From Micromonospora sp. WMMD1155 (GTDB lineage Bacteria > Actinomycetota > Actinomycetes > Mycobacteriales > Micromonosporaceae), in assembly GCF_029581275.1 (NCBI RefSeq), contig NZ_CP120742.1:5642501-5706500 (forward strand): a DNA stretch of 64,000 nucleotides, in the 5' to 3' direction. Positions 1-64,000 of the stretch are shown in pieces (positions within the stretch are counted from its first letter, which is position 1; each line of letters starts with the position of its first letter). The notes under the pieces are model-generated. The model ran no database searches, was not told the DNA's origin, and saw nothing but the letters and a program-made list of their open reading frames with translations. The position numbers were made by a program, and so were the translations under genes.

Positions 1-2
1 CT

Positions 3-59
3 GCCCGGGGCACCGGCTACGGCCACTCGCTCTGGGAGGTGGAGGCGTACACCAGCTGA
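3..59 (+). CDS. C-terminal end of a discoidin (F5/8 type C)-like secreted protein, 5' truncated by window
   Basis: Only the last 18 codons and the TGA stop lie in the window. The visible tail, GTGYGHSLWEVEAYTS, matches the last strand of F5/8 type C (CBM32-like) domains, which commonly end in G-YG-SLWE-x-x-VY. This suggests a secreted carbohydrate-binding protein or glycosidase, in keeping with the many secreted glycosidases further along. A strong hairpin follows 11 bases after the stop. The catalytic part, if any, is outside the window, so the assignment rests on this tail alone. Confidence 0.55.
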   Translation, partial: ARGTGYGHSLWEVEAYTS

Positions 60-69
60 ACCACCACCG

Positions 70-110
70 GAGTCCGCCCCCACCGTCGATTGGGCGGTGG
101 GGGCGGACTC
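70..110 (+). terminator. Strong hairpin terminator after the discoidin-like gene
   Basis: A perfect 16-bp stem (70-85 with 95-110, starting GAGTCCGCCCCCACCG) encloses a 9-base loop. It lies directly after the stop at 59 and is followed by a short T-containing stretch. Very stable GC-rich stems without a long U tract are usual terminators in actinomycetes. Confidence 0.85.
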
Positions 111-114
111 GCCT

Positions 115-176
115 TGATCATGTGATGAAAAGTAGTTCCGCTGGTCCCCTGACGACTATTTGTCATCAACTGATCA
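115..176. repeat. Imperfect inverted repeat bounded by TGATCA
   Basis: Arms 115-135 and 156-176 pair at about 17 of 21 positions around a 20-base loop. Both outer ends read TGATCA, and TGATGA recurs inside each arm. It sits between the terminator and a decayed oxidoreductase fragment, so it is not an obvious terminator itself. Other inverted repeats in this window (22799, 45341, 60449) also carry GATC near their ends. Confidence 0.55.
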
Positions 177-177
177 C

Positions 178-312
178 GGAGCGGCCCTGCGCGTGGTCCG
201 CCCCGGCGGGCCGCTGGTGGTGAGCAGCGGGCTGCCAGGCGTCGACGAGCGGCTTGGCGCCTTCTGCGCATGGTCGCCATACGCCGACCGTGGGCAGCCG
301 CTGGGTAGGTGA
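178..312 (+). pseudogene. Remnant of a zinc-type quinone oxidoreductase / alcohol dehydrogenase
   Basis: An open stretch of 44 codons up to the TGA at 310 reads GAALRVVRPGGPLVVSSGLPG and onward. This resembles the Rossmann-fold segment of medium-chain dehydrogenases and quinone reductases (LxxLRPGGRxVxxSG). There is no start codon, no N-terminal GroES-like domain and no C-terminal domain, so it is read as a decayed fragment. The similarity is short and from memory of the family; chance open frame is the alternative. Confidence 0.4.
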
Positions 313-325
313 GGTGGGAGGCTGC

Positions 326-685
326 TCACCCGGTGCCTGGCGGCTGTCCATCACCGTCGCGGAACACCGCTCGGCTGACATAGTGCCGGGACTGCCGGTC
401 GAAGCGTGCGAGCAGCTCACGGGCGGCAGGCGGGACGACCGAGGTCGACGGATCTCCGCCGGTGAAGGCGGACACCGCGGCGAAGTCCGTGAATGTCATG
501 GCGGTGAGAAACTCGCTGCCCTCGGTGGGGTCCAGCTCCTGCGGGCAGCGACGCAGCACCCGAAGCTCGCGAAGCCCGTCCACGCCCCGGGCGAGGATCG
601 TGGGTGCGATGTCCTGCGTCAGCAGCCGCTCGTAGGCGTCAGCAAGTGCGGGCCCCGTCCATCCGCTCCACAGTCGAAGAATCAT
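326..685 (-). CDS. Antibiotic biosynthesis monooxygenase (ABM)-like protein
   Basis: The 119-residue product begins MILRLWSGWTGPALADAYE and has the size and pattern of dimeric alpha-beta-barrel ABM-type proteins, with a conserved LRVLRRC strand and a LTAMTFTDFAAVSAFTG segment typical of actinobacterial members. Such proteins are small cytoplasmic oxygenases or binding proteins of mostly unknown substrate. It is transcribed divergently from a MarR regulator, and a perfect 14-bp palindrome lies directly before its start codon, suggesting control by that neighbour. Start chosen as the only ATG at the family's usual N-terminus. Confidence 0.65.
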   Translation of the reverse strand: MILRLWSGWTGPALADAYERLLTQDIAPTILARGVDGLRELRVLRRCPQELDPTEGSEFLTAMTFTDFAAVSAFTGGDPSTSVVPPAARELLARFDRQSRHYVSRAVFRDGDGQPPGTG

Positions 686-720
686 GACAGCATGCTGTCG
701 TTAGCGTAGTGGGCTGTCAA
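686..720 (-). promoter_or_regulatory. Promoter of the ABM gene overlapped by a 14-bp palindromic MarR operator candidate
   Basis: On the minus strand TTGACA (720-715) is a full consensus -35. Seventeen bases on lies a weak -10 (CAGCAT). Overlapping it is GACAGCATGCTGTC (686-699), a perfect palindrome that abuts the ATG at 685. A dyad of this size between a MarR gene and its divergent partner is the usual MarR operator arrangement. The leader would be very short or absent. Confidence 0.6.
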
Positions 721-731
721 TAGCCGGTACC

Positions 732-1187
732 ATGCTGTTGATGACGGAACGGGAACGGATCGACGCGTACCGGCTGCTGATGGCGGACGTGTACGAGCTG
801 GCGGGCGAGTCCCGGCGCTCGAGTGAGGAGCTCGCCCGCGAAGAGGGGCAAACCGCCGCGCGATGGCACGTGATGAGCGTGCTCTCCGACGGCTCCCGCA
901 CCGTCGCGAGCGCGGCGCGCAGACTCGGCCTGGCTCGACAGAGCGTGCAGCGGGTGGTCGACGACCTGGCCCGTGCCGCGATGGTGGAGTTGCACGACAA
1001 CCCCGATCATCGCCGCGCGCCACTCGTGACACTCACCGAAGCGGGCCGGAACACGCTCACCGGCCTACTGCGACGCTCAGACGCCGATCGGCGGGAGGCC
1101 GTCGACCGGGCCGGCCTCAGCCTCAGCGATCTCGAGGACGCACGCGCGACGATCCGCAGGTTGGTGGACGCCCTGCAACGCCGGTAG
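732..1187 (+). CDS. MarR-family transcriptional regulator
   Basis: The 151-residue protein carries a winged helix: SVLSDGSRTVASAARRLGLARQSVQRVVDDLARAAMVELHDNPDHRRAPLV, with the DNPDHRRA wing typical of MarR proteins, flanked by dimerisation helices. It probably represses the divergent ABM-like gene through the palindrome at 686-699, and may respond to a small phenolic or antibiotic ligand as the family often does. Start at 732 is tentative; a second in-frame ATG at 741 is an equal candidate, and no clear ribosome binding site precedes either. Confidence 0.85.
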   Translation: MLLMTERERIDAYRLLMADVYELAGESRRSSEELAREEGQTAARWHVMSVLSDGSRTVASAARRLGLARQSVQRVVDDLARAAMVELHDNPDHRRAPLVTLTEAGRNTLTGLLRRSDADRREAVDRAGLSLSDLEDARATIRRLVDALQRR

Positions 1188-1220
1188 CCCGCCGCCCGCA
1201 CACCGATTGCTCGGCGGCAT

Positions 1221-1676
1221 TCAGTCGTCGGCGACGGACACCGGCTCCGAGCCGATGCAGCGCACCTTCAACTCGTACTCCCGGTTCGGTCCCTCGAACG
1301 TGACCTCGACGTCGTCGTCCGGCCCCCGGTCCACGTCGCGGACCCGGTAGCCCTGCGCCGGCGCCCAGGACACGAGGCGTACGCCGCCGGTGCCGCACTC
1401 GACCACCGCCGTGCCGCCGTCGGTGGCGAACCCCCGGCGGACCCCGGCGCTCGGCGCGGCGCTCGTGCCCGGTGCGGTCGGGGCGGTGCCCGTCGTGCCG
1501 GTGGGCGTCGGCTCCGGTGCGGCGAGCGCCCGCTCGATCTCGGCCTCGCTGCGCACCCCACCCGGCGTGCCGGTGATGCTCTCGCCCACCAACCGGATCG
1601 CGCCCACCCCGATCAGGGTCGCCACGGCGGCGGTCGCCACCCACCCGGTGGCGACGAGGATCGAACGACGGCCCAT
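1221..1676 (-). CDS. Hypothetical membrane-anchored protein
   Basis: The 151-residue product starts MGRRSILVATGWVATAAVATLIGVGAIRLVG, a single N-terminal transmembrane or uncleaved signal segment, followed by a Pro/Thr/Ala-rich linker and a C-terminal domain of about 75 residues with two cysteines (VVECGT and LKVRCIG) that may form a disulfide outside the membrane. An upstream ATG at 1715 exists but would add basic residues before the membrane segment; 1676 gives a normal N-in signal anchor. It lies divergent to the two-component system and could be an accessory surface protein. No function recognised. Confidence 0.65.
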   Translation of the reverse strand: MGRRSILVATGWVATAAVATLIGVGAIRLVGESITGTPGGVRSEAEIERALAAPEPTPTGTTGTAPTAPGTSAAPSAGVRRGFATDGGTAVVECGTGGVRLVSWAPAQGYRVRDVDRGPDDDVEVTFEGPNREYELKVRCIGSEPVSVADD

Positions 1677-1778
1677 GCTCCGACTATCCCCGATCCATCG
1701 TTGTCGTCGGCACATCCGGAGGCTAAGGCACGGTTAACGTGCGTCTCGTCGGCGGCGGCAGCGGTTAGCCTGCCACCT

Positions 1779-2474
1779 GTGGCCCGCCTGCTGCTGATCG
1801 AGGACGACCTGACCATCCGTACCCCGCTGATCCGTGCCCTTCGGGAACGCGGCCACGCGGTGGCCGCGGCCTCGACCGCGATGGCCGGGCTCCGCGACGC
1901 GCTGGAGGACCGGCCCGACCTCGTCGTGCTCGACCTGGGCCTGCCCGACCTGGACGGGCGCGAACTGCTGCGGATGCTGCGCGCGGTCAGCTCGGTGCCG
2001 GTCATCGTGGCCACCGCCCGCGACGACGAGACCGAGATCGTGCGGGTGCTCGACGCGGGTGCCGACGACTACGTGGTCAAGCCGTTCACCGCGGCGCAGC
2101 TCGACGCCCGCGCCCGTGCGGTGCTGCGCCGGGGCCCCTCGGGTGCCGACGCACCGGATCCGGCACTCGTGGTCGGTGGGCTGCGCGTGGACCCCCGGGC
2201 CCGGCAGGTCACCCTGGACGGGGTGGCTGTCGAGCTGACCCCCCGTGAGTTCGACCTGCTGCACCATTTGGCCGGCCGCCCCGGCCAGGTGGTCACCAAA
2301 CGTGAGCTGCTCACTGAGGTCTGGCAGATCCCGTACGGCGGCGCGGACAAGACCGTCGACGTGCACCTGTCCTGGTTGCGTCGCAAGTTGGGGGAGAACG
2401 CCCAGCAGCCGCGCTACCTGCACACCGTGCGCGGGGTCGGGGTCCGCCTCGAAGCGCCGGCGGCGCAGCCGTGA
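1779..2474 (+). CDS. OmpR/PhoB-type response regulator
   Basis: The 231-residue protein has an N-terminal receiver (LLLIEDDLTIR acidic pair, LDLGLPDLDG with phospho-acceptor Asp near residue 52, VKPF lysine) and a C-terminal winged helix (LTPREFDLLHHLAGRPGQVVTKRELL, VDVHLSWLRRKLG, TVRGVGVRL). The start is GTG at 1779, where the receiver fold begins; a TAGCCT box at 1766-1771 lies only seven bases before it, so the transcript is probably leaderless. It overlaps the sensor kinase gene by four bases, and the pair forms one translationally coupled unit. Confidence 0.93.
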   Translation: MARLLLIEDDLTIRTPLIRALRERGHAVAAASTAMAGLRDALEDRPDLVVLDLGLPDLDGRELLRMLRAVSSVPVIVATARDDETEIVRVLDAGADDYVVKPFTAAQLDARARAVLRRGPSGADAPDPALVVGGLRVDPRARQVTLDGVAVELTPREFDLLHHLAGRPGQVVTKRELLTEVWQIPYGGADKTVDVHLSWLRRKLGENAQQPRYLHTVRGVGVRLEAPAAQP

Positions 2475-3775
2475 GGGCACGTCTCGCGCTGCTGGTCGCC
2501 GCGGTCAGCGTGCTCACCCTCGTCGCGTTCCTGGTGCCGCTGGCGTTGCTGGTCCGTACCGTCGCGGAGGACCGGGCCACCGTCCGGGCCACCGCCGACG
2601 CGCAGAGCCTGGTGCCGGTCGTCGGCACCGCCGACGCGGCGACCATCCGGCTCACCGTGGAGCAGCTCGCGGCGGAGTCCGGACGGCCGGTGAGCGTCTT
2701 CCTGCCGGACGGGACGGTACTCGGCGCGCAGACCCCCCGTACCCCGGCGGTGGCCCTGGCCGCGCGCGGGCAGAGCCTCACCGGGGAGTCGGCGGACGGC
2801 CGTGAGGTGGTGATCGCCGTGCAGGGTCGGACGGACGGCACCGGCGTGATCCGGATCGCGGTGCCGCAGCACGAACTGACCGCCGGGGTCACCAGGGCGT
2901 GGCTGGTACTGGCGCTGCTCGGCGTGATCCTCGTCGTGATCGGGTTGCTGGTCGCCGACCGGTTGGCGCGCACCCTGGTCCGCCCGATCAGCGACCTCTC
3001 CGCCGTCTCCCACCGGCTGGCCAACGCCGAGTTGGACGCCCGGGTCACCCCCGCCGGTCCGGCCGAGCTGCGCGAGGTGGCCGGCGCGCTCAACCATCTC
3101 GCCACCCGCATCCAGGTGCTCCTGGTCCAGGAGCGCGAACAGGTCGCCGACCTGTCGCACCAGTTGCGTACCCCGCTGACGGCGTTGCGGCTGGAAGCGG
3201 AGTCGTTGCGCGACCCGGACGACGCCGCCCGGATCACCGCCGCGGCCGACGGTCTCGAACGCGCGGTCACCGGGCTGATCCGGCAGGCCCGGTGGCGTCA
3301 CTCACCGGCCGCGCAACCGGCCGTCTCGGACGCCGCCGCGATCGTCGCCGACCGGGTCGCGTTCTGGTCGGTGCTGGCCGAGGACACCGGTCGGGCCGTC
3401 ACCCTCGACCTGGCGTCCGGCCCCCTCCCGGTCGGTGTGGCCGCCGACCATCTGACGGCGGCGGTGGACGCGCTGCTCGGCAACGTCTTCGCGCACACGG
3501 CCGACGGCACGCCGTTCGCCGTCCGGCTCGCCCGCGACGCCGGGGACGTGGTCCTCAGCGTCACCGACGAGGGTCCGGGTATGCCGGCCGGCGCGGTCCG
3601 GCGGGGCGCGAGCGCTGCCGGTTCGACGGGCCTCGGTCTGGACATCGCCCGCCGCGCCGCGCAGTCAGCCGGTGGTCGCCTCGACGTGCGCGCCGGTGTG
3701 GGTGGCGGGACCCAGGTGCTGCTGCGGCTCGGGCCGCCGACGTCGTTGCCTCCGGCGTCGTTGCCGGAGGCATAG
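2471..3775 (+). CDS. Sensor histidine kinase
   Basis: The 434-residue membrane kinase has a first transmembrane helix (residues 3-30), an extracytoplasmic sensor of about 110 residues, a second helix near 140-165 (LVLALLGVILVVIGLLV), a HAMP linker, a dimerisation domain with the phospho-accepting His near 230 (LSHQLRTPLTALRLE) and an ATPase domain with N box GNVFAHT, G1 box DEGPGMP and G2 box GSTGLGLDIA. It starts with GTG inside the stop of the response regulator gene (GTGA overlap), so both proteins are made together. The signal sensed is unknown. Confidence 0.93.
   Translation: MRARLALLVAAVSVLTLVAFLVPLALLVRTVAEDRATVRATADAQSLVPVVGTADAATIRLTVEQLAAESGRPVSVFLPDGTVLGAQTPRTPAVALAARGQSLTGESADGREVVIAVQGRTDGTGVIRIAVPQHELTAGVTRAWLVLALLGVILVVIGLLVADRLARTLVRPISDLSAVSHRLANAELDARVTPAGPAELREVAGALNHLATRIQVLLVQEREQVADLSHQLRTPLTALRLEAESLRDPDDAARITAAADGLERAVTGLIRQARWRHSPAAQPAVSDAAAIVADRVAFWSVLAEDTGRAVTLDLASGPLPVGVAADHLTAAVDALLGNVFAHTADGTPFAVRLARDAGDVVLSVTDEGPGMPAGAVRRGASAAGSTGLGLDIARRAAQSAGGRLDVRAGVGGGTQVLLRLGPPTSLPPASLPEA
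3747..3770 (+). terminator. Hairpin at the end of the kinase gene
   Basis: A perfect 9-bp stem, GCCTCCGGC with GCCGGAGGC around a 6-base loop, ends three bases before the TAG of the kinase gene, so the terminator is encoded within its last codons. The short gap before the next gene makes it a plausible intrinsic terminator for the two-component operon. Confidence 0.5.
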
Positions 3776-3803
3776 CCGCTGCGTTGCCGGGTAGCTGCCA
3801 GTC

Positions 3804-4358
3804 ATGGCGCGGTATACGAAACCCGAGCTCAGAGAGCAGATCAAGGAAGAGATCAAGGCTTCCGACAAGGGCGGCAGGCCGGGGCAGTGGTCGGCCCGCA
3901 AGTCGCAACTGGTCACGCAGGAGTACAAGAGGCGCGGCGGGGGCTTCCTGGGCCCAAAGGACGACCGGCAGAAGGCTCTGCAGCGCTGGGGCAACGAGAA
4001 GTGGCAGACGAAGGAGGGCGACACCCGAGCCCGCCAGGGCGGCACGACGAGCCGTTATCTGCCCAAGAAGGCCTGGGACGAGATGTCGGAGAGCCAGAAG
4101 CGCGCGACCGACACCAAGAAGCGCGAAGCGTCCCGGACCGGCAAGCAGTACGTGGCCAACACCGGGCCGGCCAAACGGGCGCGTCGAGACGCCACCACGG
4201 CCGGGCGGATGACGGAGATGTCGGTCACCGACGCGGTCAAGCTCGTTCGTGGCCTCGACACCCGCCAGCTCAAGACCGCCCTGCGCAACGAGCGCGCCGG
4301 CAAGGACCGCAAGACGCTGGTCCAGCGGCTGGAGGCGGAACTCAACCGCCGCGGCTAG
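3804..4358 (+). CDS. DUF5872-type basic protein
   Basis: The 184-residue protein is very rich in Lys and Arg and has the DUF5872 pattern: KPELREQIKEEIKASDKGGRPGQWSARKSQLV, then KWQTKEGDTRARQGGTTSRYLPKKAWDEMS and KREASRTGKQYVANT. The last 40 residues (VTDAVKLVRGLDTRQLKTALRNERAGKDRKTLVQRLEAEL) resemble a small SAP- or Rho-N-like helical module. The composition suggests a nucleic-acid-binding protein, but the family has no settled function. It stands alone between the kinase and a GNAT gene. Confidence 0.8.
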   Translation: MARYTKPELREQIKEEIKASDKGGRPGQWSARKSQLVTQEYKRRGGGFLGPKDDRQKALQRWGNEKWQTKEGDTRARQGGTTSRYLPKKAWDEMSESQKRATDTKKREASRTGKQYVANTGPAKRARRDATTAGRMTEMSVTDAVKLVRGLDTRQLKTALRNERAGKDRKTLVQRLEAELNRRG

Positions 4359-4444
4359 CCCCTCGCGCCGAGCAGGTCAGCGCGCCCCGCGCGCGCGGCT
4401 CAAAACATTGGACGTTCGAGCAGGGACGGCCGCAGAATCGGGCG

Positions 4445-4924
4445 ATGAACCCGAGCGCGCTGACCGTCACGTCCATGACCACCGCCGAGGAGGCGGAGGC
4501 ATTCCGGACGTTGAACGAAGAATGGATCTCCCACTTCTTCACGATCGAGGAGTCGGACCGCAAGACGCTCGACGACCCGTTCGCCGCCATCGTCGAACCG
4601 GGCGGCGACGTGCTGATCGTCCGCGACAACGGGAAGATCATCGGCTGTGTCGCAGTGGTCCGCAGTTCGGACGACGTGTTCGAACTGTCGAAGATGGCGG
4701 TGACCCCGGCGGTGCGCGGCAAGGGCCTCGGCCGACAGCTCATCGAGGCGGCGATCGAACGCGCCCGCCAGCTCGGCGCGGCCACCCTGTTCCTGGGCAG
4801 CAGCACCAAGCTTCCGAACGCCGTGCACCTCTACGAGACCGCCGGTTTCCAGCACGTCAGCCCCGAGCAGGTCCCGCTCCCGCCGTACGCCCGCGCCGAC
4901 GTCTTCATGCGGATGGCGCTCTGA
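4445..4924 (+). CDS. GNAT-family N-acetyltransferase
   Basis: The 159-residue enzyme shows the GNAT core: a strand IIGCVAVVR, then LSKMAVTPAVRGKGLGRQLIEAAIERARQLG, whose R-G-K-G-L-G is the acetyl-CoA pyrophosphate loop, and TLFLGSSTKLPNAVHLYETAGFQ, the family's motif B. It would transfer an acetyl group from acetyl-CoA to a small amine or peptide; the substrate cannot be read. The ATG at 4445 follows a TTGGAC and CAGAAT pair (about 4409-4440), a plausible promoter leaving almost no leader. Downstream 175 bases hold nothing recognised apart from the next gene's leader. Confidence 0.88.
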   Translation: MNPSALTVTSMTTAEEAEAFRTLNEEWISHFFTIEESDRKTLDDPFAAIVEPGGDVLIVRDNGKIIGCVAVVRSSDDVFELSKMAVTPAVRGKGLGRQLIEAAIERARQLGAATLFLGSSTKLPNAVHLYETAGFQHVSPEQVPLPPYARADVFMRMAL

Positions 4925-5100
4925 CCCGTTCGGTCAGGCGAAGCCCGGGAGCTCGGCACCGGGCTCATGTCGATGGTCCGCCCGGTTCGCTGGCTCGCCT
5001 GGTTCCCCTGCTTAACCCGGCCTTAGCGTTCGGACAGTGCGGTGCTATCCCGGTATCGCCGATCCTCGGAGTCGACAACCGAGGAAAGGTGGAAACCACG

Positions 5101-5589
5101 ATGAAGCGCACCAATCTGCTTCTGGCGACGGTCGGCGGGTCGGCGGTGCTGGCGGCGGCCGGGGTCGCGCTGGGCGTCAACGCCGCGAACGACTCGCGGT
5201 CGGGCGGCACGACCCTCGCCGCGGCGACCGTCGCGCCGACGCCCACGGACGCGCCGTCGGCCAGCGGCACGCCGTCGGCCGGCACCCCATCGGGTACGCC
5301 GTCGAGCGGCGCTCCGTCCACGGGCGGCGCTCCGGCGGGCAGTGCGGTCGACCAGCAGCGCGCCGGTGAGATCGCGCTCGCCAAGGCCGGTGGCGGTCAG
5401 ATCGTCGAGGTCGAGGCCGAGGACGAGAACGGCCGTCCGGTGTGGAGCGTCGAGATCGTCGCGGGCGACACCGAGCACGAGGTGGACGTCGACCGGGACA
5501 ACGGCTCGGTGGTCAAGGCCGAGCAGGAGCCGGTCGACGACGACGATGACAAGGACGACGAAGCGGACGACAAGGACGACGACGACTGA
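5101..5589 (+). CDS. Secreted PepSY-domain protein with acidic tail
   Basis: The 162-residue protein has a signal peptide or anchor (MKRTNLLLATVGGSAVLAAAGVALG), a low-complexity Ser/Thr/Pro/Gly linker, and a C-terminal PepSY domain (QQRAGEIALAKAGGGQIVEVEAEDENGRPVWSVEI with VDVDRDNGSVV), ending in a run of about 20 Asp/Glu/Lys residues. PepSY domains act as protease inhibitors or extracytoplasmic sensory modules. A strong GAGGAAAGG precedes the ATG. The stop codon is part of the first of three tandem hairpin repeats. Confidence 0.85.
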   Translation: MKRTNLLLATVGGSAVLAAAGVALGVNAANDSRSGGTTLAAATVAPTPTDAPSASGTPSAGTPSGTPSSGAPSTGGAPAGSAVDQQRAGEIALAKAGGGQIVEVEAEDENGRPVWSVEIVAGDTEHEVDVDRDNGSVVKAEQEPVDDDDDKDDEADDKDDDD

Positions 5590-5735
5590 TCGTCCGCTGC
5601 CGCCCGCTCGGGTCTCCTTCGGGCGGGCGGCTGATCGTCCGGTGCCGCCCCGGCCGGGGTTCCTGCGGGTAGGCGCCTGATCGTTTGGTGCCGCCGCCCG
5701 TCCGGGCTTTCTCCGGGCGGGGCGGCGGCAGGGTT
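5587..5735. repeat. Three tandem hairpin units between convergent genes
   Basis: Three degenerate units of 45-55 bp each start with TGATCGT (5587, 5632, 5678) and continue with a GC-rich hairpin (for example GCCGCCCG with CGGGCGGGC around 5600-5630). They fill the space between the PepSY gene and the converging ABC exporter gene and probably act as a bidirectional terminator. The first unit supplies the TGA stop of the PepSY gene. Confidence 0.65.
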
Positions 5736-5745
5736 CGGGGCCGAC

Positions 5746-7656
5746 TCAGACGGCGACGCGTTGCTCCTGGACGGCCGGCTGATCCTGGGCGGATGGCTGG
5801 TCCTGGGCGAACTGGGTGCGGTACAGCTCCTGGTAACGGCCACCGGCGGCGAGCAGATCACTGTGCCGCCCTCGTTCGACGATCTGCCCGTCCTCGACGA
5901 CGAGAATCTGATCGGCCGCCCGGATGGTGGAGAGCCGGTGTGCGATGACCACGCTCGTCCGGCCGGTCAGGGCTTCGGCGAGAGCGTCCTGGACCGCCGC
6001 CTCCGAGGTGGAGTCGAGATGCGCGGTCGCCTCGTCGAGGATGACCACGCGGGGGCGGGCCAGCAGCAGCCGCGCGATGGTGAGCCGTTGCCGCTCCCCG
6101 CCCGACAATCGGTAACCGCGTTCCCCGACGACGGTGTCGAGCCCGTCCGGGAGTGAGCGGATCAGCTCGTCGAGCCGGGCCCGGCCCAGCACGTCCCACA
6201 TCTCGTCCTCGGTCGCGTCCGGGCGGGCGAACGCCAGGTTGGCGCGGATGCTCTCGTGGAAGAGGTGCCCGTCCTGGGTCACCACACCCAACGCCGTCCG
6301 GATCGACTCGGACGACAGGTCGCGCACGTCGACGTCGGCGAGTTTCACCGCTCCGTCCTCGACGTCGTACAGGCGTGGCACGAGCTGCGCGATGGTCGAC
6401 TTGCCCGCCCCGGAGGAACCGACGAGCGCGACCATCTGCCCCGCCTCGGCGCGGAACGACACACCGTGCAGCACGTCCTCGCCGCCGCGCGTGTCGAGCT
6501 TCGCCACGTCCTCCAGGGACGCCAGCGACACCTTGTCCGCCGAGGGGTAGCCGAACCGTACGCCCTCGAACTCCACGGCGACCGGCCCGTCCGGGAGGGG
6601 CCGGGCGTCGGCCTTGTCGAGGATCAACGGCTTGAGGTCGAGGACCTCGAACACCCGCTCGAAGCTCACCAGCGCACTCATCACCTCGACCCGGGCGCTG
6701 GCCAGCGACGTCAACGGCGCGTAGAGGCGCGACAGGAGCAGTGCGAGGGCGACCACGGTCCCGGCGTCGAGGCTGCCCCGTAGGGCGAAGAGGCCGCCCA
6801 ACCCGTACACCAGGGCCAGCGCCAGCGAGCCGACAACGGTGAGCGCGGTGATGAAGACCCACTGGAGCATCGCGGTACGCACGCCGATGTCGCGCACCCG
6901 TCGGGCCCGTGCCGCGAACTCGGCGGACTCCTCGGTCGGCCGCCCGTACAGCTTGACCAGCGTGGCCCCGGGCGCGGAGAAGCGTTCCGTCATGCGGGTG
7001 CTCATGGCCGCGTTGTGCTCGGCCGCCTCCCGCTGCAACCGGGCGAGCTTCGACCCCATCCGCCTGGCGGGAAGCACGAAGATCGGCAGCAGGACGAGCG
7101 CCAGCACCGTGATCTGCCACGAGAAGGTGAGCATCACGGCCAACGTCAGGATCAGCGTGACGGTGTTGCCGACCACGCTCGACAGGGTGTCGCTGAAGGC
7201 CCGCTGCGCGCCGATCACGTCGTTGTTCAACCGACTGACCAGCGCACCGGTGCGGGTGCGGGTGAAGAACGCCACCGGCATGCGCTGGACGTGGTCGAAG
7301 ACCGCCGTCCGGAGCTGCACGATCAGTCCCTCGCCGATGCTCGCGGAGAGGAACCGCGTCACCAGACCCAGGCCGGCCTCGGCGAGCGCGATCAGGGCGA
7401 TCAGCACCGCCAGCCGGATCACGACACCGCTGTCGGCGCCGTCCACTATCGCGTCGACCACCCGCCCGGCGAGGACCGGCGCCGCGACCGTGAGCACCGC
7501 CGTCACCACACTCAACAGCAGGAACCTGACGATCAACCCACGGTGTGGTCGCGCGAACCGCGCGATGCGCTTCAACGTCGCGCGGGACAGCGGACGCTCG
7601 TCCTGCGCGTTCATCGCGTGGTGCAGAGACATCCACGCGGTAACTTCCATGCTCAT
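5746..7656 (-). CDS. ABC exporter, fused transmembrane and ATPase domains
   Basis: This 636-residue half-transporter has a six-helix exporter domain (about residues 35-330) and a C-terminal nucleotide-binding domain with Walker A GSSGAGKST, Q-loop VTQDGH, signature LSGGERQRL, Walker B VVILDEATAHLD and switch His in IAHRLSTI. It would act as a homodimer exporting lipids, drugs or peptides. GGAGG lies six bases before the ATG at 7656, supporting the longest frame; downstream ATGs at codons 3, 9 and 15 are less well placed. No partner half-transporter is adjacent. Confidence 0.92.
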   Translation of the reverse strand: MSMEVTAWMSLHHAMNAQDERPLSRATLKRIARFARPHRGLIVRFLLLSVVTAVLTVAAPVLAGRVVDAIVDGADSGVVIRLAVLIALIALAEAGLGLVTRFLSASIGEGLIVQLRTAVFDHVQRMPVAFFTRTRTGALVSRLNNDVIGAQRAFSDTLSSVVGNTVTLILTLAVMLTFSWQITVLALVLLPIFVLPARRMGSKLARLQREAAEHNAAMSTRMTERFSAPGATLVKLYGRPTEESAEFAARARRVRDIGVRTAMLQWVFITALTVVGSLALALVYGLGGLFALRGSLDAGTVVALALLLSRLYAPLTSLASARVEVMSALVSFERVFEVLDLKPLILDKADARPLPDGPVAVEFEGVRFGYPSADKVSLASLEDVAKLDTRGGEDVLHGVSFRAEAGQMVALVGSSGAGKSTIAQLVPRLYDVEDGAVKLADVDVRDLSSESIRTALGVVTQDGHLFHESIRANLAFARPDATEDEMWDVLGRARLDELIRSLPDGLDTVVGERGYRLSGGERQRLTIARLLLARPRVVILDEATAHLDSTSEAAVQDALAEALTGRTSVVIAHRLSTIRAADQILVVEDGQIVERGRHSDLLAAGGRYQELYRTQFAQDQPSAQDQPAVQEQRVAV

Positions 7657-7797
7657 GCATTACCTCCGATATCGCAGGCTAGGACCTCACCCGAGCTTGA
7701 GGTCAAGTCATTTCGACGGGCGGGGATGCGCTCCGACCTCCGACCCGACCGATGCGCGCAGGCAAACGGCCTCACCCGAGCCGCCATACTGTCGGTC

Positions 7798-8631
7798 GTG
7801 GACGTGCGCGGCGACGACGGATGCCGCCTGTGGGTCGAACAGGCCGGAGCGGGGTCGCCGCTGGTGTTCTGTCACGGCGGCCCAGGCCTGTGGGACTATC
7901 TCGGCCCGGTAGCCCGGCTGCTCGACGAGAACGCTCGTATCATCCGCTGGGACCAGCGCGGCTGCGGACGCTCGCAGCGGCGCGGACCGTACCGTCTCGA
8001 CCGCTTCGTCGCCGACCTCGACGCGGTACGAGACCAGGTGGCCGGGCCGCGAACGGCTCTCCTGGGTCACTCCTGGGGCGCACACCTCGCGTTGCGGTAC
8101 GCCATCGAACATCCCGAGCGAGTCAGCCATCTGATCTACGTCTCCGGGACCGGCATCGACCCCGATAACGGCTGGCACCCGCACTACAAGCGGAACCTGA
8201 GGCTGCGGCTCGGGCCTCAACTGGACCGGTGGGAGGCCCTCAGCGCCCACGCCCGTACGCCTGCGGAGGAACGTGAGCAGGCGGTCCTCCAGTGGTCGGC
8301 CGACTTCGCCGAGCAGCGCACAGCACTCGACCACGCGGAGAGGATGGCCACGCCATGGCTGGGCATCAACCGCGAGTGCAACCAGGCCCTCAACAGGGAA
8401 GTCAAGCAGGAACTCCGCAATTCCGACATGGTCCGGCAGTGTCGGGCGCTGGAACTGCCCGTGCTGATCATCTGCGGCACCGAGGACATTCGTCCCCGCT
8501 GGGCCGTCGACTCGTTGCACCACGCGTTGGTGAACAGCCGACGAGTGAGCCTCGCCGGAGCCAGCCACCATCCGTGGGTCGAGAAACCGGACGATTTCCG
8601 TCGAGCGGTGACTGACTTCCTGAAGCAATAG
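7798..8631 (+). CDS. Alpha/beta hydrolase, proline iminopeptidase-like
   Basis: The 277-residue protein has the oxyanion motif HGGPGLWDY, an arginine-rich WDQRGCGRS segment, nucleophile elbow GHSWGAHLALRYA, the acid in ICGTEDIRPRW and the catalytic His in GASHHPW. HGGPG plus WDQRG is characteristic of the S33 prolyl aminopeptidase group, but many relatives are general esterases. The GTG at 7798 follows a TACTGT box by only five bases, pointing to a leaderless transcript. It is divergent from the ABC exporter. Confidence 0.88.
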   Translation: MDVRGDDGCRLWVEQAGAGSPLVFCHGGPGLWDYLGPVARLLDENARIIRWDQRGCGRSQRRGPYRLDRFVADLDAVRDQVAGPRTALLGHSWGAHLALRYAIEHPERVSHLIYVSGTGIDPDNGWHPHYKRNLRLRLGPQLDRWEALSAHARTPAEEREQAVLQWSADFAEQRTALDHAERMATPWLGINRECNQALNREVKQELRNSDMVRQCRALELPVLIICGTEDIRPRWAVDSLHHALVNSRRVSLAGASHHPWVEKPDDFRRAVTDFLKQ

Positions 8632-8651
8632 GCCTCTTCATAAGGGAGGCC
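8631..8651. terminator. Short hairpin after the hydrolase gene
   Basis: GGCCTC (8631-8636) pairs with GAGGCC (8646-8651) around a 9-base loop directly at the stop codon of the hydrolase. The stem is only six base pairs. It is a weak bidirectional terminator candidate between convergent genes. The stretch to 8786 holds nothing else recognised. Confidence 0.4.
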
Positions 8652-8786
8652 GACCAAGTCTTATGCAGCAGGCCCCTGGGGCCGCCAGACTTTCAGCCAC
8701 TGACCGTGGGTCCTGAATCCGCGACAGCGCTGGTCCGGACGGACTGGTCTGTCGACCCGGCAGGCTGCCAGTCGTCGCGCGCCCTC

Positions 8787-10037
8787 CTACGTTCGTCGGT
8801 GGTAGTGGTTGCGGCGGGGAAGCTGGTCGGGGTCGAGCCAGGCCGGTGGCACGAACTCGGGCCGCCCATCGTCGCCGAGGCGCACTGTCCACTGGCTGTG
8901 GTGGACGTGTCGGTGGTGGTGGCCGCAGAGCAGGACGGCGTTGGTGAGGTTGGTGGGGCCGCCGTCGGCCCAGTGGCGAATGTGGTGGGCGGCGCACCAG
9001 CGTGGTGGTCGGTCGCAGCCGGGGAACGCGCAGCCGCCGTCGCGTAGCACGAGGGCTCGTCGCAGCGGGCCGGTGATGAGTCGGCGTTGTCGACCCACGT
9101 CGAGGACCTGGCCGGCGCCGCCGAGGACGGCGGGCAGAATGGTGGCGTCGCAGGCGAGCCGGCGCACCGTGTCGGGGGTGAGGTGGAGGCCGATGTCGAG
9201 GGCGCCGGCGCCCAGCTGCCGGGTCAGCGCGTCGAAGCTGGTGGTCACGACGATCTGGGTGGGGTCGCCGCCGCTGTCGGGCAGCTCGCCGGTGCGCAGC
9301 GCGAGTCGGCAGACGTCGGCGAGGGCGTCGTGGCGGCGTTGCCCCGGGCTGCGGGCGTCGTCGGGTCCGGCGGGTGCGCTGAGTGGGTCGATCGCGGCGC
9401 GCAGCAGACCGGCGGCCTCCGCGTCGAGGATGCCGGTGAGCCGCAGCCGCCCGTCGGTCTGCTCGGACAGGGTGAGGTGTCGGTCGCGGGTGGCGCGGGC
9501 GTCCTCGGCGGCGAGGGCAGCTTTGGCAGCGGCGTCGGCGAGATCGGGGGCGACGTGGTCGAGGATGCGGGTGCCCATCCGACGCAGCAGGGTGGGGTCG
9601 AACTGCCCGGCCCACTCGACCAGCACGCCGACGGCCTTGTCGGCCACCTCGGCGCCCGCCGTCACCGTCACGGTGGTGGCCGTGTCGGCGATGACCCGCG
9701 CCTGCCCCTGGGTGACGGCGCCGTCGGCCAGCGCGTGTCGGATGGCGGGGTTGCCGGTGTCCAGGGTGGTGGCGAGGTCGACCAGGCGGCGGGCGGCGGG
9801 AACGGTCATGCGCAGTCGTTCGCGTAGCCACACGGCGGTGGTGGAGGCGCCGTGGGCGCGGGCGGTGCCGCGGCCGTCGATCTCACGGACCAGGGTCAGG
9901 GTGACGGCGGCGAGGCGTTGCTGCAGGCGGTGCGCGGCGTCGAGCGCGGCGATCAGTTCATGCTCGGTGAGAGGCCAGGCGGCCGCGTCGACGCAGGCGG
10001 CGACCGCGTCGTCTGCCTGCGCCAACTCCTCGACCAT
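8787..10037 (-). CDS. DUF222 / HNH endonuclease family protein (13E12-like)
   Basis: The 416-residue protein has an N-terminal DUF222 helical region and a C-terminal HNH zinc-finger nuclease domain: RDGGCAFPGCDRPPRWCAAHHIRHWADGGPTNLTNAVLLCGHHHRHVH, with two Cys pairs and the AHHI..H..N..H catalytic pattern. Members are abundant in actinobacterial genomes, often as repeated (13E12) families, and are thought to behave like selfish or defence-linked nucleases, though the role is not established. A TAGTCT box six bases before the ATG suggests a leaderless message. Confidence 0.9.
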   Translation of the reverse strand: MVEELAQADDAVAACVDAAAWPLTEHELIAALDAAHRLQQRLAAVTLTLVREIDGRGTARAHGASTTAVWLRERLRMTVPAARRLVDLATTLDTGNPAIRHALADGAVTQGQARVIADTATTVTVTAGAEVADKAVGVLVEWAGQFDPTLLRRMGTRILDHVAPDLADAAAKAALAAEDARATRDRHLTLSEQTDGRLRLTGILDAEAAGLLRAAIDPLSAPAGPDDARSPGQRRHDALADVCRLALRTGELPDSGGDPTQIVVTTSFDALTRQLGAGALDIGLHLTPDTVRRLACDATILPAVLGGAGQVLDVGRQRRLITGPLRRALVLRDGGCAFPGCDRPPRWCAAHHIRHWADGGPTNLTNAVLLCGHHHRHVHHSQWTVRLGDDGRPEFVPPAWLDPDQLPRRNHYHRRT

Positions 10038-10219
10038 GACCAGAGACTAGAACAGGTGTACGACAAACTTCAGTCATCAAGATCGATCGCCGCCAGGCGG
10101 GGGAGCAGAGGTCCCTGAGGGGTGTTGTCAGGCGATGACGTGGTCGACGGAATCGCGGGTGCGGTGATCGACAGATTGGGGTGGGTGCGTCGCCATTGCC
10201 ACTCGGCCGGCGGTGACGG

Positions 10220-10567
10220 TCACAGGCCGGCGTGCATGGTCAGGCTCTGCCGCAGGTGGAGTTTCGGCCGGGACCCGACGATCGAACCGACGACCTCGCC
10301 CCCACGGAACACCAGCAGCGTCGGCAGGGACATGACCCCGTATCGCCGGGTGGCCTGCGGGTTGTCGTCGGAGTTGAGCTTGGCGATGACCATCCGGTCG
10401 CCGAACTCCTGCGCCAGCTCGACGAGACTCTTCTCGATCATCTTGCACGGCGGGCACCACTCCGCCCAGAAGTCGACCACGACGGGCCGGTCGCTGGTCA
10501 GCACCAGCTCGGCGAACGTGTCGTCGGTGACGGTGATCAGGGAGCTGACGCTCGTTTCCTGGGGCAT
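10220..10567 (-). CDS. Thioredoxin
   Basis: The 115-residue protein is a single thioredoxin fold with active site FWAEWCPPCKMIEK (a CPPC variant of the usual CGPC), the cis-proline loop MSLPTLL and the final strand VFRGGEVVGSIVG. It would reduce disulfides in cytoplasmic proteins. Its ATG lies 31 bases inside the 3' end of the upstream MerR gene, so the two are cotranscribed and probably co-regulated. The CPPC motif usually shifts the redox potential and may mark a specialised target. Confidence 0.93.
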   Translation of the reverse strand: MPQETSVSSLITVTDDTFAELVLTSDRPVVVDFWAEWCPPCKMIEKSLVELAQEFGDRMVIAKLNSDDNPQATRRYGVMSLPTLLVFRGGEVVGSIVGSRPKLHLRQSLTMHAGL

Positions 10568-10929
10568 GTGTCCTCCCGGTGCGCGATGGCGTGGGTGAGC
10601 TGGGTGTGCAACTGCTGACGGACCGCTCCGAGCCGATCGAGGTAGTCGTCGACCTCGGCGAGCTTGCGTCGCAGCACCAGCACGGAATCGGGACAGACGT
10701 CGCCGGACGCGTTGCCCGCCCGCAGGCAGGCGACGAACGGACGGACGTCGTCGAGGCCGAAGCCGACGTCGAGCAGCGCGCGGATCTCCTGGACGACCCG
10801 TAGCTCCGCCTCGTCGTAGACGCGGTATCCGTTCGCCGAGCGCTGCGGGTGTACCAACCCGTGGGCTTCGTAGTAACGCAGCGTCCGGGTGCTCGTGCCG
10901 GTCCGTTCCGCCAGCTCGCCGATCAGCAT
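10537..10929 (-). CDS. MerR-family regulator of the adjacent thioredoxin
   Basis: The 130-residue protein has the MerR winged helix MLIGELAERTGTSTRTLRYYEAHGLVHPQRSANGYRVYD followed by a dimerisation coiled coil. Three cysteines (FVACLRAG, GDVCPDSV, EDTCPRKR) could sense oxidants or metals. Together with the overlapping thioredoxin gene this forms a likely redox-responsive unit that controls its own promoter. GGAGG stands close before the ATG. The effector is not known from sequence; metal or thiol stress are alternatives. Confidence 0.88.
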   Translation of the reverse strand: MLIGELAERTGTSTRTLRYYEAHGLVHPQRSANGYRVYDEAELRVVQEIRALLDVGFGLDDVRPFVACLRAGNASGDVCPDSVLVLRRKLAEVDDYLDRLGAVRQQLHTQLTHAIAHREDTCPRKRASAP

Positions 10930-10966
10930 CAGACCTCCTCGACCAGCCTGCCGCGACCAGGCTAAA

Positions 10967-10986
10967 CCTTGTCGTCAGCGTCAAGG
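10967..10986 (-). promoter_or_regulatory. MerR-type operator/promoter for the MerR-thioredoxin operon
   Basis: CCTTGTC (10967-10973) and GTCAAGG (10980-10986) form an inverted repeat with one mismatch around six bases. On the minus strand the repeat contains TTGACG as a -35-like box, with TAGCCT 14 bases further on. MerR proteins typically bind a dyad lying between the -35 and -10 boxes. The spacing here is not the canonical 19 bp, so the exact -10 is uncertain. Confidence 0.5.
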
Positions 10987-11000
10987 CAAGACTGCTCCCG

Positions 11001-11039
11001 GCCCCGAGCACGACTCGGGGCGCCGCCGAAGCGGCGCCC
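11001..11039 (-). terminator. Two overlapping hairpins downstream of the chitosanase gene
   Basis: Stem 1 pairs GCCCCGAG (11001-11008) with CTCGGGGC (11014-11021). Stem 2 pairs GGGCGCCGC (11018-11026) with GCGGCGCCC (11031-11039) around a CGAA tetraloop. The stems share four bases, so full forms exclude each other. Position just past the chitosanase stop indicates a terminator. Confidence 0.7.
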
Positions 11040-11053
11040 TGAGCGTGCGTGCG

Positions 11054-12259
11054 TCAACCGATGCGGAACTGGTCGCCGTAGACGGCGAAGACCAGCGGCG
11101 TGTTCAGGTTGAAGTTGCCGTTGTTGAGGAACACCCGCTGGGCGGTGTCGACGCGGGAGGTGTCGGAGTGGGCCTCCTCCTTCTTCATCTCGATGACCCG
11201 CTCGTCGAGGAACGCGTTGAGCCAGGTCCGCTCGTCGCCGCCCTGGGCCGGGGGCTTCGCCCGGGCGAGGGCGCGGTTGCGGATCTGACGCATGCCCTCG
11301 TACCCGTGCATGACGGCCGCGTCGTAGTAGGCGAACTGGCCGAGCGCCCGGACCTGGTCGTTCTTGCCGTCACGGACCGACGGGTTGAAGTAGACGCGGT
11401 CCCGCTCGGCCTCCTGGGCGGCCCGGAAGACCGAGTCGTCGGCCGCCGTGCGCCAGTCGCGGGGGAAGTTCGGGTCGAGGCCCGAGTGCGAGGGGGTGCC
11501 GTTGACGGCGCGCAGCGCGGGCAGGTAGCCGGCCAGCACGTTGCCCGGCTTGGTGTTCGTGTACGCCTGGACCAGTTCGAGCATGTCGCCGGTGCCGGAG
11601 CAGAAGCCGATGATGCCGGCGGTGTAACCGCGTCCGTCGCCGATGTCCTCGATGTAGGAGAACTGGGCACGCCAGTCGAGGGAGGAGTTCTCCGCCGCCG
11701 AGACGAGCTGCATGGCGACGTCCTTCTTCGTCGGGTCGTCGAGGTTGGTCCCGGCCGGGGTGGTGGGCGGCGGGGTGCTGCCGCCGCCGGGCAGGGTCCA
11801 CTGCTGGTTGGAGGTGCCGCCGCAGGTCCAGATCTGCAACCGGGCGCCGTTGGCGGTGCTGCGGTCGGTGACGTCGAGGCACTTACCGGAGCCGGAGTTG
11901 ACGAGAGCGCCGTTGCTGGCGGTCCACTTCTGCGCGGCGGTGCCGTTGCAGTCGTACAGCTGGATCTTGGCACCGTTGGCGGTCGACGCGGCGGTGACGT
12001 CGAGGCACTTGCCGAGCGCGCGGATCGAGGTGTCGGTGTTGCCGACGGTCCACGTCTGGGCCGCGCTGCCGTTGCAGTCGTAGAGCTGGACGGCCGTGCC
12101 GTTGGCCGAGTTGGCGCCGGCCACGTCGACGCACTTGCCGGCGAGGCCGGTGATCGGGCCGGCGGTGGCGGCGCTCGCCGACGGCAGGCCGTAGCCGACG
12201 GCGGCGACACCGATCAGCAGGGTGCCGGCGACATAGGCGGCTGTTCTTCTGTGCACCAT
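11054..12259 (-). CDS. Secreted GH46 chitosanase with N-terminal ricin-type lectin domain
   Basis: The 401-residue precursor has a signal peptide ending near SASA, a ricin B (CBM13) domain of three repeats (GKCLDV...QLYDCNG..AQ.W, residues about 35-160), a Pro/Thr linker, and a GH46 catalytic domain of about 230 residues. The region SLDWRAQFSYIEDIGDGRGYTAGIIGFCSGTGD carries the family's catalytic Glu and Asp. It would hydrolyse chitosan outside the cell. The start at 12259 places the signal peptide directly at the N-terminus; a longer frame would add a poor leader. Confidence 0.93.
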   Translation of the reverse strand: MVHRRTAAYVAGTLLIGVAAVGYGLPSASAATAGPITGLAGKCVDVAGANSANGTAVQLYDCNGSAAQTWTVGNTDTSIRALGKCLDVTAASTANGAKIQLYDCNGTAAQKWTASNGALVNSGSGKCLDVTDRSTANGARLQIWTCGGTSNQQWTLPGGGSTPPPTTPAGTNLDDPTKKDVAMQLVSAAENSSLDWRAQFSYIEDIGDGRGYTAGIIGFCSGTGDMLELVQAYTNTKPGNVLAGYLPALRAVNGTPSHSGLDPNFPRDWRTAADDSVFRAAQEAERDRVYFNPSVRDGKNDQVRALGQFAYYDAAVMHGYEGMRQIRNRALARAKPPAQGGDERTWLNAFLDERVIEMKKEEAHSDTSRVDTAQRVFLNNGNFNLNTPLVFAVYGDQFRIG

Positions 12260-12351
12260 GGGGGTCCTCGGGGAAGGGGCGGCGCGCCGCCGGCCGGTCG
12301 GTGGCCCGGCGCGGCCCATCGGCCCCGGCGGGCACCGCGAGCAACAGGAAA

Positions 12352-12389
12352 CTGTATTAACAGATATCAGTACGTCGGTGGGCCGTCAA
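12352..12389 (-). promoter_or_regulatory. Chitosanase promoter with overlapping dyad
   Basis: On the minus strand TTGACG (12389-12384), a 17-bp spacer and TATCTG (12366-12361) make a good vegetative promoter. CTGT-ATTA-ACAG (12352-12363) is an inverted repeat covering the downstream edge of the -10 box, a typical repressor site. The leader would be about 95 bases. The rest of the gap to the lipoprotein gene at 12539 holds no other gene. Confidence 0.6.
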
Positions 12390-12538
12390 TCGACGTCAGC
12401 CGTCCGTGACGAGGCATGTTCACCTCGTTGACGGCTACCCGAGAACTCGATGCCCGGACCCCACAGTTAGATGTCGTCAGCAGTGCCGCGTCCCGAGCGA
12501 ACCGACCTGGGACGGCACCGAGACGCAAGGAGTGCTCC

Positions 12539-13147
12539 ATGGCAGTCGACCCCCGCCGTACCCGGCCGCTCCGGGCCACGGCCGCCGCCGTGCTCGCCGT
12601 GGCGGCGCTGTCCGCCTGCGGCGGCCCTGACGGCGCCGACCCGGTCGGCGCGCCCGCCGCGAGCAGCGCCGCCGCGCCGATGGACGCGGCGGCCCCGCCG
12701 GTCAAGGGCAAGCTGCGCGGGTACGGCACGGTCCGGCAACTCACCGAGACCGCGGACCTGGTGGTACGGGGTGAGGTCGAGCCGACCGGTTTCCGGGTCG
12801 ACGAGGTGCTGCGCGCGGCCGCCGGATCGACCGTGCGGGCCGGAGCGCACATCACGCTCGCCGGCCTGCCCGGAGGCGTGCCGGACATGGCCCACATGTC
12901 CGCGCTGGAACCGGGTCAGGTCGCGGTGCTCTACCTCGCCGAGGACCCGGCCGCCCCGACGTTCCGCACGCTCAGCGGGGACTTCGGCGTGTTCGACGTG
13001 ACCGGGGCCGGTGACGACGCGGTCGCGGCGTCCCGCTCGCAGGCCATGGCGGTCAGCGGCCTGGTCACCGAGGACCCGGCCGCGTCGGGCCACGGCTTCC
13101 GCACCACCCTCGGCCAACTCCGCGCCGTCGCCGCCCAGGTCGAATAG
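12539..13147 (+). CDS. Putative lipoprotein of unknown function
   Basis: The 202-residue product has a basic N-terminus, a hydrophobic stretch and the lipobox LSAC (AALSACGG), so it should be anchored outside the membrane through its Cys near residue 28. The mature part (residues about 60-200) contains VRQLTETADLVVRGEVE and VLYLAEDP segments, resembling small secreted beta-rich domains of unknown role. AAGGAG precedes the ATG by seven bases. A perfect 15-bp hairpin ends the transcription unit. Confidence 0.78.
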   Translation: MAVDPRRTRPLRATAAAVLAVAALSACGGPDGADPVGAPAASSAAAPMDAAAPPVKGKLRGYGTVRQLTETADLVVRGEVEPTGFRVDEVLRAAAGSTVRAGAHITLAGLPGGVPDMAHMSALEPGQVAVLYLAEDPAAPTFRTLSGDFGVFDVTGAGDDAVAASRSQAMAVSGLVTEDPAASGHGFRTTLGQLRAVAAQVE

Positions 13148-13157
13148 CACTGCTGGA

Positions 13158-13190
13158 ACGCGGACGGCACCCGCCGGGTGCCGTCCGCGT
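13158..13190. terminator. Bidirectional terminator between lipoprotein and GH43 genes
   Basis: A perfect 15-bp stem (13158-13172 with 13176-13190, ACGCGGACGGCACCC) with a 3-base loop fills the gap between two convergent genes, ending three bases before the GH43 stop. Confidence 0.88.
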
Positions 13191-13192
13191 GC

Positions 13193-14818
13193 TCACTGCT
13201 CCCGGTAGGTGGCCAGGTCGAAGTCGGCGTACGCGCCGTCGCCGCCGAGATCCTGCACCCACAGGCCGAGGAACGACCCGGTGAAGCCCCACGCCGCCGG
13301 CTCACCGTCGATGATCAGCGCGGCGTGCTCGTCGGACAGGATCGTCGCGTCCAGGTCGACGCCCGCGGGCTGCCAACCGGCGCCGAGGTCGTAGTCGAAA
13401 CGCACCACCGGCCCGTCGAACACGGCCCGCAGGCCGACCCGGGTGACGCCGCCGACGTCAACGGTCAGATCCGGGTACGGGGTGCGCCTCCCGTTGTCGG
13501 AGCTGAGCAACTCCAGCACCGTCCGCCCGTCGTCGTCGCGGGTCACGTAGAGGTGGTGCCAGTTCAGGGTGTTGTAGTACGCCGTGATCCCGGCGAGCTG
13601 CCGGTGGTCGGCGGGGTCGAACTCCACCACGGTCTCCAGCGAGCAGTGCATCGCCTCGACGCGTCGCGCGACCAGGCTCGGGGCCTGCCGCCCGACCGGC
13701 GACTGCCCGCCGTGGATCCGCAGGTACGACGGGCGGGCGTGCAGGTCGACCCAGTCGGTGGTGGCCGGTCGGCGCAGCGTCGACCAGCACAGGCCCAGCT
13801 CGGGGGCGTCGAAGTGGTCGGTCTCGGGCTCCGCCGGCCACGGGTGCGCGGGCAGGTCGGGTGCGACGACCTCGTCCGCCGGGACCCCTCCGGCGATCTT
13901 CGGCCACTCACCCGACGGCCACTCGACCCGCTGGATCGCGGTCTCCCGGCCGAGCACGCAACTGCCCAGCGGGGAGTAGGGGCGGCCCACCAGGTGGGCC
14001 AGGTACCACTCGTCGGTCTGGGTGCGAACCAGGCTGCCGTGACCGGCCTTCTGCAACCGCAGGTCAGGGCGACCGACGGAGGTCAGCAGCGGCCCGTCCG
14101 GATCGACCTCGTACGGCCCGAACAGCTCCCGGGACCGCGCCACGGTGACCTGGTGCTCCCAACTGGTGCCGCCCTCGGCGGTGATCAGCCAGTACCACCC
14201 GTCGTGGCGGTAGATGTGCGGGCCCTCGGTGAGGCCGACCGCGGTGCCGGTGAACAGCATGCGCGGGCTGCCGACCAGCCGACGCTCGGCCCGGTCGTAC
14301 TGCTGGATCTCGATGCCGCCGAAGCGGTCCCGGCCGGGTCGCCAGTCCGCGCTCATGCTCAGCAGCCAACTGGTGCCGTCCTCGTCGTGGAACAGCGCCG
14401 CGTCGAAGCCACGCCCGTGCAGTTTCACCGGGTCCGACCAGGGGCCGGCGATGTCCTCGGCGGTGACCAGGAAGTTCTGCGGATCCCAGTAACCGCTGGC
14501 GAAGCTGGCCACGTCGCTGTAGACGAGGTAGAACAGACCGTCGTGGTAGGTCAGGTCGGGTGCCCACACGCCGTTGGAGTCACCGCAGCCACGCAGGTCG
14601 AGCAGGCGGCGGTCGGTGATGACCCCGCTCAAAGTGCGCCAGTTCACGAGATCACGCGAATGGTGCACACGCACGCCCGGATACCACTCGAAGGTCGAGG
14701 TAGCCAGGTAGTAGTCGTCGTCGACCCGCAGGATCGACGGATCCGGGTGGAATCCGGCGAGGACGGGGTTGCGGATCGACCGGGTAGCGGTCGCCACGTT
14801 AGCGATGTCGGTCGACAC
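13193..14818 (-). CDS. GH43 beta-xylosidase / arabinofuranosidase
   Basis: The 541-residue enzyme has no signal peptide and so is cytoplasmic. It has the five-blade GH43 domain with the catalytic base Asp in AGFHPDPSI, the pKa-modulating Asp in GFDAALFHDEDG and the acid Glu in LTEGPHIY, followed by a C-terminal beta-sandwich (from about residue 335) typical of XynB-like GH43 enzymes. It would hydrolyse imported xylo- or arabino-oligosaccharides. The start is GTG with GAGGAG nine bases before. It is divergent from the ABC importer, sharing its control region. Confidence 0.93.
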   Translation of the reverse strand: MSTDIANVATATRSIRNPVLAGFHPDPSILRVDDDYYLATSTFEWYPGVRVHHSRDLVNWRTLSGVITDRRLLDLRGCGDSNGVWAPDLTYHDGLFYLVYSDVASFASGYWDPQNFLVTAEDIAGPWSDPVKLHGRGFDAALFHDEDGTSWLLSMSADWRPGRDRFGGIEIQQYDRAERRLVGSPRMLFTGTAVGLTEGPHIYRHDGWYWLITAEGGTSWEHQVTVARSRELFGPYEVDPDGPLLTSVGRPDLRLQKAGHGSLVRTQTDEWYLAHLVGRPYSPLGSCVLGRETAIQRVEWPSGEWPKIAGGVPADEVVAPDLPAHPWPAEPETDHFDAPELGLCWSTLRRPATTDWVDLHARPSYLRIHGGQSPVGRQAPSLVARRVEAMHCSLETVVEFDPADHRQLAGITAYYNTLNWHHLYVTRDDDGRTVLELLSSDNGRRTPYPDLTVDVGGVTRVGLRAVFDGPVVRFDYDLGAGWQPAGVDLDATILSDEHAALIIDGEPAAWGFTGSFLGLWVQDLGGDGAYADFDLATYREQ

Positions 14819-14844
14819 GAAGGGCTCCTCTGGACGGGCTGTCT

Positions 14845-14859
14845 GGAACTTCCGGAAAC
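14845..14859 (-). promoter_or_regulatory. LacI operator candidate 1 of the xylan locus
   Basis: GGAACTTCCGGAAAC contains the palindromic core TTCCGGAA. It lies 27 bases upstream of the GH43 start on the minus strand. The GAAnnTTCCGG part recurs at 14990 and 18277, near the importer gene and the LacI gene of the same locus. Confidence 0.55.
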
Positions 14860-14925
14860 TTGCGGTCCCGGATCGCTGAAAGTCCTGCCTACGCTAGCCG
14901 GTCTTTTCGCGATAGGACAGAGGGC

Positions 14926-14954
14926 TTGACCGTTGCGGAAACAGCTCGTAGCGT
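14926..14954 (+). promoter_or_regulatory. Promoter of the ABC importer operon
   Basis: TTGACC (14926-14931) and TAGCGT (14949-14954) are separated by 17 bp. This is the best vegetative promoter between the divergent GH43 and importer genes, and it would give a leader of about 110 bases containing operator candidate 2. Confidence 0.6.
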
Positions 14955-14989
14955 GCCCGCCATCGACCGGTAATACCGGCGAAGCTTTT

Positions 14990-15003
14990 GAAAGTTCCGG
15001 AGA
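14990..15003 (+). promoter_or_regulatory. LacI operator candidate 2 of the xylan locus
   Basis: The stretch GAAAGTTCCGGAG matches operator 1 in GAAnnTTCCGGA and lies downstream of the importer promoter, where a bound repressor would block elongation. A nearby GAAGCTTTTGAAAG may add a half site. Confidence 0.5.
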
Positions 15004-15072
15004 TCCATAGGTTCCCACCACGCCGGCCCGGCCGGCAACCGAGCACCCCGTGAGTTACCGAAGGGATGGATC

Positions 15073-16368
15073 ATGACCTCGCACCTTTCCCGCCGAACGC
15101 TGCTCGGCCTCGCCGGTGCCGGCGCCGGCGCGTACCTGCTGAGCGCCTGTAGCGGTGACGGCGAGTCCAGCGACCCGAACGCCCCGCAGACCATCAACTG
15201 GTGGCACATCCAGAACACCGACCCGATGCTCCCGGTCTGGCAGGCGATGGCCAACGAGTACAAGTCCGCGCACAGCAACGTCACGTTCACCATCCAGCCC
15301 CTGGAGAACGAGGCGTTCAAGGCCAAGCTCACCACCGCCACCCAGGCGGGCGACCCGCCGGACCTGTTCCAGTCCTGGGGCGGTGGCGTGCTGAAGCAGC
15401 AGGTGGACGCGGGCCTGGTCAAGGACCTCACCGACGACGTCAAGGACCTGGTCAAGGGCATCCTGCCCGCGGCCATGGAGCCGTACACGATCGACGGCAA
15501 GATCTACGGCATTCCGTTCGACATCGGCATGGTCGGGTTCTGGTACAACAAGGAGCTCTTCACCCGCGCCGGCATCACCGAGACCCCCACCACCTGGACC
15601 GGCGTGCTCGACGCGGTCCGCAAGCTCAAGGCCGCCGGCATCACTCCGGTCGCGCTGGCCGGCAAGGACAAGTGGCCGGCCCACTTCTACTGGTCCTACC
15701 TCGCGATGCGCATCGGTGGTGTCGACGCGCTGCAGAAGGCCGTCGACAGCAAGAACTTCGACACCCCCGACCTCGTCGCCGCGGGTGAGCGGCTCAAGGA
15801 ACTCGTCGACCTGCAGCCGTTCCAGAAGGGCTTCCTCGGCGCGGAGTTCGGTTCACCCGACGGTCAGGCCGCCACCATGGGCAACGGCAACGCCGGTATG
15901 GAACTGATGGGGCAGTGGGCACCGGCGGTGCAGGCGTCCAGCTCCACCAGCAAGAAGGGCCTCGGCGACAAGCTCGGCTTCTTCCCGTTCCCCTCCGTGG
16001 ACGGCGGTAAGGGTGCCGCGACCGAGGTCTTCGGCGGTGGCAACGGCTTCGCCGTCGGTAAGGACGCGCCGGCCGCCACCATCGACTTCCTGAAGTTCCT
16101 GCTCAGCGTCGAGAACCAGAAGCGCTCCGCGCAGACCGGCGCGGTGAACCCGACGGTCACCGAGGCCACCTCGGCCATCAGCGACCCCAACAACAAGGCC
16201 GTCGCGGAGGCCCTGGCCAAGAACACCGGCTTCCAGCTCTACCTCGACCAGGCGTACGCGCCCGCGCTCGGGCAGCAGATCAACGACAGCGTCGCGGAGA
16301 TCATCGCCGGCAAGAAGTCCCCGGCGGCGATCGTCAAGGACATCACGCAGGTGGCGAAGACCGTCTGA
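15073..16368 (+). CDS. Sugar ABC transporter substrate-binding lipoprotein
   Basis: The 431-residue protein starts with a twin-arginine-like SRRTLLGLAGAGAGAYLLSAC, combining a possible Tat signal with the lipobox LSAC, so it is anchored outside the membrane by Cys near residue 26. The rest is a CUT1-type extracellular solute-binding fold (INWWHIQNTDPMLPVW, PPDLFQSWGGG, GFWYNKELF). It would capture xylo- or arabino-oligosaccharides and deliver them to the two permeases encoded next. No ATPase gene is present; CUT1 systems in actinomycetes usually share MsiK. Confidence 0.92.
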   Translation: MTSHLSRRTLLGLAGAGAGAYLLSACSGDGESSDPNAPQTINWWHIQNTDPMLPVWQAMANEYKSAHSNVTFTIQPLENEAFKAKLTTATQAGDPPDLFQSWGGGVLKQQVDAGLVKDLTDDVKDLVKGILPAAMEPYTIDGKIYGIPFDIGMVGFWYNKELFTRAGITETPTTWTGVLDAVRKLKAAGITPVALAGKDKWPAHFYWSYLAMRIGGVDALQKAVDSKNFDTPDLVAAGERLKELVDLQPFQKGFLGAEFGSPDGQAATMGNGNAGMELMGQWAPAVQASSSTSKKGLGDKLGFFPFPSVDGGKGAATEVFGGGNGFAVGKDAPAATIDFLKFLLSVENQKRSAQTGAVNPTVTEATSAISDPNNKAVAEALAKNTGFQLYLDQAYAPALGQQINDSVAEIIAGKKSPAAIVKDITQVAKTV

Positions 16369-16420
16369 TCGTGACCCGTCACCCGTTCGTAGCCGGCCGT
16401 AGAACCCGAGTGGAGCAGGA

Positions 16421-17419
16421 ATGACCAGGCCATCGACCGTGTCCGACCTGAGGCGCGGCGACACGGCGACCGATCCGCCGGCACCGGGGCCGGGCACCGC
16501 GCGCAAGCGTGGCCGCCAGCCCCGGCCGGGCCGGGGTGGCGTCCTCGCCGTGTTCCTGGCGCCTGCCCTGGCGCTGTTCGTGCTGCTGGTCCTCGCCCCC
16601 ATCGTGGTGGCCGGGTACGCCAGCTTCTTCAAGTGGAACGGCTTCGGCCTGCCGGAGAACTTCATCGGGTTGGACAACTACACCCGTGCCTTCGGCGACC
16701 CGACGTTCCGCGGCGACCTGTGGCGTGGCCTGGTGCTGGTGGTGCTGTCCCTGGTCGTGCAGCTGCCCGTCGCGCTGGCCCTGGCCATGCTGCTCAACCA
16801 GCCACTTCGCGGGCGGGCCGTCTATCGGCTGATCTTCTTCGCCCCGTACGTGCTCTCCGAGGTCACCACGGCCGTCCTGTTCACCCTGGTGTTCTCACCC
16901 AACCGAGGGCTGGGCGAGGGGGTCGCCCGGTGGCTGGGCGCCGACGCGGGCACCATCTTCGCCGACCCGGACACCGTGCTGTACGCCGTCTTCCTGGTGG
17001 TGTCCTGGAAGTACTTCGGCCTCTACATGATGCTCTTCCTGGCGGCGCGGCAGGGCATCCCGAAGGAGCTGCACGAGGCGGCGGTCACCGACGGCGCCAC
17101 CGGCTGGCAGGCGTTCCGACACGTCACCCTGCCACTGCTCGGCCCGACGATCCGCATCAGCATCTTCCTGTCGGTCATCGGCACCATCCAACTGTTCGAC
17201 ATGGTGTGGGTGCTCACCGGTGGTGGGCCGATCCACTCCTCGGAGACCCTCGCGGTCACGATGTACCAGTTCGGCTTCCGTCGCTTCGAGGTCGGGTACG
17301 CGAGCGCCATCAGCATCGTGATGTTCCTGCTGAGCCTCGTCTTCGCCCTGTTCTACCAACGCATCGTCCTGCGTCGTGACACGGCGGGTGCGATCACCAC
17401 CCAGGGAGGCCAGCGATGA
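16421..17419 (+). CDS. Sugar ABC transporter permease (MalF-like)
   Basis: The 332-residue membrane protein has a long basic cytoplasmic N-terminus, six predicted helices and the EAA loop (HEAAVTDGATGWQAFRHVTLPLLGPTI) that docks to the ATPase. It is the first of two permeases and overlaps the second by ATGA, so they are translated together. It follows the binding-protein gene after about 50 bases, in one operon. Confidence 0.92.
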   Translation: MTRPSTVSDLRRGDTATDPPAPGPGTARKRGRQPRPGRGGVLAVFLAPALALFVLLVLAPIVVAGYASFFKWNGFGLPENFIGLDNYTRAFGDPTFRGDLWRGLVLVVLSLVVQLPVALALAMLLNQPLRGRAVYRLIFFAPYVLSEVTTAVLFTLVFSPNRGLGEGVARWLGADAGTIFADPDTVLYAVFLVVSWKYFGLYMMLFLAARQGIPKELHEAAVTDGATGWQAFRHVTLPLLGPTIRISIFLSVIGTIQLFDMVWVLTGGGPIHSSETLAVTMYQFGFRRFEVGYASAISIVMFLLSLVFALFYQRIVLRRDTAGAITTQGGQR

Positions 17420-18252
17420 CCGCCACGGCGAGTCGCGTCCAGCGGACCCGCAGCGTCGTGCTGCACCTCGTCTGCATCGCCGTCGGCGTGCTCATCGTCG
17501 TGCCGGTGTACTTCGGTGTGCTCGGCGGTTTCAAGGACAACGGCCAGTTGTCCACCAACCCGCTGGGCTGGCCCGACCCGTGGGTGCCGAACTACTTCGA
17601 GATCCTGGGCAACGGGGTGTTCTGGCGGCAGCTCGGCAACAGTCTCCTCATCGCCGTGAGCAGCACCCTGATCGTCGTCGGCGCGGCGGCGATGGCCGCG
17701 TTCGTCTTCGCTCGTTACGCCTTCCGGGGCCGCGAGTTCCTGGTGACGTTGTTCGCGATCGGCCTGATGTTCCCGTTCGCGGTGGCCATCCTGCCGCTGT
17801 TCGTGCTGCTGCGCGGCGTCGGCCTGCTGGACAACCCGCTCGGTGTCATCCTGCCCCAGGCCGCCTTCGGGCTGCCGATCACCATCATCATCCTGCGCCA
17901 GTTCTTCCGGACCATCCCGGCCGAGGTCGAGGAGGCAGCCGTCCTCGACGGGTGCAGCGCCTTCGGCTTCTTCTGGAAGGTCCTCCTGCCGATGGCGCGC
18001 CCCGCCCTGGCCACCGTCTCGGTGCTGGCGATCGTCACCAGCTGGAACAACTTCATGCTCCCGCTGGTCGTCTTCAGCGACCAGAGTTGGTGGACCCTCC
18101 CGGTCGGGGTCCAGGCGTTCCAGGGTCAGTACGCCGACGACACCGCACGGGTGCTCGCCTATGTCGTGCTGTCCATGCTGCCGGCCCTCGGCTTCTACGC
18201 GGTCGCCGAACGCCAACTCATCGGCGGCCTGACCGGCAGCGTCAAGGGATGA
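17416..18252 (+). CDS. Sugar ABC transporter permease (MalG-like)
   Basis: The 278-residue permease has six helices and the EAA loop EEAAVLDGCSAFGFFWKVLLPMARPAL, followed by the conserved WNNFMLPLV typical of MalG-type subunits. Its ATG overlaps the stop of the MalF-like gene. Together with the binding protein it forms a CUT1 importer for plant-polysaccharide oligomers, judged by the flanking GH43 and arabinofuranosidase-like genes. Confidence 0.93.
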   Translation: MTATASRVQRTRSVVLHLVCIAVGVLIVVPVYFGVLGGFKDNGQLSTNPLGWPDPWVPNYFEILGNGVFWRQLGNSLLIAVSSTLIVVGAAAMAAFVFARYAFRGREFLVTLFAIGLMFPFAVAILPLFVLLRGVGLLDNPLGVILPQAAFGLPITIIILRQFFRTIPAEVEEAAVLDGCSAFGFFWKVLLPMARPALATVSVLAIVTSWNNFMLPLVVFSDQSWWTLPVGVQAFQGQYADDTARVLAYVVLSMLPALGFYAVAERQLIGGLTGSVKG

Positions 18253-18275
18253 CATCGCAGCACCGCGAGCAGACC

Positions 18276-18290
18276 TGAAGCTTCCGGCAC
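18276..18290 (+). promoter_or_regulatory. LacI operator candidate 3, before the LacI gene
   Basis: GAAGCTTCCGG within this stretch matches the GAAnnTTCCGG motif at 14845 and 14990 and contains the palindrome GAAGCTTC. It lies 15-25 bases upstream of the LacI GTG, suggesting autoregulation. Confidence 0.45.
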
Positions 18291-18304
18291 GACGAGGGGG
18301 GACC

Positions 18305-19321
18305 GTGGGCGCGGAGAACGGCCGAAACGTCACCATCGCCATGATCGCGCGGTTGGCGGGTGTCTCCGTACCCACGGTCTCTCGGGTCATCAACGGCCGC
18401 TCCGACGTCGCTCCCGACACCCGGGAGCGCGTCGAGGCGCTGCTCAACCGGCACGGCTACCGCCGCCGGTCACCGGCCCGGCGTACCGACGCGGCCCTCA
18501 TCGACCTGGTCTTCAACGACCTGGACAGCCCGTGGGCCGTGGAGATCATCCGCGGGGTGGAGGACGTCGGCCAGACCAGCGGCGTCGGCACCGTCGTCTC
18601 GGCCATCCACTGGCGCATCTCCTCGGCCAAACAGTGGCTCGACAACATGCGGACGCGCTCCACCGAGGGCGTCATCTTCGTGACCTCGATGGTGAACCCA
18701 CCGTTGCAGGCCGAGTTGCGCCGGCTGCACCTGCCGGTCGTCATCATCGACCCGGCCGGCGTGGACCCGCAGGAGTCACCAACCATCGGCGCCACCAACT
18801 GGGCGGGCAGCCTGAGCGCCAACCAGTACCTGATCAGCCTGGGGCACCGGCGGATCGGCTTCATCGCCGGCCCACCGCACCTGATGTGCAGCCGGGCCCG
18901 GATGGACGGCTACCGGGCCGCGCTCGGCGCCGCCGACATCCCCGTCGACGACGCGCTCATCCGACCGGGCAACTTCTACCACGAGTCCGGTTTCAGCGCG
19001 GGTACGCAGTTGCTGGCCCTGCCCGACCCACCCACCGCCATCTTCGCCTCCAGCGACCAGATGGCACTGGGCGTCTACGAGGCGGTCCGCAAACGCGGCC
19101 TACGGGTGCCCGACGATGTCAGCGTGGTCGGCTTCGACGACCTGCCGGAGCTCCGGTGGTGCTCCCCGCCGCTGACCACCGTCCGTCAACCCCTGGCCGA
19201 GATGGGCATGCTGGCCGCCCGGACCGTCCTGCGCCTCGCCGGCGGCGAGAAGACCGAGAGCCCAAGGGTCGAACTCGCCACCGAGTTGATCGTCCGCGAC
19301 AGCGCCGCGCCCCCGCGCTGA
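18305..19321 (+). CDS. LacI-family repressor of the xylan/arabinan locus
   Basis: The 338-residue protein has an N-terminal LacI helix-turn-helix (TIAMIARLAGVSVPTVSRVINGRSDVAPDTRERVEALLNRHGYRR) with hinge helix, followed by a periplasmic-binding-like effector domain (FIAGPPHLMCSRARMDGYRAAL, VSVVGFDDLPELRWCSPPLTTVRQP). It should repress the divergent GH43 and ABC genes and itself, released by a xylose- or arabinose-containing sugar. The GTG start follows GAGGGGG closely. The gene lies 52 bases after the MalG-like permease and is probably part of that operon. Confidence 0.92.
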   Translation: MGAENGRNVTIAMIARLAGVSVPTVSRVINGRSDVAPDTRERVEALLNRHGYRRRSPARRTDAALIDLVFNDLDSPWAVEIIRGVEDVGQTSGVGTVVSAIHWRISSAKQWLDNMRTRSTEGVIFVTSMVNPPLQAELRRLHLPVVIIDPAGVDPQESPTIGATNWAGSLSANQYLISLGHRRIGFIAGPPHLMCSRARMDGYRAALGAADIPVDDALIRPGNFYHESGFSAGTQLLALPDPPTAIFASSDQMALGVYEAVRKRGLRVPDDVSVVGFDDLPELRWCSPPLTTVRQPLAEMGMLAARTVLRLAGGEKTESPRVELATELIVRDSAAPPR

Positions 19322-19440
19322 CCACGCCGCGGCCCTTGAGATCCGCGATCCGCCCATGGCATTCTTGTGCGTCGATGACATGACGTGCGCGCGGGGCTGA
19401 CGACCGTCCGATGGGCAACCGGGGTCCGGTACGGATCCGG

Positions 19441-19486
19441 GGGGACGGGTGACACGAGCGGCGGACCACCGAGGTCCGCCGTCCCC
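19441..19486 (+). other. Structured leader before the arabinofuranosidase-like gene
   Basis: GGCGGACC (19460-19467) pairs with GGTCCGCC (19473-19480), and outer GGGGAC (19441-19446) can pair with GTCCCC (19481-19486). The nested stem ends 24 bases before the ATG at 19511, between the LacI terminator region and the ribosome binding site AAAGGA. It may be a terminator of the LacI transcript or a leader structure. Confidence 0.5.
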
Positions 19487-19510
19487 CCAGTCCGTAAAGG
19501 ATCCCAGCCC

Positions 19511-21574
19511 ATGCGCATCCAACAGAAGAGACGCGCGTCCCTCCTGGCGAGTCTGCTGCTCGCCGCGACCGCGCTGTCCGGCGTCGACGCCCCGACCGCC
19601 AGCGCGGCACCCGACCCGGTCGCCGTCACCGTCGACGCCCGCGCGGGCATGGCCACCGTGCCCGCCACCGCGCTGGGCGTCAACCACGCCATCTGGGACC
19701 AGAACCTCGGCACCGCCGAGACGTCGGACCTGCTCCGCGACGCCGGTGTGCAGATGATGCGCTACCCGGGCGGCTCGTACGCCGACATCTACCACTGGAA
19801 GGACCACACCGCGCCCGGCGGCTACGTCGCACCGGGGACCGACTTCGACACCTTCATGGCGGCCGTCCGGCGGGCCGGCGCGCAGCCGATGATCATCGCG
19901 AACTACGGCACCGGCACGCCTGCCGAAGCAGCCGACTGGGTGCGGTACGCGAACGTCACCAAGCGCTACGGCGCACGGTACTGGACGATCGGCAACGAGA
20001 ACTACGGCAACGGCCACTACGGGTCCGCGTGGGAGGCCGACGACCACCCGGACAAGAGCGCGACACAGTACGCGAGGCTGGTCGTCGAGTACGCCGACGC
20101 GATGAAGGCGGTCGACCCGAGCATCAAGGTCGGCGCGGTGCTGACCATGCCGGGCAACTGGCCGGACGGCATCACCGCCGGCAGTGACCCGGGTCCGTGG
20201 AACCAGACGGTGCTCTCCATCGCCGGTCCGAAGATCGATTTCGTGGACGTGCACTGGTACCCGGGTGGCTCCGCCGCCGATTCGCTGGCCCGCACCAATC
20301 ACCTGCCCGACGCGATCTACCTGCTGCGACAGCAGCTCACCCGGTACGCGGGCCCGAACGCCGACCGCATCGGCATCAGCTTCACCGAGCTGAACGTCGA
20401 CGCCGGACGGAACACGCAGCCGGCCGCGCTCTTCCTGGCCGACGCGTACAGCGCGCTCCTGGCGAACGGCATCTTCACCGCCCACTGGTGGAACGTGCAC
20501 AACGGGATCGGCGCGGTGTCGCAGGTGGCCGGGCAGACCGACTACAACGACTTCGGCATGCTCTCCAGCGGCACCTGCAGCGAGGACGGCTCGGTCTGCG
20601 AGCCGCCACTGAACACACCGTTCGCGCCGTACCACGGGCTCGCCATGATGAAGCTCTTCGCGAAGACCGGTGACCAGTTCGTCCGCGCGGGCACCGACGA
20701 GCCGCTGGTCACGGCCCACGCCGTCCGGCGGGGCAACGGCGACCTCGCGCTGCTGCTGCTCAACAAGGACCCGGACAACGACCGCCCGGTCACCATCGAC
20801 TACGCCGGGTTCACCCCGTCGGCGGTCGCACCGACGGTGTCCACCCTCACCAACGGCGCCACCGGCATCGCGACCAGCCAGTCCGGCTCCGCGACCAGCC
20901 GGACGCTGCCGGCGTACTCGTTGACCACGCTCGTGTTGCGACCGGCCGGCGCGACCGCCGGGCGGCCCTCGGCCCCGGGCCGGCCGACCGTCAGCGGCGT
21001 CACCGACCGTGCCGCGACGATCTCCTGGCCGGCGTCCACCCCGGGCGCCAGCCCGATCGCCAAGTACGAGGTGTACCGGCAGAACGGCGCGGTCAGCGAG
21101 CAGCTCGGCGAGACGCCGACCACCTCGTTCACTGTCGCCAACCTCGTGCCGGGCAGCAGGTACACGGTCAACGTGTTGGCCCGCGACATCGCCGGACGGG
21201 TCTCCTGGGCGTCACCGCCGCTCACCTTCGCCACCGGCAGCCCGACCACCAGCGCGTGCACCGTCCGCTTCACCACCGCCAACGACTGGGGCAACGGCTA
21301 CATCGGCGGCGTCGAGATCGTCAACAACGGCACCGGCCCGATCGACGGCTGGACACTCACCTGGACCTGGCCCACCGGCTGGCAGCAGGTGAGCAGCGGG
21401 TGGAGCGCCACCTGGGAACAAATCGGCACCGCCGTGCGGGTCACGCCCACCGACGACAACCGGCAGATCGCCGCCGGTGGCAGCGTGAGCGCCGGGTTCG
21501 TCGGCGCGTACAGCGGGCCGAACGTGCTGCCCACGGCGTTCACTCTCAACGGAACGGTGTGCGCCACCGGCTGA
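19511..21574 (+). CDS. Secreted clan GH-A arabinofuranosidase-like glycosidase with FN3 and CBM2 domains
   Basis: The 687-residue precursor has a Sec signal peptide (to about SASA, residue 32), a TIM-barrel catalytic domain to about residue 470 with acid/base Glu in TIGNENYG and nucleophile candidate in ISFTELNVD, a fibronectin type III module (about 485-570) and a C-terminal CBM2 (CTVRFTTANDWGNGYIGGVEIVNNG...W..TW). The GH51/GH39-like layout suggests action on arabinoxylan or related polymers; the exact family is not certain. It likely supplies oligosaccharides to the adjacent importer. Confidence 0.82.
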   Translation: MRIQQKRRASLLASLLLAATALSGVDAPTASAAPDPVAVTVDARAGMATVPATALGVNHAIWDQNLGTAETSDLLRDAGVQMMRYPGGSYADIYHWKDHTAPGGYVAPGTDFDTFMAAVRRAGAQPMIIANYGTGTPAEAADWVRYANVTKRYGARYWTIGNENYGNGHYGSAWEADDHPDKSATQYARLVVEYADAMKAVDPSIKVGAVLTMPGNWPDGITAGSDPGPWNQTVLSIAGPKIDFVDVHWYPGGSAADSLARTNHLPDAIYLLRQQLTRYAGPNADRIGISFTELNVDAGRNTQPAALFLADAYSALLANGIFTAHWWNVHNGIGAVSQVAGQTDYNDFGMLSSGTCSEDGSVCEPPLNTPFAPYHGLAMMKLFAKTGDQFVRAGTDEPLVTAHAVRRGNGDLALLLLNKDPDNDRPVTIDYAGFTPSAVAPTVSTLTNGATGIATSQSGSATSRTLPAYSLTTLVLRPAGATAGRPSAPGRPTVSGVTDRAATISWPASTPGASPIAKYEVYRQNGAVSEQLGETPTTSFTVANLVPGSRYTVNVLARDIAGRVSWASPPLTFATGSPTTSACTVRFTTANDWGNGYIGGVEIVNNGTGPIDGWTLTWTWPTGWQQVSSGWSATWEQIGTAVRVTPTDDNRQIAAGGSVSAGFVGAYSGPNVLPTAFTLNGTVCATG

Positions 21575-21699
21575 CGCGACCGTCGGGCGCACCGGCTGAC
21601 GCGTTGACCGCGCCAGCCGGTGCACCCGACCCGCGGGTCCGGTGATCGACCATGGTGGACGTTATGCTGCGGGACCGGACGGGGGAGAGGTGGTCGATC

Positions 21700-22500
21700 A
21701 TGACGCAGTCACAACCCGGGACCGGCTTGCAACCGGACAGGCCGAACGCGGCGAGGATGTTCGACTACTACCTCGGCGGCAAGGACAACTTCGCCGCCGA
21801 CCGGGCGGCAGCCGAGATGGTGTTGCAGGTGGCGCCGTGGATGCCCGAGGCTGCCCGGCAGGGCCGCGAGCTGATCTCCCGAACGGTTCGACACCTCGTC
21901 GAGGAGAAGGGCATCCGACAGATCCTGGACCTCGGGTCCGGCCTGCCGACCCAGGACAACGTCCACGAGATCGCGCACCGCATCGATCCGGACGTGCGGG
22001 TCGTCTACGTCGACAACGACCCGGTGGTCTGCGCACACGGACGCGCGCTGCTCGCCGACTCGAAGACGGTGTCGGTGGTCCAGGCCGACCTGACCGACCC
22101 GGAGCAGGTCCTCGGCCACCCGGCGATCGGCGACGCGATCGACCTCGGTAGCCCGGTCGCGGTGCTGATGATGTTCGTGCTCCACCTGGTGCCCGACGAG
22201 CAGGATCCACAGCGGATCCTCACTACCTACCGTGACGCGCTCGCCCCCGGCAGCTACCTGGCACTGTCGCACGCCGGCACCGACGTACACCCCGACCTGA
22301 TGGCCCGCATCTCGGCGATCTACGCGCGCGCGAACAGCCCATTCGTACCGCGGAGCCACGCGGACATCTCCCGCTTCTTCGGTGACTTCCTCCTCGAACC
22401 GCCGGGGTTGGTCAACATGTGGCCGCACGCCGAGCCACCGGTCACCGCGGACCCGCAGGTCGCCCGCACCGGCTACAGCGGCGTCGCCCGCAAACCGTGA
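21700..22500 (+). CDS. SAM-dependent methyltransferase, Methyltransf_19 (DUF574) family
   Basis: The 266-residue protein starts near the family's diagnostic NAARMFDYYLGGKDNFAADRAAAE, then has the SAM-binding motif IRQILDLGSGLPTQDNVHEIA, an acidic strand end VRVVYVDNDPVV and VAVLMMFVLHLVPD. This actinobacteria-rich family lacks an established substrate. The ATG at 21700 follows GGGGAGAGG at a usual distance; an upstream in-frame ATG at 21652 would add 16 unconserved residues. Confidence 0.88.
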   Translation: MTQSQPGTGLQPDRPNAARMFDYYLGGKDNFAADRAAAEMVLQVAPWMPEAARQGRELISRTVRHLVEEKGIRQILDLGSGLPTQDNVHEIAHRIDPDVRVVYVDNDPVVCAHGRALLADSKTVSVVQADLTDPEQVLGHPAIGDAIDLGSPVAVLMMFVLHLVPDEQDPQRILTTYRDALAPGSYLALSHAGTDVHPDLMARISAIYARANSPFVPRSHADISRFFGDFLLEPPGLVNMWPHAEPPVTADPQVARTGYSGVARKP

Positions 22501-22679
22501 CGCCCTTCGAAGGCGGAACGGCCGAGGGCTGACGCCGAAGGAGTGGCAGGCCGGCCTCCGGCCGTTCTCCACGCTTTCAGCTCGCTTTGGAGCTGATAAC
22601 ACAGACGAGTCATCCGACGGTCGAACCGCCGGCGAGCCGAGCGGTACCGCTCTTGGGCCGCGCCCGGCGCGGCGTACGG

Positions 22680-22798
22680 GGCTCCGCGCCCGGTTTTGGC
22701 GTCGGGCTCCGCGCCCGGTTTTGGCGTCGGGCTCTGCGCCCGGTTTCGCGTCGGGCTCTGCGCTCGGTTTCGCGTGGGGCTCCGCGTGCGGTTTTCGC
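22680..22798. repeat. Five tandem 24-25-bp repeats
   Basis: Units start at 22680, 22705, 22730, 22754 and 22778 and share GGCTCYGCGCYCGGTTT. The first two are identical. The array runs straight into a perfect inverted repeat. The stretch 22501-23030 contains no gene that looks real; short open frames across it come from the repeats. A TACGCT box near 22933 may belong to a promoter reading toward 23031. Confidence 0.75.
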
Positions 22799-22849
22799 GA
22801 GATCTTGGACAGTTTCCGTTCGCGCGTAACGGAAACTGTCCAAGATCTC
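22799..22849. repeat. Perfect 22-bp inverted repeat with AGATCT ends
   Basis: Arms 22799-22820 and 22828-22849 are exact reverse complements around the loop CGCGCGT. Each arm starts GAGATCTTGGACAGTTTCC. Both flanking genes read rightward, and the repeat lies about 300 bases past one and 180 before the next, so it does not look like a simple terminator. It is probably an interspersed palindromic element. Confidence 0.85.
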
Positions 22850-23030
22850 TGCGGATCTGCGATGGGGTGCTGCGATCAGTTGGTTGGAGCACGACAGCGC
22901 GCGCCGGTGGTGACACTCCGCTGTGGAGGTGACTACGCTCGGAAGGCGTTTCACCGGCGCGAGCCGCGCTGGTGACGCAGGCCGCGCCGGTGGTGGCGCG
23001 AGTAGTCGATCCTCCGGTTGGGAGCGTTGA

Positions 23031-23831
23031 ATGGCTGACCTGCCCCACCCCCTCGCTGCGTTCATCGTGGGTGAGATCCGCCGCGCCCGAGGGGCCGCCG
23101 GGATGACCCAGGAGTCCTTCGGGAGGGGCGCGGGTTTCAGCGCCTCCCATGTCAGCGCCGTGGAGAGCGAGACCCGGGCACTGACGATGGACTTCATCAA
23201 GGGCGCAGACCGCGCATTCAAGAACGGCGGCCTCTTCGAGCGCATGGTCGCGAAGCTGGGGGTGCCCTCCTGGTTCCTGCCGTGGTTGGATGCCGAACGC
23301 GTCGCGACCCAGCTCCGGTCGTGGCAGCCGTCCCTGGTCCCCGGCCTGCTTCAGACCGAGCACTACGCCCGAGCGGTGATTCGCTGCGACGACACGCTCA
23401 GCGATGAAGAGGTCGACAAAGGGCTTGCGGCTCGGCTCGATCGACAGTTGATTCTCACCCAGCCCAAGGCGCCGCAATTCGTTGCGGTCATCGGGGAGGA
23501 GGTGCTGCGACGGGCGGGTGAGGACTTTCGGGCAATCATGGTCGGCCAGATCACGCATTTGTTGGCCATGATTGAACGACCGAACATCAGCATCCACATC
23601 ATTCCGGTCGACGTGAGCATGCATGCCGGGCTGACGGGTCCGTTCATCCTGGCTCGGGCTGCGGACGGCAAATGGGTCGGTCAGTTGGAGAACCAGCTCG
23701 GCGGGGCGGTCATCGACAACGACGATGACGTGGCTACGCTTCTGTCGAAGTGGGAGACCGTTCGCAACGAGGCCCTGCCTCGGCGGCAGTCAACTGACCT
23801 GATGAAGGAAGTGGTGACGGCATGGACCTGA
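23031..23831 (+). CDS. XRE-family regulator with DUF5753 domain
   Basis: The 266-residue protein has an N-terminal helix-turn-helix (VGEIRRARGAAGMTQESFGRGAGFSASHVSAVESETRAL) and a C-terminal DUF5753 region (PSLVPGLLQTEHYARAVI, LILTQPKAPQFVAVIGEEVLRR, NISIHIIPVDVSMHAG). This architecture is common in mycelial actinomycetes, often paired with a DUF397 gene, and includes developmental regulators of the WhiJ type. It overlaps the DUF397 gene by ten bases. Targets are unknown. Confidence 0.92.
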   Translation: MADLPHPLAAFIVGEIRRARGAAGMTQESFGRGAGFSASHVSAVESETRALTMDFIKGADRAFKNGGLFERMVAKLGVPSWFLPWLDAERVATQLRSWQPSLVPGLLQTEHYARAVIRCDDTLSDEEVDKGLAARLDRQLILTQPKAPQFVAVIGEEVLRRAGEDFRAIMVGQITHLLAMIERPNISIHIIPVDVSMHAGLTGPFILARAADGKWVGQLENQLGGAVIDNDDDVATLLSKWETVRNEALPRRQSTDLMKEVVTAWT

Positions 23832-24013
23832 TCGACGCGGTGTGGCGCAAGTCCACCCGCAGCGGCTCCAGCGGTGGCGACTGCGTCGAGGTCGCGGACA
23901 ACCTCCCCGGCGTCGTCGGCGTGCGGGACTCGAAGGATCCGCAGGGGCCGGCGTTGGTCTTCGGGCCGGTGGCCTGGCGGGCGTTCGTCGCCGAGGTTCC
24001 CCGGCGGTCGTAG
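23822..24013 (+). CDS. DUF397 small protein
   Basis: The 63-residue protein MDLIDAVWRKSTRSGSSGGDCVEVAD...VGVRDSKDPQGPALVFGPVAWRAFV matches DUF397, whose core is WRKSSRS...CVEVA...VRDSK.P.GP.L.....W..F. These proteins accompany XRE/DUF5753 regulators and are thought to modulate them, in a manner compared with toxin-antitoxin pairs. The ATG overlaps the end of the XRE gene, so translation is coupled. Confidence 0.92.
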   Translation: MDLIDAVWRKSTRSGSSGGDCVEVADNLPGVVGVRDSKDPQGPALVFGPVAWRAFVAEVPRRS

Positions 24014-24025
24014 TCACCAGAACGC

Positions 24026-24062
24026 CGAAGCGCCCGCCCCACACCTGGGGACGGGCGCTTCG
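24026..24062. terminator. Bidirectional terminator between DUF397 and M14 genes
   Basis: A long stem, CGAAGCGCCCG with CGGGCGCTTCG plus an inner CCCC/GGGG part, lies 13 bases past the DUF397 stop and 16 before the stop of the convergent carboxypeptidase gene. Confidence 0.88.
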
Positions 24063-24077
24063 CCGTGCGGAGCTACG

Positions 24078-26609
24078 TCAGCCCACCACCGACCGCAACG
24101 GCACCCGCGCGTCGCGCAACGCGCGTACCAGATCCTTCGCGAACGGGTGTTCGTCGGCCTGGAGTCCGCGCGGGTTCGGGATCACGACGTACGCCGAATC
24201 GTTCTTCGCGGACGCCTTCGCGTCGGTGGTGAAGCGTTCGACGATCGCCTGGGCGCGCGGCAGGTCCGCCGCCGCGACCTCGATGGTGATCGGTCGCCAA
24301 CCGCCGCCCAGGTCCGGTGTCACCGGCGCGGCGGCGGCGCTGGCGCGCGCCGCGTCGACGGCGGCCGTGCGCCGGGCGTCCGGCGTCGCGCCCGCCGGGT
24401 AGAGCAGCGCGTTGGCCACCAGGTGCAGACCATTCTCGTTGTACGCCCGGAAGAGCGGATTGAACGCGAACAGCACCGCCCGACCGGCCCCGGTCGGCTC
24501 GTCCACGACCGCCGCCGTGCCCTTGAGGGTGTCCGCGCCGACGGTGTAGCCGTTGGCCCAGAACGTGTCACCGGTCGGGTAGGTGAGCACGTTCGTCCCG
24601 GTGGTGCTCGGGGTGAGGATCGGGTCGCTGTTGTTGAACTCGAAGTCCTCCGCCGGGCGACCCGACGCCACCGGGCTGGAGACGTCCACGTCGACGCGCA
24701 GGTGCGAGCCGATCACCAGGTAGTCGGCGGGCTTGGTCTTCTCGGTGGTCGAGGTGAGCCCAGCCGCGCGAGCCAGCCGGGTGCCCTCGTTGCGCAGCCC
24801 CACGTAGGTGTGGCCCTGGGCGATCCACTCGCGCAGGTTGGCCTGACCGGCGGCGGTCAGACCGCCGGTGGGGCTGCTGCCGTCCGGCACCACCAGCACG
24901 GTACGCCCGGTGAACGCGGCGGTGTTGTCGTTGATGTCGGCGGTGGTGACCGGCTTCAGGTCGAGCCCCCACCGCTTGCCGAGCACGTAGCGCGCCTCGC
25001 CGTGCGAGCCCGACGTGGTGGAGATTCCGGTGCCCTGGAAGAGCCCGACGTCGGGCAGGTCGAGGCGGGTGCCGGTCGGTCGACCGCCCGGCGTGAGCGT
25101 CACCCCGAGCGACCTGGCCAGCTCGTCGACGGTCCGGCTGACGGTGGCCGTCGGGATGGCGACCCGGCTGCTCGCCAGGTCGCGGACCAGCGGGACACCG
25201 CGGTCGAGCAGGGTGAAGGTGAACTCGGCGGCGGCGGCCGAGTCCAGCGGGTACGTGTACGAACCCCACGGCCAGGCCGGGCCGGTGCGACCACCGGCGA
25301 TCTTCCGGACCAGCTCGGCGTTCGGCTTGACGGTGTCGCCGGTGTAGATGGCCGAGACGCCCATCAGCAGCGGGTTGCTCCAGGACGACACGTCGTAGAA
25401 GTACGGGAACGGCACGTACGGGTCCTCGCCCATGACGGCCTGGATCCAGTGCTTCTGCGGCTGGTCCATCGGGATCCAGTACGCCCCCTTGGGCACCGTC
25501 ACGTCGGTGGCGCTGCGCCCGCCGAAGACCCGTGCGGTGGGCACCCGGGTCGGTTTGCGCACCTCGTACACCTCGACGTCCATCCGGCGGAGCCGCTCGA
25601 CGAGCCGGCGGACGTCGGCGAGCTGCCGGTCGGGCAGCAGGAAGTACGAGCGGATCGTGACGTCCGGCACCGGGAACTGGACCTCGTTGGTGGGCTGCAC
25701 CACCTCGTTCGGCTCCAGCGTGCCCGCCCGGCCCTGGGCGAGCGCGTCGGTCCAGACGTCGTAGTAGCCGTCCAGCACCTCACGCTTGTTGGCGGCGGCC
25801 CAGCCCAGCGTCGACCACTGGGTGTGGAACTGCTGCTGCACGCGGTCGGCCACCGCCGAGGCGCTGCCCTTCTCGTACGTCATGCCGGCCGCACCGAAGC
25901 CGGTGGTCGGCACGGTGTCGCCGTACCCCATGAAGAACATGTCGTACGTGTCGTAGTTGAAGTAGCACTCGGTGATGACGGTGTCGTCGCAGGCGCCGTT
26001 GAAACCGAAGCCGGCCTTGTTGGCCTCGCCGATCCGGTTGATCCAGTCCACCGCCTCGCCGGCGATCTCGTGGTGGATCGGGTCGGCGTTGGGCGGGAAG
26101 AAGTACTGCCGGCCGCCCATCTCGTGGGCGTCGACGAACACCTGTGGCGGGTAGCGACGCAGCAGGTCGAGCTTGCCGTCGGTCTCCTGCTGGGTGCGGG
26201 CGAACCAGTCCCGGTTCAGGTCGAAGCCGAACTCGTTCTGCCGCCGCGTCGCGTCCCGGCCGTCCGGGTTCTGGGTGGGGACGATGATGGTGACCAGGTT
26301 GTCGTTGCGCCGTGCGACCTCGCAGGACAGGCCCGCCGCCAACTCGTACAGGGTCTTGAGCGCCGCGTCGGTGCCGCTCTTCTCGCCGCCGTGCACGTTG
26401 GCGGTGACCCAGACGATGGCCGGGCTGTTCTTCGCGGTACGGGCGGCCGTCCGCGCGGTGGTCCGGCGCGGGTCGCGCAGGTCCCGTACGTCGTCGGCGA
26501 TCTTCCGCAGGGCGGCGGGCCGCACGTTGCGCTCGTTGGACACCACCGCGTACGGCAGCGGCCGGCCGAGGACGCTGGTGGTCATCACTCCCGTGACGAC
26601 CCGGATGCT
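24078..26609 (-). pseudogene. M14 zinc carboxypeptidase, 3' part of a gene split by IS110 insertion
   Basis: This part encodes 843 residues of an M14-type secreted metallocarboxypeptidase: zinc ligands in VHGGEKSGTD, substrate-binding NPDGR and LNRDW, and the third zinc His in VFVDAHEMGG, followed by long C-terminal domains. An ATG near 26588 exists but leaves no signal peptide. Reading upstream in frame, SIRVVTGV joins to the element edge at 26609. The missing first 93 residues are at 27909-28187. The enzyme is therefore most likely inactive as exported protein, unless a truncated form is made. Confidence 0.9.
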
Positions 26610-26619
26610 CCTATAGAAG

Positions 26620-27675
26620 TCAAGGGGTGTTGAGGGCGGTGAAGTCGGCGAGGAGGGCGGTGTGGACCTCGCGGACGATGTAGCGCTTGAGGCAGCGCAT
26701 GATCTCTTTTTTGTTGAGTCCTTGTTTGGTGCGTTTGTCGACGTAGGCGCGGGTGCGGGGGTCGTAGCGCATGCGGACCAGGGCGATGGTGTGCAGGGCT
26801 GAGTTGGCGGCTCTATCGCCGCCGCGGTTGAGGCGGTGCCGATCGGTGCGTCCGCTGCTGGCGGGGATGGGTGCGGCTCCGCAGAGGTGGGCCAGGGCGG
26901 CGTCGGAACGCAGCCGGTCGGGGTTGTCGCCGGCGGTGGTCAGGAGCTGTCCGGCGACGTCGGGGCCGACGCCATAGACGGCGCTCAGGTGTGGGGCGGT
27001 GCGGGCGACGACGGGTCGTAGCCGGCGATCGGCCTGGTTGATCTCGGTGGTCAGGGTCTGGATCCGGGTGGCGATCACGGCCAGGGCCGCCTTGGTGGCT
27101 TCCACAGGGTCGGTGAGCCGGGTCTCGTTGACGGGCAGTGCGGCGCATCGGTTGACGAGTGTCGTTGCCGGACCGTTGAGTTCTTGGCGCAGCGTGTCGG
27201 GCGCGGAGGCGATCAGCCCGTGCAGCTGGTTGAGGGCAGCGGTGCGGGCCTTGACCGCTCCGCGTCGGGCGACCCGCAGGGCGCGGATGGCTTCGACGGG
27301 GCCGGTGCGGGTCTTGGGTGTGCCGTTGGCCTGCCCGGACAGGGCCGCGCGGGCAGCGGCGAGCGCGTCCAAGGGGTCGGACTTACCTTTGGCGCGGCGG
27401 GCCCGCCGATCGGGGCGGTCGACCTCGACCAGGGCGATGCCACGAGCGGTGAGGAAGCGGGCAAGTCCGGCGCCGTAGGTGCCGGTGCCTTCCACGCCTA
27501 CCTTCACCACCGCACCGAACCCCCGCAGCCAGGCCAGCAGGAGCTGGTAGCCGGCGGTGGTAGCCGGGAACTCCTGATCACCCAGAATCCGGCCGGCCTG
27601 ATCAACCGCCGCCGCGTGATGAGTCTTGCCGTGGGTATCGACTCCGCCTGTGACCTGACGCTTCCTGGCTGCCAT
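26620..27675 (-). CDS. IS110-family transposase (DEDD recombinase)
   Basis: The 351-residue protein has a RuvC-like N-terminal domain with the acidic set in GVDTHGKTHH, VGVEGTGTYG and KGKSDPLDALAAARAAL, a coiled-coil middle and the C-terminal Transposase_20 domain (LSAVYGVGPDVAGQLL, AHLCGAAPIPASSGRTDRHRLNRGGDRAAN) with the conserved Ser used in recombination. Length and motifs are intact, so the element may be active. The ATG at 27675 begins at the conserved N-terminus; an upstream ATG at 27720 would add 15 residues taken from the noncoding end. Confidence 0.94.
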   Translation of the reverse strand: MAARKRQVTGGVDTHGKTHHAAAVDQAGRILGDQEFPATTAGYQLLLAWLRGFGAVVKVGVEGTGTYGAGLARFLTARGIALVEVDRPDRRARRAKGKSDPLDALAAARAALSGQANGTPKTRTGPVEAIRALRVARRGAVKARTAALNQLHGLIASAPDTLRQELNGPATTLVNRCAALPVNETRLTDPVEATKAALAVIATRIQTLTTEINQADRRLRPVVARTAPHLSAVYGVGPDVAGQLLTTAGDNPDRLRSDAALAHLCGAAPIPASSGRTDRHRLNRGGDRAANSALHTIALVRMRYDPRTRAYVDKRTKQGLNKKEIMRCLKRYIVREVHTALLADFTALNTP

Positions 27676-27739
27676 GCTGAAACCGTCGTCCCTCTCGCTT
27701 GCACCGAACAGGGTCGGCACGCACCGCCGGGACGGGCGG

Positions 27740-27906
27740 ACAGGACAGTGATGGGACCTCTTGCACAGGCTCCTATCAGGTCACGAACGCCCCGCAGGTG
27801 AGTGCAGGAACGGGTCACCCGGACAGGCCGACGAATCCGCTAGAAGACGCCAACGTCAGTCAGAGGCTGAGTCAGACCAGCCGGGTGATCCGCTCCTACA
27901 TCCTCA
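27740..27906 (-). ncRNA. Candidate bridge RNA in the 5' noncoding end of the IS110 element
   Basis: Read on the minus strand, this stretch holds GCCTCTGAC (27867-27859), identical to nine bases of the M14 target flank next to the core (27917-27909), followed by a GACG-TTGG-CGTC hairpin. Further on it holds ATAGGAG (27776-27770), identical to the other element end plus its AG core (26614-26608), followed by TCACT, the reverse complement of AGTGA at the 5' element edge. Guide segments on both sides of two loops are the known design of IS110 bridge RNAs. Exact RNA ends are not visible. Confidence 0.6.
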
Positions 27907-27908
27907 CT

Positions 27909-28187
27909 GTCAGAGGCGCTGTCGACGGCCCCGAGGTACGTCCGGATCTCGTCGTTGGTGACGACCCGTTCCTGCCCCGTGCCGAGGGGGAAGCCGAGCA
28001 CGGACTCCGGGCTCGGCACGGTGCCCAGCCGGGCGTTCGGGTCACTGCCGCACCGCGACGGTGGGGCGGCGCTCGCTGTCGACGTGCCGCTGACCAGGGG
28101 AGCCATGCCGAGCAGGAGCGCGACGGTGGCGGCACCTGCCAGCCGTTTCGGAGGGACCGTCCAGAACGGACGCGACGATGGGGCCAT
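27909..28187 (-). pseudogene. M14 zinc carboxypeptidase, 5' part of the IS-split gene
   Basis: The first 93 codons read MAPSSRPFWTVPPKRLAG, a signal peptide ending near TASAAPP, and PSPESVLGFPLGTGQERVVTNDEIRTYLGAVDSASD, the N-terminal propeptide-like region seen in secreted M14 peptidases (P-S-P-x-x-x-x-G). Beyond 27909 the frame runs into the element and stops after about 20 foreign residues at a TAG. Joined to 24078-26609 it gives a 936-residue preprotein. Confidence 0.88.
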
Positions 28188-28314
28188 GTCTCGGGTTCCC
28201 TTCTCGGGAAGAGCCTCGCAGTGGCCGGAGCCTATGAACCGGCCGACACCATGGTCAAGGTCTGATCGACTTCGACGACCGGCCGGGATGCCGACGCGCT
28301 GACGGGCTGGCAGG

Positions 28315-28725
28315 ATGAGAGCGTTGTCGATGCCTGGCTGGAAGGTGGAGACGTTGCCGCAGATGATCACACTCTCGGTCCATCCAGATTCCTCCTCCGC
28401 CGACGCGCGGCGCTCGCTGACGTCCTGGCTGCGCGCCGATGACCGGCTCCGCGAGGCGGTGACCACCACGCCCGCCGACGGGACGTCGACCGACGGCGCC
28501 GATGTGCTGCGGGTGGCGGTCGGCGGCGCGGGCCCCGCCATGGTGCTGGTGCAGGCGATCGCCGACTGGCTGGCCCACCGTCGCGAGGACGTGACGGTCC
28601 AGCTCGGCCGTCCGGGCTGGTCGGCCGAGCTGGACGTGCACCAGGCTCGGGACATGGACCAGGTGACCGCGTTCGTCGAGGCGACGGTGCGCGCGGTCAC
28701 CACGCAGGAGGAGCGGCTCCCCTGA
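28315..28725 (+). CDS. Effector-associated constant component EACC1-like protein
   Basis: The product of up to 136 residues has the EACC1 pattern: a first strand MITLSVHPDSS, SLTSWLRADDRLREAV, a hydrophobic helix AMVLVQAIADWLAHR and a final strand EDVTVQLGRPGWSAELDVHQ. EACC1 proteins occur beside effector-associated-domain conflict or signalling systems in actinomycetes. No caspase-like, trypsin-like or STAND partner is adjacent, so this copy looks orphaned. The ATG at 28363 fits the domain start better than 28315 but has a distant ribosome binding site; the start is unresolved. Confidence 0.72.
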   Translation: MRALSMPGWKVETLPQMITLSVHPDSSSADARRSLTSWLRADDRLREAVTTTPADGTSTDGADVLRVAVGGAGPAMVLVQAIADWLAHRREDVTVQLGRPGWSAELDVHQARDMDQVTAFVEATVRAVTTQEERLP

Positions 28726-28791
28726 GCACGTGAGCGGAGGTCCTGACTCAGGTCCTCGCCGCATGATCAAGGGAGCCGCCGGAAGAGTCGC

Positions 28792-30123
28792 CTACCAGGT
28801 GGTCAGGCCGAGGTCGATCGTCCTGGTCAGCGTGGCGTTGTCGTCGTCGCCGTCGAGCGACCAGACCATCGCGCCGCCCAGACCGGCCCGGCGGATGTAG
28901 AGCGTCTTCTGCAACACGACAGCCGGGTCGTCGTACGTCCACAACGTCGTACCGTCGAACAGCCAGGCGTGCCCGGCGCGCAGGTCGCGGTGCACGGTGA
29001 ACCCGTTACCGGCCAGGGTCTTGAGCTTCTTGTAGTCCTCGTTGCCGGCCTCGAAGGTGGCCGGCGCGGGCCCGGTGGCCGGCTGGAAGAGACCGTTACC
29101 GCCGCCGGTGATGCCGGTCCAGCCGCGACCGTAGTACGGGATGCCGAGCACCAGCTTGCCCCGGGGAGCGCCCCGGGCGATCCACCCGTCGACCGCCACC
29201 TCGACGGAGAAGTCCGGGTTGTCCGGCGAGCCGGTCGGCACGCGCAGCGCGGACTGTTGGTTGGTCTTCGCGTCCCAGCCGCCGTGGAAGTCGTACCCCT
29301 GCACGGTGGCGAAGTCCAGGTACGTGAAGATCTTGCGACCCTCGTAGCCGGCGTCCATCGTCGCGGGGTTGGCCGGCAGGAAGGCGGTCAGCGGGTGGTG
29401 CGTGCGGGTCTTGCGTCCGTGGGCGTCGAGTTGCCGGCGGAACTCGGCGAGCAGCTTGGTGAAGTTCTCCCGGTCCTCCGGGCGGATCACGTTGCCCGGC
29501 TCACCGTCCCAGTTGGGCCACTCCCAGTCGAGGTCGATGCCGTCGAAGACGCCGGCCCCGGCGCCCGGGCTGCCCGGAAGGTTGCCCTTGAGGTAGAGGT
29601 CGATGCAGGACGCGACGAACGCCTTGCGGGAGGCGTCGGTGCGGGCGGCGTTCGAGAAGTACGTCGACCAGCTCCAGCCACCGAGCGAGATCAGCACCTG
29701 GAGTTTCGGGTGCTTGGCCTTGAGCTTGGCGAGCTGGTTGAAGTTGCCGTTGAGGGCCTGACCCGGTGCGTCGGCGACGCCGTCGACGCTCTCCTCGGCG
29801 GGAACCGGTCGCTGGTAATCGGCCCAGGCGTCGCCCTCGCCCGGCCCGCCGTCGACGTAGCAGCGGCCGTCCTCACTGACGTTGCCGAAGGCGTAGTTGA
29901 TGTGGGTGAGGCGGCTCGCCGCCCCGGAGGTGTCGAGCTTCTTCACCGGGAATGCCCGGCCGTAGATGCCCCACTGGGTGAAGTAGCCGACCCGGTGGTA
30001 GCCGCTGCGGTGCTGCTTGTCGTCGCCCGCGCTGGCGGCGGCGGGCGGTGCGGCGGTGATCAGCAGAGCCGCCAGTGTGACGACGGCGGTGAGACGGCGG
30101 TGGCGGAATGGTCGCATCGGCAC
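28792..30123 (-). CDS. Secreted GH18 chitinase
   Basis: The 443-residue precursor has a signal peptide (MPMRPFRHRRLTAVVTLAALLITAAPPAAASA) and a single GH18 TIM barrel with the SLGGWSWS strand and the catalytic motif FDGIDLDWEWPNWDG, in which the last Glu is the proton donor; YDFHGGWD and MVWSLDGDD complete the active site. It has no visible chitin-binding domain. It would cleave chitin outside the cell, complementing the chitosanase at 11054. Codon 1 and the ATG at codon 3 are both possible starts. Confidence 0.94.
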   Translation of the reverse strand: MPMRPFRHRRLTAVVTLAALLITAAPPAAASAGDDKQHRSGYHRVGYFTQWGIYGRAFPVKKLDTSGAASRLTHINYAFGNVSEDGRCYVDGGPGEGDAWADYQRPVPAEESVDGVADAPGQALNGNFNQLAKLKAKHPKLQVLISLGGWSWSTYFSNAARTDASRKAFVASCIDLYLKGNLPGSPGAGAGVFDGIDLDWEWPNWDGEPGNVIRPEDRENFTKLLAEFRRQLDAHGRKTRTHHPLTAFLPANPATMDAGYEGRKIFTYLDFATVQGYDFHGGWDAKTNQQSALRVPTGSPDNPDFSVEVAVDGWIARGAPRGKLVLGIPYYGRGWTGITGGGNGLFQPATGPAPATFEAGNEDYKKLKTLAGNGFTVHRDLRAGHAWLFDGTTLWTYDDPAVVLQKTLYIRRAGLGGAMVWSLDGDDDNATLTRTIDLGLTTW

Positions 30124-30171
30124 ACTCCCACGACATCAAACAGAATAGTAAAGAGACTTATCTGATTGATG

Positions 30172-30200
30172 AAGTTAAGCCGGTCACCGTCCACGGTCAA
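30172..30200 (-). promoter_or_regulatory. Promoter of the GH18 chitinase gene
   Basis: On the minus strand TTGACC (30200-30195), 17 bp and TAACTT (30177-30172) form a clear vegetative promoter. An unusually AT-rich leader of about 45 bases follows before the ATG. Confidence 0.65.
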
Positions 30201-30232
30201 GAGCCGTCCAGCCACATGGGGGATTGTGACGT

Positions 30233-30250
30233 CGTTACCCGCTGGTAACG
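30233..30250 (+). promoter_or_regulatory. Operator candidate before the BASS transporter gene
   Basis: CGTTACC and GGTAACG are perfect inverted arms around CGCT, ending ten bases before the ATG of the transporter. The dyad would overlap its -10 region or very short leader and suggests control by a regulator not encoded next to it. Confidence 0.5.
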
Positions 30251-30260
30251 ATGTTGTGCC

Positions 30261-31145
30261 ATGGACTCCGCCCTGACATTGATCGGACTGCCCATCGCCC
30301 TCGGCGTCATCATGCTCGGTCTGGGTCTCGGACTGACCATCGCCGACTTCCGCCGGGTGGCCCAGTACCCGCGAGCCGCCGTCATCGCCCTGGTGTGTCA
30401 GGTGCTGGTGCTGCCGGCGCTCTGCTTCTGCCTCGTCCTCGCGTTCGACCTGGCACCGGAGTCGGCCGTGGGCATGATGCTGCTGGCCGCCTCGCCGGGC
30501 GGCACGACGGCCAACCTCTACAGTCACCTGTTCGGTGGGCACGTGGCCCTGAACATCACCCTGACCGCCATCAACTCGGTGCTCGCCGTGTTCACCCTGC
30601 CGATCCTGGTCAACCTGTCGGCGGCGTACTTCCTACCCGACGGGCGAAGCCTCGGACTCCAGTTCGACAAGGTGGTGCAGGTCTTCGCCATCGTGCTCGT
30701 CCCGGTCGCGATCGGCATGCTGATCCGCGCCCGCATGCCGCACGTCGCCGAACGGCTGAACCGCCCGGTGCGGGTCCTCTCCGTCGTGGTGCTCGTCGCC
30801 GTCATCGCCGGGGCGGTGCTCGGCGAACGGGAGAACATCGCCGACTACTTCGTCGCGGTCGGCCTGGCCGTGCTCGCGTTCAACCTGCTCAGCCTCGCCA
30901 TCGGGTACGGGGTGCCGCGGCTCGCCGGGGTCGACCGGAGCGCCGCGACGGCCGCCGGGTTCGAGATCGGCATCCACAACAGCACCCTGGCCATCACCAT
31001 CGCGCTCAGCCCGGCGTTGCTCGACAGTACCCAGATGGCGATCCCGGGGGCCGTCTACGGCATCGTCATGTTCTTCACCGCGGCGGCCTTCGGCTACCTG
31101 GTGACCCGCGCCCGCACCCGGTCCGCCGCGACGCCGACGCCCTGA
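30261..31145 (+). CDS. Bile acid:sodium symporter (BASS) family transporter
   Basis: The 294-residue membrane protein has about nine to ten hydrophobic segments and BASS signatures: LLAASPGGTTANLYSHLFGGHVALNITLTAINS in the first repeat, and GFEIGIHNSTLAITIAL in the second, which form the sodium-binding crossover. Such proteins import organic anions with sodium. Substrate unknown. It ends at a strong bidirectional terminator shared with a convergent PPOX gene. Confidence 0.9.
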   Translation: MDSALTLIGLPIALGVIMLGLGLGLTIADFRRVAQYPRAAVIALVCQVLVLPALCFCLVLAFDLAPESAVGMMLLAASPGGTTANLYSHLFGGHVALNITLTAINSVLAVFTLPILVNLSAAYFLPDGRSLGLQFDKVVQVFAIVLVPVAIGMLIRARMPHVAERLNRPVRVLSVVVLVAVIAGAVLGERENIADYFVAVGLAVLAFNLLSLAIGYGVPRLAGVDRSAATAAGFEIGIHNSTLAITIALSPALLDSTQMAIPGAVYGIVMFFTAAAFGYLVTRARTRSAATPTP

Positions 31146-31156
31146 CCACCGGTGTT

Positions 31157-31191
31157 CTGTCGCCGCCGACGGCTGCGGTCGGCGGCGACAG
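31157..31191. terminator. Bidirectional terminator, BASS and PPOX genes
   Basis: CTGTCGCCGCCGAC (31157-31170) pairs perfectly with GTCGGCGGCGACAG (31178-31191) around a 7-base loop. A G-run on the right would read as C on the other strand, so only the stem is informative. Confidence 0.88.
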
Positions 31192-31205
31192 GGGGGTGGC
31201 GGAGG

Positions 31206-31625
31206 TCAGCCGATCTGGCTGTTGTCCTTCAGTGAGCCCCAGCCGTGCCAGCGGTCGATCTCGATCAGGGCGCTGACCCGGCCACGGTCACGCCGGGGGT
31301 ACGCGTTGCCGGTGTAGTGCTTGGCCAACCGGTCGATGTCCGTGAAGTCCTCGTCGGCGCGCAGCTCGGCGACGTGCCCGATGATGCTGACGTGGGTGTA
31401 CCAGCCGGCCTCGTCCAGGACGGTGAGCGACACCCGGGGGTCGTTGCGGACGTGCTCCAACCGGCGGCGGCTCTCGTCCATGTTCACCAGGATCCGGCCG
31501 TCCTCCCACAGGTACCAGGTGGCGGCGGAGACCGGCTGACCACCGTTGCGAAGCGTGGTCATGACGGCCGGGTTCGGCTTGCGCAGCATCTCGACCGCGG
31601 CCTCGGGAAGCGGTGGCTTGGACAT
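31206..31625 (-). CDS. PPOX-class (pyridoxamine 5'-phosphate oxidase-like) flavin or F420 enzyme
   Basis: The 139-residue split-barrel protein has the PPOX pattern: AVMTTLRNGGQPVSAATWYLWEDGRILVNMDESRRRLEHVRNDPRVSLTVLD, followed by HVSIIGHVAEL. In mycelial actinomycetes this subgroup (PPOX class, F420-dependent) is often an F420H2-dependent oxidoreductase; FMN binding is the alternative. GAGGAG lies five bases before the ATG at 31625; the longer frame from 31646 lacks such a site. Confidence 0.88.
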   Translation of the reverse strand: MSKPPLPEAAVEMLRKPNPAVMTTLRNGGQPVSAATWYLWEDGRILVNMDESRRRLEHVRNDPRVSLTVLDEAGWYTHVSIIGHVAELRADEDFTDIDRLAKHYTGNAYPRRDRGRVSALIEIDRWHGWGSLKDNSQIG

Positions 31626-31833
31626 GAGGTCTCCTCGTCGCGACAACGTTTACCCCCTGCACGTTACGCACCCGAAGGCCCGATCATGGTGGTACGCGCG
31701 GGTACCTCGCGCGGTCAGCCGAGCCAGCGGCCGTCGCGCATGAGGAGGCGTCCCTTGGCGTCGCCGGCCTGCACCCTAGGGGTACCGCATACCCGCGTGT
31801 GGGTCCGCGTTCGCCCCCGGTGAAGATGGAGTC

Positions 31834-32730
31834 ATGAGCAACCCTGCACTGCCCAGGCGTGTCGTAGTCACCGGCGCCACCGGCAAGCTCGGCCGCGCCG
31901 TGGTCGCCCACCTCCGCGCGGTCGGCGTCGACGTGCTGGCGGTGGACCGCGCCGGTGGCCGCGACCCCCGCGACGTGAACGGCGAGTTCCTCCTGGTCGA
32001 CCTGACCGACTACGGGCAGGTGGTGGAGGCGTTCACCGGGGGCGCCGACGAACACGCGGGTGGCGTCGACGCGATCGTGCACCTGGCGGCAGTCCCGGCC
32101 CCCGGGCTGATGTCGAACGCGACCACGTTCGCCAACAACTCCGCCGCCACGTACAACGTGTTCGCCGCGGCCCGGGCGGCCGGGATCAAGCGGATCGTCT
32201 GGGCGTCCAGCGAGACGGTGCTCGGGCTGCCGTTCGACACCCCGCCGCCGTACGCGCCCGTCGACGAGGAGTACGCGCCGCGCCCCGAGTCGACGTACTC
32301 CCTGAACAAGGCCCTTGAGGAGGAGATGGCCCGGCACTTCTGCCGCTGGGACCCGGAGCTGGTCATGGTGGGCCTGCGCTTCTCCAACGTGATGGACGTC
32401 GAGGACTACGCCCCGTTCCCCTCGTTCGACGCGGACCCGCAGCTACGCCGGTGGAACCTGTGGGGCTACATCGATGCCCGCGACGGCGCGCAGGCGGTCG
32501 AGCGCGCGCTCGCCCACGACCGGCCCGGCGCCGACGTGTTCGTCATCGCCAACGCCGACACCGTGATGAGCCGGTCCAGTGCCAGTCTGATGGCCGAGGT
32601 CTACCCGGGTGTGGAGATCCGGAAGGATCTCGGCGAGCACGAGACCCTGCTCAGCATCGACAAGGCGCGACGGGTGCTCGGTTACGAGCCGCAGCACTCA
32701 TGGCGGGACCACGTCGACCCGGGCCGTTGA
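31834..32730 (+). CDS. NAD-dependent epimerase/dehydratase
   Basis: The 298-residue enzyme is an extended short-chain dehydrogenase: nucleotide-binding VVVTGATGKLGRAVV, acidic strand end VLAVDRAG, IVHLAAVPAP, catalytic Ser/Thr region WASSETVLG and YSLNK supplying Tyr and Lys. It resembles uronate dehydrogenase- or epimerase-like enzymes acting on nucleotide sugars or sugars. GGAG precedes the ATG. The 208 bases upstream hold no convincing gene. Confidence 0.9.
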   Translation: MSNPALPRRVVVTGATGKLGRAVVAHLRAVGVDVLAVDRAGGRDPRDVNGEFLLVDLTDYGQVVEAFTGGADEHAGGVDAIVHLAAVPAPGLMSNATTFANNSAATYNVFAAARAAGIKRIVWASSETVLGLPFDTPPPYAPVDEEYAPRPESTYSLNKALEEEMARHFCRWDPELVMVGLRFSNVMDVEDYAPFPSFDADPQLRRWNLWGYIDARDGAQAVERALAHDRPGADVFVIANADTVMSRSSASLMAEVYPGVEIRKDLGEHETLLSIDKARRVLGYEPQHSWRDHVDPGR

Positions 32731-32891
32731 CGCGCCGAAGCCCATAAACAGTTTTGACGTTACGAAACATCGATCGTTGTTAACCGGGCTGTTCGCGCTG
32801 CCGCGTCTCCTCCTACCTTTCGGCGCAGCCCTCCGAATTCGGCGTCACCCGGACGCGGATCGCGGAGTCGGCACCTTGGAGGAGATCACCC

Positions 32892-34838
32892 GTGTTGCAA
32901 CGACTCCCAGCCGCTGGCTTCGCGCTCGTTCTGGCGCTGGCCGGGGCCATCGGCGTCGGTGGGCCCGCCCAGGCTGAGCCGACCGGCACCATCAGGTACG
33001 CGGACGGCCCGAACGCGGTGGCCGACCGCTACATCGTCACGCTCAGGTCCACCGCGTTGGTGGCCACCGCCGTCGACAGCAAGGCCCGTGAGCTGACCGG
33101 CCGCTTCGGTGGCCAGACCCGGCACGTCTACGCGTCGGCCCTGCCCGGCTTCTCGGTGAACATGTCCGTTAAGCAGGCGGAACGGCTGGCCGCCGACCCG
33201 TCCGTCGCGTCGGTCGAGCAGGTCCAGCGCATCGGCGTACTGGACACCCAGACCAACCCGCCGAACTGGGGGGATGATCGGATCGACCAGCGCAACCTGC
33301 CGTTGAACCAGACCTTCACCTACCCGGCCAACCCGGGCCAGGGGGTCACCGTCTACGTCCTCGACACCGGCATCAACGCCAACCACAACGAGTTCACCGG
33401 CCGCGTGCGGCAGGGCACCGACATGGTGGACAACGACAGTACCCCGCAGGACTGCCACGGGCACGGCACGCACGTCGCGGGCACGGCGGTGGGCACCACG
33501 TACGGCATCGCGAAGAAGGCCGGCGTGGTCGCCGTACGGGTGCTGAACTGCCAGGGCAGCGGCACGAACGACGATCTGATCGCGGGCATCAACTGGGTAC
33601 GCGCCAACGCGCAGAAGCCGGCGGTGGTCAACTACAGCATCGGCTGCGGCAGCCGGTGCACGAGCCAGGCGATGGACAGCGCCGTCACCAGCCTGATCAA
33701 CTCGGGTGTGCAGTTCGTGCAGGCAGCCGGCAACTCCTCGGACGACGCCTGCTACTACAGCCCCCAGGCGGTCACCGCGGCCATCACGGTCGGCAACAGC
33801 ACCAGCTCCGACGGGCGCAACAGCAGCAGCAACTACGGCTCCTGCCTGGACATCTTCGCCCCCGGCACGAGCATCGTCTCGGCGTCGTACGCCAGCAACA
33901 ACGGCAGCGCCACGATGACGGGCACCTCGATGGCGTCACCGCACACGGCCGGTGCGGCGGCACTTTACCTGGGCGCCAACCCCAGCGCGACACCTGCCGA
34001 GGTCCGGAACGCGCTGGTGAACAACGGCACCACCGGCAAGATCACCAGTCCGGGTAGCGGCTCGCCGAACGTCCTGCTCTACACCGCGTTCATCGGTGGC
34101 ACCGACCCCGGCCCGGGCAGCCCGTCGGTGACCAACCCGGGTAACCGCATCTCGGCTGTCGGCCAGGCCGTCGACGTGCAGGTGCAGGGCAGCGGCGGTA
34201 CCACCCCGTACACCTGGAGCGCCTCGGGGTTGCCGGCCGGGCTCTCCATCGGCGCGTCCACCGGGCGGATCACCGGCAGCGCCACCACGGCGGGCACCTC
34301 GAACGTGACGGTGACCCTCACCGATGCGGCGGGCCGGACCGCCCAGGCGACCTTCACCTGGACGGTCACCAGTGGCGGCGGTGGCTGCACGCCGACGCAG
34401 GTCGTCGGCAACCCCGGCTTCGAGACTGGCACCTCGCCGTGGACGGCGACGGCGAACGTGATCGGCGCCTGGTCGCAGTATCCCGCGCGCTCCGGCAGTC
34501 GGAACGCCTGGCTCAACGGTGGCGGCCGGGTACAGACCGACACCCTGTCGCAGTCGGTGACGATCCCGGCAGGATGCGCCAACGCGACGCTGCGGTTCTG
34601 GATCCGGATCACCACCGCCGAGTACGAGAACCTGGCCTACGACCGGTTGACCGTCACGCTCGGCGGCACGACCCTGGCCAGCTACACCAACCTGGACAAG
34701 ACCAACGGGTACGTCGAGAAAGTAATCAACGTGGGCCAGTTCGCCGGGCAGACCGCCACGCTGACGTTCAACGGCGTGGAGGACTGGTCGTACCAGACCA
34801 GCTTCGTGATCGACGACGTGACGATCAGCGCGAGCTGA
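32892..34838 (+). CDS. Secreted S8 (proteinase K-like) subtilase with C-terminal Ig-like and beta-sandwich domains
   Basis: The 648-residue preproprotein has a signal peptide (to AQA, about residue 30), an inhibitor I9 propeptide (YIVTLRSTA...FSVNMSVKQAERLAADPSVASVEQ), the S8 domain with Asp near 158 (VLDTGIN), His near 191 (HGHGTHVAGT), oxyanion Asn in AAGNSS and Ser near 346 (GTSMASPH), then a putative Ig domain (about 410-495) and a final CBM-like domain. The start is GTG with GGAGGAG eight bases before. TTGACG at 32754 may be a -35 box. Confidence 0.94.
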   Translation: MLQRLPAAGFALVLALAGAIGVGGPAQAEPTGTIRYADGPNAVADRYIVTLRSTALVATAVDSKARELTGRFGGQTRHVYASALPGFSVNMSVKQAERLAADPSVASVEQVQRIGVLDTQTNPPNWGDDRIDQRNLPLNQTFTYPANPGQGVTVYVLDTGINANHNEFTGRVRQGTDMVDNDSTPQDCHGHGTHVAGTAVGTTYGIAKKAGVVAVRVLNCQGSGTNDDLIAGINWVRANAQKPAVVNYSIGCGSRCTSQAMDSAVTSLINSGVQFVQAAGNSSDDACYYSPQAVTAAITVGNSTSSDGRNSSSNYGSCLDIFAPGTSIVSASYASNNGSATMTGTSMASPHTAGAAALYLGANPSATPAEVRNALVNNGTTGKITSPGSGSPNVLLYTAFIGGTDPGPGSPSVTNPGNRISAVGQAVDVQVQGSGGTTPYTWSASGLPAGLSIGASTGRITGSATTAGTSNVTVTLTDAAGRTAQATFTWTVTSGGGGCTPTQVVGNPGFETGTSPWTATANVIGAWSQYPARSGSRNAWLNGGGRVQTDTLSQSVTIPAGCANATLRFWIRITTAEYENLAYDRLTVTLGGTTLASYTNLDKTNGYVEKVINVGQFAGQTATLTFNGVEDWSYQTSFVIDDVTISAS

Positions 34839-34860
34839 CCGGAGCACGAGAACAAGAACC

Positions 34861-34899
34861 GGAGTGAGCGGCTCCCCGGGACCGGGGGCCGCTCACTCC
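34861..34899. terminator. Bidirectional terminator between the subtilase and HTH genes
   Basis: GGAGTGAGCGGC (34861-34872) pairs perfectly with GCCGCTCACTCC (34888-34899), with further CCC/GGG pairing inside. The right arm contains the stop codon of the convergent gene. Confidence 0.88.
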
Positions 34900-35828
34900 C
34901 ATTCCCAGCGCATGCCGACGATCCCCGGGGGGACGTCCGAGGCGATCAGGTGGGCGCCGTGGGTGGACCCGATCCACGCCTCCCACACACCCTGGTCGGG
35001 CGCGTGCAGGCCACGTCGCTCGAAGCGGTGACAGCGGGCCGGTACGGCGTCGTGGTCGAACTGCACCTGGAGCACGTATTCGCTGACCGGGGTGGAGAAC
35101 CCCCGGTAGTAGTTGTCCGTCGGCAGCTGCGAGGTGCTCAGGAACTCGTACTCGATCACCACGGTGTCGCCCTGGGCCAGCATCCGGTCGAAGATGATCT
35201 CCGCGACGAGTAGGCCAGAGCCGTGCTCCGAGCGCACCCGGCCGAGCCGGCAGTTGCGGACGGCATTGATCCGCGTCGAGGCGGTCACGTCGTCGGTGCG
35301 GAAGATGCCGACCGTCCGCGAGACCCGGTCGGTGTTGGCCCGCAGCACCTGCCGGCAGGTCAAGCTGATCTCCTGGCGTCGATCGCCCACCACGTAGAGG
35401 TCGTGCAGACTGAGCCTGGTCAGCTCGTGGTACAGCCACCGGTCGACCTCGGCGACCATCTTGGCGACGCTGGTGCCGTCACTGAAGAGGCGGTCGATCT
35501 CGATCGTCCCGGGTGGCTGGCTCAGCCAGCGGCCCCGAGGTCGGCGCGGGCCGAGTTGGACGATCAACGACTCGGCCGGCAGCGACAGGATCGCCTCGAG
35601 GAGCCGGACCGCCTTGATCGACTCCGGGCGTTCCGGCCGGCTGCGACCGCGTCGCCAGTAGCTCAGCGTGGTGAGGCTGACGCTGACGCCGGCCGCCGAC
35701 AGCTTCTCCTGGATCTCCTCCAGCCGCATGCCGCGGTCCTCGATGGCGAGGTGGAGGGCCGCCGAGAACGGACCCGTACGCAGCGCGTGCGCCAGGTCCC
35801 GACCCAGCTCGGAACGGACCTTCTCCAT
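34893..35828 (-). CDS. Helix-turn-helix protein of unknown role
   Basis: The 311-residue protein has an N-terminal DNA-binding-like segment (LHLAIEDRGMRLEEIQEKLSAAGVSVSLTTLSYWRRGRSRPERPESIKAVRLLEAIL) that resembles an XRE-type fold with recognition helix around TLSYWRRG. The remaining 220 residues form an unassigned domain rich in strands (IFRTDDVTASTRINAVRNC, VVIEYEFLSTS). No transmembrane segments. The arrangement suggests a one-component regulator with a ligand-binding C-terminal half. It stands alone. Confidence 0.72.
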   Translation of the reverse strand: MEKVRSELGRDLAHALRTGPFSAALHLAIEDRGMRLEEIQEKLSAAGVSVSLTTLSYWRRGRSRPERPESIKAVRLLEAILSLPAESLIVQLGPRRPRGRWLSQPPGTIEIDRLFSDGTSVAKMVAEVDRWLYHELTRLSLHDLYVVGDRRQEISLTCRQVLRANTDRVSRTVGIFRTDDVTASTRINAVRNCRLGRVRSEHGSGLLVAEIIFDRMLAQGDTVVIEYEFLSTSQLPTDNYYRGFSTPVSEYVLQVQFDHDAVPARCHRFERRGLHAPDQGVWEAWIGSTHGAHLIASDVPPGIVGMRWEWE

Positions 35829-35880
35829 GTCGGCTGAGTATGGTCACGTCACCGCCGCCGCGCCAGCGGTGTCGGCGCGC

Positions 35881-36984
35881 TCAGCGAGCCGCCTGGTAGG
35901 CACGGCCGACGGCGGTCGCCTCGCTGCCGGTGCGGAACAGCCCGGTCTGGTCCTTGTCCGTGGCGGGCAGGCCGAACCACGCGTACCGCTGGAGCCAGGA
36001 CAGGCCGCCCAGCATCTTCGTCGCCGCGGTGAGGAACGCGGCCTGCTGCGCCTGGGTCGGGAAGCGGACGCCGTTGGAGAAGTCGATCAGGGCGAACTCG
36101 GTGAGCCAGATCGGCAGCCGGTAGCGGTCGTGTACGCCCTGGAGGTACGACTTGAGCTGGTTGACGGCGTTGGCGGTGGTGAAGTCGCCGCCGTACCAGT
36201 GCAGGGCGATGAAGTCGACGCGGTAGCCGCGCTGCTTCGCCCCGGCCATGAAGCGGTCGAGCCACTCGCCCGGCCGGTCACCACCCCAGGCCACCGCCGG
36301 GCTGCCCAGCGGAAGGCCGGTGGCCTGCAACTGCGGCCACAGGTCCAACGCCTGCTCCACGGTCATCTCCGCCTGACCCTTCAGGTCCGGCTCGTTGAAC
36401 CCGAGCAGGTACTTGCCGTTCTTCTTGGCCTGTTGCAGGTTGGTGGCGGTGACGCTCTTCGCCCCCCAGATCATCGGGACGAACTCGGCGCCCTTCGGGC
36501 TGGTGACGCCCTGGTGCTTCACGTCCCAGGTGTAATACCAACTCGCGCCGGAGTTGGCGAGCGCCTGGCTGACCCCGTCGAAGGTCCACACCCCGACGCC
36601 CTTGCGCTTCGAGGTCACCGCCGGTGCCGCCGGGGCGACCGGACGCCCGGTCGTCGGCTTCACCGACGGCGTCGCCGACGGGCTCACCGCCGTCGGGCTC
36701 GCCGTGGCGGAGGGCGTGGTCCCGGTGGACGAGTCGGGCTCCGGACCGGTGGACGGCGGGGCGTCGAGCGCCTGCGTCGCGGCCGGGGCGGGCGTCGGCC
36801 CGGTCGGTTGCATCACGACGACCACACCACTGACCAGTACGGCGACCACGGCGGCCACGGCGAGCGGCCACAGCAGACGCCGTACACCGATCGGAAGGCG
36901 GCCGGGTGACCCGCGTCGGGGTTCCGCGTGGACGCCCCGACCGCCCCTCGCGGCGTCCGCTTCTCCCGGGCCGGTTGCGCGCAT
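35881..36984 (-). CDS. Membrane-anchored GH128-like glycosidase (glycosyl hydrolase catalytic core)
   Basis: The 367-residue protein has a basic N-terminus, one transmembrane helix (LLWPLAVAAVVAVLVSGVVVVM), a Thr/Pro/Ser linker and a TIM-barrel domain from about residue 125. Motifs YLLGFNEPD and LPIWLTEFAL supply the two catalytic Glu residues and FIALHWYGG is conserved in the family; related enzymes cleave beta-1,3-glucan. The ATG at 36984 follows AAGGAG by eight bases; earlier ATGs lack a site. Confidence 0.85.
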   Translation of the reverse strand: MRATGPGEADAARGGRGVHAEPRRGSPGRLPIGVRRLLWPLAVAAVVAVLVSGVVVVMQPTGPTPAPAATQALDAPPSTGPEPDSSTGTTPSATASPTAVSPSATPSVKPTTGRPVAPAAPAVTSKRKGVGVWTFDGVSQALANSGASWYYTWDVKHQGVTSPKGAEFVPMIWGAKSVTATNLQQAKKNGKYLLGFNEPDLKGQAEMTVEQALDLWPQLQATGLPLGSPAVAWGGDRPGEWLDRFMAGAKQRGYRVDFIALHWYGGDFTTANAVNQLKSYLQGVHDRYRLPIWLTEFALIDFSNGVRFPTQAQQAAFLTAATKMLGGLSWLQRYAWFGLPATDKDQTGLFRTGSEATAVGRAYQAAR

Positions 36985-37090
36985 CGTCTCGACTCCTTCG
37001 TGTGCTCGCATCGCTACTCGATGCCGCGTCGGCGGGAGGATCCCGCCAACGCCCCACATCAGGAGACTCGCCAGCCGTACCTGGATAACA

Positions 37091-37103
37091 GTTTCGCCGA
37101 AAC
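37091..37103. promoter_or_regulatory. Short palindrome GTTTCG-C-CGAAAC upstream of the GH128-like gene
   Basis: An odd-length dyad with six-base arms lies 107 bases upstream of the GH128-like gene and about 160 before the divergent small frame at 37260. It is the only notable dyad in the 36985-37259 gap; it may be an operator, but the assignment rests on symmetry alone. Confidence 0.3.
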
Positions 37104-37259
37104 CGCGACGCCGACGAGCCGGTCAGCGATCCGCGCCGCCCGAGCGGTCTGACCGCACCTCCGATCACCCATCCGGCCATAAGCCGCCAAATCGGGCCGA
37201 AGATAGATAACATACTCACGGTGGTCAGGTGGGACCGGTCGGTGAGGAGGCCCGGAGCG

Positions 37260-37331
37260 ATGGCAGCGGGGCGGATCACCGAGCACCGTCGTCACCTCGG
37301 TGTGCCCGTGTCGGCGGCTCCGGCCGGCTGA
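37260..37331 (+). CDS. Small upstream frame before the LtrA gene, with strong ribosome binding site
   Basis: ATG at 37260 is preceded by GGTGAGGAGG at a good distance and opens 23 codons (MAAGRITEHRRHLGVPVSAA and three more) ending in TGA. It is in the same frame as the LtrA gene, which begins with GTG 16 bases after this stop and has no ribosome binding site. It may be a leader peptide coupling translation, or the former N-terminus cut off by a nonsense mutation. Confidence 0.45.
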   Translation: MAAGRITEHRRHLGVPVSAAPAG

Positions 37332-37346
37332 GCGGTCCCGCCGTCC

Positions 37347-38546
37347 GTGTCGCCGAGTGGCGTGTTCCGGGGCCTCGGGGACACCCGGAGCCCGAACTCG
37401 GCGACCGTCCTGGAGCTGCTGTTCGACATCGTCTACGTCTTCGCGCTCGCCCGCCTCGCCGGGCGGGTCGCGGACGACCTCACCATCGTCCGGCACACGT
37501 TGCTGTCCGAGGCGGGCCAGACGGTCCTCTTCTTCGCCGCGATGTGGATGATCTGGTCACTCAACGCGCTGCTGTCCAGCACCTACGACCCGCGCCGTCC
37601 CGAACTCCAGGCCTTCCTGCTGGCGACGATGTTCGGCACACTGGTGCTGGCGGTCTCCCTGCCGCAGGCCTTCGGGCAACGCGGCGTCGTCTTCTCCGTC
37701 ACCTACGTGATCATCCAGGTCGGTCGACCGCTCTTCCTCGCGTTCGCCCTGCGGGGTCACCCGGTACAGGGGTTCTCGATCCGGATCCTGACCTGGCACT
37801 CGGCTTCGGGTGTGCTCTGGATCAGCGGTGGCATCAGCGGCGGCCTCGGTCGGGGCGTCTTCTGGACCATCGCGCTCGCCATCGAGTTGATCGGCGCCGC
37901 CATCACCTACCCGCTGCCCCGGGTGGGCGGACGGCAGCTCAACTCCCTGGGCGTCACCGTCTCGCAGACGCACCTCGCCGAGCGCTACAACCAGTTCTTC
38001 ATGATCGCGCTCGCCGAGGTGGTGCTCGAAGCCGGTGCCGCGGTCAGCTTCCCGGGCTTCTCCCGAGACGGGACCATCACCCTCGTCGCCTCGTTCGTGG
38101 CGGTCGTCGCGTTCTGGCGGATCTACTTCTACCACGCCCGTTCTGGGAACGCCTCGTCTCCGAGCGGGGAGGGGATCGAACTGTCCCGGTGGGCCAGCTA
38201 CAGTCTGCTGCTCATCGTCGGTGGCATCATCTGCACCGCCGTCGGGTTCGGGCAGATCATCGAGGATCCCCACCCGCCGATCGACTGGGCCCTGGTGGTC
38301 ATCGTCTTCGGTGGCCCGGTGCTGTTCCTGATCGGGCGCGGCTTCCTGGAGAAGGGCAGCCGCGCCACGCCGCGTTGCCCGGCATTGTTCGTCGGCGTGG
38401 TAGCGCTGATCGTCGGGGCGCTGCCCATGGTGCTGCTCCCGCCGGTCGCCGTGGCGGTCACCGTGGCGGTGATCCTGGCCGGCATCACCGTCTTCGACCA
38501 GCGAGCCCACCAGCGTGGATCGCCGGAGAGCAACCCGACACTGTGA
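37347..38546 (+). CDS. Low temperature requirement protein A (LtrA) family membrane protein
   Basis: The 399-residue protein has about ten to twelve transmembrane segments and the LtrA hallmark LELLFDIVYVFALARLAG near the N-terminus, with a later HLAERYNQFFMIALAEVVLEAG that carries the family's E-R-x-x-x-x-x-I-x-L-x-E pattern. The family name comes from Listeria cold-growth mutants; biochemical function is unknown. The GTG start has no visible ribosome binding site and probably depends on the small frame just upstream. Confidence 0.85.
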   Translation: MSPSGVFRGLGDTRSPNSATVLELLFDIVYVFALARLAGRVADDLTIVRHTLLSEAGQTVLFFAAMWMIWSLNALLSSTYDPRRPELQAFLLATMFGTLVLAVSLPQAFGQRGVVFSVTYVIIQVGRPLFLAFALRGHPVQGFSIRILTWHSASGVLWISGGISGGLGRGVFWTIALAIELIGAAITYPLPRVGGRQLNSLGVTVSQTHLAERYNQFFMIALAEVVLEAGAAVSFPGFSRDGTITLVASFVAVVAFWRIYFYHARSGNASSPSGEGIELSRWASYSLLLIVGGIICTAVGFGQIIEDPHPPIDWALVVIVFGGPVLFLIGRGFLEKGSRATPRCPALFVGVVALIVGALPMVLLPPVAVAVTVAVILAGITVFDQRAHQRGSPESNPTL

Positions 38547-38620
38547 CCGTCCCTTGCGGGCCGCCGACCGTCACCCGTAGGGTCGTCGGCACGCCGTCGA
38601 GCCGGGAGGAGGTCAGAACG

Positions 38621-38671
38621 ATGTCCGATGTTCTGCGCCCCCTCCGCGCTCCGGCGTCCGCGCGGATCTGA
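38621..38671 (+). CDS. Possible 16-residue peptide with strong ribosome binding site
   Basis: GGGAGGAGG stands seven bases before an ATG opening MSDVLRPLRAPASARI and a TGA at 38669. It ends 31 bases before the acetyltransferase gene. It could be a leader peptide for that gene or a chance frame; the good ribosome binding site is the only support. Confidence 0.35.
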   Translation: MSDVLRPLRAPASARI

Positions 38672-38702
38672 CCGGGGCGTCCGTTTCCCGAAGGACCACG
38701 CC

Positions 38703-39599
38703 ATGACAGATCTGGTCATCCGTCCGCTCGTCGCGGGCGAGGAACACGTGTTCGACTCCATGCCCGACCCGCTGCCCCAACTGCGCCAGGTCGCGTACGC
38801 CGACGGGGTCGCCGGTGGCGGCTACCGCCCCGAGACCACCTGGATCGCATTGCGCGGCGGCCGGGTGGTCGCCCGAGCCGCCTGGCTCCTCCCACCGGGC
38901 GGCGTCGGCGCCCCCTGGCTGGACCGGTTCGATCTGGACGCCGAACCGGAGGTGGGGGCGGAGCTGTTGCGCGCCGCCCACGAAGCACTCGGCGGTCCCG
39001 GTCTGTACTACGCCGCCCTGCCGGCGCACTGGCGGCGTCGACCCGAGGTGCTGGCGGTGGTGCGTGCACCGATGGCCGCCGCCCAGCTCGCCGGGCTGGT
39101 CGAGCGGGAGGAACGGATCCGGTTTTCCTGGACCGGCACACCGCTGCCGGCGTCCTCCGGACGCTACGACTTCCGCACCCCCGCCGACGCGGCGGAGATC
39201 AACGCCCTGGTCGCCCGGGTCGCCGAGCCGGACGTGCTGACCGGCGTCGAGATCGCACGGGTGGTCGGCGGCGTCGACCTGGCCACCGACCCCCTCGGGT
39301 GGCTCGGGGACGCGGTGCGGGGATGGCGGGTCGTGCTGGAGGACGGCCGACCGGTGGGCCTGGCCGGCACCGCCGGGGACGCCTGCTACCCGCTCCTGGC
39401 CTATCTCGGCCTGCTCGACGAGGCGGCCCGTCCCGAACTGCTGGCCGAGGCGGTCCGGATGCTCGTCGCCGACGGTGCCCGGGAGGTCATCGCCGACGTC
39501 GCGGCACACCGCGTGGCGGTGCTGGCGGAGCTGGAACGGACCGGGTTCCGGCAACTGCGCACCCGGGTCACCTTCGCACCGCCGAACACCCCGGAATAG
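38703..39599 (+). CDS. GNAT-like acetyltransferase, two-domain
   Basis: The 298-residue protein starts MTDLVIRPLVAGEEHVFD, the usual GNAT entry, has an internal LRGGRVVARAAWLLPPGG strand pair and a second GNAT-like half (VVLEDGRPVGLAGTAGD, LLAYLGLLDEAARPELLAEAVRMLVADGAREVIADVAAHRVAVLAELERTGFRQLR). The acetyl-CoA loop is degenerate, lacking a clear R-G-x-G-x-G/A, so activity is uncertain. AAGGA precedes the ATG. A good terminator follows. Confidence 0.72.
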   Translation: MTDLVIRPLVAGEEHVFDSMPDPLPQLRQVAYADGVAGGGYRPETTWIALRGGRVVARAAWLLPPGGVGAPWLDRFDLDAEPEVGAELLRAAHEALGGPGLYYAALPAHWRRRPEVLAVVRAPMAAAQLAGLVEREERIRFSWTGTPLPASSGRYDFRTPADAAEINALVARVAEPDVLTGVEIARVVGGVDLATDPLGWLGDAVRGWRVVLEDGRPVGLAGTAGDACYPLLAYLGLLDEAARPELLAEAVRMLVADGAREVIADVAAHRVAVLAELERTGFRQLRTRVTFAPPNTPE

Positions 39600-39605
39600 C
39601 CGAAA

Positions 39606-39635
39606 GGGGTGCGCCCTGTCACCGGGGCGCACCCC
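39606..39635 (+). terminator. Terminator after the GNAT-like gene
   Basis: GGGGTGCGCCC (39606-39616) pairs with GGGCGCACCCC (39625-39635) around an 8-base loop, six bases after the stop codon. Confidence 0.85.
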
Positions 39636-39674
39636 TGGGCCGCCGTCGGCCGCCGTCAGTGCCACCATCTGCCC

Positions 39675-40635
39675 ATGCCGGAGATCATCGCGTTCGTCGT
39701 CGGCGGATTGGCGCTGGTCGTAGTGGTCGTCGGCGGGCTCTGGCTCTGGCCCGTACGGCGTCCGGGCCGCCGTCTCGCGCCCGCGCAGCCGCTCGACTTC
39801 GACACCGCCGTCCAGGCCGCCGAGGCTCACGTCGCGGGCGAGACGACGGACCCGGCGGTCCGCCCGGAGTCGCGCAGCCGTCTGCTCAGCCACGGCTCGC
39901 GTACCGACCGGGCCGTCCTGCTGCTGCACGGATACACCCTCGCGCCGGAGCAGTACGACGACCTGGCCCAGGAGTTCTTCGACCGGGGCTACAACGTCTG
40001 GGTGCCGCGCGCCCCGCAGCACGGGACCGTCGACCGGCAGGCCCACCACCGGGTCGAGGCCGAGGAGCTGACGACGTACGCCGCGCGGGCCTGGGCCATC
40101 GCCGCGGCCCTGGGCGACGAGGTGGGCGTCGTGGGGATCTCCGGCGGTGCCGTGCTCGCCACCTGGCTGGCCCAGGTGCCCGGCGCCGCCGTACGCCGAC
40201 TGCTCCTGCTGTCGCCGTTCTTCGGTCCGAGTCCGCGACAGGCGCCGGCGTACCTGGTCCGACCCCTCCTCCTGCTGTACGGGCGTCGCGTCCTGCGCGA
40301 CCGCGTCACGCGGATACTCCCTCGCCGCCGTCACCCAGTACCTGACGATCGCCCGCACCCTGCCGCGTCCGCCTCGACGGGGCGCGTTGCGGAGCGTGGC
40401 GGTGGCGATCAGCCCACTCGACGGCGTGGTGGACCTCGCCGCGGCAGTCGACGTGCCGCGCCGGATCGCCGACGCGAACGCGGTGCCGCTGCGGGTGTGC
40501 ACCCTGCCCGAGGCGCTGGGCGTCGAACACAACACCCTCAACCTCGGTGCCGACGGCGACGAGTGGCGACGGCGGTACGTCGCGCTCTACGAAGGCGCGA
40601 CGGCCCCGGCGACAGACGTGTCACTCGGTCGGTGA
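39675..40635 (+). pseudogene. Alpha/beta hydrolase (lysophospholipase-like) with a frameshift
   Basis: The N-terminal frame gives a membrane anchor (MPEIIAFVVGGLALVVVVVGGLWLW), LLLHGYTLAPEQYDDLA and the nucleophile elbow GISGGAVLATW. Around 40310-40325 the frame is lost; the next frame continues naturally with GYSLAAVTQYLTIARTL, LRSVAVAISPLDGVVD (acid region) and a His in GVEHNTLN, ending at 40635. One added or two missing bases near the CGCGTCACGCGG stretch explain this. It is a true pseudogene or a sequencing error. Confidence 0.8.
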
Positions 40636-40726
40636 TGCCGTCGCCGGAGCGGTCGCGGTGATCTGGGTGAGTGGGCCCTGGTCCTGGCCCTGGCTCGGCC
40701 GGCGGCCCGGGGGCGCATGCGCCAAC

Positions 40727-40774
40727 GAGCGGTATACCTCAGAGTCATATTTATGACTCTGAGGTATACCGCTC
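40727..40774. repeat. Perfect 23-bp inverted repeat, AT-richer than its surroundings
   Basis: Arms 40727-40749 and 40752-40774 (starting GAGCGGTATACCTCAGAG) are exact reverse complements with a two-base TT centre. It lies between the convergent hydrolase and aldo/keto reductase genes, ten bases before the latter's stop, so it can act as a bidirectional terminator. Its composition and near-zero loop differ from the other terminators here. Confidence 0.88.
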
Positions 40775-40783
40775 AACGGCATG

Positions 40784-41887
40784 TCACTCGGCTGGCTGGG
40801 CGGCGGCGTTGAGCACCGGTGGCGCGTAGCCGGCCGGCTTGTCGCCGATGGTCAGGCCGGGGCTGACCACCCAGGACTGGTACTGCGGGGTGAACATGCC
40901 GTACGGCAGCCCGAGGTTCGGGGCGCTGGCCTCGTCGAGCCGGCGGCGGGCGTCGGCCGGGATCTCGAAGTCGAGCGCCTCGAAGTTGCTGGAGACCTGC
41001 TCGGCGCTGCTCGCCCCGATGATCACCGAGGCGACGGCGGGCTGGGTGGCGACCCAGTTGATCGCGACCTGTGCCATGCTGCGGCCCAGCTCGGCGGCGA
41101 CGCTTTCCAGGGCGTCGATGACCTGCCAGTCGCTGGGGCTGATCTCCCGGCCCCCGGCGTTGGGAGTGGTCAGCCGGCCGGTCCCGCTCAGGCCGTCGCC
41201 ACTGCGTCGGTACTTGCCGGTGAGCAGGCCGCCGGCGATCGGGCTCCACGCGGTGAGCCCCATGCCCACGTTCTGCGCCATCGACACGAACTCCGCCTCG
41301 ACGCCCCGGTTGACCAGGGAGTACGGCAGTTGCAGGTTGATCAGCGGGGCCAGTCCGTGCGCCTCGGCGTAGCTCTGCGCGCGGGCCGCGTACCAGGCGG
41401 GTACGTCGGAGAGGCCGGCGTAGCGGATCTTGCCAGTGCGGACCAGGTCGTCGAGGGTGTGCACGACCTCCTCGACCGGGGTGATCCGGTCCCAGGTGTG
41501 CAGCAGGTACAGGTCGATGTAGTCGGTGCCGAGTCGGCTCAGCGACGCCTCCACGGCCCGCATGATGTGCTTACGGCCGTTGCCGCTCGCGTTCGGGTCG
41601 CTCGGGTCGACGGTGTTGGTGAACTTGCTGGTCAGCACGAGTCGTTCGCGGACACCGGCCCGGTCGATCAGCCGACCGAGGATCTTCTCGCTCTCCCCGG
41701 CGGTGTAGAAGTCCGCCGTGTCGATGAAGTTCCCGCCCGACTCCAGATACCGGCGGAAGATCGGCTCGGACTCCTCCTCGGTCTTGCCGTACGCGGCATG
41801 GAACCCGTCGACGCCGAAGTTCATGGTGCCCAGCGCCAGCCGGCTGACCCGCAGACCCGACCGACCGAGCAGGTAGTAGTGGTTCAT
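40784..41887 (-). CDS. Aldo/keto reductase
   Basis: The 367-residue NADPH-type oxidoreductase has the catalytic set Asp/Tyr (FIDTADFYTAGESE), Lys (VLTSKFTNT) and His (LYLLHTWD), a C-terminal cofactor loop (VASVIIGASSAEQVSSN) and TAWSPIAGGLLTGKY. Close in layout to YajO/Tas-type (AKR11/12-like) enzymes. It would reduce aldehydes or ketones. It is divergent from a TetR gene, and a TGGAC-centred dyad between them implies repression by that regulator. Confidence 0.93.
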   Translation of the reverse strand: MNHYYLLGRSGLRVSRLALGTMNFGVDGFHAAYGKTEEESEPIFRRYLESGGNFIDTADFYTAGESEKILGRLIDRAGVRERLVLTSKFTNTVDPSDPNASGNGRKHIMRAVEASLSRLGTDYIDLYLLHTWDRITPVEEVVHTLDDLVRTGKIRYAGLSDVPAWYAARAQSYAEAHGLAPLINLQLPYSLVNRGVEAEFVSMAQNVGMGLTAWSPIAGGLLTGKYRRSGDGLSGTGRLTTPNAGGREISPSDWQVIDALESVAAELGRSMAQVAINWVATQPAVASVIIGASSAEQVSSNFEALDFEIPADARRRLDEASAPNLGLPYGMFTPQYQSWVVSPGLTIGDKPAGYAPPVLNAAAQPAE

Positions 41888-41954
41888 CGTTGCGCCTTCC
41901 GATCATGTGTCGGCCCCCGATCGGACCGCTTGCCAGACCTTTGCTCGGCAAAAA

Positions 41955-41999
41955 TGGACCTGCAAGTCCAAAACCGCGGGTAGGCTTGGACCGGCAGTC
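41955..41999. promoter_or_regulatory. TetR operator pair around a promoter between AKR and TetR genes
   Basis: TGGACCTGCAAGTCCA (41955-41970) is a dyad with arms TGGAC/GTCCA around a TGCA core. A second, weaker copy TGGACCGGCAGTC lies at 41987-41999. A TAGGCT -10 box (41981-41986) sits between them, so a TetR dimer on either site would block transcription of the TetR operon and probably the divergent reductase. Confidence 0.6.
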
Positions 42000-42027
42000 G
42001 GGAACGGATACCGGTGACGGAGGTCGC

Positions 42028-42630
42028 ATGACACGCGCGTTGACCCGCAAGGGCGAGGCGACCCGGGCGCGGATCGTCGCGGGCGCGGCCGCGGAGATCC
42101 GCGAGCGCGGCGTCGACGAGGTGCGCCTCGAGGACGTGATGGAGCACACCGGCACCAGCAAGGGTCAACTCTTCCACTACTTCCCGGACGGGAAGGAGGA
42201 ATTGCTGCTCGCGGTGGCCCAGCACGAGGCCGACCAGGTGCTCACCGACCAGGAGCCGATGCTCAGCAACCTGACCTCCTGGCCGAACTGGATGGCCTGG
42301 CGCAACCGGCTGATCGAGCGCTACCTCGCCCAGGGCGTGAAGTGCCCGCTCAACGGTCTGCTCGGTCAGACCGGACGACGCGCGCCGGGAGCGCAGGCGA
42401 TCGTGACCGGGCTCATGTGGCGGTGGCAGGACAAGATCGCCGAGGGTGTCCGGCACATGCAGTCGACCGGGGACATCGCCCCCGAGGTGGACGCCGACCG
42501 CGCGGCGGCGGCGCTGCTGGCCGGCATCCAGGGCGGCGTACTGCTGCTGCTCTCCACCGGCAAGATCGACCACCTGGAGGCGGCCCTCGACCTCACCATC
42601 GACTCGCTGCGAGGCAGGCCACTGCGATGA
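42028..42630 (+). CDS. TetR-family regulator
   Basis: The 200-residue protein has a TetR N-terminal domain (TRARIVAGAAAEIRERGVDEVRLEDVMEHTGTSKGQLFHYFPDGKEELLLAV) and an effector domain whose KCPLNGLLGQ segment and final GVLLLLSTGKIDHLEAALD resemble the LmrA/YxaF-type C-terminal domain. GGAGG precedes the ATG by five bases. It is divergent from the aldo/keto reductase and overlaps a hydrolase gene by ATGA, so it probably controls both. Confidence 0.92.
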   Translation: MTRALTRKGEATRARIVAGAAAEIRERGVDEVRLEDVMEHTGTSKGQLFHYFPDGKEELLLAVAQHEADQVLTDQEPMLSNLTSWPNWMAWRNRLIERYLAQGVKCPLNGLLGQTGRRAPGAQAIVTGLMWRWQDKIAEGVRHMQSTGDIAPEVDADRAAAALLAGIQGGVLLLLSTGKIDHLEAALDLTIDSLRGRPLR

Positions 42631-43379
42631 CCATGACCCGGGGAAACGACGACGACCGGCCACCGCTGGTCCTGCTGCACGGCCTGACGTACGACAGTCG
42701 GCAGTGGGGGCCGGTCCGGCGTGAGCTCGCGGCGATCGATGCGGACCGGCAGGTCCTCGCCCTCGACCTGCCCGGTCACGGCGACTCACCCCGGCGGGCG
42801 TCCTACCGGATGACGGAGGTCGCCGAGGTCGTGCACGCCCAGGTGACCGGGGCCGGTCTCGACACGCCGATCGTGGTGGGGCACTCGGTCGGCGCGGTGG
42901 TCGCCACGGCGTACGCGGCCCGCTATCCCGTACGCGGTGTGGTGAACCTGGACCAGATCCTGCTGCCCGGCCCGTTCGGTGTGGCCGTACGCCAGGCCGA
43001 GCCGACCCTGCGCGGCCCGCAGTGGCGGGAGGTGTGGGACCGCATGCTGGCCAGGATGGGCATCGAGTCGTTGCCGGCCGAGGCGCGCGAGCTCGTCGCA
43101 ACCGCGACCGATCCCCGGCCGGACCTGCTGCTGGGCTACTGGGGCGAGATCCTGCACGGGTCCGACGAGGAGGTCGCCGCCGACCGGTTCCGCGACCTGC
43201 GCTCCATCGGCGAGCGGAACATCCCCTACCGCTGGGTGGCCTCGTCGGAGCCACGGGCCCCCTACCTGGCCTGGCTGACCGAAGCGCTGCCGGAGATCGA
43301 GGTGACGGTGCTGCCCGGCGGCCACTTCCCGCACCTGGCGGAACCCGCGACGATCGCCCGGCTGCTGGTGACCGGCTGA
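42627..43379 (+). CDS. Alpha/beta hydrolase
   Basis: The 250-residue cytoplasmic hydrolase has LVLLHGLTYDSRQWGPV (oxyanion loop), LDLPGHGDS, nucleophile elbow VVGHSVGAVVA and the catalytic His in LPGGHFPHLAEP. The substrate cannot be read; the small-molecule esterase group is likely. It is translationally coupled to the TetR gene, suggesting that it acts on, or produces, the ligand sensed by that regulator, with the divergent reductase. Confidence 0.9.
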   Translation: MTMTRGNDDDRPPLVLLHGLTYDSRQWGPVRRELAAIDADRQVLALDLPGHGDSPRRASYRMTEVAEVVHAQVTGAGLDTPIVVGHSVGAVVATAYAARYPVRGVVNLDQILLPGPFGVAVRQAEPTLRGPQWREVWDRMLARMGIESLPAEARELVATATDPRPDLLLGYWGEILHGSDEEVAADRFRDLRSIGERNIPYRWVASSEPRAPYLAWLTEALPEIEVTVLPGGHFPHLAEPATIARLLVTG

Positions 43380-43443
43380 GCGCGAGCGGCACCGGGCAGG
43401 GGCGGCTATCCTTGCGGCCGAATCGCCGGAGATCGGAGCAGCC

Positions 43444-43473
43444 GTGGCGGGTGACGACGACATCTCCGGGTGA
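43444..43473 (+). other. Leader peptide frame and hairpin upstream of the ABC-F gene
   Basis: GTG at 43444, preceded by GGAGCAG, opens a nine-codon frame (MAGDDDISG) ending in TGA at 43471. CCGGGT (43466-43471) pairs with ACCCGG (43476-43481) around a GAGA tetraloop, so the stop codon lies in a hairpin. A second hairpin, GGCGCG with CGCGCC, follows near 43495-43511. A TATCCT box near 43408 could start the transcript. Such leaders attenuate antibiotic-inducible ABC-F genes; here it is inference. Confidence 0.4.
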
Positions 43474-43596
43474 GAACCCGGACCGGCCGCCGACCGGCGC
43501 GTGATCGCGCCGCAGTCGCCGCGGCCCTCGTCGTCATGCCCCGCTCCCGCCGGGCCACCCGGGTGTGCCCCCGGATCTCCCTTCCCCGAGGTCCCC

Positions 43597-45476
<1,880 letters not shown>

Positions 45477-45492
<16 letters not shown>

Positions 45493-45588
45493 CGGGGGGT
45501 TGACCTCTCCGCCATCGGCGGAGCAGACTCCCCGGAAACGTTTACAGCTATCGGGTGGAGGTGCCGGACGTGGGTCGTAAACGTTTAC
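45477..45588 (+). promoter_or_regulatory. Operon promoter with three LacI operator candidates
   Basis: TTGACC (45500-45505) and CAGACT 18 bp later form a promoter. Three AAACGTTT palindromes surround it: GGAAACGTTTTC (45477-45488) upstream, GGAAACGTTTAC (45534-45545) just downstream, and the perfect GTAAACGTTTAC (45577-45588) inside codons 3-7 of the LacI gene. The centres are 57 and 43 bp apart, which permits looping. The arrangement points to tight autorepression of the ten-gene operon. Confidence 0.78.
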
Positions 45589-46670
45589 AGGAGCCGGCTG
45601 ACGGCCGGCCCACGGTGCACACCGTCGCCGCCCGCGCCGGCGTGTCCATCGCGTCCGCCTCGCGGGTGCTCAACGGCGTCGGTGGCAGCCCGGAGACGAT
45701 CCGCAAGGTCCGCGAGGCGGCGGCCGAGGTGGGCTACGTGCCCAACGCGATCGCCCGTTCGTTGCAGTCGCAGCGCACCGGCCTGATCGCGCTCGCCGTC
45801 GAGGACATCGGCAACCCGGTGTACGTGGAGATGATGCGCGCCATCGAGGCGGTGGTCGCGTCCTCCGGACGGCAACTGCTGGTGCACGCCACCGGCGGGC
45901 GGATCGACAACGAGACCGCCCTGCTGCGGCGGCTGGCCAACCGCTACGTGGACGGGATGATCGTCTCGCCGATCCGGGTCACCGACGACCACCTGGCCGC
46001 GCTGGTGGACAGCCCGGTGCCGGTGGTGGTCGTCGGGCAGCTCGGCGCGGACGCCGCTGTGGACAACGTGCGTACCGACTCCCGGCAGGGTGTGGCGCTG
46101 GCCGTGGACCATCTCGTCGCCACCGGCCGACGTCGCATCGGCTTCGTCAACGGCCCGCTCGACACCGTTCCCGGCGCCGCGCGTGACGCCGGGTTCCGGA
46201 CCGCCCTGGCCGGGCACGGCATCGTGCTCGACGAGGAACTGGTCGAGGTCGGTGACTTCCAGTACGCCGCCGGCCGGGCGGCCACCGAACGGCTTCTCGC
46301 CCGCACCGACCCGGACGCGCTGGTGTGCGCCAACGACCTGATCGCCGTCGGTGCGCTGCACGCCCTGCTGGCCGCCGGTCGCCGGGTGCCGCAGGACGTC
46401 GCGGTGGTCGGCATGGACGACACCGAACTGGCCCGGATGATGTTCCCCCAGCTCTCCAGCGTCTCGCTCGGTTCGGCCGAGCGTGGTCGCCGCGCCGCCG
46501 AACTCCTCCTGCAACGCATCGCCGACGCGACCCTGCCGCCGCGCCGCGAGCAGGTGCCACCCAGTCTCACCGTCCGCGCGTCCAGCGCCGCGTCGCTGCC
46601 GGCACCCCGTTCCGCCGCGCCGGGCACCCCACCGACCACCCACCCGTCCAGCGAAGGGGTGACCGCATGA
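45570..46670 (+). CDS. LacI-family repressor, first gene of the ribosyl-compound operon
   Basis: The 366-residue protein has the LacI helix-turn-helix and hinge (TVHTVAARAGVSIASASRVLNGVGGSPETIRKVREAAAEVGYVPNAIARSLQSQ) and a sugar-binding effector domain (VDGMIVSPIRV, RRIGFVNGPLDTVPGAARDAGFRTAL, VAVVGMDDTELARMMFPQLSSVSL). GTG at 45570 is chosen because GGAGG lies nine bases before it; GTG at 45555 has none. Operator 3 is built into the first codons. The stop overlaps the first permease ATG. Confidence 0.92.
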   Translation: MGRKRLQEPADGRPTVHTVAARAGVSIASASRVLNGVGGSPETIRKVREAAAEVGYVPNAIARSLQSQRTGLIALAVEDIGNPVYVEMMRAIEAVVASSGRQLLVHATGGRIDNETALLRRLANRYVDGMIVSPIRVTDDHLAALVDSPVPVVVVGQLGADAAVDNVRTDSRQGVALAVDHLVATGRRRIGFVNGPLDTVPGAARDAGFRTALAGHGIVLDEELVEVGDFQYAAGRAATERLLARTDPDALVCANDLIAVGALHALLAAGRRVPQDVAVVGMDDTELARMMFPQLSSVSLGSAERGRRAAELLLQRIADATLPPRREQVPPSLTVRASSAASLPAPRSAAPGTPPTTHPSSEGVTA

Positions 46671-47602
46671 CCACCCTGACCGAACGGCCGGACGTCGAGC
46701 GGGCCGAGCCGGCCCGCCGGCCGAACCGGTTCCGGTCCGACCGCACCACCATCTACCTACTGCTCCTGCCGTCGCTGCTGCCGATCCTGGTGCTGTCGGT
46801 GTTCCCGCTGCTGCGGGGCATCTACCTCGGCTTCACCGACGCCCGGGCCGGGCGCAACGTCGAGGTCAGCTTCACCGGCCTGGCCAACTACCGGGAACTG
46901 CTCGGTGACGAGCTGTTCTGGAACTCGTTCAAGATCGGCCTGCTCTGGGCGGTCGGGGTGACCGTCCTGCAGTTCCTGCTCGCCCTCGGGCTGGCCCTGC
47001 TGCTCAACCAGCAACTGCGGTTCCGCGGTGTGGCCCGGGTGCTGGCCGTCGTGCCGTGGGCGATGCCGCCGGTGGTGGTCGGCATCCTCTGGAAGCTCGT
47101 CTACCACCCCGACGCCGGCCTGATCAACGAGTTCTTCCACCGCGTCGGCGCGGACGGGCTGCGGACCAACTGGCTCGGCGATTTCAGCACCGCCCTCCCT
47201 GCGGTGATCATCGTCGGGGTCTGGGCGGGCATGCCGCAGACCACCGTCGTTCTGCTCGCCGGTCTGCAGGGCGTGGGTCGTGAGTTGCACGAGGCGGCGG
47301 CGGTGGACGGGGCCAGCACCTGGCACCGGTTCCGGCACGTCACGCTGCCCGCCCTGGCGCCGGTGATCGTGGCCATCACCTCGCTGGACTTCATCTGGAA
47401 CTTCAACTCGTTCGGCCTGGTCTACGTGCTCACCGCCGGTGGGCCGGGCGGCAAGACGATGCTGCCGATGCTCTTCGCCTACGAGGAGGCGTTCCGCTAC
47501 GGCAACTACGGCTACGCCGCCGCGCTCGGCAACGTGATGGTCGTGCTCATCATCGCGCTGCTCGCCGTCTATCTCCGTCGTCGGCTCAGGGAGGCGAACT
47601 GA
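46667..47602 (+). CDS. Sugar ABC transporter permease (MalF-like)
   Basis: The 311-residue membrane protein has six helices and the EAA loop LHEAAAVDGASTWHRFRHVTLPALAPV, with WNFNSFGLVYVLTAGGP typical of CUT1 permeases. It begins inside the LacI stop (ATGA) and is one base from the next permease gene, all in one operon. Partner of the permease and binding protein that follow; the ATPase must be supplied elsewhere. Confidence 0.93.
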   Translation: MTTLTERPDVERAEPARRPNRFRSDRTTIYLLLLPSLLPILVLSVFPLLRGIYLGFTDARAGRNVEVSFTGLANYRELLGDELFWNSFKIGLLWAVGVTVLQFLLALGLALLLNQQLRFRGVARVLAVVPWAMPPVVVGILWKLVYHPDAGLINEFFHRVGADGLRTNWLGDFSTALPAVIIVGVWAGMPQTTVVLLAGLQGVGRELHEAAAVDGASTWHRFRHVTLPALAPVIVAITSLDFIWNFNSFGLVYVLTAGGPGGKTMLPMLFAYEEAFRYGNYGYAAALGNVMVVLIIALLAVYLRRRLREAN

Positions 47603-47603
47603 C

Positions 47604-48443
47604 ATGTTCGGAAAACCGAGCCGCACCAGCCGGACGTTGCAGTACCTGGCTCTCGCCGGCTACCTGATCTTCCTCGGGTTCCCGCTGGTCTGGCTGCTCT
47701 CCACGGCGCTCAAACCGCCACGTGAGCTGGTCCGCCTGCACCCGACGCTGATCCCGGACAACCCGACACTGCAGAACTTCGTCCAGGCCTTCACCGAGCA
47801 GGAGCTGGGCCGGGCGGCGCTCAACAGCCTCCAGGTCTCGCTCGCCTCGGCGGTGCTGACCGTGCTGGTCGCCATGCCGGCGTCGTACGCGCTGGCCCGG
47901 TTCCGCTCGAAGCTCGGCACCGCCGCGCTGGGCTGGGTGCTGCTGTCCCAGCTCTTCCCGTTCGTGCTGCTGATCATCCCGATCTTCCTGGTGCTGCGGC
48001 AGGTCGGCCTGGCCAACACGCACGCCGGCCTGGTGCTGATCTACGTGGTCTGGGCGCTGCCGTTCGCGCTGTGGATGTTGCAGGGCTTCGTCCGCAACAT
48101 CCCCCGCGAGTTGGAGGAGGCCGCGTCGGTCGACGGCGCGAGCCGGGTGCAGGTCCTGCGGCGGGTGGTCTTCCCGCTGCTCGCCCCGGGCCTGGTCGCG
48201 ACCGCGCTGTTCTCCTTCATCTCGGCCTGGAACGAGTTCTTCTTCGCCCTGGTGCTGATCAAGACCCCGGAGTTGGCCACCCTGCCGGTGGCGTTGGCCC
48301 GGTTCGTCGGCATCGAGGGCACCGCCCGACTGGGACCACTGGCCGCCGGTTCACTGCTCGCCACACTGCCCAGCCTGATCTTCTTCGCGTTCATGCAGCG
48401 CCGGCTCTCGTCCGGGTCGCTCGCCGGCGCGGTCAAGGGCTGA
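47604..48443 (+). CDS. Sugar ABC transporter permease (MalG-like)
   Basis: The 279-residue permease has six helices, the EAA loop LEEAASVDGASRVQVLRRVVFPLLAPGL and SAWNEFFFALVLI, the MalG-type signature. ATG at 47604 directly follows the previous stop. Together with the MalF-like subunit it forms the channel of a CUT1 importer for the compound processed by the downstream enzymes. Confidence 0.93.
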   Translation: MFGKPSRTSRTLQYLALAGYLIFLGFPLVWLLSTALKPPRELVRLHPTLIPDNPTLQNFVQAFTEQELGRAALNSLQVSLASAVLTVLVAMPASYALARFRSKLGTAALGWVLLSQLFPFVLLIIPIFLVLRQVGLANTHAGLVLIYVVWALPFALWMLQGFVRNIPRELEEAASVDGASRVQVLRRVVFPLLAPGLVATALFSFISAWNEFFFALVLIKTPELATLPVALARFVGIEGTARLGPLAAGSLLATLPSLIFFAFMQRRLSSGSLAGAVKG

Positions 48444-48481
48444 GACGTCCCCCACCCACCATCACCAAGGAGGTAAACCCC

Positions 48482-49774
48482 ATGCTCCGTACCCGATTCC
48501 GCCGGCTCGCGGCGGCTGCCGCGGTCGCGGTCGTCGGCCTCGGCGCGCTCACCGCGTGCGGCGACGGCGGCGGCGACGAGGACGCGTCCGGTCCAGCCAA
48601 GCTGCGGTTCCTCAGCCTCGCCTGGCAGAAGGAGTCGCTCCAGGTCAACAAGGACCTGGTCGCCAAGTGGAACGCCGAACACCCGGACATCCAGGTGGAG
48701 TACGTCCAGGGTGACTGGAACTCGGTGCACGACCAGCTCCTCACGTCGTTCGAGGGGGGCGACGCGCCGGACATCGTGCACTACGAGGCGTCCTCGATCG
48801 GCGAGTTCAGCAAGCAGGGCTACCTGGCCGACCTGTCCGACCTGGTCTCCGACGACCTGAAGGGCCAGATCGACAAGGGCATCTGGGACACCGTCACCAC
48901 CGACGGCAAGGTCACCGGTGTGCCGTTCCTGCTGGAGTCGCAGGTCGTCATCGCCAACAAGAAGCTGCTCGACGCCGCCGGTGTCGCGGTGCCACCGGCC
49001 GACGGCGGATGGACCTGGGACGAGTTCCAGACCAACGCGCAGAAGCTCACCAAGCCCGGCCAGTACGGCGCGGCCTGGGCGCTGAAGTCGCCGACCAACC
49101 GGGTGCTCAACCTGGCGCTCAACTACGACGGCAAGTTCTTCTACGGCGACGGCCGGCGCGCCGAGGTCAAGGTCGGTGACGGGGAGAAGGAGGTCCCGAA
49201 GCGGATCCACGACATGCTCTACACCGCCAAGTCGGCCTCCCCGGAGGCGCTGGGCATGAGCGGCGCGGACACCCTGCCCGGCTTCTTCGGCGGCAAGTAC
49301 GCGATGCTGCCCGGCTCGGTGTCGCTGCGTCAGCAGATGGTCGAGCAGGCGCCGGCCGGCTTCGAGTGGGTCACCCTGCCGCCGCTCAAGGGGCTCTCCG
49401 CCAAGCAGGCCGCCAACCCGCAGACGCTGTCGGTCTCCGCGGACAGCAAGCACAAGAAGCAGGCCGCGCAGTTCCTCGAGTACTTCCTGAACCCGACCAA
49501 CATGGCCGCGCTGGCCAAGGGTGACTGGCTGGTGCCGACCGGCGAGCAGGCCAACGAGGAGCTGGTGAAGCTGACCGCCGGCAAGCAGGGCTGGGACGTC
49601 GCGGCGGCCAGCGCCAAGGACCTGACCGTCGCCCCGTTCCAGCAGGCCGACGGCTACCCGGAGTGGAAGACCAAGTACGCCACCCCGGCCCTCCAGCAGT
49701 ACTTCGCCAACAAGATCACCATCGACCAGCTCGGCACTCAGCTGGTCGACGGTGGCAAGCAGGTTTCGAGGTAA
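48482..49774 (+). CDS. ABC transporter substrate-binding lipoprotein
   Basis: The 430-residue protein has a signal peptide with lipobox LTAC (VVGLGALTACGDG), so it is anchored by Cys near residue 23. The body is a CUT1-like binding fold (KLRFLSLAWQKESLQVNKDLVAKWN, GGDAPDIVHYEASS, GVPFLLESQVVIANKKLLDAAGV). AAGGAGGT, the best ribosome binding site of the operon, precedes its ATG, which fits the excess of binding protein over permease. The ligand is unknown. Confidence 0.92.
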   Translation: MLRTRFRRLAAAAAVAVVGLGALTACGDGGGDEDASGPAKLRFLSLAWQKESLQVNKDLVAKWNAEHPDIQVEYVQGDWNSVHDQLLTSFEGGDAPDIVHYEASSIGEFSKQGYLADLSDLVSDDLKGQIDKGIWDTVTTDGKVTGVPFLLESQVVIANKKLLDAAGVAVPPADGGWTWDEFQTNAQKLTKPGQYGAAWALKSPTNRVLNLALNYDGKFFYGDGRRAEVKVGDGEKEVPKRIHDMLYTAKSASPEALGMSGADTLPGFFGGKYAMLPGSVSLRQQMVEQAPAGFEWVTLPPLKGLSAKQAANPQTLSVSADSKHKKQAAQFLEYFLNPTNMAALAKGDWLVPTGEQANEELVKLTAGKQGWDVAAASAKDLTVAPFQQADGYPEWKTKYATPALQQYFANKITIDQLGTQLVDGGKQVSR

Positions 49775-49778
49775 CGAC

Positions 49779-50927
49779 ATGTCACTCTTGCTCGACACAT
49801 CGGTCGGTTGCCTGGTCGGCGCCGCGGTCGGAGACGCCCTGGGTGGGGCCACCGAGACGGCGTTGCCGGAGCAGATCCGCGCCCGCTTCGGCGGCTGGGT
49901 CGAGGGCATCGTGCCCCCGTACCACGCCGACTGGGCCACCGCGCGACCGCTCGCGCCGTACCACAAGGGCGACGGGCACCTCACCGACGACACGTTGATG
50001 ACCCACGCCCTGGTCCGCGCGTACGCGGCCAAACGGGACCACCTCGACGCGTACGACGTGGTGGATCTGCTGGTTCCCGACCTGATCGAGCGGGTGGTGT
50101 ACATCCCCGACCTGGAGCGCGACGGGGTGACCTTCCACCGGCTCGCCGCTGCCGAGCGGTGGCTGGTCACCCGTCTGCACCACGCCCACGCGGACCCGCG
50201 TGAGGCCGGGGTCGGCAACATCGTGAACTGTGGCGCGGCCATGTACATGGCGCCGGTCGGCATCGTCAACGCGGGCGACCCCGCCGGGGCGTACGCCGAG
50301 GCGGTGGAGATCGCCGGCGCGCACCAGCACAGCTACGGGCGGGAGGCCGCTGCCGTCTTCGCGGCAGCGGTCGCGGCGGCGGCGGCCCCCGGCGCGGGCG
50401 TCGAGGACGTCGTCGCCGCGGCCCTGGACCTGGCCCGCGACGGCACCCGCGCGGCCGTCGACGCGGTGGTCAAGGAGGCCCGCGGCCACCGCGACTGGAA
50501 GCAGGCGATCCCGGCGCTGCGGGCCGCGGTCGCCCCCTTCGACACGGTGGGGGAGGAGTACCGCAGCCCCGGGCTGGGTGCACGGCGGCCCAGCCGCCTG
50601 CACGCCATCGAGGAACTGCCGGTGGCCCTCGGCATGCTCGTGGTGGCGGGCGGCGACTTCCGGGCGGCGGTGCTCGGGTCGGTCAACTACGGCCGGGACG
50701 CCGACTCGACAGCCACCATGGCCGCGGCCATCGCCGGGGCGCTGGGCGGTGCGGACGCGGTGCCGACGGAGTGGTCCGAGGTGGTCGCGACCGCGTCGAA
50801 GACCGACCTGGTGGAGCCCGCCCGGGTCCTCGCGGCGGTGGCCGGTGAGGTCTTCGAGCGCGACCGGGCGCGGTTCGCCCGGCGGGCCGACCGCTTCGCC
50901 GCGCTGGCGGGGGAGTCGACCCGGTGA
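49779..50927 (+). CDS. ADP-ribosylglycohydrolase-family protein 1
   Basis: The 382-residue all-helical protein has the family's dinuclear magnesium motifs: VGAAVGDALGG at the start, GHLTDDTLMTHAL and the C-terminal NYGRDADSTATMAAAIAGALGG. Family members hydrolyse N- or O-glycosidic bonds to ribose, as in ADP-ribosyl-arginine or related ribosides. It lies next to a second family member and a ribokinase, suggesting release of ribose from an imported riboside. ATG at 49779 starts four bases after the binding-protein stop. Confidence 0.9.
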   Translation: MSLLLDTSVGCLVGAAVGDALGGATETALPEQIRARFGGWVEGIVPPYHADWATARPLAPYHKGDGHLTDDTLMTHALVRAYAAKRDHLDAYDVVDLLVPDLIERVVYIPDLERDGVTFHRLAAAERWLVTRLHHAHADPREAGVGNIVNCGAAMYMAPVGIVNAGDPAGAYAEAVEIAGAHQHSYGREAAAVFAAAVAAAAAPGAGVEDVVAAALDLARDGTRAAVDAVVKEARGHRDWKQAIPALRAAVAPFDTVGEEYRSPGLGARRPSRLHAIEELPVALGMLVVAGGDFRAAVLGSVNYGRDADSTATMAAAIAGALGGADAVPTEWSEVVATASKTDLVEPARVLAAVAGEVFERDRARFARRADRFAALAGESTR

Positions 50928-52288
50928 GGATCACCTGGGTGCAGCCGGAGGACCTGTTGCCGCACGAGTTGGCGGCCAGCCGGGACGAGGGACGCGACGT
51001 GACCGCGCTCGCCGCGCGCTGGGCGGCGGCCGGCGGGGACCTGACTCCGCCGGTCAGCGGGGCGTCGCCGACCCCGGCGGCGCCGGAGCTGCGGGCGCTC
51101 GCGGTGGAGTTGCTGGACGCCGCCGACGCGCTGCCCAGCGTCGACGCCGCCGACGAGCCGGACGACCTGGCCACGCTGCGTGCCGGCTGGCCGACCGGCT
51201 GGTCGCTGCCGACCGAGGTGGACCACGACCGGCTGCACGGCGCCTGGCTGGGCCGCGCGGCCGGCTGCCTGCTCGGCAAGCCGGTGGAGAAGATCCCGCG
51301 CGACGGGATCCGGGAGATCCTGGTCGCGACCGACAGGTGGCCGCTGCGCGACTGGTTCACCGCGAAGGGCCTCCCGGCCGAGGTCGCCGCCCGCTGGCCG
51401 TGGAACCGGCGCAGCGCGCCGACCAGCCTCGCCGAGAACATCGACGGGATGCCCGAGGACGACGACCTGAACTACCCGCTGCTGGCGCTTCGGGTGCTGG
51501 AGACGCACGGCCGGGGCTTCACCAGCGCCGACGTGGCGCAGGCGTGGCTGGACTGGCTGCCCGGCGGGCGGGTCTTCACCGCCGAGCGGGTCGCGTACCG
51601 CAACCTGCTCCTCGGGTACGCGCCGCCGCGCAGCGCCCGCCGGCACAACCCGTTCCGGGAGTGGATCGGGGCGCAGATCCGCACCGACGTGTACGGCTGG
51701 GTCAACCCCGGTCGGCCGGACCACGCCGCCGAGCTGGCGTTGCGCGACGCGGCGGTCAGTCACGTCCGGGGCGGGGTGCACGGGGCGATCTGGGCCGCCG
51801 CCCTGGCCGCGGCGGCAGTGGTCGCGGACACCGTGGACGAGGTGCTGGACGCCGCCGAGTCGGTCCTGCCGCCGCGCAGCCGGTTCGCGGCCACGGTCCG
51901 CGAGGCCCGGGCCCTCGGCGCGGGGGCCGACGACTGGGAGGCCGTGGTGGACGAGCTGTACGCCCGGCACGGCCACCTGCACTGGGTGCACGTGCGCAAC
52001 AACGCCGCGCTGGTGGCCGCCGCGTTGGCGTACGGCCGGGGTGACCTGGAGCGGTCCATCACGGCGGTGGTCAGCGGCGGCTGGGACACCGACTCGACCG
52101 GCGCCACGGTCGGTGCGGTGACCGGTGCCCTCACCGGCGCGTCCGGACTGCCGGCCCGCTGGATCGCGCCGCTGCGCAACCGGCTGGCCAGCAGCATCGG
52201 CGGCTTCGACGGGATCGGCTTCGACGAGCTGGCCCGACGGACCCTCGCCCTGGCACGGCAGCGTGGACCGGAAGGGAGCGTGGCATGA
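50924..52288 (+). CDS. ADP-ribosylglycohydrolase-family protein 2
   Basis: The 454-residue protein has about 105 extra N-terminal residues before the family fold, which begins [22 protein letters not shown]. The second metal motif is altered to [15 protein letters not shown] (EDDD in place of TDDT), and the third is [22 protein letters not shown]. It therefore belongs to the divergent branch of the family and may bind metal differently from protein 1. GTG start overlaps the previous stop (GTGA). Role inferred from context only. Confidence 0.88.
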
Positions 52289-53223
52289 GCGCGCGCGTGG
52301 CGGTGGTGGGCAGCAGCAACCTGGACCTGGTGGTCACGGCGTCGCGGCTGCCCCGCCCCGGCGAGACGGTGCTCGGCGAGGACTTCCGGACTGTGCCCGG
52401 CGGCAAGGGCGCCAACCAGGCGGTCGCCGCCGCGCGGGCCGGTGCGGCCTGCGACTTCGTGGGCGCGGTCGGCGACGACGAGTTCGGTACGCGGCTGCGG
52501 ACGAGCCTGGTCGGCGCGGGCGTGGACGTGCGTGGTCTGCGGACCGTCGCCGGCCCCTCCGGTGTCGCGCTGATCGGCGTCGACCGGGCGGCGGAGAACT
52601 TCATCATCGTCGCGCCCGGGGCCAACGGCACACTTACCGAGCTGGACGCGGACGACCGGGCGACGATCGCGGCGGCGGACGTGCTGCTGCTCCAACTGGA
52701 GGTGCCGCTGACCGCAGTGACCCAGGCGGCACAGTGGGCCCGCGCCGACGGCACCACGGTGGTGCTGAACGCCGCCCCGGCCGCGGCGCTGCCCACCGAA
52801 CTGCTCGACCTGGTCGACGTGCTGGTGGTCAACGAACACGAGGCCGCCGTCGTCGCCGGGATCTCCTCCGACGACCCGCCGGTGCTGCTCGACGCGCTGC
52901 TGAAGCTGGTGCCCCGGGTGGTGCTGACCCTCGGCGCACGCGGCGCCGCGTACGCCGACCGGCGCGGCCTGCGTCTCGCGGTCCCGGCGCCACAGATCGA
53001 CGCGGTGGACACCACCGCCTCGGGGGACGCGTTCACCGGCGCGCTCGCCGTGGGCTGGGCCGAGCGTGGCGGCGCCGTCAGCGAGGACACCGTCACGGCG
53101 AGCCTGCGCTGGGCCTGCGCCGCGGGCGCGGCCTGCGCCCAGCGGCCCGGGGCGTCCACCGCCCTGCCCGACCGGCCGGCCATCGACGCCCTCTACGACG
53201 CGACCTACCGAGGTGCCACGTGA
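52285..53223 (+). CDS. rbsK: Ribokinase (PfkB family)
   Basis: The 312-residue kinase has the ribokinase layout: [27 protein letters not shown], the sugar-binding [16 protein letters not shown], lid strand, and the ATP/catalytic motif [16 protein letters not shown] with catalytic Asp. It would phosphorylate ribose or a related sugar released by the two preceding hydrolases. Overlaps its neighbours on both sides (ATGA, GTGA). The substrate could also be another pentose or a nucleoside; the GGKGANQ motif favours ribose. Confidence 0.87.
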
Positions 53224-55250
53224 GCTTCAACCCGTACGTCCCGCGCCCGATCGACCGGCCCACCGAGGTGCCGTTGGGCGGGCACGCCGACCTGAGCACC
53301 CTGGACGAGGCGAAGATCTTCGCCGCGCCGGGTGACCCGGCGGACTGGCCGGCCTGGCGGGAGCAGATCACCCGCTGGCGGGCCGACGCCCGGGACCGGA
53401 TCGGCTACGTCGGCGAGCACTACGACGAGATCACCGGCGACTGCTTCAGCGTCTGCCTGGCCTGGCTCTGGGACGAGGCACTCTACGACCACGAGCGCGG
53501 CGTCTTCACCGTCGACGCGTTCCTCGACGCGGCCGGACGGGACTTCGGCGGTTTCGACGGGGTGGTGCTCTGGCACGCGTACCCGGTGATCGGCCTGGAC
53601 GACCGTAACCAGTTCGACTGGTACCGGGACGTGCCGGAGCTGCCCGAGGTGGTCCGCGCGTTCCAGGAACGGGGGGTGCGGGTCTTCGTCGACTACAACC
53701 CGTGGGACACCGGCACCCGGCGCGAGGCGGGCACCGACGCCGAGGAGGTCGCCGCGCTGGCCGGCAAGCTCGGCGTCGACGGGGTCTTCCTGGACACCCT
53801 CAAGGAGGGCGCCGGCGAGCTGCGCGCCGCGCTGGACGCGGTCCGCCCCGGCATGATCCTGGAGGGCGAGAGCCGGGTTCCGTTGGCCCGCATCGCCGAC
53901 CACGCGATGTCGTGGGCGCAGTGGTTCGCCGACTCCGAGGTGCCCGGTGTGCTGCGGGCCAAGTGGTTCGAGCGGCGGCACGTGCTGCACCACACCCGGC
54001 GCTGGCACCGCGACCACCTCGACGAGCTGCACTCCGCCTGGCTCAACGGCGTCGGCGTACTGGTCTGGGAGAGCGTCTTCGGCGTCTGGGTCGGCTGGAA
54101 CGAGCGGGACCGGGCGGTCCTGCGGGCGATGCGCCGGGTGCAGAGCAGCCACGCCGCGTGGCTGCGCGCCGAGGACTGGGTGCCGCTGGCCGACCACCCC
54201 GGCCACTGCCAGGTGTACGCGTCCCGCTGGACGCACGACGACCGACCCCTGTGGACCGTGGTGAACCGGGGCGCCGACCACGACGGCCCCTGGCTGGTCG
54301 TCGACCCGGACGCCGGGCGACGTTTCGTCGACCTGGTCACCGGTGTCGAGCTGACCGTCACCGAGACCGCCGACGGTCGGCTCGCGGTGGGCGGTCCACT
54401 GCCGGCCGGCGCGATAGCGGCCGTGACGCCCGGTGTCGCCGCCGCGCACCAGCACGAGCCGCCGACCGGCGACCCGGCCTTCCCGGCCCGCGAGGCGGTA
54501 CGCGTGCGCACCCCGTGGGCGCCCCGGTCGCAGGTGCCGCCGGGCATGGTCGCCGTCGAGGGCGGCCGACGGGACCTCGTCGTCCGGCACCGGGTGCGGG
54601 AGACCGGGCTGTACGGCGAGGCGCCCTACGTCGACGAGTGGAAGCCGTTGCCGCCCCGACTGCACCACCCCGGCACACTGCGGCGCAGCGTGCGACTCGG
54701 CCGGTTCGCCATCGCCGTCCGCGAGGTCACCCACTCCGAGTACGCCGAGTTCCTGCGCGCCAGCGGCTACCGCCCGGTGCGCCCCGAACGGTTCACGGCG
54801 GGGAGCGGACCGGCCGACGCCCCGGTGACCGGGGTGGAGTTGGCCGACGCGCGGGCGTACGCCCAGTGGGCCGGGCTGCGGCTGCCCACCGAGGACGAGT
54901 GGCAGGTCGCCGCCGAGGCGGGGCTGCTCGTTAGGGGTGAGCCGTTGGTGTGGAACCTGACCGACAGCGAGCACTCCGACGGTCGTACCCGTTTCGCCAT
55001 CCTCAAGGGTGGTGCCGCCTACCGGGCGGAGGGCTCCGACTGGTATCTCGACGGCGGCCCGCAACCGGCGGACGTCTCGGTGAAGTTGCTGCTCACCGGC
55101 GCCGGTCTCACCCGCTCCGACCAGGTCGGTTTCCGCTGCGCGGCCGACCTGCCCGAGACCACGGACCTGCCCGAGACCACGGATCTGCCCGAGACCACGG
55201 ATCTGCCCGAGACCACGGATCTGCCGGGGACCACGGAGGTGATCCGGTGA
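53220..55250 (+). CDS. Fusion of a glycosidase-like TIM barrel and an FGE-like (SUMF1) domain
   Basis: The 676-residue protein has no signal peptide. Residues about 60-400 form a glycoside-hydrolase-like barrel ([55 protein letters not shown]), with a small beta domain after it. Residues about 435-640 show the formylglycine-generating-enzyme fold ([60 protein letters not shown]), but the FGE cysteine pair is missing, so it is more likely a binding module. Five DLPETT-like repeats end the chain. GTG start overlaps the kinase stop. Confidence 0.8.
55144..55237 (+). repeat. Tandem 18-bp coding repeat (DLPETT)
   Basis: The unit GACCTGCCCGAGACCACG or GATCTG variant is repeated five times in frame at the 3' end of the fusion gene, giving DLPETT four times and DLPGTT once. 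The near identity of the copies indicates recent slippage. The tail is probably flexible. Confidence 0.9.
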
Positions 55251-56434
55251 CCGCGCCACTGGACGGGGTGAAGGTCGTCGACCTGGCGACCCTCTTCGCC
55301 GGGCCGCTCGCGGCGGCGTTCCTCGGCGACTTCGGCGCCGACGTGATCAAGGTGGAGCACCCGGTCAAGCCGGACCCGTCCCGGGGGCACGGCCCGGCCC
55401 GGGACGGCGTGGGGCTCTGGTGGAAAGTCCTCGGCCGCAACAAGCGCACCGTCACCCTGAACCTGTCCGACCCGGACGGTGCCGCGTTGCTGCGTCGACT
55501 GCTCGCCGACGCCGACGTGCTGGTGGAGAACTTCCGCCCGGGCACCCTGGAGCGGTGGGGGCTCGGCCCGGCCGAGCTGCACGCCGTCAACCCCCGCCTG
55601 GTCATCACCCGGATCAGCGGGTTCGGACAGGTCGGCCCGTACGCCCGCCGACCCGGGTTCGGCACACTCGCCGAGGCGATGAGCGGCTTCGCGGCGGCCA
55701 CCGGGGAACCGGACGGCCCGCCCACCCTGCCACCGTTCGGCCTGGCCGACTCGGTGACCGCGCTCGCCGCCGCGTACGCGGTGATGCTCGCCCTGCGCGC
55801 CCGGGACGTCACCGGCACCGGGCAGGTCGTGGACCTCGCCATCATCGAGCCGATCATGGCGATGCTCGGGCCGCAGATCACCTGGTACGACCAGATCGGC
55901 TACGTCCAGCCCCGGCTGGGCAACCGGTCCAACAACAACGCCCCGCGCAACACCTACCGGTGCGCGGACGGGCGCTGGGTGGCGGTCTCCACCAGCGCGC
56001 AAAGCATCGCCGAGCGGGTACTGCGGCTGGTGGGACGACCCGAGCTGGTCGACGAGCCGTGGTTCGGCACCGGCAGCGGCCGGGCCGCGCACGCCGACGA
56101 GTTGGACGCCGCGGTGGGCGCCTGGGTGGCACAGCGCGACCGCGACGAGGTGGTGGCCGCCTTCGAGGAGGCACAGGCGGCCGTCGCGCCCGTCTACGAC
56201 GTACGCGACATCCTCGCCGACCCGCAGTACGCGGCACTCGGCACCGTACGCACAGTGCCGGACGAGGAGTTGGGCGAGGTGCGGATGCAGAACGTGCCGT
56301 TCCGGCTCACCGACACGCCGGGCGAGATCCGGCACGCCGGACGGCGGCACGGTCAGGACACCGACGCGGTGTTCGGGGCGCTCGGCCTGACCGACGAGGA
56401 GTTGGCGGCGCTGCGCGAACGGGGCGTGCTCTGA
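55247..56434 (+). CDS. CaiB/BaiF-type (class III) CoA transferase
   Basis: The 395-residue enzyme begins [34 protein letters not shown], the family's start, with [59 protein letters not shown] and the catalytic Asp in [16 protein letters not shown]. It moves CoA between carboxylic acids. Next to a CitE-like lyase it likely activates a hydroxy- or dicarboxylic acid for carbon-carbon cleavage. GTG start overlaps the previous stop; the next gene overlaps by one base. Confidence 0.93.
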
Positions 56435-57255
56435 TGCTGCTGAGCTGGCTCTACGTGCCCGGCGACCGCCCGGACCGGTTCGCCAAGGCGGTCGCCTCGG
56501 GCGCCGACGCGGTCATCCTCGACCTGGAGGACGCCGTGGTCGCCGGGCGCAAGGCGTACGCCCGCGAGGCCGTCGCCGAGTTCCTCGCCGACCCGCACCC
56601 GGTGCCGGTGCAGGTCCGGGTCAACGAGCTGACCGGCCCGGACGTCGACGCCGACCTGACGGCGGTGGCCGACCGGCCCGGGTTGAGCGGGCTACGGCTG
56701 CCGAAGGTCGAGTCGGCCGCGACGGTGACCGCCCTCGCCGAGCGCGTCGACGTACCAGTGCACCCGCTGATCGAGTCGGCGCTCGGGCTGGAGTCCGCGT
56801 ACCCCATCGCCGTGGCCCACCCGGCGGTGGCCTCGATCGGCCTCGGTGAGGCCGACCTGCGCTCGGACCTCGGGGTGAGCGACGACGACGGCCTGCTCTG
56901 GGCGCGCGGCCGGGTGGTGGTCGCGGCCCGCGCGGCCGGTCTGACCCCACCGGCGATGTCGGTGTACGCCGACGTGGTGGACCTCGCCGGTCTGGCCGCG
57001 TCGTGTGCGGTCGGGCGGCGGCTCGGATTCCTCGGCCGCACGGCGATCCACCCGCGCCAGCTTCCGGTGATCGTGGAGGCGTTCCGTCCGGCCGAGCGGG
57101 AGGTGGCCCGCGCCGCCGAGCTGCTGGCCGCGGTGGCGGACGCGGAACTGCGGGACTCGGGGACCGTGGTCCTGCCCGACGGCCGGTTCGCGGACCGGGC
57201 GATGGTGGCCGCCGCCCAGCGTGTCGTCGATCTGGCCGCACGCTACGCCGTCTGA
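56434..57255 (+). CDS. CitE-like HpcH/HpaI aldolase/lyase
   Basis: The 273-residue protein is a CitE-type TIM barrel: SWLYVPGDRPDRFAKAVASGADAVILDLEDAV, RVNELTGPDVDADL, GLRLPKVESAATV with the catalytic Glu, HPLIESALGLESA and SIGLGEADLRSDLGV. The family cleaves malyl-, citramalyl- or hydroxymethylglutaryl-type CoA esters with a divalent metal. It is the last gene of the operon, coupled to the CoA transferase through TGATG. Substrate chain is not readable from sequence. Confidence 0.92.
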   Translation: MLLSWLYVPGDRPDRFAKAVASGADAVILDLEDAVVAGRKAYAREAVAEFLADPHPVPVQVRVNELTGPDVDADLTAVADRPGLSGLRLPKVESAATVTALAERVDVPVHPLIESALGLESAYPIAVAHPAVASIGLGEADLRSDLGVSDDDGLLWARGRVVVAARAAGLTPPAMSVYADVVDLAGLAASCAVGRRLGFLGRTAIHPRQLPVIVEAFRPAEREVARAAELLAAVADAELRDSGTVVLPDGRFADRAMVAAAQRVVDLAARYAV

Positions 57256-57270
57256 GCGCACCGGTCGCCG

Positions 57271-57360
57271 GTCACCGGGCTGGTCGCAGTCGCGTGGGCT
57301 GGTGGTGCGGTCGGAGTCACCGGGCTGGCTGCGGTCGCGTGAGCTGGTGGTGCCTTCGGA
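57271..57360. repeat. Two tandem 45-bp repeats and a third partial copy after the operon
   Basis: Copies at 57271-57315 and 57316-57360 both begin GTCACCGGGCTGG and agree at most positions; a degenerate partial copy continues into the DUF305 stop region. They fill the gap between the CitE-like gene and the convergent DUF305 gene. No clean terminator hairpin is visible here. Confidence 0.75.
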
Positions 57361-57362
57361 GG

Positions 57363-58043
57363 TCAGCGGGCGGTCGCGGTCGCCGGTGCGCCGGCCGACG
57401 TCGTCGGGTCGAGCCGGTCGAGCCGCGCGAGGTGGGCGTTGCCGTCCCGGACCACGGCCTGGGCCATCGCCGTGGCCGCCGGGTGGGCCCCGGCGCGTTG
57501 CTCCGCCACGGCGACCCGGGCCGCCTGCGTGAGGTGCGCGCGCAGGTGCCCGGCGAGCAGCCGGTGGAACGGTGTCCCGGTGGCCGCCCGCAGTGCGGTC
57601 ACCTGCTCGGCGGTGACCATGCCCGGCATGTCGTGACCCTCGTGCGGGTTGGTCGTCGGCGCGCCGGCATCGTCCAACAGCCGGAGAGCCCGGTGCAGGT
57701 CGGCGCGCTCGGTGGCCTCGACCTGAGCGGCCAGATGTCGCCAACCCGGGTCCGTGGTCCGGGCCGGCACGAGTTCGAGTACGGGCAGCAGGCGTTCGGC
57801 CATCGCCGCCGTCAACTGGAGCCAGGCGATGTCGGTGGGGCTGAACGGTCCCGTCGGTGCCGGCGCGACCGTCGCCGGTGGCCGGGTCGGTGCGAGGTCG
57901 ACCGCCGGTGGCTCGGTCGATGTCGGCGTGACCGCCGGTGGCGGGGTCGGTGTGGTGGTGCGGGACGGGCCGGGTGGCCCGGCGGCGCAGCCGGCGACGA
58001 GCAGGACGCCGACGAGCACCGTGGACGCTGTCGACCGGAGCAT
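57363..58043 (-). CDS. DUF305-family lipoprotein
   Basis: The 226-residue protein has a signal with lipobox LVAGC (VGVLLVAGCAAG), a Pro/Thr linker and a DUF305 domain: FSPTDIAWLQLTAAMAERLLPVLELV, HEGHDMPGMVTAEQVTALRAATGTPFHRLLAGHLRAHLTQAARVAVAEQ. The paired His and Met of HEGHDMPGM recall metal (copper) binding in this ferritin-like family, though function is unproven. It lies 58 bases after the DUF1996 gene and is probably in its operon. Confidence 0.85.
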   Translation of the reverse strand: MLRSTASTVLVGVLLVAGCAAGPPGPSRTTTPTPPPAVTPTSTEPPAVDLAPTRPPATVAPAPTGPFSPTDIAWLQLTAAMAERLLPVLELVPARTTDPGWRHLAAQVEATERADLHRALRLLDDAGAPTTNPHEGHDMPGMVTAEQVTALRAATGTPFHRLLAGHLRAHLTQAARVAVAEQRAGAHPAATAMAQAVVRDGNAHLARLDRLDPTTSAGAPATATAR

Positions 58044-58101
58044 CCGACCTCCTTCCGCCAGGGCGGCGGGCCCGCGTCACCGGGCCCGCCGGACCTGTCG
58101 C

Positions 58102-59037
58102 TCAGATCGGTCGGCCGTCGTGACCGCACTTGATGACGGGGCGGATGCAGTCCTGGACCCGGCGGGCCATCTCCGCCACCGGCCACGCGTTGAAGAAGTC
58201 ACCGTGCATCGTGTAGCCCGGCCCGGAAGCCAGCCGGAACCGCGACGGGTCGCCGGTGACCGGGTAGCGCAGCACCTGCCGCAACTTCGGCACGTGCACG
58301 GGGTGGGTGCTCGGGCAGGCCTGGTTCACCGGGTACGCGAGGTGGCTCTTGTGGTCCGGCGAGTCCAGGTCCCGGCCGTTCCAACACTGCGGGAAGTCCA
58401 GGTACGACTCCAGCATCGTGCCGGACGGGCAGTTCACGAAGTCCTTCGACGGCGGCACGTGCCCGGCGTGCAGGCACGACCAACGGGCGATGCTGTCGTT
58501 CGGCCCGGTGGCCTTCGCGTTGCCGGCGACCAGACGCAGCCCCAGCGGGAACGGTTGGGTGTTCGCGACGACGTCGGAGCGTACGCCCTCGCCCAGGTAG
58601 TAGAACGTGGCGATCGCCGGCTCCACCGGCACGTTGTCCCGGTACAGGGTCGGCACCCAGTAGGACGAGACGTCCACTCGCGGGTTGCAGGTGGTGGGGG
58701 AGTTGACCAGGTCGGGGAGCGTGGTGCCGGCGTTCGTCACCGTGCTGCCGAAGAAGCTGTGCATGTGCGAGGCTCCGGGCAGCCCGGGGAAGATGATCGG
58801 GTCGTCCGGCAGTCGGTGGCTGTAGGTGCAGTCGGCGGGGAACTCGGCGACCCGGATGACGTTGGTGCCGAAGTCACCACCGGCCTGCCCGGGTGCGGCG
58901 TCGGCTCTGGCCGGGGCGGCGTCGGCCCGGTCGGTGGCGGAGACCAGGTACGTGCCGAGGAGCACCAGTAGTGCGCCGATCGCCGTGGCGAGGCGCAGTC
59001 GGCGGGGCATGCCGGAGAGGGGTGCGGCCCTGTCCAT
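58102..59037 (-). CDS. Secreted DUF1996 protein
   Basis: The 311-residue precursor has a signal peptide ending near ADAAP and a DUF1996 domain: GDFGTNVIRVAEFPADCTYSHRLPDDPIIFPG, SHMHSFFGSTVTNAGTT, SSYWVPTLYRDN, FPQCWNGRDLDSPDHKSHLAYP and a HPVHVPKLRQVLRYP segment, with conserved His and Cys. Bacterial and fungal members are secreted and linked to polysaccharide growth, function unknown. AGGAG precedes the ATG by seven bases. A LacI-type palindrome at its promoter supports sugar control. Confidence 0.9.
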   Translation of the reverse strand: MDRAAPLSGMPRRLRLATAIGALLVLLGTYLVSATDRADAAPARADAAPGQAGGDFGTNVIRVAEFPADCTYSHRLPDDPIIFPGLPGASHMHSFFGSTVTNAGTTLPDLVNSPTTCNPRVDVSSYWVPTLYRDNVPVEPAIATFYYLGEGVRSDVVANTQPFPLGLRLVAGNAKATGPNDSIARWSCLHAGHVPPSKDFVNCPSGTMLESYLDFPQCWNGRDLDSPDHKSHLAYPVNQACPSTHPVHVPKLRQVLRYPVTGDPSRFRLASGPGYTMHGDFFNAWPVAEMARRVQDCIRPVIKCGHDGRPI

Positions 59038-59146
59038 CGTGTGACTCCTGTCGAGAGGACGGGTCAGGGACAGCTCCGGCGCCGCCGCCGAAGACAGCGG
59101 AGTGTGTCCTGGCCAGACATGGTGGTGGCTTGGTGAGCCCGAGAAG

Positions 59147-59196
59147 AGAGAGCGCTCTCTTGGTCCCAGCGTCACCCATATGTCGACTCTTGTCAA
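59147..59196 (-). promoter_or_regulatory. DUF1996 promoter with LacI-type palindrome
   Basis: On the minus strand TTGACA (59196-59191), 17 bp and GACGCT (59173-59168) form a promoter. AGAGAGCGCTCTCT (59147-59160), a perfect 14-bp palindrome with the GAGCGCTC core typical of actinomycete LacI (CebR-like) operators, lies just downstream of the -10. A repressor bound there would block the DUF1996-DUF305 operon. Confidence 0.72.
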
Positions 59197-59223
59197 TGCG
59201 TCCGGCACCTGATGGAAAAGACG

Positions 59224-59262
59224 CCGAAGGGCCGGGCCCCGTGGTGGGGTCCGGCCCTTCGG
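59224..59262. terminator. Terminator of the C39-like gene
   Basis: CCGAAGGGCCGG (59224-59235) pairs with CCGGCCCTTCGG (59251-59262), continuing inward with CCCC/GGGG. It lies 12 bases past the stop of the minus-strand protease gene. Confidence 0.88.
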
Positions 59263-59274
59263 TGTGTCTACGGC

Positions 59275-59928
59275 TTAGCTGGTGGCGTAGCCGCGGGTGG
59301 CGATCCAGTCGGCGAGGTGCTCGACGGTGACCTCGTAGGAGGCGGTGTTCGGGTCGGCGGAGTCGGCGATCTTGACGATGTCGCCGTTGTCGCGGTAGCC
59401 GACCACGCTGATGTAGTGCCCACCCTCGAAGGAGTGGATACCACCGTCGGTGTCAGTGGTGGTGCCGGCGATGTTGGCGACCACGGCCCGGCCGTCGTCG
59501 ACGGTGCGGACGATGTCGGCGCGCAGCTTGTCGGTCTGCTTGTCGTCGGCCTTCGGGGTGCTGATCTCGACGGAGTGGTAGGCGTCGTTCTTGCCGGTCT
59601 CCTTGTTCAGCACCGGGGTGATGTCGTTGATGGAGTTGGTGCCGGCCTCGGTGGTGCCCATCTCCTTGGCCATGGCGTCCACGCTGATGTCCTTGCCCTG
59701 CACGCTCAGGGCGTTACGGGCGGCGGCGGGGCCGCAGTAGTAGAAGTTCGGCTGGGCCTCGTAGCGCACACCCAACTCCCGCTCACCACTCTTACGATCC
59801 TGCGTCTGCGTGGTGGGCTTGGCATCCGACATCGCATACGCCGCGGTCACGGGGCCGGCGATGGCACCACCGGTGAACGCGAGACCAGCAGCGGTCAGGG
59901 CGGTCTTACGAATCAGATCGGTACGCAT
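59275..59928 (-). CDS. Secreted C39-like cysteine peptidase
   Basis: The 217-residue precursor has a signal peptide (MRTDLIRKTALTAAGLAFTGGAIAGPVTAAYA) and a papain-like C39_2 domain: FYYCGPAAARNALSVQG with the catalytic Cys, EGGHYISVVGY with the catalytic His and VKIADSADPN with the Asp. It is smaller than bacteriocin-processing C39 proteins and lacks a transporter partner. It probably cleaves proteins outside the cell. GAGGAG precedes the ATG by nine bases. The region upstream contains two structured repeats. Confidence 0.88.
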   Translation of the reverse strand: MRTDLIRKTALTAAGLAFTGGAIAGPVTAAYAMSDAKPTTQTQDRKSGERELGVRYEAQPNFYYCGPAAARNALSVQGKDISVDAMAKEMGTTEAGTNSINDITPVLNKETGKNDAYHSVEISTPKADDKQTDKLRADIVRTVDDGRAVVANIAGTTTDTDGGIHSFEGGHYISVVGYRDNGDIVKIADSADPNTASYEVTVEHLADWIATRGYATS

Positions 59929-60054
59929 GATGGCGTGCTCCTCTGCTTCATCGGGGGACACCGCACGACGCACGGGGGACGGCCATGCGGGGGAAGTTCA
60001 GTTCCCGGCGACCCGGTGGGGTCGGCGTCGGGACAGACCACAACGGTCCGGGGT

Positions 60055-60175
60055 GGCGGATCATTCCACCGGTGGTCGGCCGGGTGCTTGGCCGGCGAGC
60101 CAGGGATGTAACCGGCTGGGGCGGCGGATCATTCCGCCGGGCTCCCGGCCCGTGGCGCTTGGGGATGTAACCCGG
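60055..60175 (-). repeat. Two tandem structured units upstream of the C39-like gene
   Basis: Each unit has, on the minus strand, GGTTACATCCC followed about 40 bases later by CCGGNGGAATGATCCGCC. Units are at 60123-60175 and 60055-60115. The second part forms a small hairpin (GGCGGA-TCAT-TCCGCC on the plus strand in one copy), and the outer pair differs between copies as C/G versus T/A. They may be protein-binding sites or a leader RNA. The rest of 59929-60819 holds no gene and several hairpins. Confidence 0.6.
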
Positions 60176-60448
60176 ACGGTCCGGCCGGTGTTCCCGCGGA
60201 TGCCCTGCACCAACGACCGACAGTCGCGGTGGCGTGCCAGGTAAACGACCCCGCCCGGTCCCCGATTCCACCAGCCGGGTGACCCCCGCCACCACCTCGG
60301 CGCTCGCCCCCGACCTGCCGCTGCTGCTGCCTGGACAAACCTCACGTACGGCGCGAACGTCGCCTAGGAGCCCGGCCGCCCCCGCCGGCAGCCGCGCTGC
60401 CACGCACCCGCCCCGGCGAAATGCCCCAGCCAACGACCACCACCGCCT

Positions 60449-60525
60449 TGATCCACTCCGGTTCGGCGATATCGCGGTGTCCGGGTGCCGGGGATACCCC
60501 GAGTTCGGCGAAACGGAGTGGATCA
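60449..60525. repeat. Imperfect inverted repeat with TGATCCACTCCG ends
   Basis: TGATCCACTCCG (60449-60460) is exactly complementary to CGGAGTGGATCA (60514-60525), and pairing continues inward with mismatches through TTCGGCGA. The unit spans 77 bp. A related segment, TCGGCGATGTCGCACTATCC, recurs near 60630, so the region holds nested copies. Confidence 0.75.
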
Positions 60526-60655
60526 CGACCAGCACGCGCCGTATCGCACCATTTGCGTCGATCACGCGGACTCGCCGCCGCAGGCACCCGCGACGAGACG
60601 CGGAAGGTCGGCGTATCCGACCGCATGCTCGGCGATGTCGCACTATCCCCGAAAC

Positions 60656-60733
60656 TGCTGCCTCGTGGCACCGTGAGGCAGCACCTTCCCGGAAGTTGCG
60701 CGAATCTTGGCCGCGCCGCGCCCGCGGCGCGGC
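60656..60733. repeat. Two hairpins in the gap before the S15 peptidase gene
   Basis: TGCTGCCTC (60656-60664) pairs with GAGGCAGCA (60675-60683). GCCGCGCCGCG (60710-60720) pairs with CGCGGCGCGGC (60723-60733). Together with the repeats at 60055 and 60449 they make this intergenic stretch a cluster of palindromes. One of them may terminate the minus-strand S15 gene ending at 60820. Confidence 0.6.
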
Positions 60734-60819
60734 GCAGGCGTGCCGGGGTGGGGCTGACGTGCTGGTGGGGCAGACCGCAACATCTCGGACTGCCCCACCC
60801 GCGTGCGTGAGCGACGGGA

Positions 60820-62703
60820 TCAGAAGCCGAGGACGGTCCGCCCGCCGACCACGGGAAGCCGCAGTTCGCTGTCGTTCGGCGCGACCCGCAACTCGGTGCC
60901 GCCCAACGGCAGCAGGGTGTACTCCTGGTCGCTGGAGAACACGACCACGCCGATCCGGTGACCCGCCGGGAAGATGTAGTCCTTCGGTTCCATGGTCCAC
61001 CGGTAGTCGTACATCTTGCCCTGCTTGACCGGCGTCGTCCGGGCGTCGCCGGTGCGGTTCTGCGGATCCATCCAACCCCGGGTCACCACCGTCGGCGCGG
61101 CGGTCGACCCGGCCGGACCATAGTCGACCAGGTACGCGGTCAGGTTCGCGTCCGGCTTGTTGTCGATCGCCATCCGCAGTCGCATCTCCGGCCGCCCGGA
61201 GATGCGTACGCTCTGCGTCAGCTCGGGGGAGCGGTACGCGAGGCGGTTCGCGCTCGCGGTGTCCGGGTTGGACACCAGGGTGTCCGGGTGGATGGTCCGG
61301 CCCTGGTCGACGAAGCTCTGCTCGACCTTGGCCTTCGGCGGCTTACCGGTGGTGAGGGCACCCGGGGTGGTGGCGTCGGTGGCGGCGAACCGCAGGCCCA
61401 CCTCACGGACGGCGGGGTCGGGCCAGTTGGCGTACGTGGTGTAGGCCCGGTCCTCGCGCTGGAGCACGGCGGTCGGCTCGTCCATGATGCCGTTGCGCAC
61501 GTTCCACAGCCAGTAGTCGAACCAGCGGTTCTCGGTCTGCTTGTACGTCCAGGTCTGCCCGCTGGGCAGGGTCACCGAGGCGCTGCTGCCGGGGCCGCCG
61601 TGCCCGCCCTGGTGCAGCCAGATCTTGCGGGGTACGTCGCGCTTGGCGAGCTGGTCCCACCAGCCGGCGAAGTGCTCGGTCTTCACGTTCCAGTCGTTGA
61701 GGCCGTGTACGACGAAGACGCTGGCCTTGACGTTGCGGGCGTCGAGGTAGTCGCGGTCCTGCCAGAACGTCGAGTAGTCGCCGGTGATTCGGTCCTGCTC
61801 CTCGGTGATCGTCGCGAGTTCGTCGGCGCACTGCCCTTCGGCGCGTGCCTGCCCGGCGGTGTACTGGGCCAGGATGTCGAGGTCCTCGCCCTGGTACGTG
61901 CCGGGTGCGACGACCAGGCCGTTGGCTCGGTAGTAGTCGTACCAGCTGCTGATCGCCGAGACCGGGACGATGGTCTTGAGCCCCTTGACCCCGGTGGTGG
62001 CCACCTGGTTGGGCAGGGTGCCGTTGTAGGAGACGCCGGTCATGCCGACCGCGCCGGTGGTCCAGCCGGCGGTGACCGGGGCGCCGTCGGCGTCGTACCC
62101 CTTGGCCCGGCCGTTGAGCCAGTCGATGACCGCCTTGGTGCCGAGCGTCTCGGCCTGGTCGCCGCTGGTCGGGCAGCCGTCCGAGTCGCCGGTGCCGACG
62201 CTCTGGCCCAGCACCACCGCGTACCCGCGGGGCACGTAGTAGTCGTCCAGCGAGCCGGGCAGGTTGGCCTTCGCCTGGGCCCGCTGGACGCTCGCGTCGA
62301 GCGCACGGCGTCCGGTGCGATCGGTCAGACCGTTCTGCGGCAGCTCGTCAACGAGCACGCTCGGGTACGGCACGTCACCCCAGGTGCCCTTGCGGTACGG
62401 GCTGTGCTCGAAGATGACCGGCACCTTGAAGCCGGTGGTCGCGGTCTCCCGGGGTCGGGAGATGTCGATCGCGACCCGGTCGAGCCGGCCGTCGTGGTCG
62501 GTGTCCACCGGCGTCTGGACGAACACCCGCTCCTCGATCGCGTCGGCGAGTGAGAACACCGGTTGGGTCATGCCGTCGCTGACCACGATGCCGGTGGGCG
62601 TGGTGGCGGTCGGCGGTGCAGCCGTCGCGGTGGGGGCTGCGCTGAGCACCAGTGCGCCGGACACACCGACGCTCAGGAGCGCTAGATGACGGGGTCGACG
62701 CAC
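60820..62703 (-). CDS. Secreted Xaa-Pro dipeptidyl-peptidase (S15 family)
   Basis: The 627-residue precursor has a signal peptide (RRPRHLALLSVGVSGALVLSAAPTATAA), an alpha/beta hydrolase domain with nucleophile elbow MTGVSYNGTLPNQVATTG, an active-site His in WLHQGGHGGPG and a C-terminal X-Pro_dipep_C jelly roll (ELRVAP, FPAGHRIGVVVFSSDQ). It would release X-Pro dipeptides outside the cell. GTG at 62703 follows AAGGGAG by seven bases and places the signal at the N-terminus; an ATG at 62775 would add 24 residues. Confidence 0.9.
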   Translation of the reverse strand: MRRPRHLALLSVGVSGALVLSAAPTATAAPPTATTPTGIVVSDGMTQPVFSLADAIEERVFVQTPVDTDHDGRLDRVAIDISRPRETATTGFKVPVIFEHSPYRKGTWGDVPYPSVLVDELPQNGLTDRTGRRALDASVQRAQAKANLPGSLDDYYVPRGYAVVLGQSVGTGDSDGCPTSGDQAETLGTKAVIDWLNGRAKGYDADGAPVTAGWTTGAVGMTGVSYNGTLPNQVATTGVKGLKTIVPVSAISSWYDYYRANGLVVAPGTYQGEDLDILAQYTAGQARAEGQCADELATITEEQDRITGDYSTFWQDRDYLDARNVKASVFVVHGLNDWNVKTEHFAGWWDQLAKRDVPRKIWLHQGGHGGPGSSASVTLPSGQTWTYKQTENRWFDYWLWNVRNGIMDEPTAVLQREDRAYTTYANWPDPAVREVGLRFAATDATTPGALTTGKPPKAKVEQSFVDQGRTIHPDTLVSNPDTASANRLAYRSPELTQSVRISGRPEMRLRMAIDNKPDANLTAYLVDYGPAGSTAAPTVVTRGWMDPQNRTGDARTTPVKQGKMYDYRWTMEPKDYIFPAGHRIGVVVFSSDQEYTLLPLGGTELRVAPNDSELRLPVVGGRTVLGF

Positions 62704-62828
62704 GCGCGTCTCCCTTCGGTTGGGCCGGTCGCCGGGGTCGGCACCGACCGATCTCGAAGATCCATTCGTCGACATGCTAGGACCGTGCCGACGTTCCGTC
62801 GATCCCCTCCGGTGTCCACCGTGGCCGG

Positions 62829-62950
62829 TCAGGGGGTCGGCGGTGTCACCGCGATGATCAGGTGGGTGCGTTCGTCGTCGGCATTGCGGTAGAGGTGCGC
62901 CAGGCGCGAGTCGAAGGTGACCGGCTCGACCTGTTCGCCCTCTGCTCCCT
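62829..62950 (-). pseudogene. C-terminal remnant of a cupin-domain (XRE-cupin-like) regulator
   Basis: About 40 minus-strand codons end EQVEPVTFDSRLAHLYRNADDERTHLIIAVTPPTP and a TGA. This resembles the last cupin strands of XRE-cupin regulators (FDAxxPHxYRN...VVVTPP). An in-frame stop lies just upstream and no start or helix-turn-helix is present, so it is a fragment. The match is short. Confidence 0.5.
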
Positions 62951-63067
62951 TTGTTACGGCGGTGAAAACCCCTCGTCACGGGCCTCAAAAGATCGTTTAT
63001 TCGTGCTTATGATCTTGCGGGAAGTCGCCCGATGAGGCACTTTCGTCCACATTAGACGAGGAGCACC

Positions 63068-64000
63068 ATGCTCAGGAGAACGCGGTGGCTGATGGCGGTT
63101 GCCGTCACGGCCACGACGCTGACCGCCCTACCGGGCGGCTCGGCCACAGCCGGCGGCATCGACCGGCCCGGTGCACCCGCCGCCTCGACCGACGGCAGGA
63201 CGCACACCGTCACCCTGCTGACCGGCGACGTGGTGACTGTCCGCAGCACCGGCTCGGGGTGCCCGCAGGCGACGATCCGGCCGGTCGACCAGAACGCGGT
63301 GATCAGCCAGAGCTGCGGCCCGGACGGTCACCTGCACGTCGTCCCCGCCCGGGTCGCGTCCCAGGTCGGCTCGGTCCTCGACCCCGACCTGTTCGACGTC
63401 ACCACGCTGATCGCCGACGGGTACGACGACGACAACTCCGCCGAGTTGCCGCTCATCGTGCAGCCCGCCACGGCGTCCGCCCGGGTCGCCGCGCTCGGCG
63501 ACGTGCTGCCGCTGCCCAGCATCGGCGCGGTCGCCGGCCGCGTACCCAAGAAGAACCCGGCCACCGCGAAGCTGGCGACCACGTCGCTGCTCGCCGGCGC
63601 GAAGAAGGTCTGGCTCGACCGCAAGGTCCGCGCGACCGCGCTGACCGGCGGCGGACAGCACGCCGCCCTGGACCGCAACCTGGGCCAGATCGCCGCGCCG
63701 GACGCCTGGAAGGCCGGCTACACCGGCAAGGGGACCACCGTCGCGGTACTCGACACCGGCGCCGACTTCACCCACCCGGACCTGGTCGGGCGGATCGCCG
63801 ACCGGGCCGACTTCACCGTCGAGGGCGGCGACGCCGTCGACCACAACGGCCACGGTACGCACGTCGCGTCGACGATCGCCGGGACCGGCGCCGCCGCACA
63901 CGGCCGGCGTCGTGGTGTCGCGCCCGACGCCAAGCTGCTGATCGGCAAGGTCCTGGACGACCACGGCTACGGCGACGACTCCGGGATCATCGCGGCCATG
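63068..64000 (+). CDS. Large secreted S8 subtilase, 3' part outside the window
   Basis: The first 311 codons encode a signal peptide (LRRTRWLMAVAVTATTLTALPGGSATA), a long propeptide (HTVTLLTGDVVTVRSTG, HLHVVPARVASQ, LDPDLFDVTTLI) typical of large actinobacterial S8 peptidases, and the start of the catalytic domain with Asp in VAVLDTGADFTHPDL and His in DHNGHGTHVASTIAG; the Ser lies beyond 64000. GAGGAG precedes the ATG by five bases. A TATGAT box at 63008 may be its -10. Confidence 0.93.
   Translation, partial: MLRRTRWLMAVAVTATTLTALPGGSATAGGIDRPGAPAASTDGRTHTVTLLTGDVVTVRSTGSGCPQATIRPVDQNAVISQSCGPDGHLHVVPARVASQVGSVLDPDLFDVTTLIADGYDDDNSAELPLIVQPATASARVAALGDVLPLPSIGAVAGRVPKKNPATAKLATTSLLAGAKKVWLDRKVRATALTGGGQHAALDRNLGQIAAPDAWKAGYTGKGTTVAVLDTGADFTHPDLVGRIADRADFTVEGGDAVDHNGHGTHVASTIAGTGAAAHGRRRGVAPDAKLLIGKVLDDHGYGDDSGIIAAM

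Follow-up and report, generated by a model that had tools for sequence, protein, structure and literature searches.

Introduction

Bridge RNAs of IS110 elements have already been described as a kind (PMC11208160). According to the accessible text of the reports on IS621, a recombinase with DEDD and Tnp domains is combined in this element with an RNA encoded in a long left end, which features a target loop followed by a donor loop, and the same arrangement is found at the locus described here (PMC11208160, PMC11208158). Likewise, the left guides correspond to the top strand and the right guides are complementary to it in both cases (PMC11208160). The handshake bases A81/U82 of the IS621 RNA were described to face donor A6/T7 (PMC11208158), a role taken by an AT at the present locus. 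For the IS1111 group, a noncoding seekRNA with segments pairing to both target strands was reported (PMC11187229), which is a further common feature; the RNA of this group is stated to lie in the right end and to be accompanied by long subterminal inverted repeats (PMC11208160). A literature search for IS110 together with Micromonospora returned a match that, judged by its title, concerns Streptomyces genomics.

The present analysis deals with an insertion sequence in a stretch of 64,000 nucleotides from Micromonospora sp. WMMD1155 (referred to as the window), whose genome comprises 7.34 Mb in one contig. The minus-strand left end of this IS110-group element almost certainly encodes a bridge RNA (seekRNA). 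An earlier sequence-only reading of the same DNA had proposed such an RNA with target and donor guides, and this proposal is supported by the sibling copies, the predicted fold and the joint change of guides and targets, with the core and the second target guide being corrected.

The Element and Its Exchange Site

The element, its targets and its donor ends are located as follows, the targets and donors being derived from the flanks of the copies and from empty sites:

26605..27908, minus strand: IS110-group element of 1304 bp with a single shared C at 26604 / 27909 (six identical copies with differing flanks, empty sites)
27909..27916, minus strand: left target CCTCTGAC (t1-t8), inside the interrupted M14 peptidase gene
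26600..26604, minus strand: right target CCGGG (t8 onward)
26605..26614, minus strand: left donor ATAGGAGCAT, the right end of the element
27903..27908, minus strand: right donor AGTGAG, the left end of the element

The element search of the window's genome gave eight matches, six of 1314-1321 bp at 100% identity and two short ones. The flanks of all six copies start with CCYCTGAC/AGTGAGG and end with GGAGCAT/CC. Comparison with empty sites revealed that a filled site equals the empty site plus 1305 bp with one C in common and no duplication beyond the short core; the ends set in this way comprise 233 nt on the left and 15 nt on the right. An AG core, as assumed in the sequence-only reading, corresponds to the joined site CTGACAGCATCC, a pattern without occurrence in the window's genome. 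This candidate was dropped, as the M14 site is uninterrupted in the ten relatives fetched and is in all ten of them 6 nt shorter than the AG core predicts, with two further sites concurring. For the insertion sites of copies L074 and L071, 11 and 12 loci, respectively, were examined: L119 and L120 read CCTCTGACCCGAGCC, L131 and L132 read CCTCTGACCGC, the remaining loci were diverged or carried small insertions, and a CAT directly after CTGAC was present in none of the 11 and 12 loci. Since the empty sites have a form like CCTCTGA-C-CG, only the C is shared, the element extends from 26605 to 27908 and the final CAT belongs to the element. Around this single shared base, most sites feature C-C or C-G in the target and the donor reads C-A, t9 and d9 being different.

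In the window, the element splits an M14 peptidase gene into two parts (24078-26604 and 27909-28190) with reading frames on both sides, the larger of which matches Peptidase_M14 (PF00246, E 2.9e-13).

The Recombinase

26620..27675, minus strand: DEDD/RuvC-Tnp recombinase, 351 aa (PF01548 and PF02371; NF033542)

Both the N-terminal DEDD RuvC domain (PF01548) and the C-terminal Tnp domain (PF02371) are present in the encoded protein, which is matched by the model of IS110 RNA-guided transposases (NF033542) at 173.8 bits with a cut-off of 140. By its sequence, the element is assigned to the IS110 group. With a threshold of E<=0.01, IS621 was the sole PDB sequence matching the recombinase (two weak stretches, E 1.2e-5); E62, D100, D103 and S274 align opposite IS621 E60, D102, D105 and S241, and D13 is placed by motif only. 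The closest named relatives of the transposase are those of Micromonospora.

Guides of the Predicted Bridge RNA

The following segments were assigned to the RNA and its two loops:

27715..27899, minus strand: predicted bridge RNA (the span is that of covariance model R1, not of the RNA termini)
27859..27866, minus strand: left target guide (LTG) CCTCTGAC (matches at t1-t8, permutation test)
27846..27857, minus strand: hairpin GACG-TTGG-CGTC between LTG and RTG (fold and alignment)
27837..27841, minus strand: right target guide (RTG) AGCGG (table of site matches)
27835..27836, minus strand: handshake guide AT of the target loop, facing donor d6-d7 (AT)
27769..27776, minus strand: left donor guide (LDG) ATAGGAGC, the same sequence as in the right end
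27746..27751, minus strand: right donor guide (RDG) TCACTG, pairing with donor CAGTGA (d8-d13)
27744..27745, minus strand: handshake guide TC of the donor loop, pairing with target t6-t7 (GA)

In both loops, the left guide represents the top strand and the right guide its complement, and each handshake guide faces the opposite DNA. The nine bases GCCTCTGAC noticed in the sequence-only reading are present at both places, 27909-27917 (left flank, minus strand) and 27859-27867 (5' noncoding end), and the small hairpin described behind them was recovered as well. Such a match is indeed unlikely by chance, as the chance of finding a random 9-mer of the window in the 185-nt RNA is 0.23% and that for an 8-mer 0.83%; the sibling and relative tests given below are far stronger evidence for the guide than this estimate. 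The second target guide had been considered poor (GGAT only) owing to a wrong register: the actual RTG pairs with target C-C-G, and the AT behind it faces the donor and not the target. At five of the six own sites, the RTG pairs with t8-t10 (one of these t8-t11) and at the sixth with t8-t9.

On the donor side, ATAGGAG (27770-27776) was correctly recognized as equal to the opposite end (26608-26614), but the AG it contains is not the core, as the empty sites show one C. In each of the 37 distinct left ends of the elements compared, the LDG follows the right end as far as ATAGGAG and then deviates from it at d6 and d8. Likewise, the complementarity of TCACT (27747-27751) to the near end stands, with the guide being one base longer (TCACTG) and including the core C. 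The element ends vary too little to compare covariation of the donor guides.

The handshake AT of the target loop is found in 36/37 distinct left ends. In the donor loop, the first handshake base pairs with t7 in 35/37 left ends and the second with t6 in 21/37; in a lineage with 70% identity (16 of the 37), this second base is unpaired with t6. The donor-loop handshake changes together with the target in L184 and L187. The element L184 carries the LTG GGGGTAAC, the target TGGGTAAC and the donor-loop handshake TT opposite AA at t6-t7, its guide and handshake both suiting the altered target; no gene clearly ends at the TAA.

Joint Change of Guide and Insertion Site

All six copies in the window's genome, which had been named as a test in the sequence-only reading, lie at sites matching the LTG CCTCTGAC, four of them at 8/8 and two at 7/8. 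Among siblings and relatives, the guide region and the left end were located in 57 elements with 37 distinct left ends, both guides being readable in 55. After removal of L175 (a truncated element) and five repeated sites, 49 distinct sites with 12 LTG types were obtained. L187 and L222 were left out because their guides were unread by the pattern; by eye, L187 matches its own flank over 10 nt and L222 at 7/8. The right-target counts refer to 44 sites, as five of the 49 were without a usable right flank. L076, L094, L099, and L108 had no junction in the junction set, L076 being restored later without a right target.

Across the 49 sites, the LTG matched its own target at t1 in 46, t2 in 47, t3 in 46, t4-t6 in 49, t7 in 48, and t8 in 49 cases. 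Positions outside the LTG matched poorly (t0 in 19, t-1 in 6), and eight bases of the proposed nine-base guide are thereby borne out, the ninth (G, t0) being not generally part of it. On the right side, matches were counted at t8 in 44, t9 in 43, t10 in 34, t11 in 26, t12 in 21, and t13 in 20 of the 44 sites. As the CGGCAGAC type makes up 16 of the 49 sites, permutation was done over types and not over sites; a further guide, that of L081, reads GCGCTGAC. Own LTGs matched 4.83 of five variable positions vs. 2.30 for swapped ones, and none of 100,000 permutations was as good. For the RTG (10 types), own guides matched 2.04 of the three positions t9-t11 vs. 1.00, which was reached by 2/100,000 permutations and, over t9-t12, by 0/100,000. 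Beyond the elements in model R1, 62 matches in chosen loci were condensed to 46 with one row per distinct guide. Their comparison with the own flanks gave 32 guides at >=7/8, including 19 at 8/8, and 14 at <=6/8, with 4.6% of 1688 swapped pairs reaching 7/8 and 0.24% reaching 8/8. Guide and insertion site have evidently changed together across related bacteria.

A site recognized by the protein alone, with the guide-like copy in the left end representing captured flanking DNA or a relic, would account for the strand-identical 8-mer common to left end and target, as capture would yield the same. It is nevertheless very improbable, since the matching segment lies at the same place of the same RNA loop in several lineages, on opposite strands for LTG vs. 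RTG, and is exchanged together with the target; besides, it is present in each of the six copies, whose loci differ. Even less credence is given to a structured left end serving only as a regulatory leader of the transposase with coincidental guide matches. Its position directly upstream of the transposase is in line with a leader, but a leader would not change together with the insertion site, and 0/100,000 permutations reached the observed match. A leader role in addition to the bridge RNA may exist. A bridge RNA whose guides are read against the insertion site is retained as the preferred explanation.

RNA Structure and Occurrence

Folding of the left end predicted a two-loop RNA with the target loop followed by the donor loop, as the sequence-only reading had expected. 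The minimum free energy of 27720-27893 was -76.9 kcal/mol vs. -67.8 (sd 4.2) for shuffled sequences (z -2.17, 8/200 shuffles at least equal), a fold only moderately better than shuffles. The predicted fold contains no separate 5' stem-loop, and the target loop is placed on a long basal stem, both arms of which were defined by fold and arm-swap:

27881..27897, minus strand: basal stem below the target-binding loop, 5' arm
27806..27822, minus strand: basal stem below the target-binding loop, 3' arm

RNAalifold, applied to 30 aligned left ends, gave 36 pairs, eight of them changed on both sides, with a weak covariation term (-2.16). The basal stem was absent from this result on the MAFFT alignment because its arms are too different between lineages, and it was therefore tested by arm swapping. 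Own arms reached -34.3 kcal/mol vs. -20.5 for swapped ones (0/100,000 permutations), and the own arm was the best partner in 8 of 11 representatives drawn from 35 usable left ends. By these predicted energies, the basal stem is kept by compensatory change between lineages.

A covariance-model search, which had been suggested as a check, marked one strong place in the window by means of R1 (E 3.3e-34, by construction, as the element is included in R1), the next match having E 0.69. In the window's genome, R1 matched the six copies only (E<=0.001), and under stricter filters matches were found in 50 of 296 genomes of the class. Rfam gave nothing at gathering in the whole window; for 27600-28000, one microRNA match (E 0.16, 23.1 bits vs. 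a cut-off of 100) was the only one, i.e., no matching family. In genome G449 (C12:331903-332418 and C1:11878-12294), bridge-RNA matches occur in tandem, their starts being about 230-330 nt apart.

Predicted Circle Junction and Proposed Mechanism

Two promoter-like motifs at the element's ends would come together only in a circular form:

26618..26623, minus strand: right-end -35-like TTGACT, which overlaps the stop codon of the transposase
27900..27905, minus strand: left-end -10-like GAGGAT, which would be spaced 17 nt from the -35 only after circularization

When the ends were joined on sequence alone, TTGA(C/T)-N17-GA(G/T)GAT was found at 25 of 29 distinct circle junctions. Exceptions are L102 and L184 with TTGAC at a spacing of 18, L226 with TCGACC and L187 without such a -10. 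A putative sigma-70-like promoter would thus be rebuilt across the circle junction.

By analogy to IS621, excision would yield a circle whose junction joins the right-end -35 to the left-end -10 and drives the RNA, and the DEDD recombinase would be loaded with it. One dimer would then read the genomic ...CCTCTGA-C-CG... via the target loop and the other the circle junction ATAGGAGCAT-C-AGTGA via the donor loop; strand exchange at the C would be followed by insertion of the element. The target sequence on which recombinase and RNA would act is CCTCTGACCG.

A genuine bridge RNA that no longer works, its six copies being old and immobile, appears improbable. The copies are identical, their reading frame is open, both the guides and the promoter halves are intact, and relatives of up to 96% identity have empty sites. 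The identity of the copies, their intact parts and the empty sites suggest recent activity.

Stop Codons, Palindromes and Unusual Relatives

Among 31 distinct insertion sites of the form nnnnnTGAC, the TGA is the in-frame stop of the upstream gene in 22. As a baseline, the first 30 occurrences by coordinate of two such bare motifs (155 and 88 occurrences) gave a stop in 25/60 cases (10/30 in genome G000, 15/30 in G046), resulting in a Fisher p of 0.007 for the excess. The underlying classifier of gene ends was trained on 31 ORFs of the window and was right on 27 of those 31. Stop-codon placement applies to four of the six own copies, the window's own copy and L073 being placed otherwise. Given the baseline, a guide ending in CTGAC meets stop codons often by itself, with insertions doing so more often still. 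Selection against insertions inside genes or neutral survival behind genes may explain the excess.

LTGs of this kind in the lineage read CTC-TGA-C, GTC-TGA-C, GCC-TGA-C, CGC-TGA-C, and GAC-TGA-C. As a tentative idea, which we consider rather doubtful at present, the bridge RNAs of this lineage might be tuned to translation stops, with an LTG composed of a sense codon, TGA and C and with the element inserting directly behind genes that stay unbroken, while a sister lineage with the same RNA scaffold would be aimed at a palindromic repeat. If true, stop-tuned guides would represent a natural safe-harbour program. A literature search for IS110 with stop or termination codons found nothing on insertion behind stops in titles and abstract beginnings; in the accessible text of PMC11187229, "stop codon" is absent and "termination codon" occurs once, for the transposase gene.

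In the lineage with 70% identity (L089-L093, L095-L098, L100, L101), the left flank is an arm of a palindrome of about 150 bp, GCCATCCCG...CGGGATGGC, in 11 of 11 aligned cases. Empty copies of this repeat exist, L287 reading GGCAGA-C-GGGATGGC, and the window's genome contains four matches.

Further relatives feature unusual arrangements. Two bridge-RNA matches on the same strand flank one IS110 transposase in L241 (2269-2448 and 3512-3695) and L208 (2254-2436 and 3521-3708). The upstream RNA has kept its target loop (LTG 8/8 in L241, 7/8 in L208) and has a donor loop without ATAGGAG; the downstream RNA, situated in the right end, features a target loop and an LDG-like ATAAGAGC. Possibly, this arrangement is an intermediate between IS110 (left-end RNA) and IS1111 (right-end RNA). 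In Arthrobacter and its kin (L198, L199, L202, L206, L207, L209, L212, L224), the right-end-like ATAGGAGCATC is separated from the transposase match by about 0.7-2.1 kb, an interval containing open frames, one of which is an ECF sigma factor (L207). Based on these frames before the putative end, these IS110 elements may carry passenger genes.

The natural variation in a GC-rich actinomycete allows the bridge RNA model to be tested independently: within each lineage, the guides, the targets, the basal stem and the first handshake base are matched to one another. It further offers naturally programmed pairs of guide and target, together with an exchange site where a single shared C takes the place of a CT core. 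Through the lineages at stop codons and palindromes, the reprogramming of guides in evolution becomes testable; these lineages also suggest recombinases which insert behind genes.

Comparison With Known Systems

As far as the published description of IS621 extends in its accessible text, the circle-junction promoter and the handshake guides found here also fit this element. Differences concern the core, which is a CT dinucleotide in IS621 and one shared C in the window element, and the LDG, which reaches the core in IS621, whereas that of the window element stops short of it. In addition, IS621 features a REP-site target and a separate 5' stem-loop; here, the target is ...CTGA-C-CG and a long basal stem occurs in the predicted fold. 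In contrast to the IS1111 group as described, the RNA of the window element lies in the left end, its right end comprising merely 15 nt. Elements inserting into REP palindromes (PMC1525189), as outlined in the available part of that report, resemble the sister lineage with 70% identity in being directed into a palindrome arm, whereas the lineage of the window element uses TGAC.
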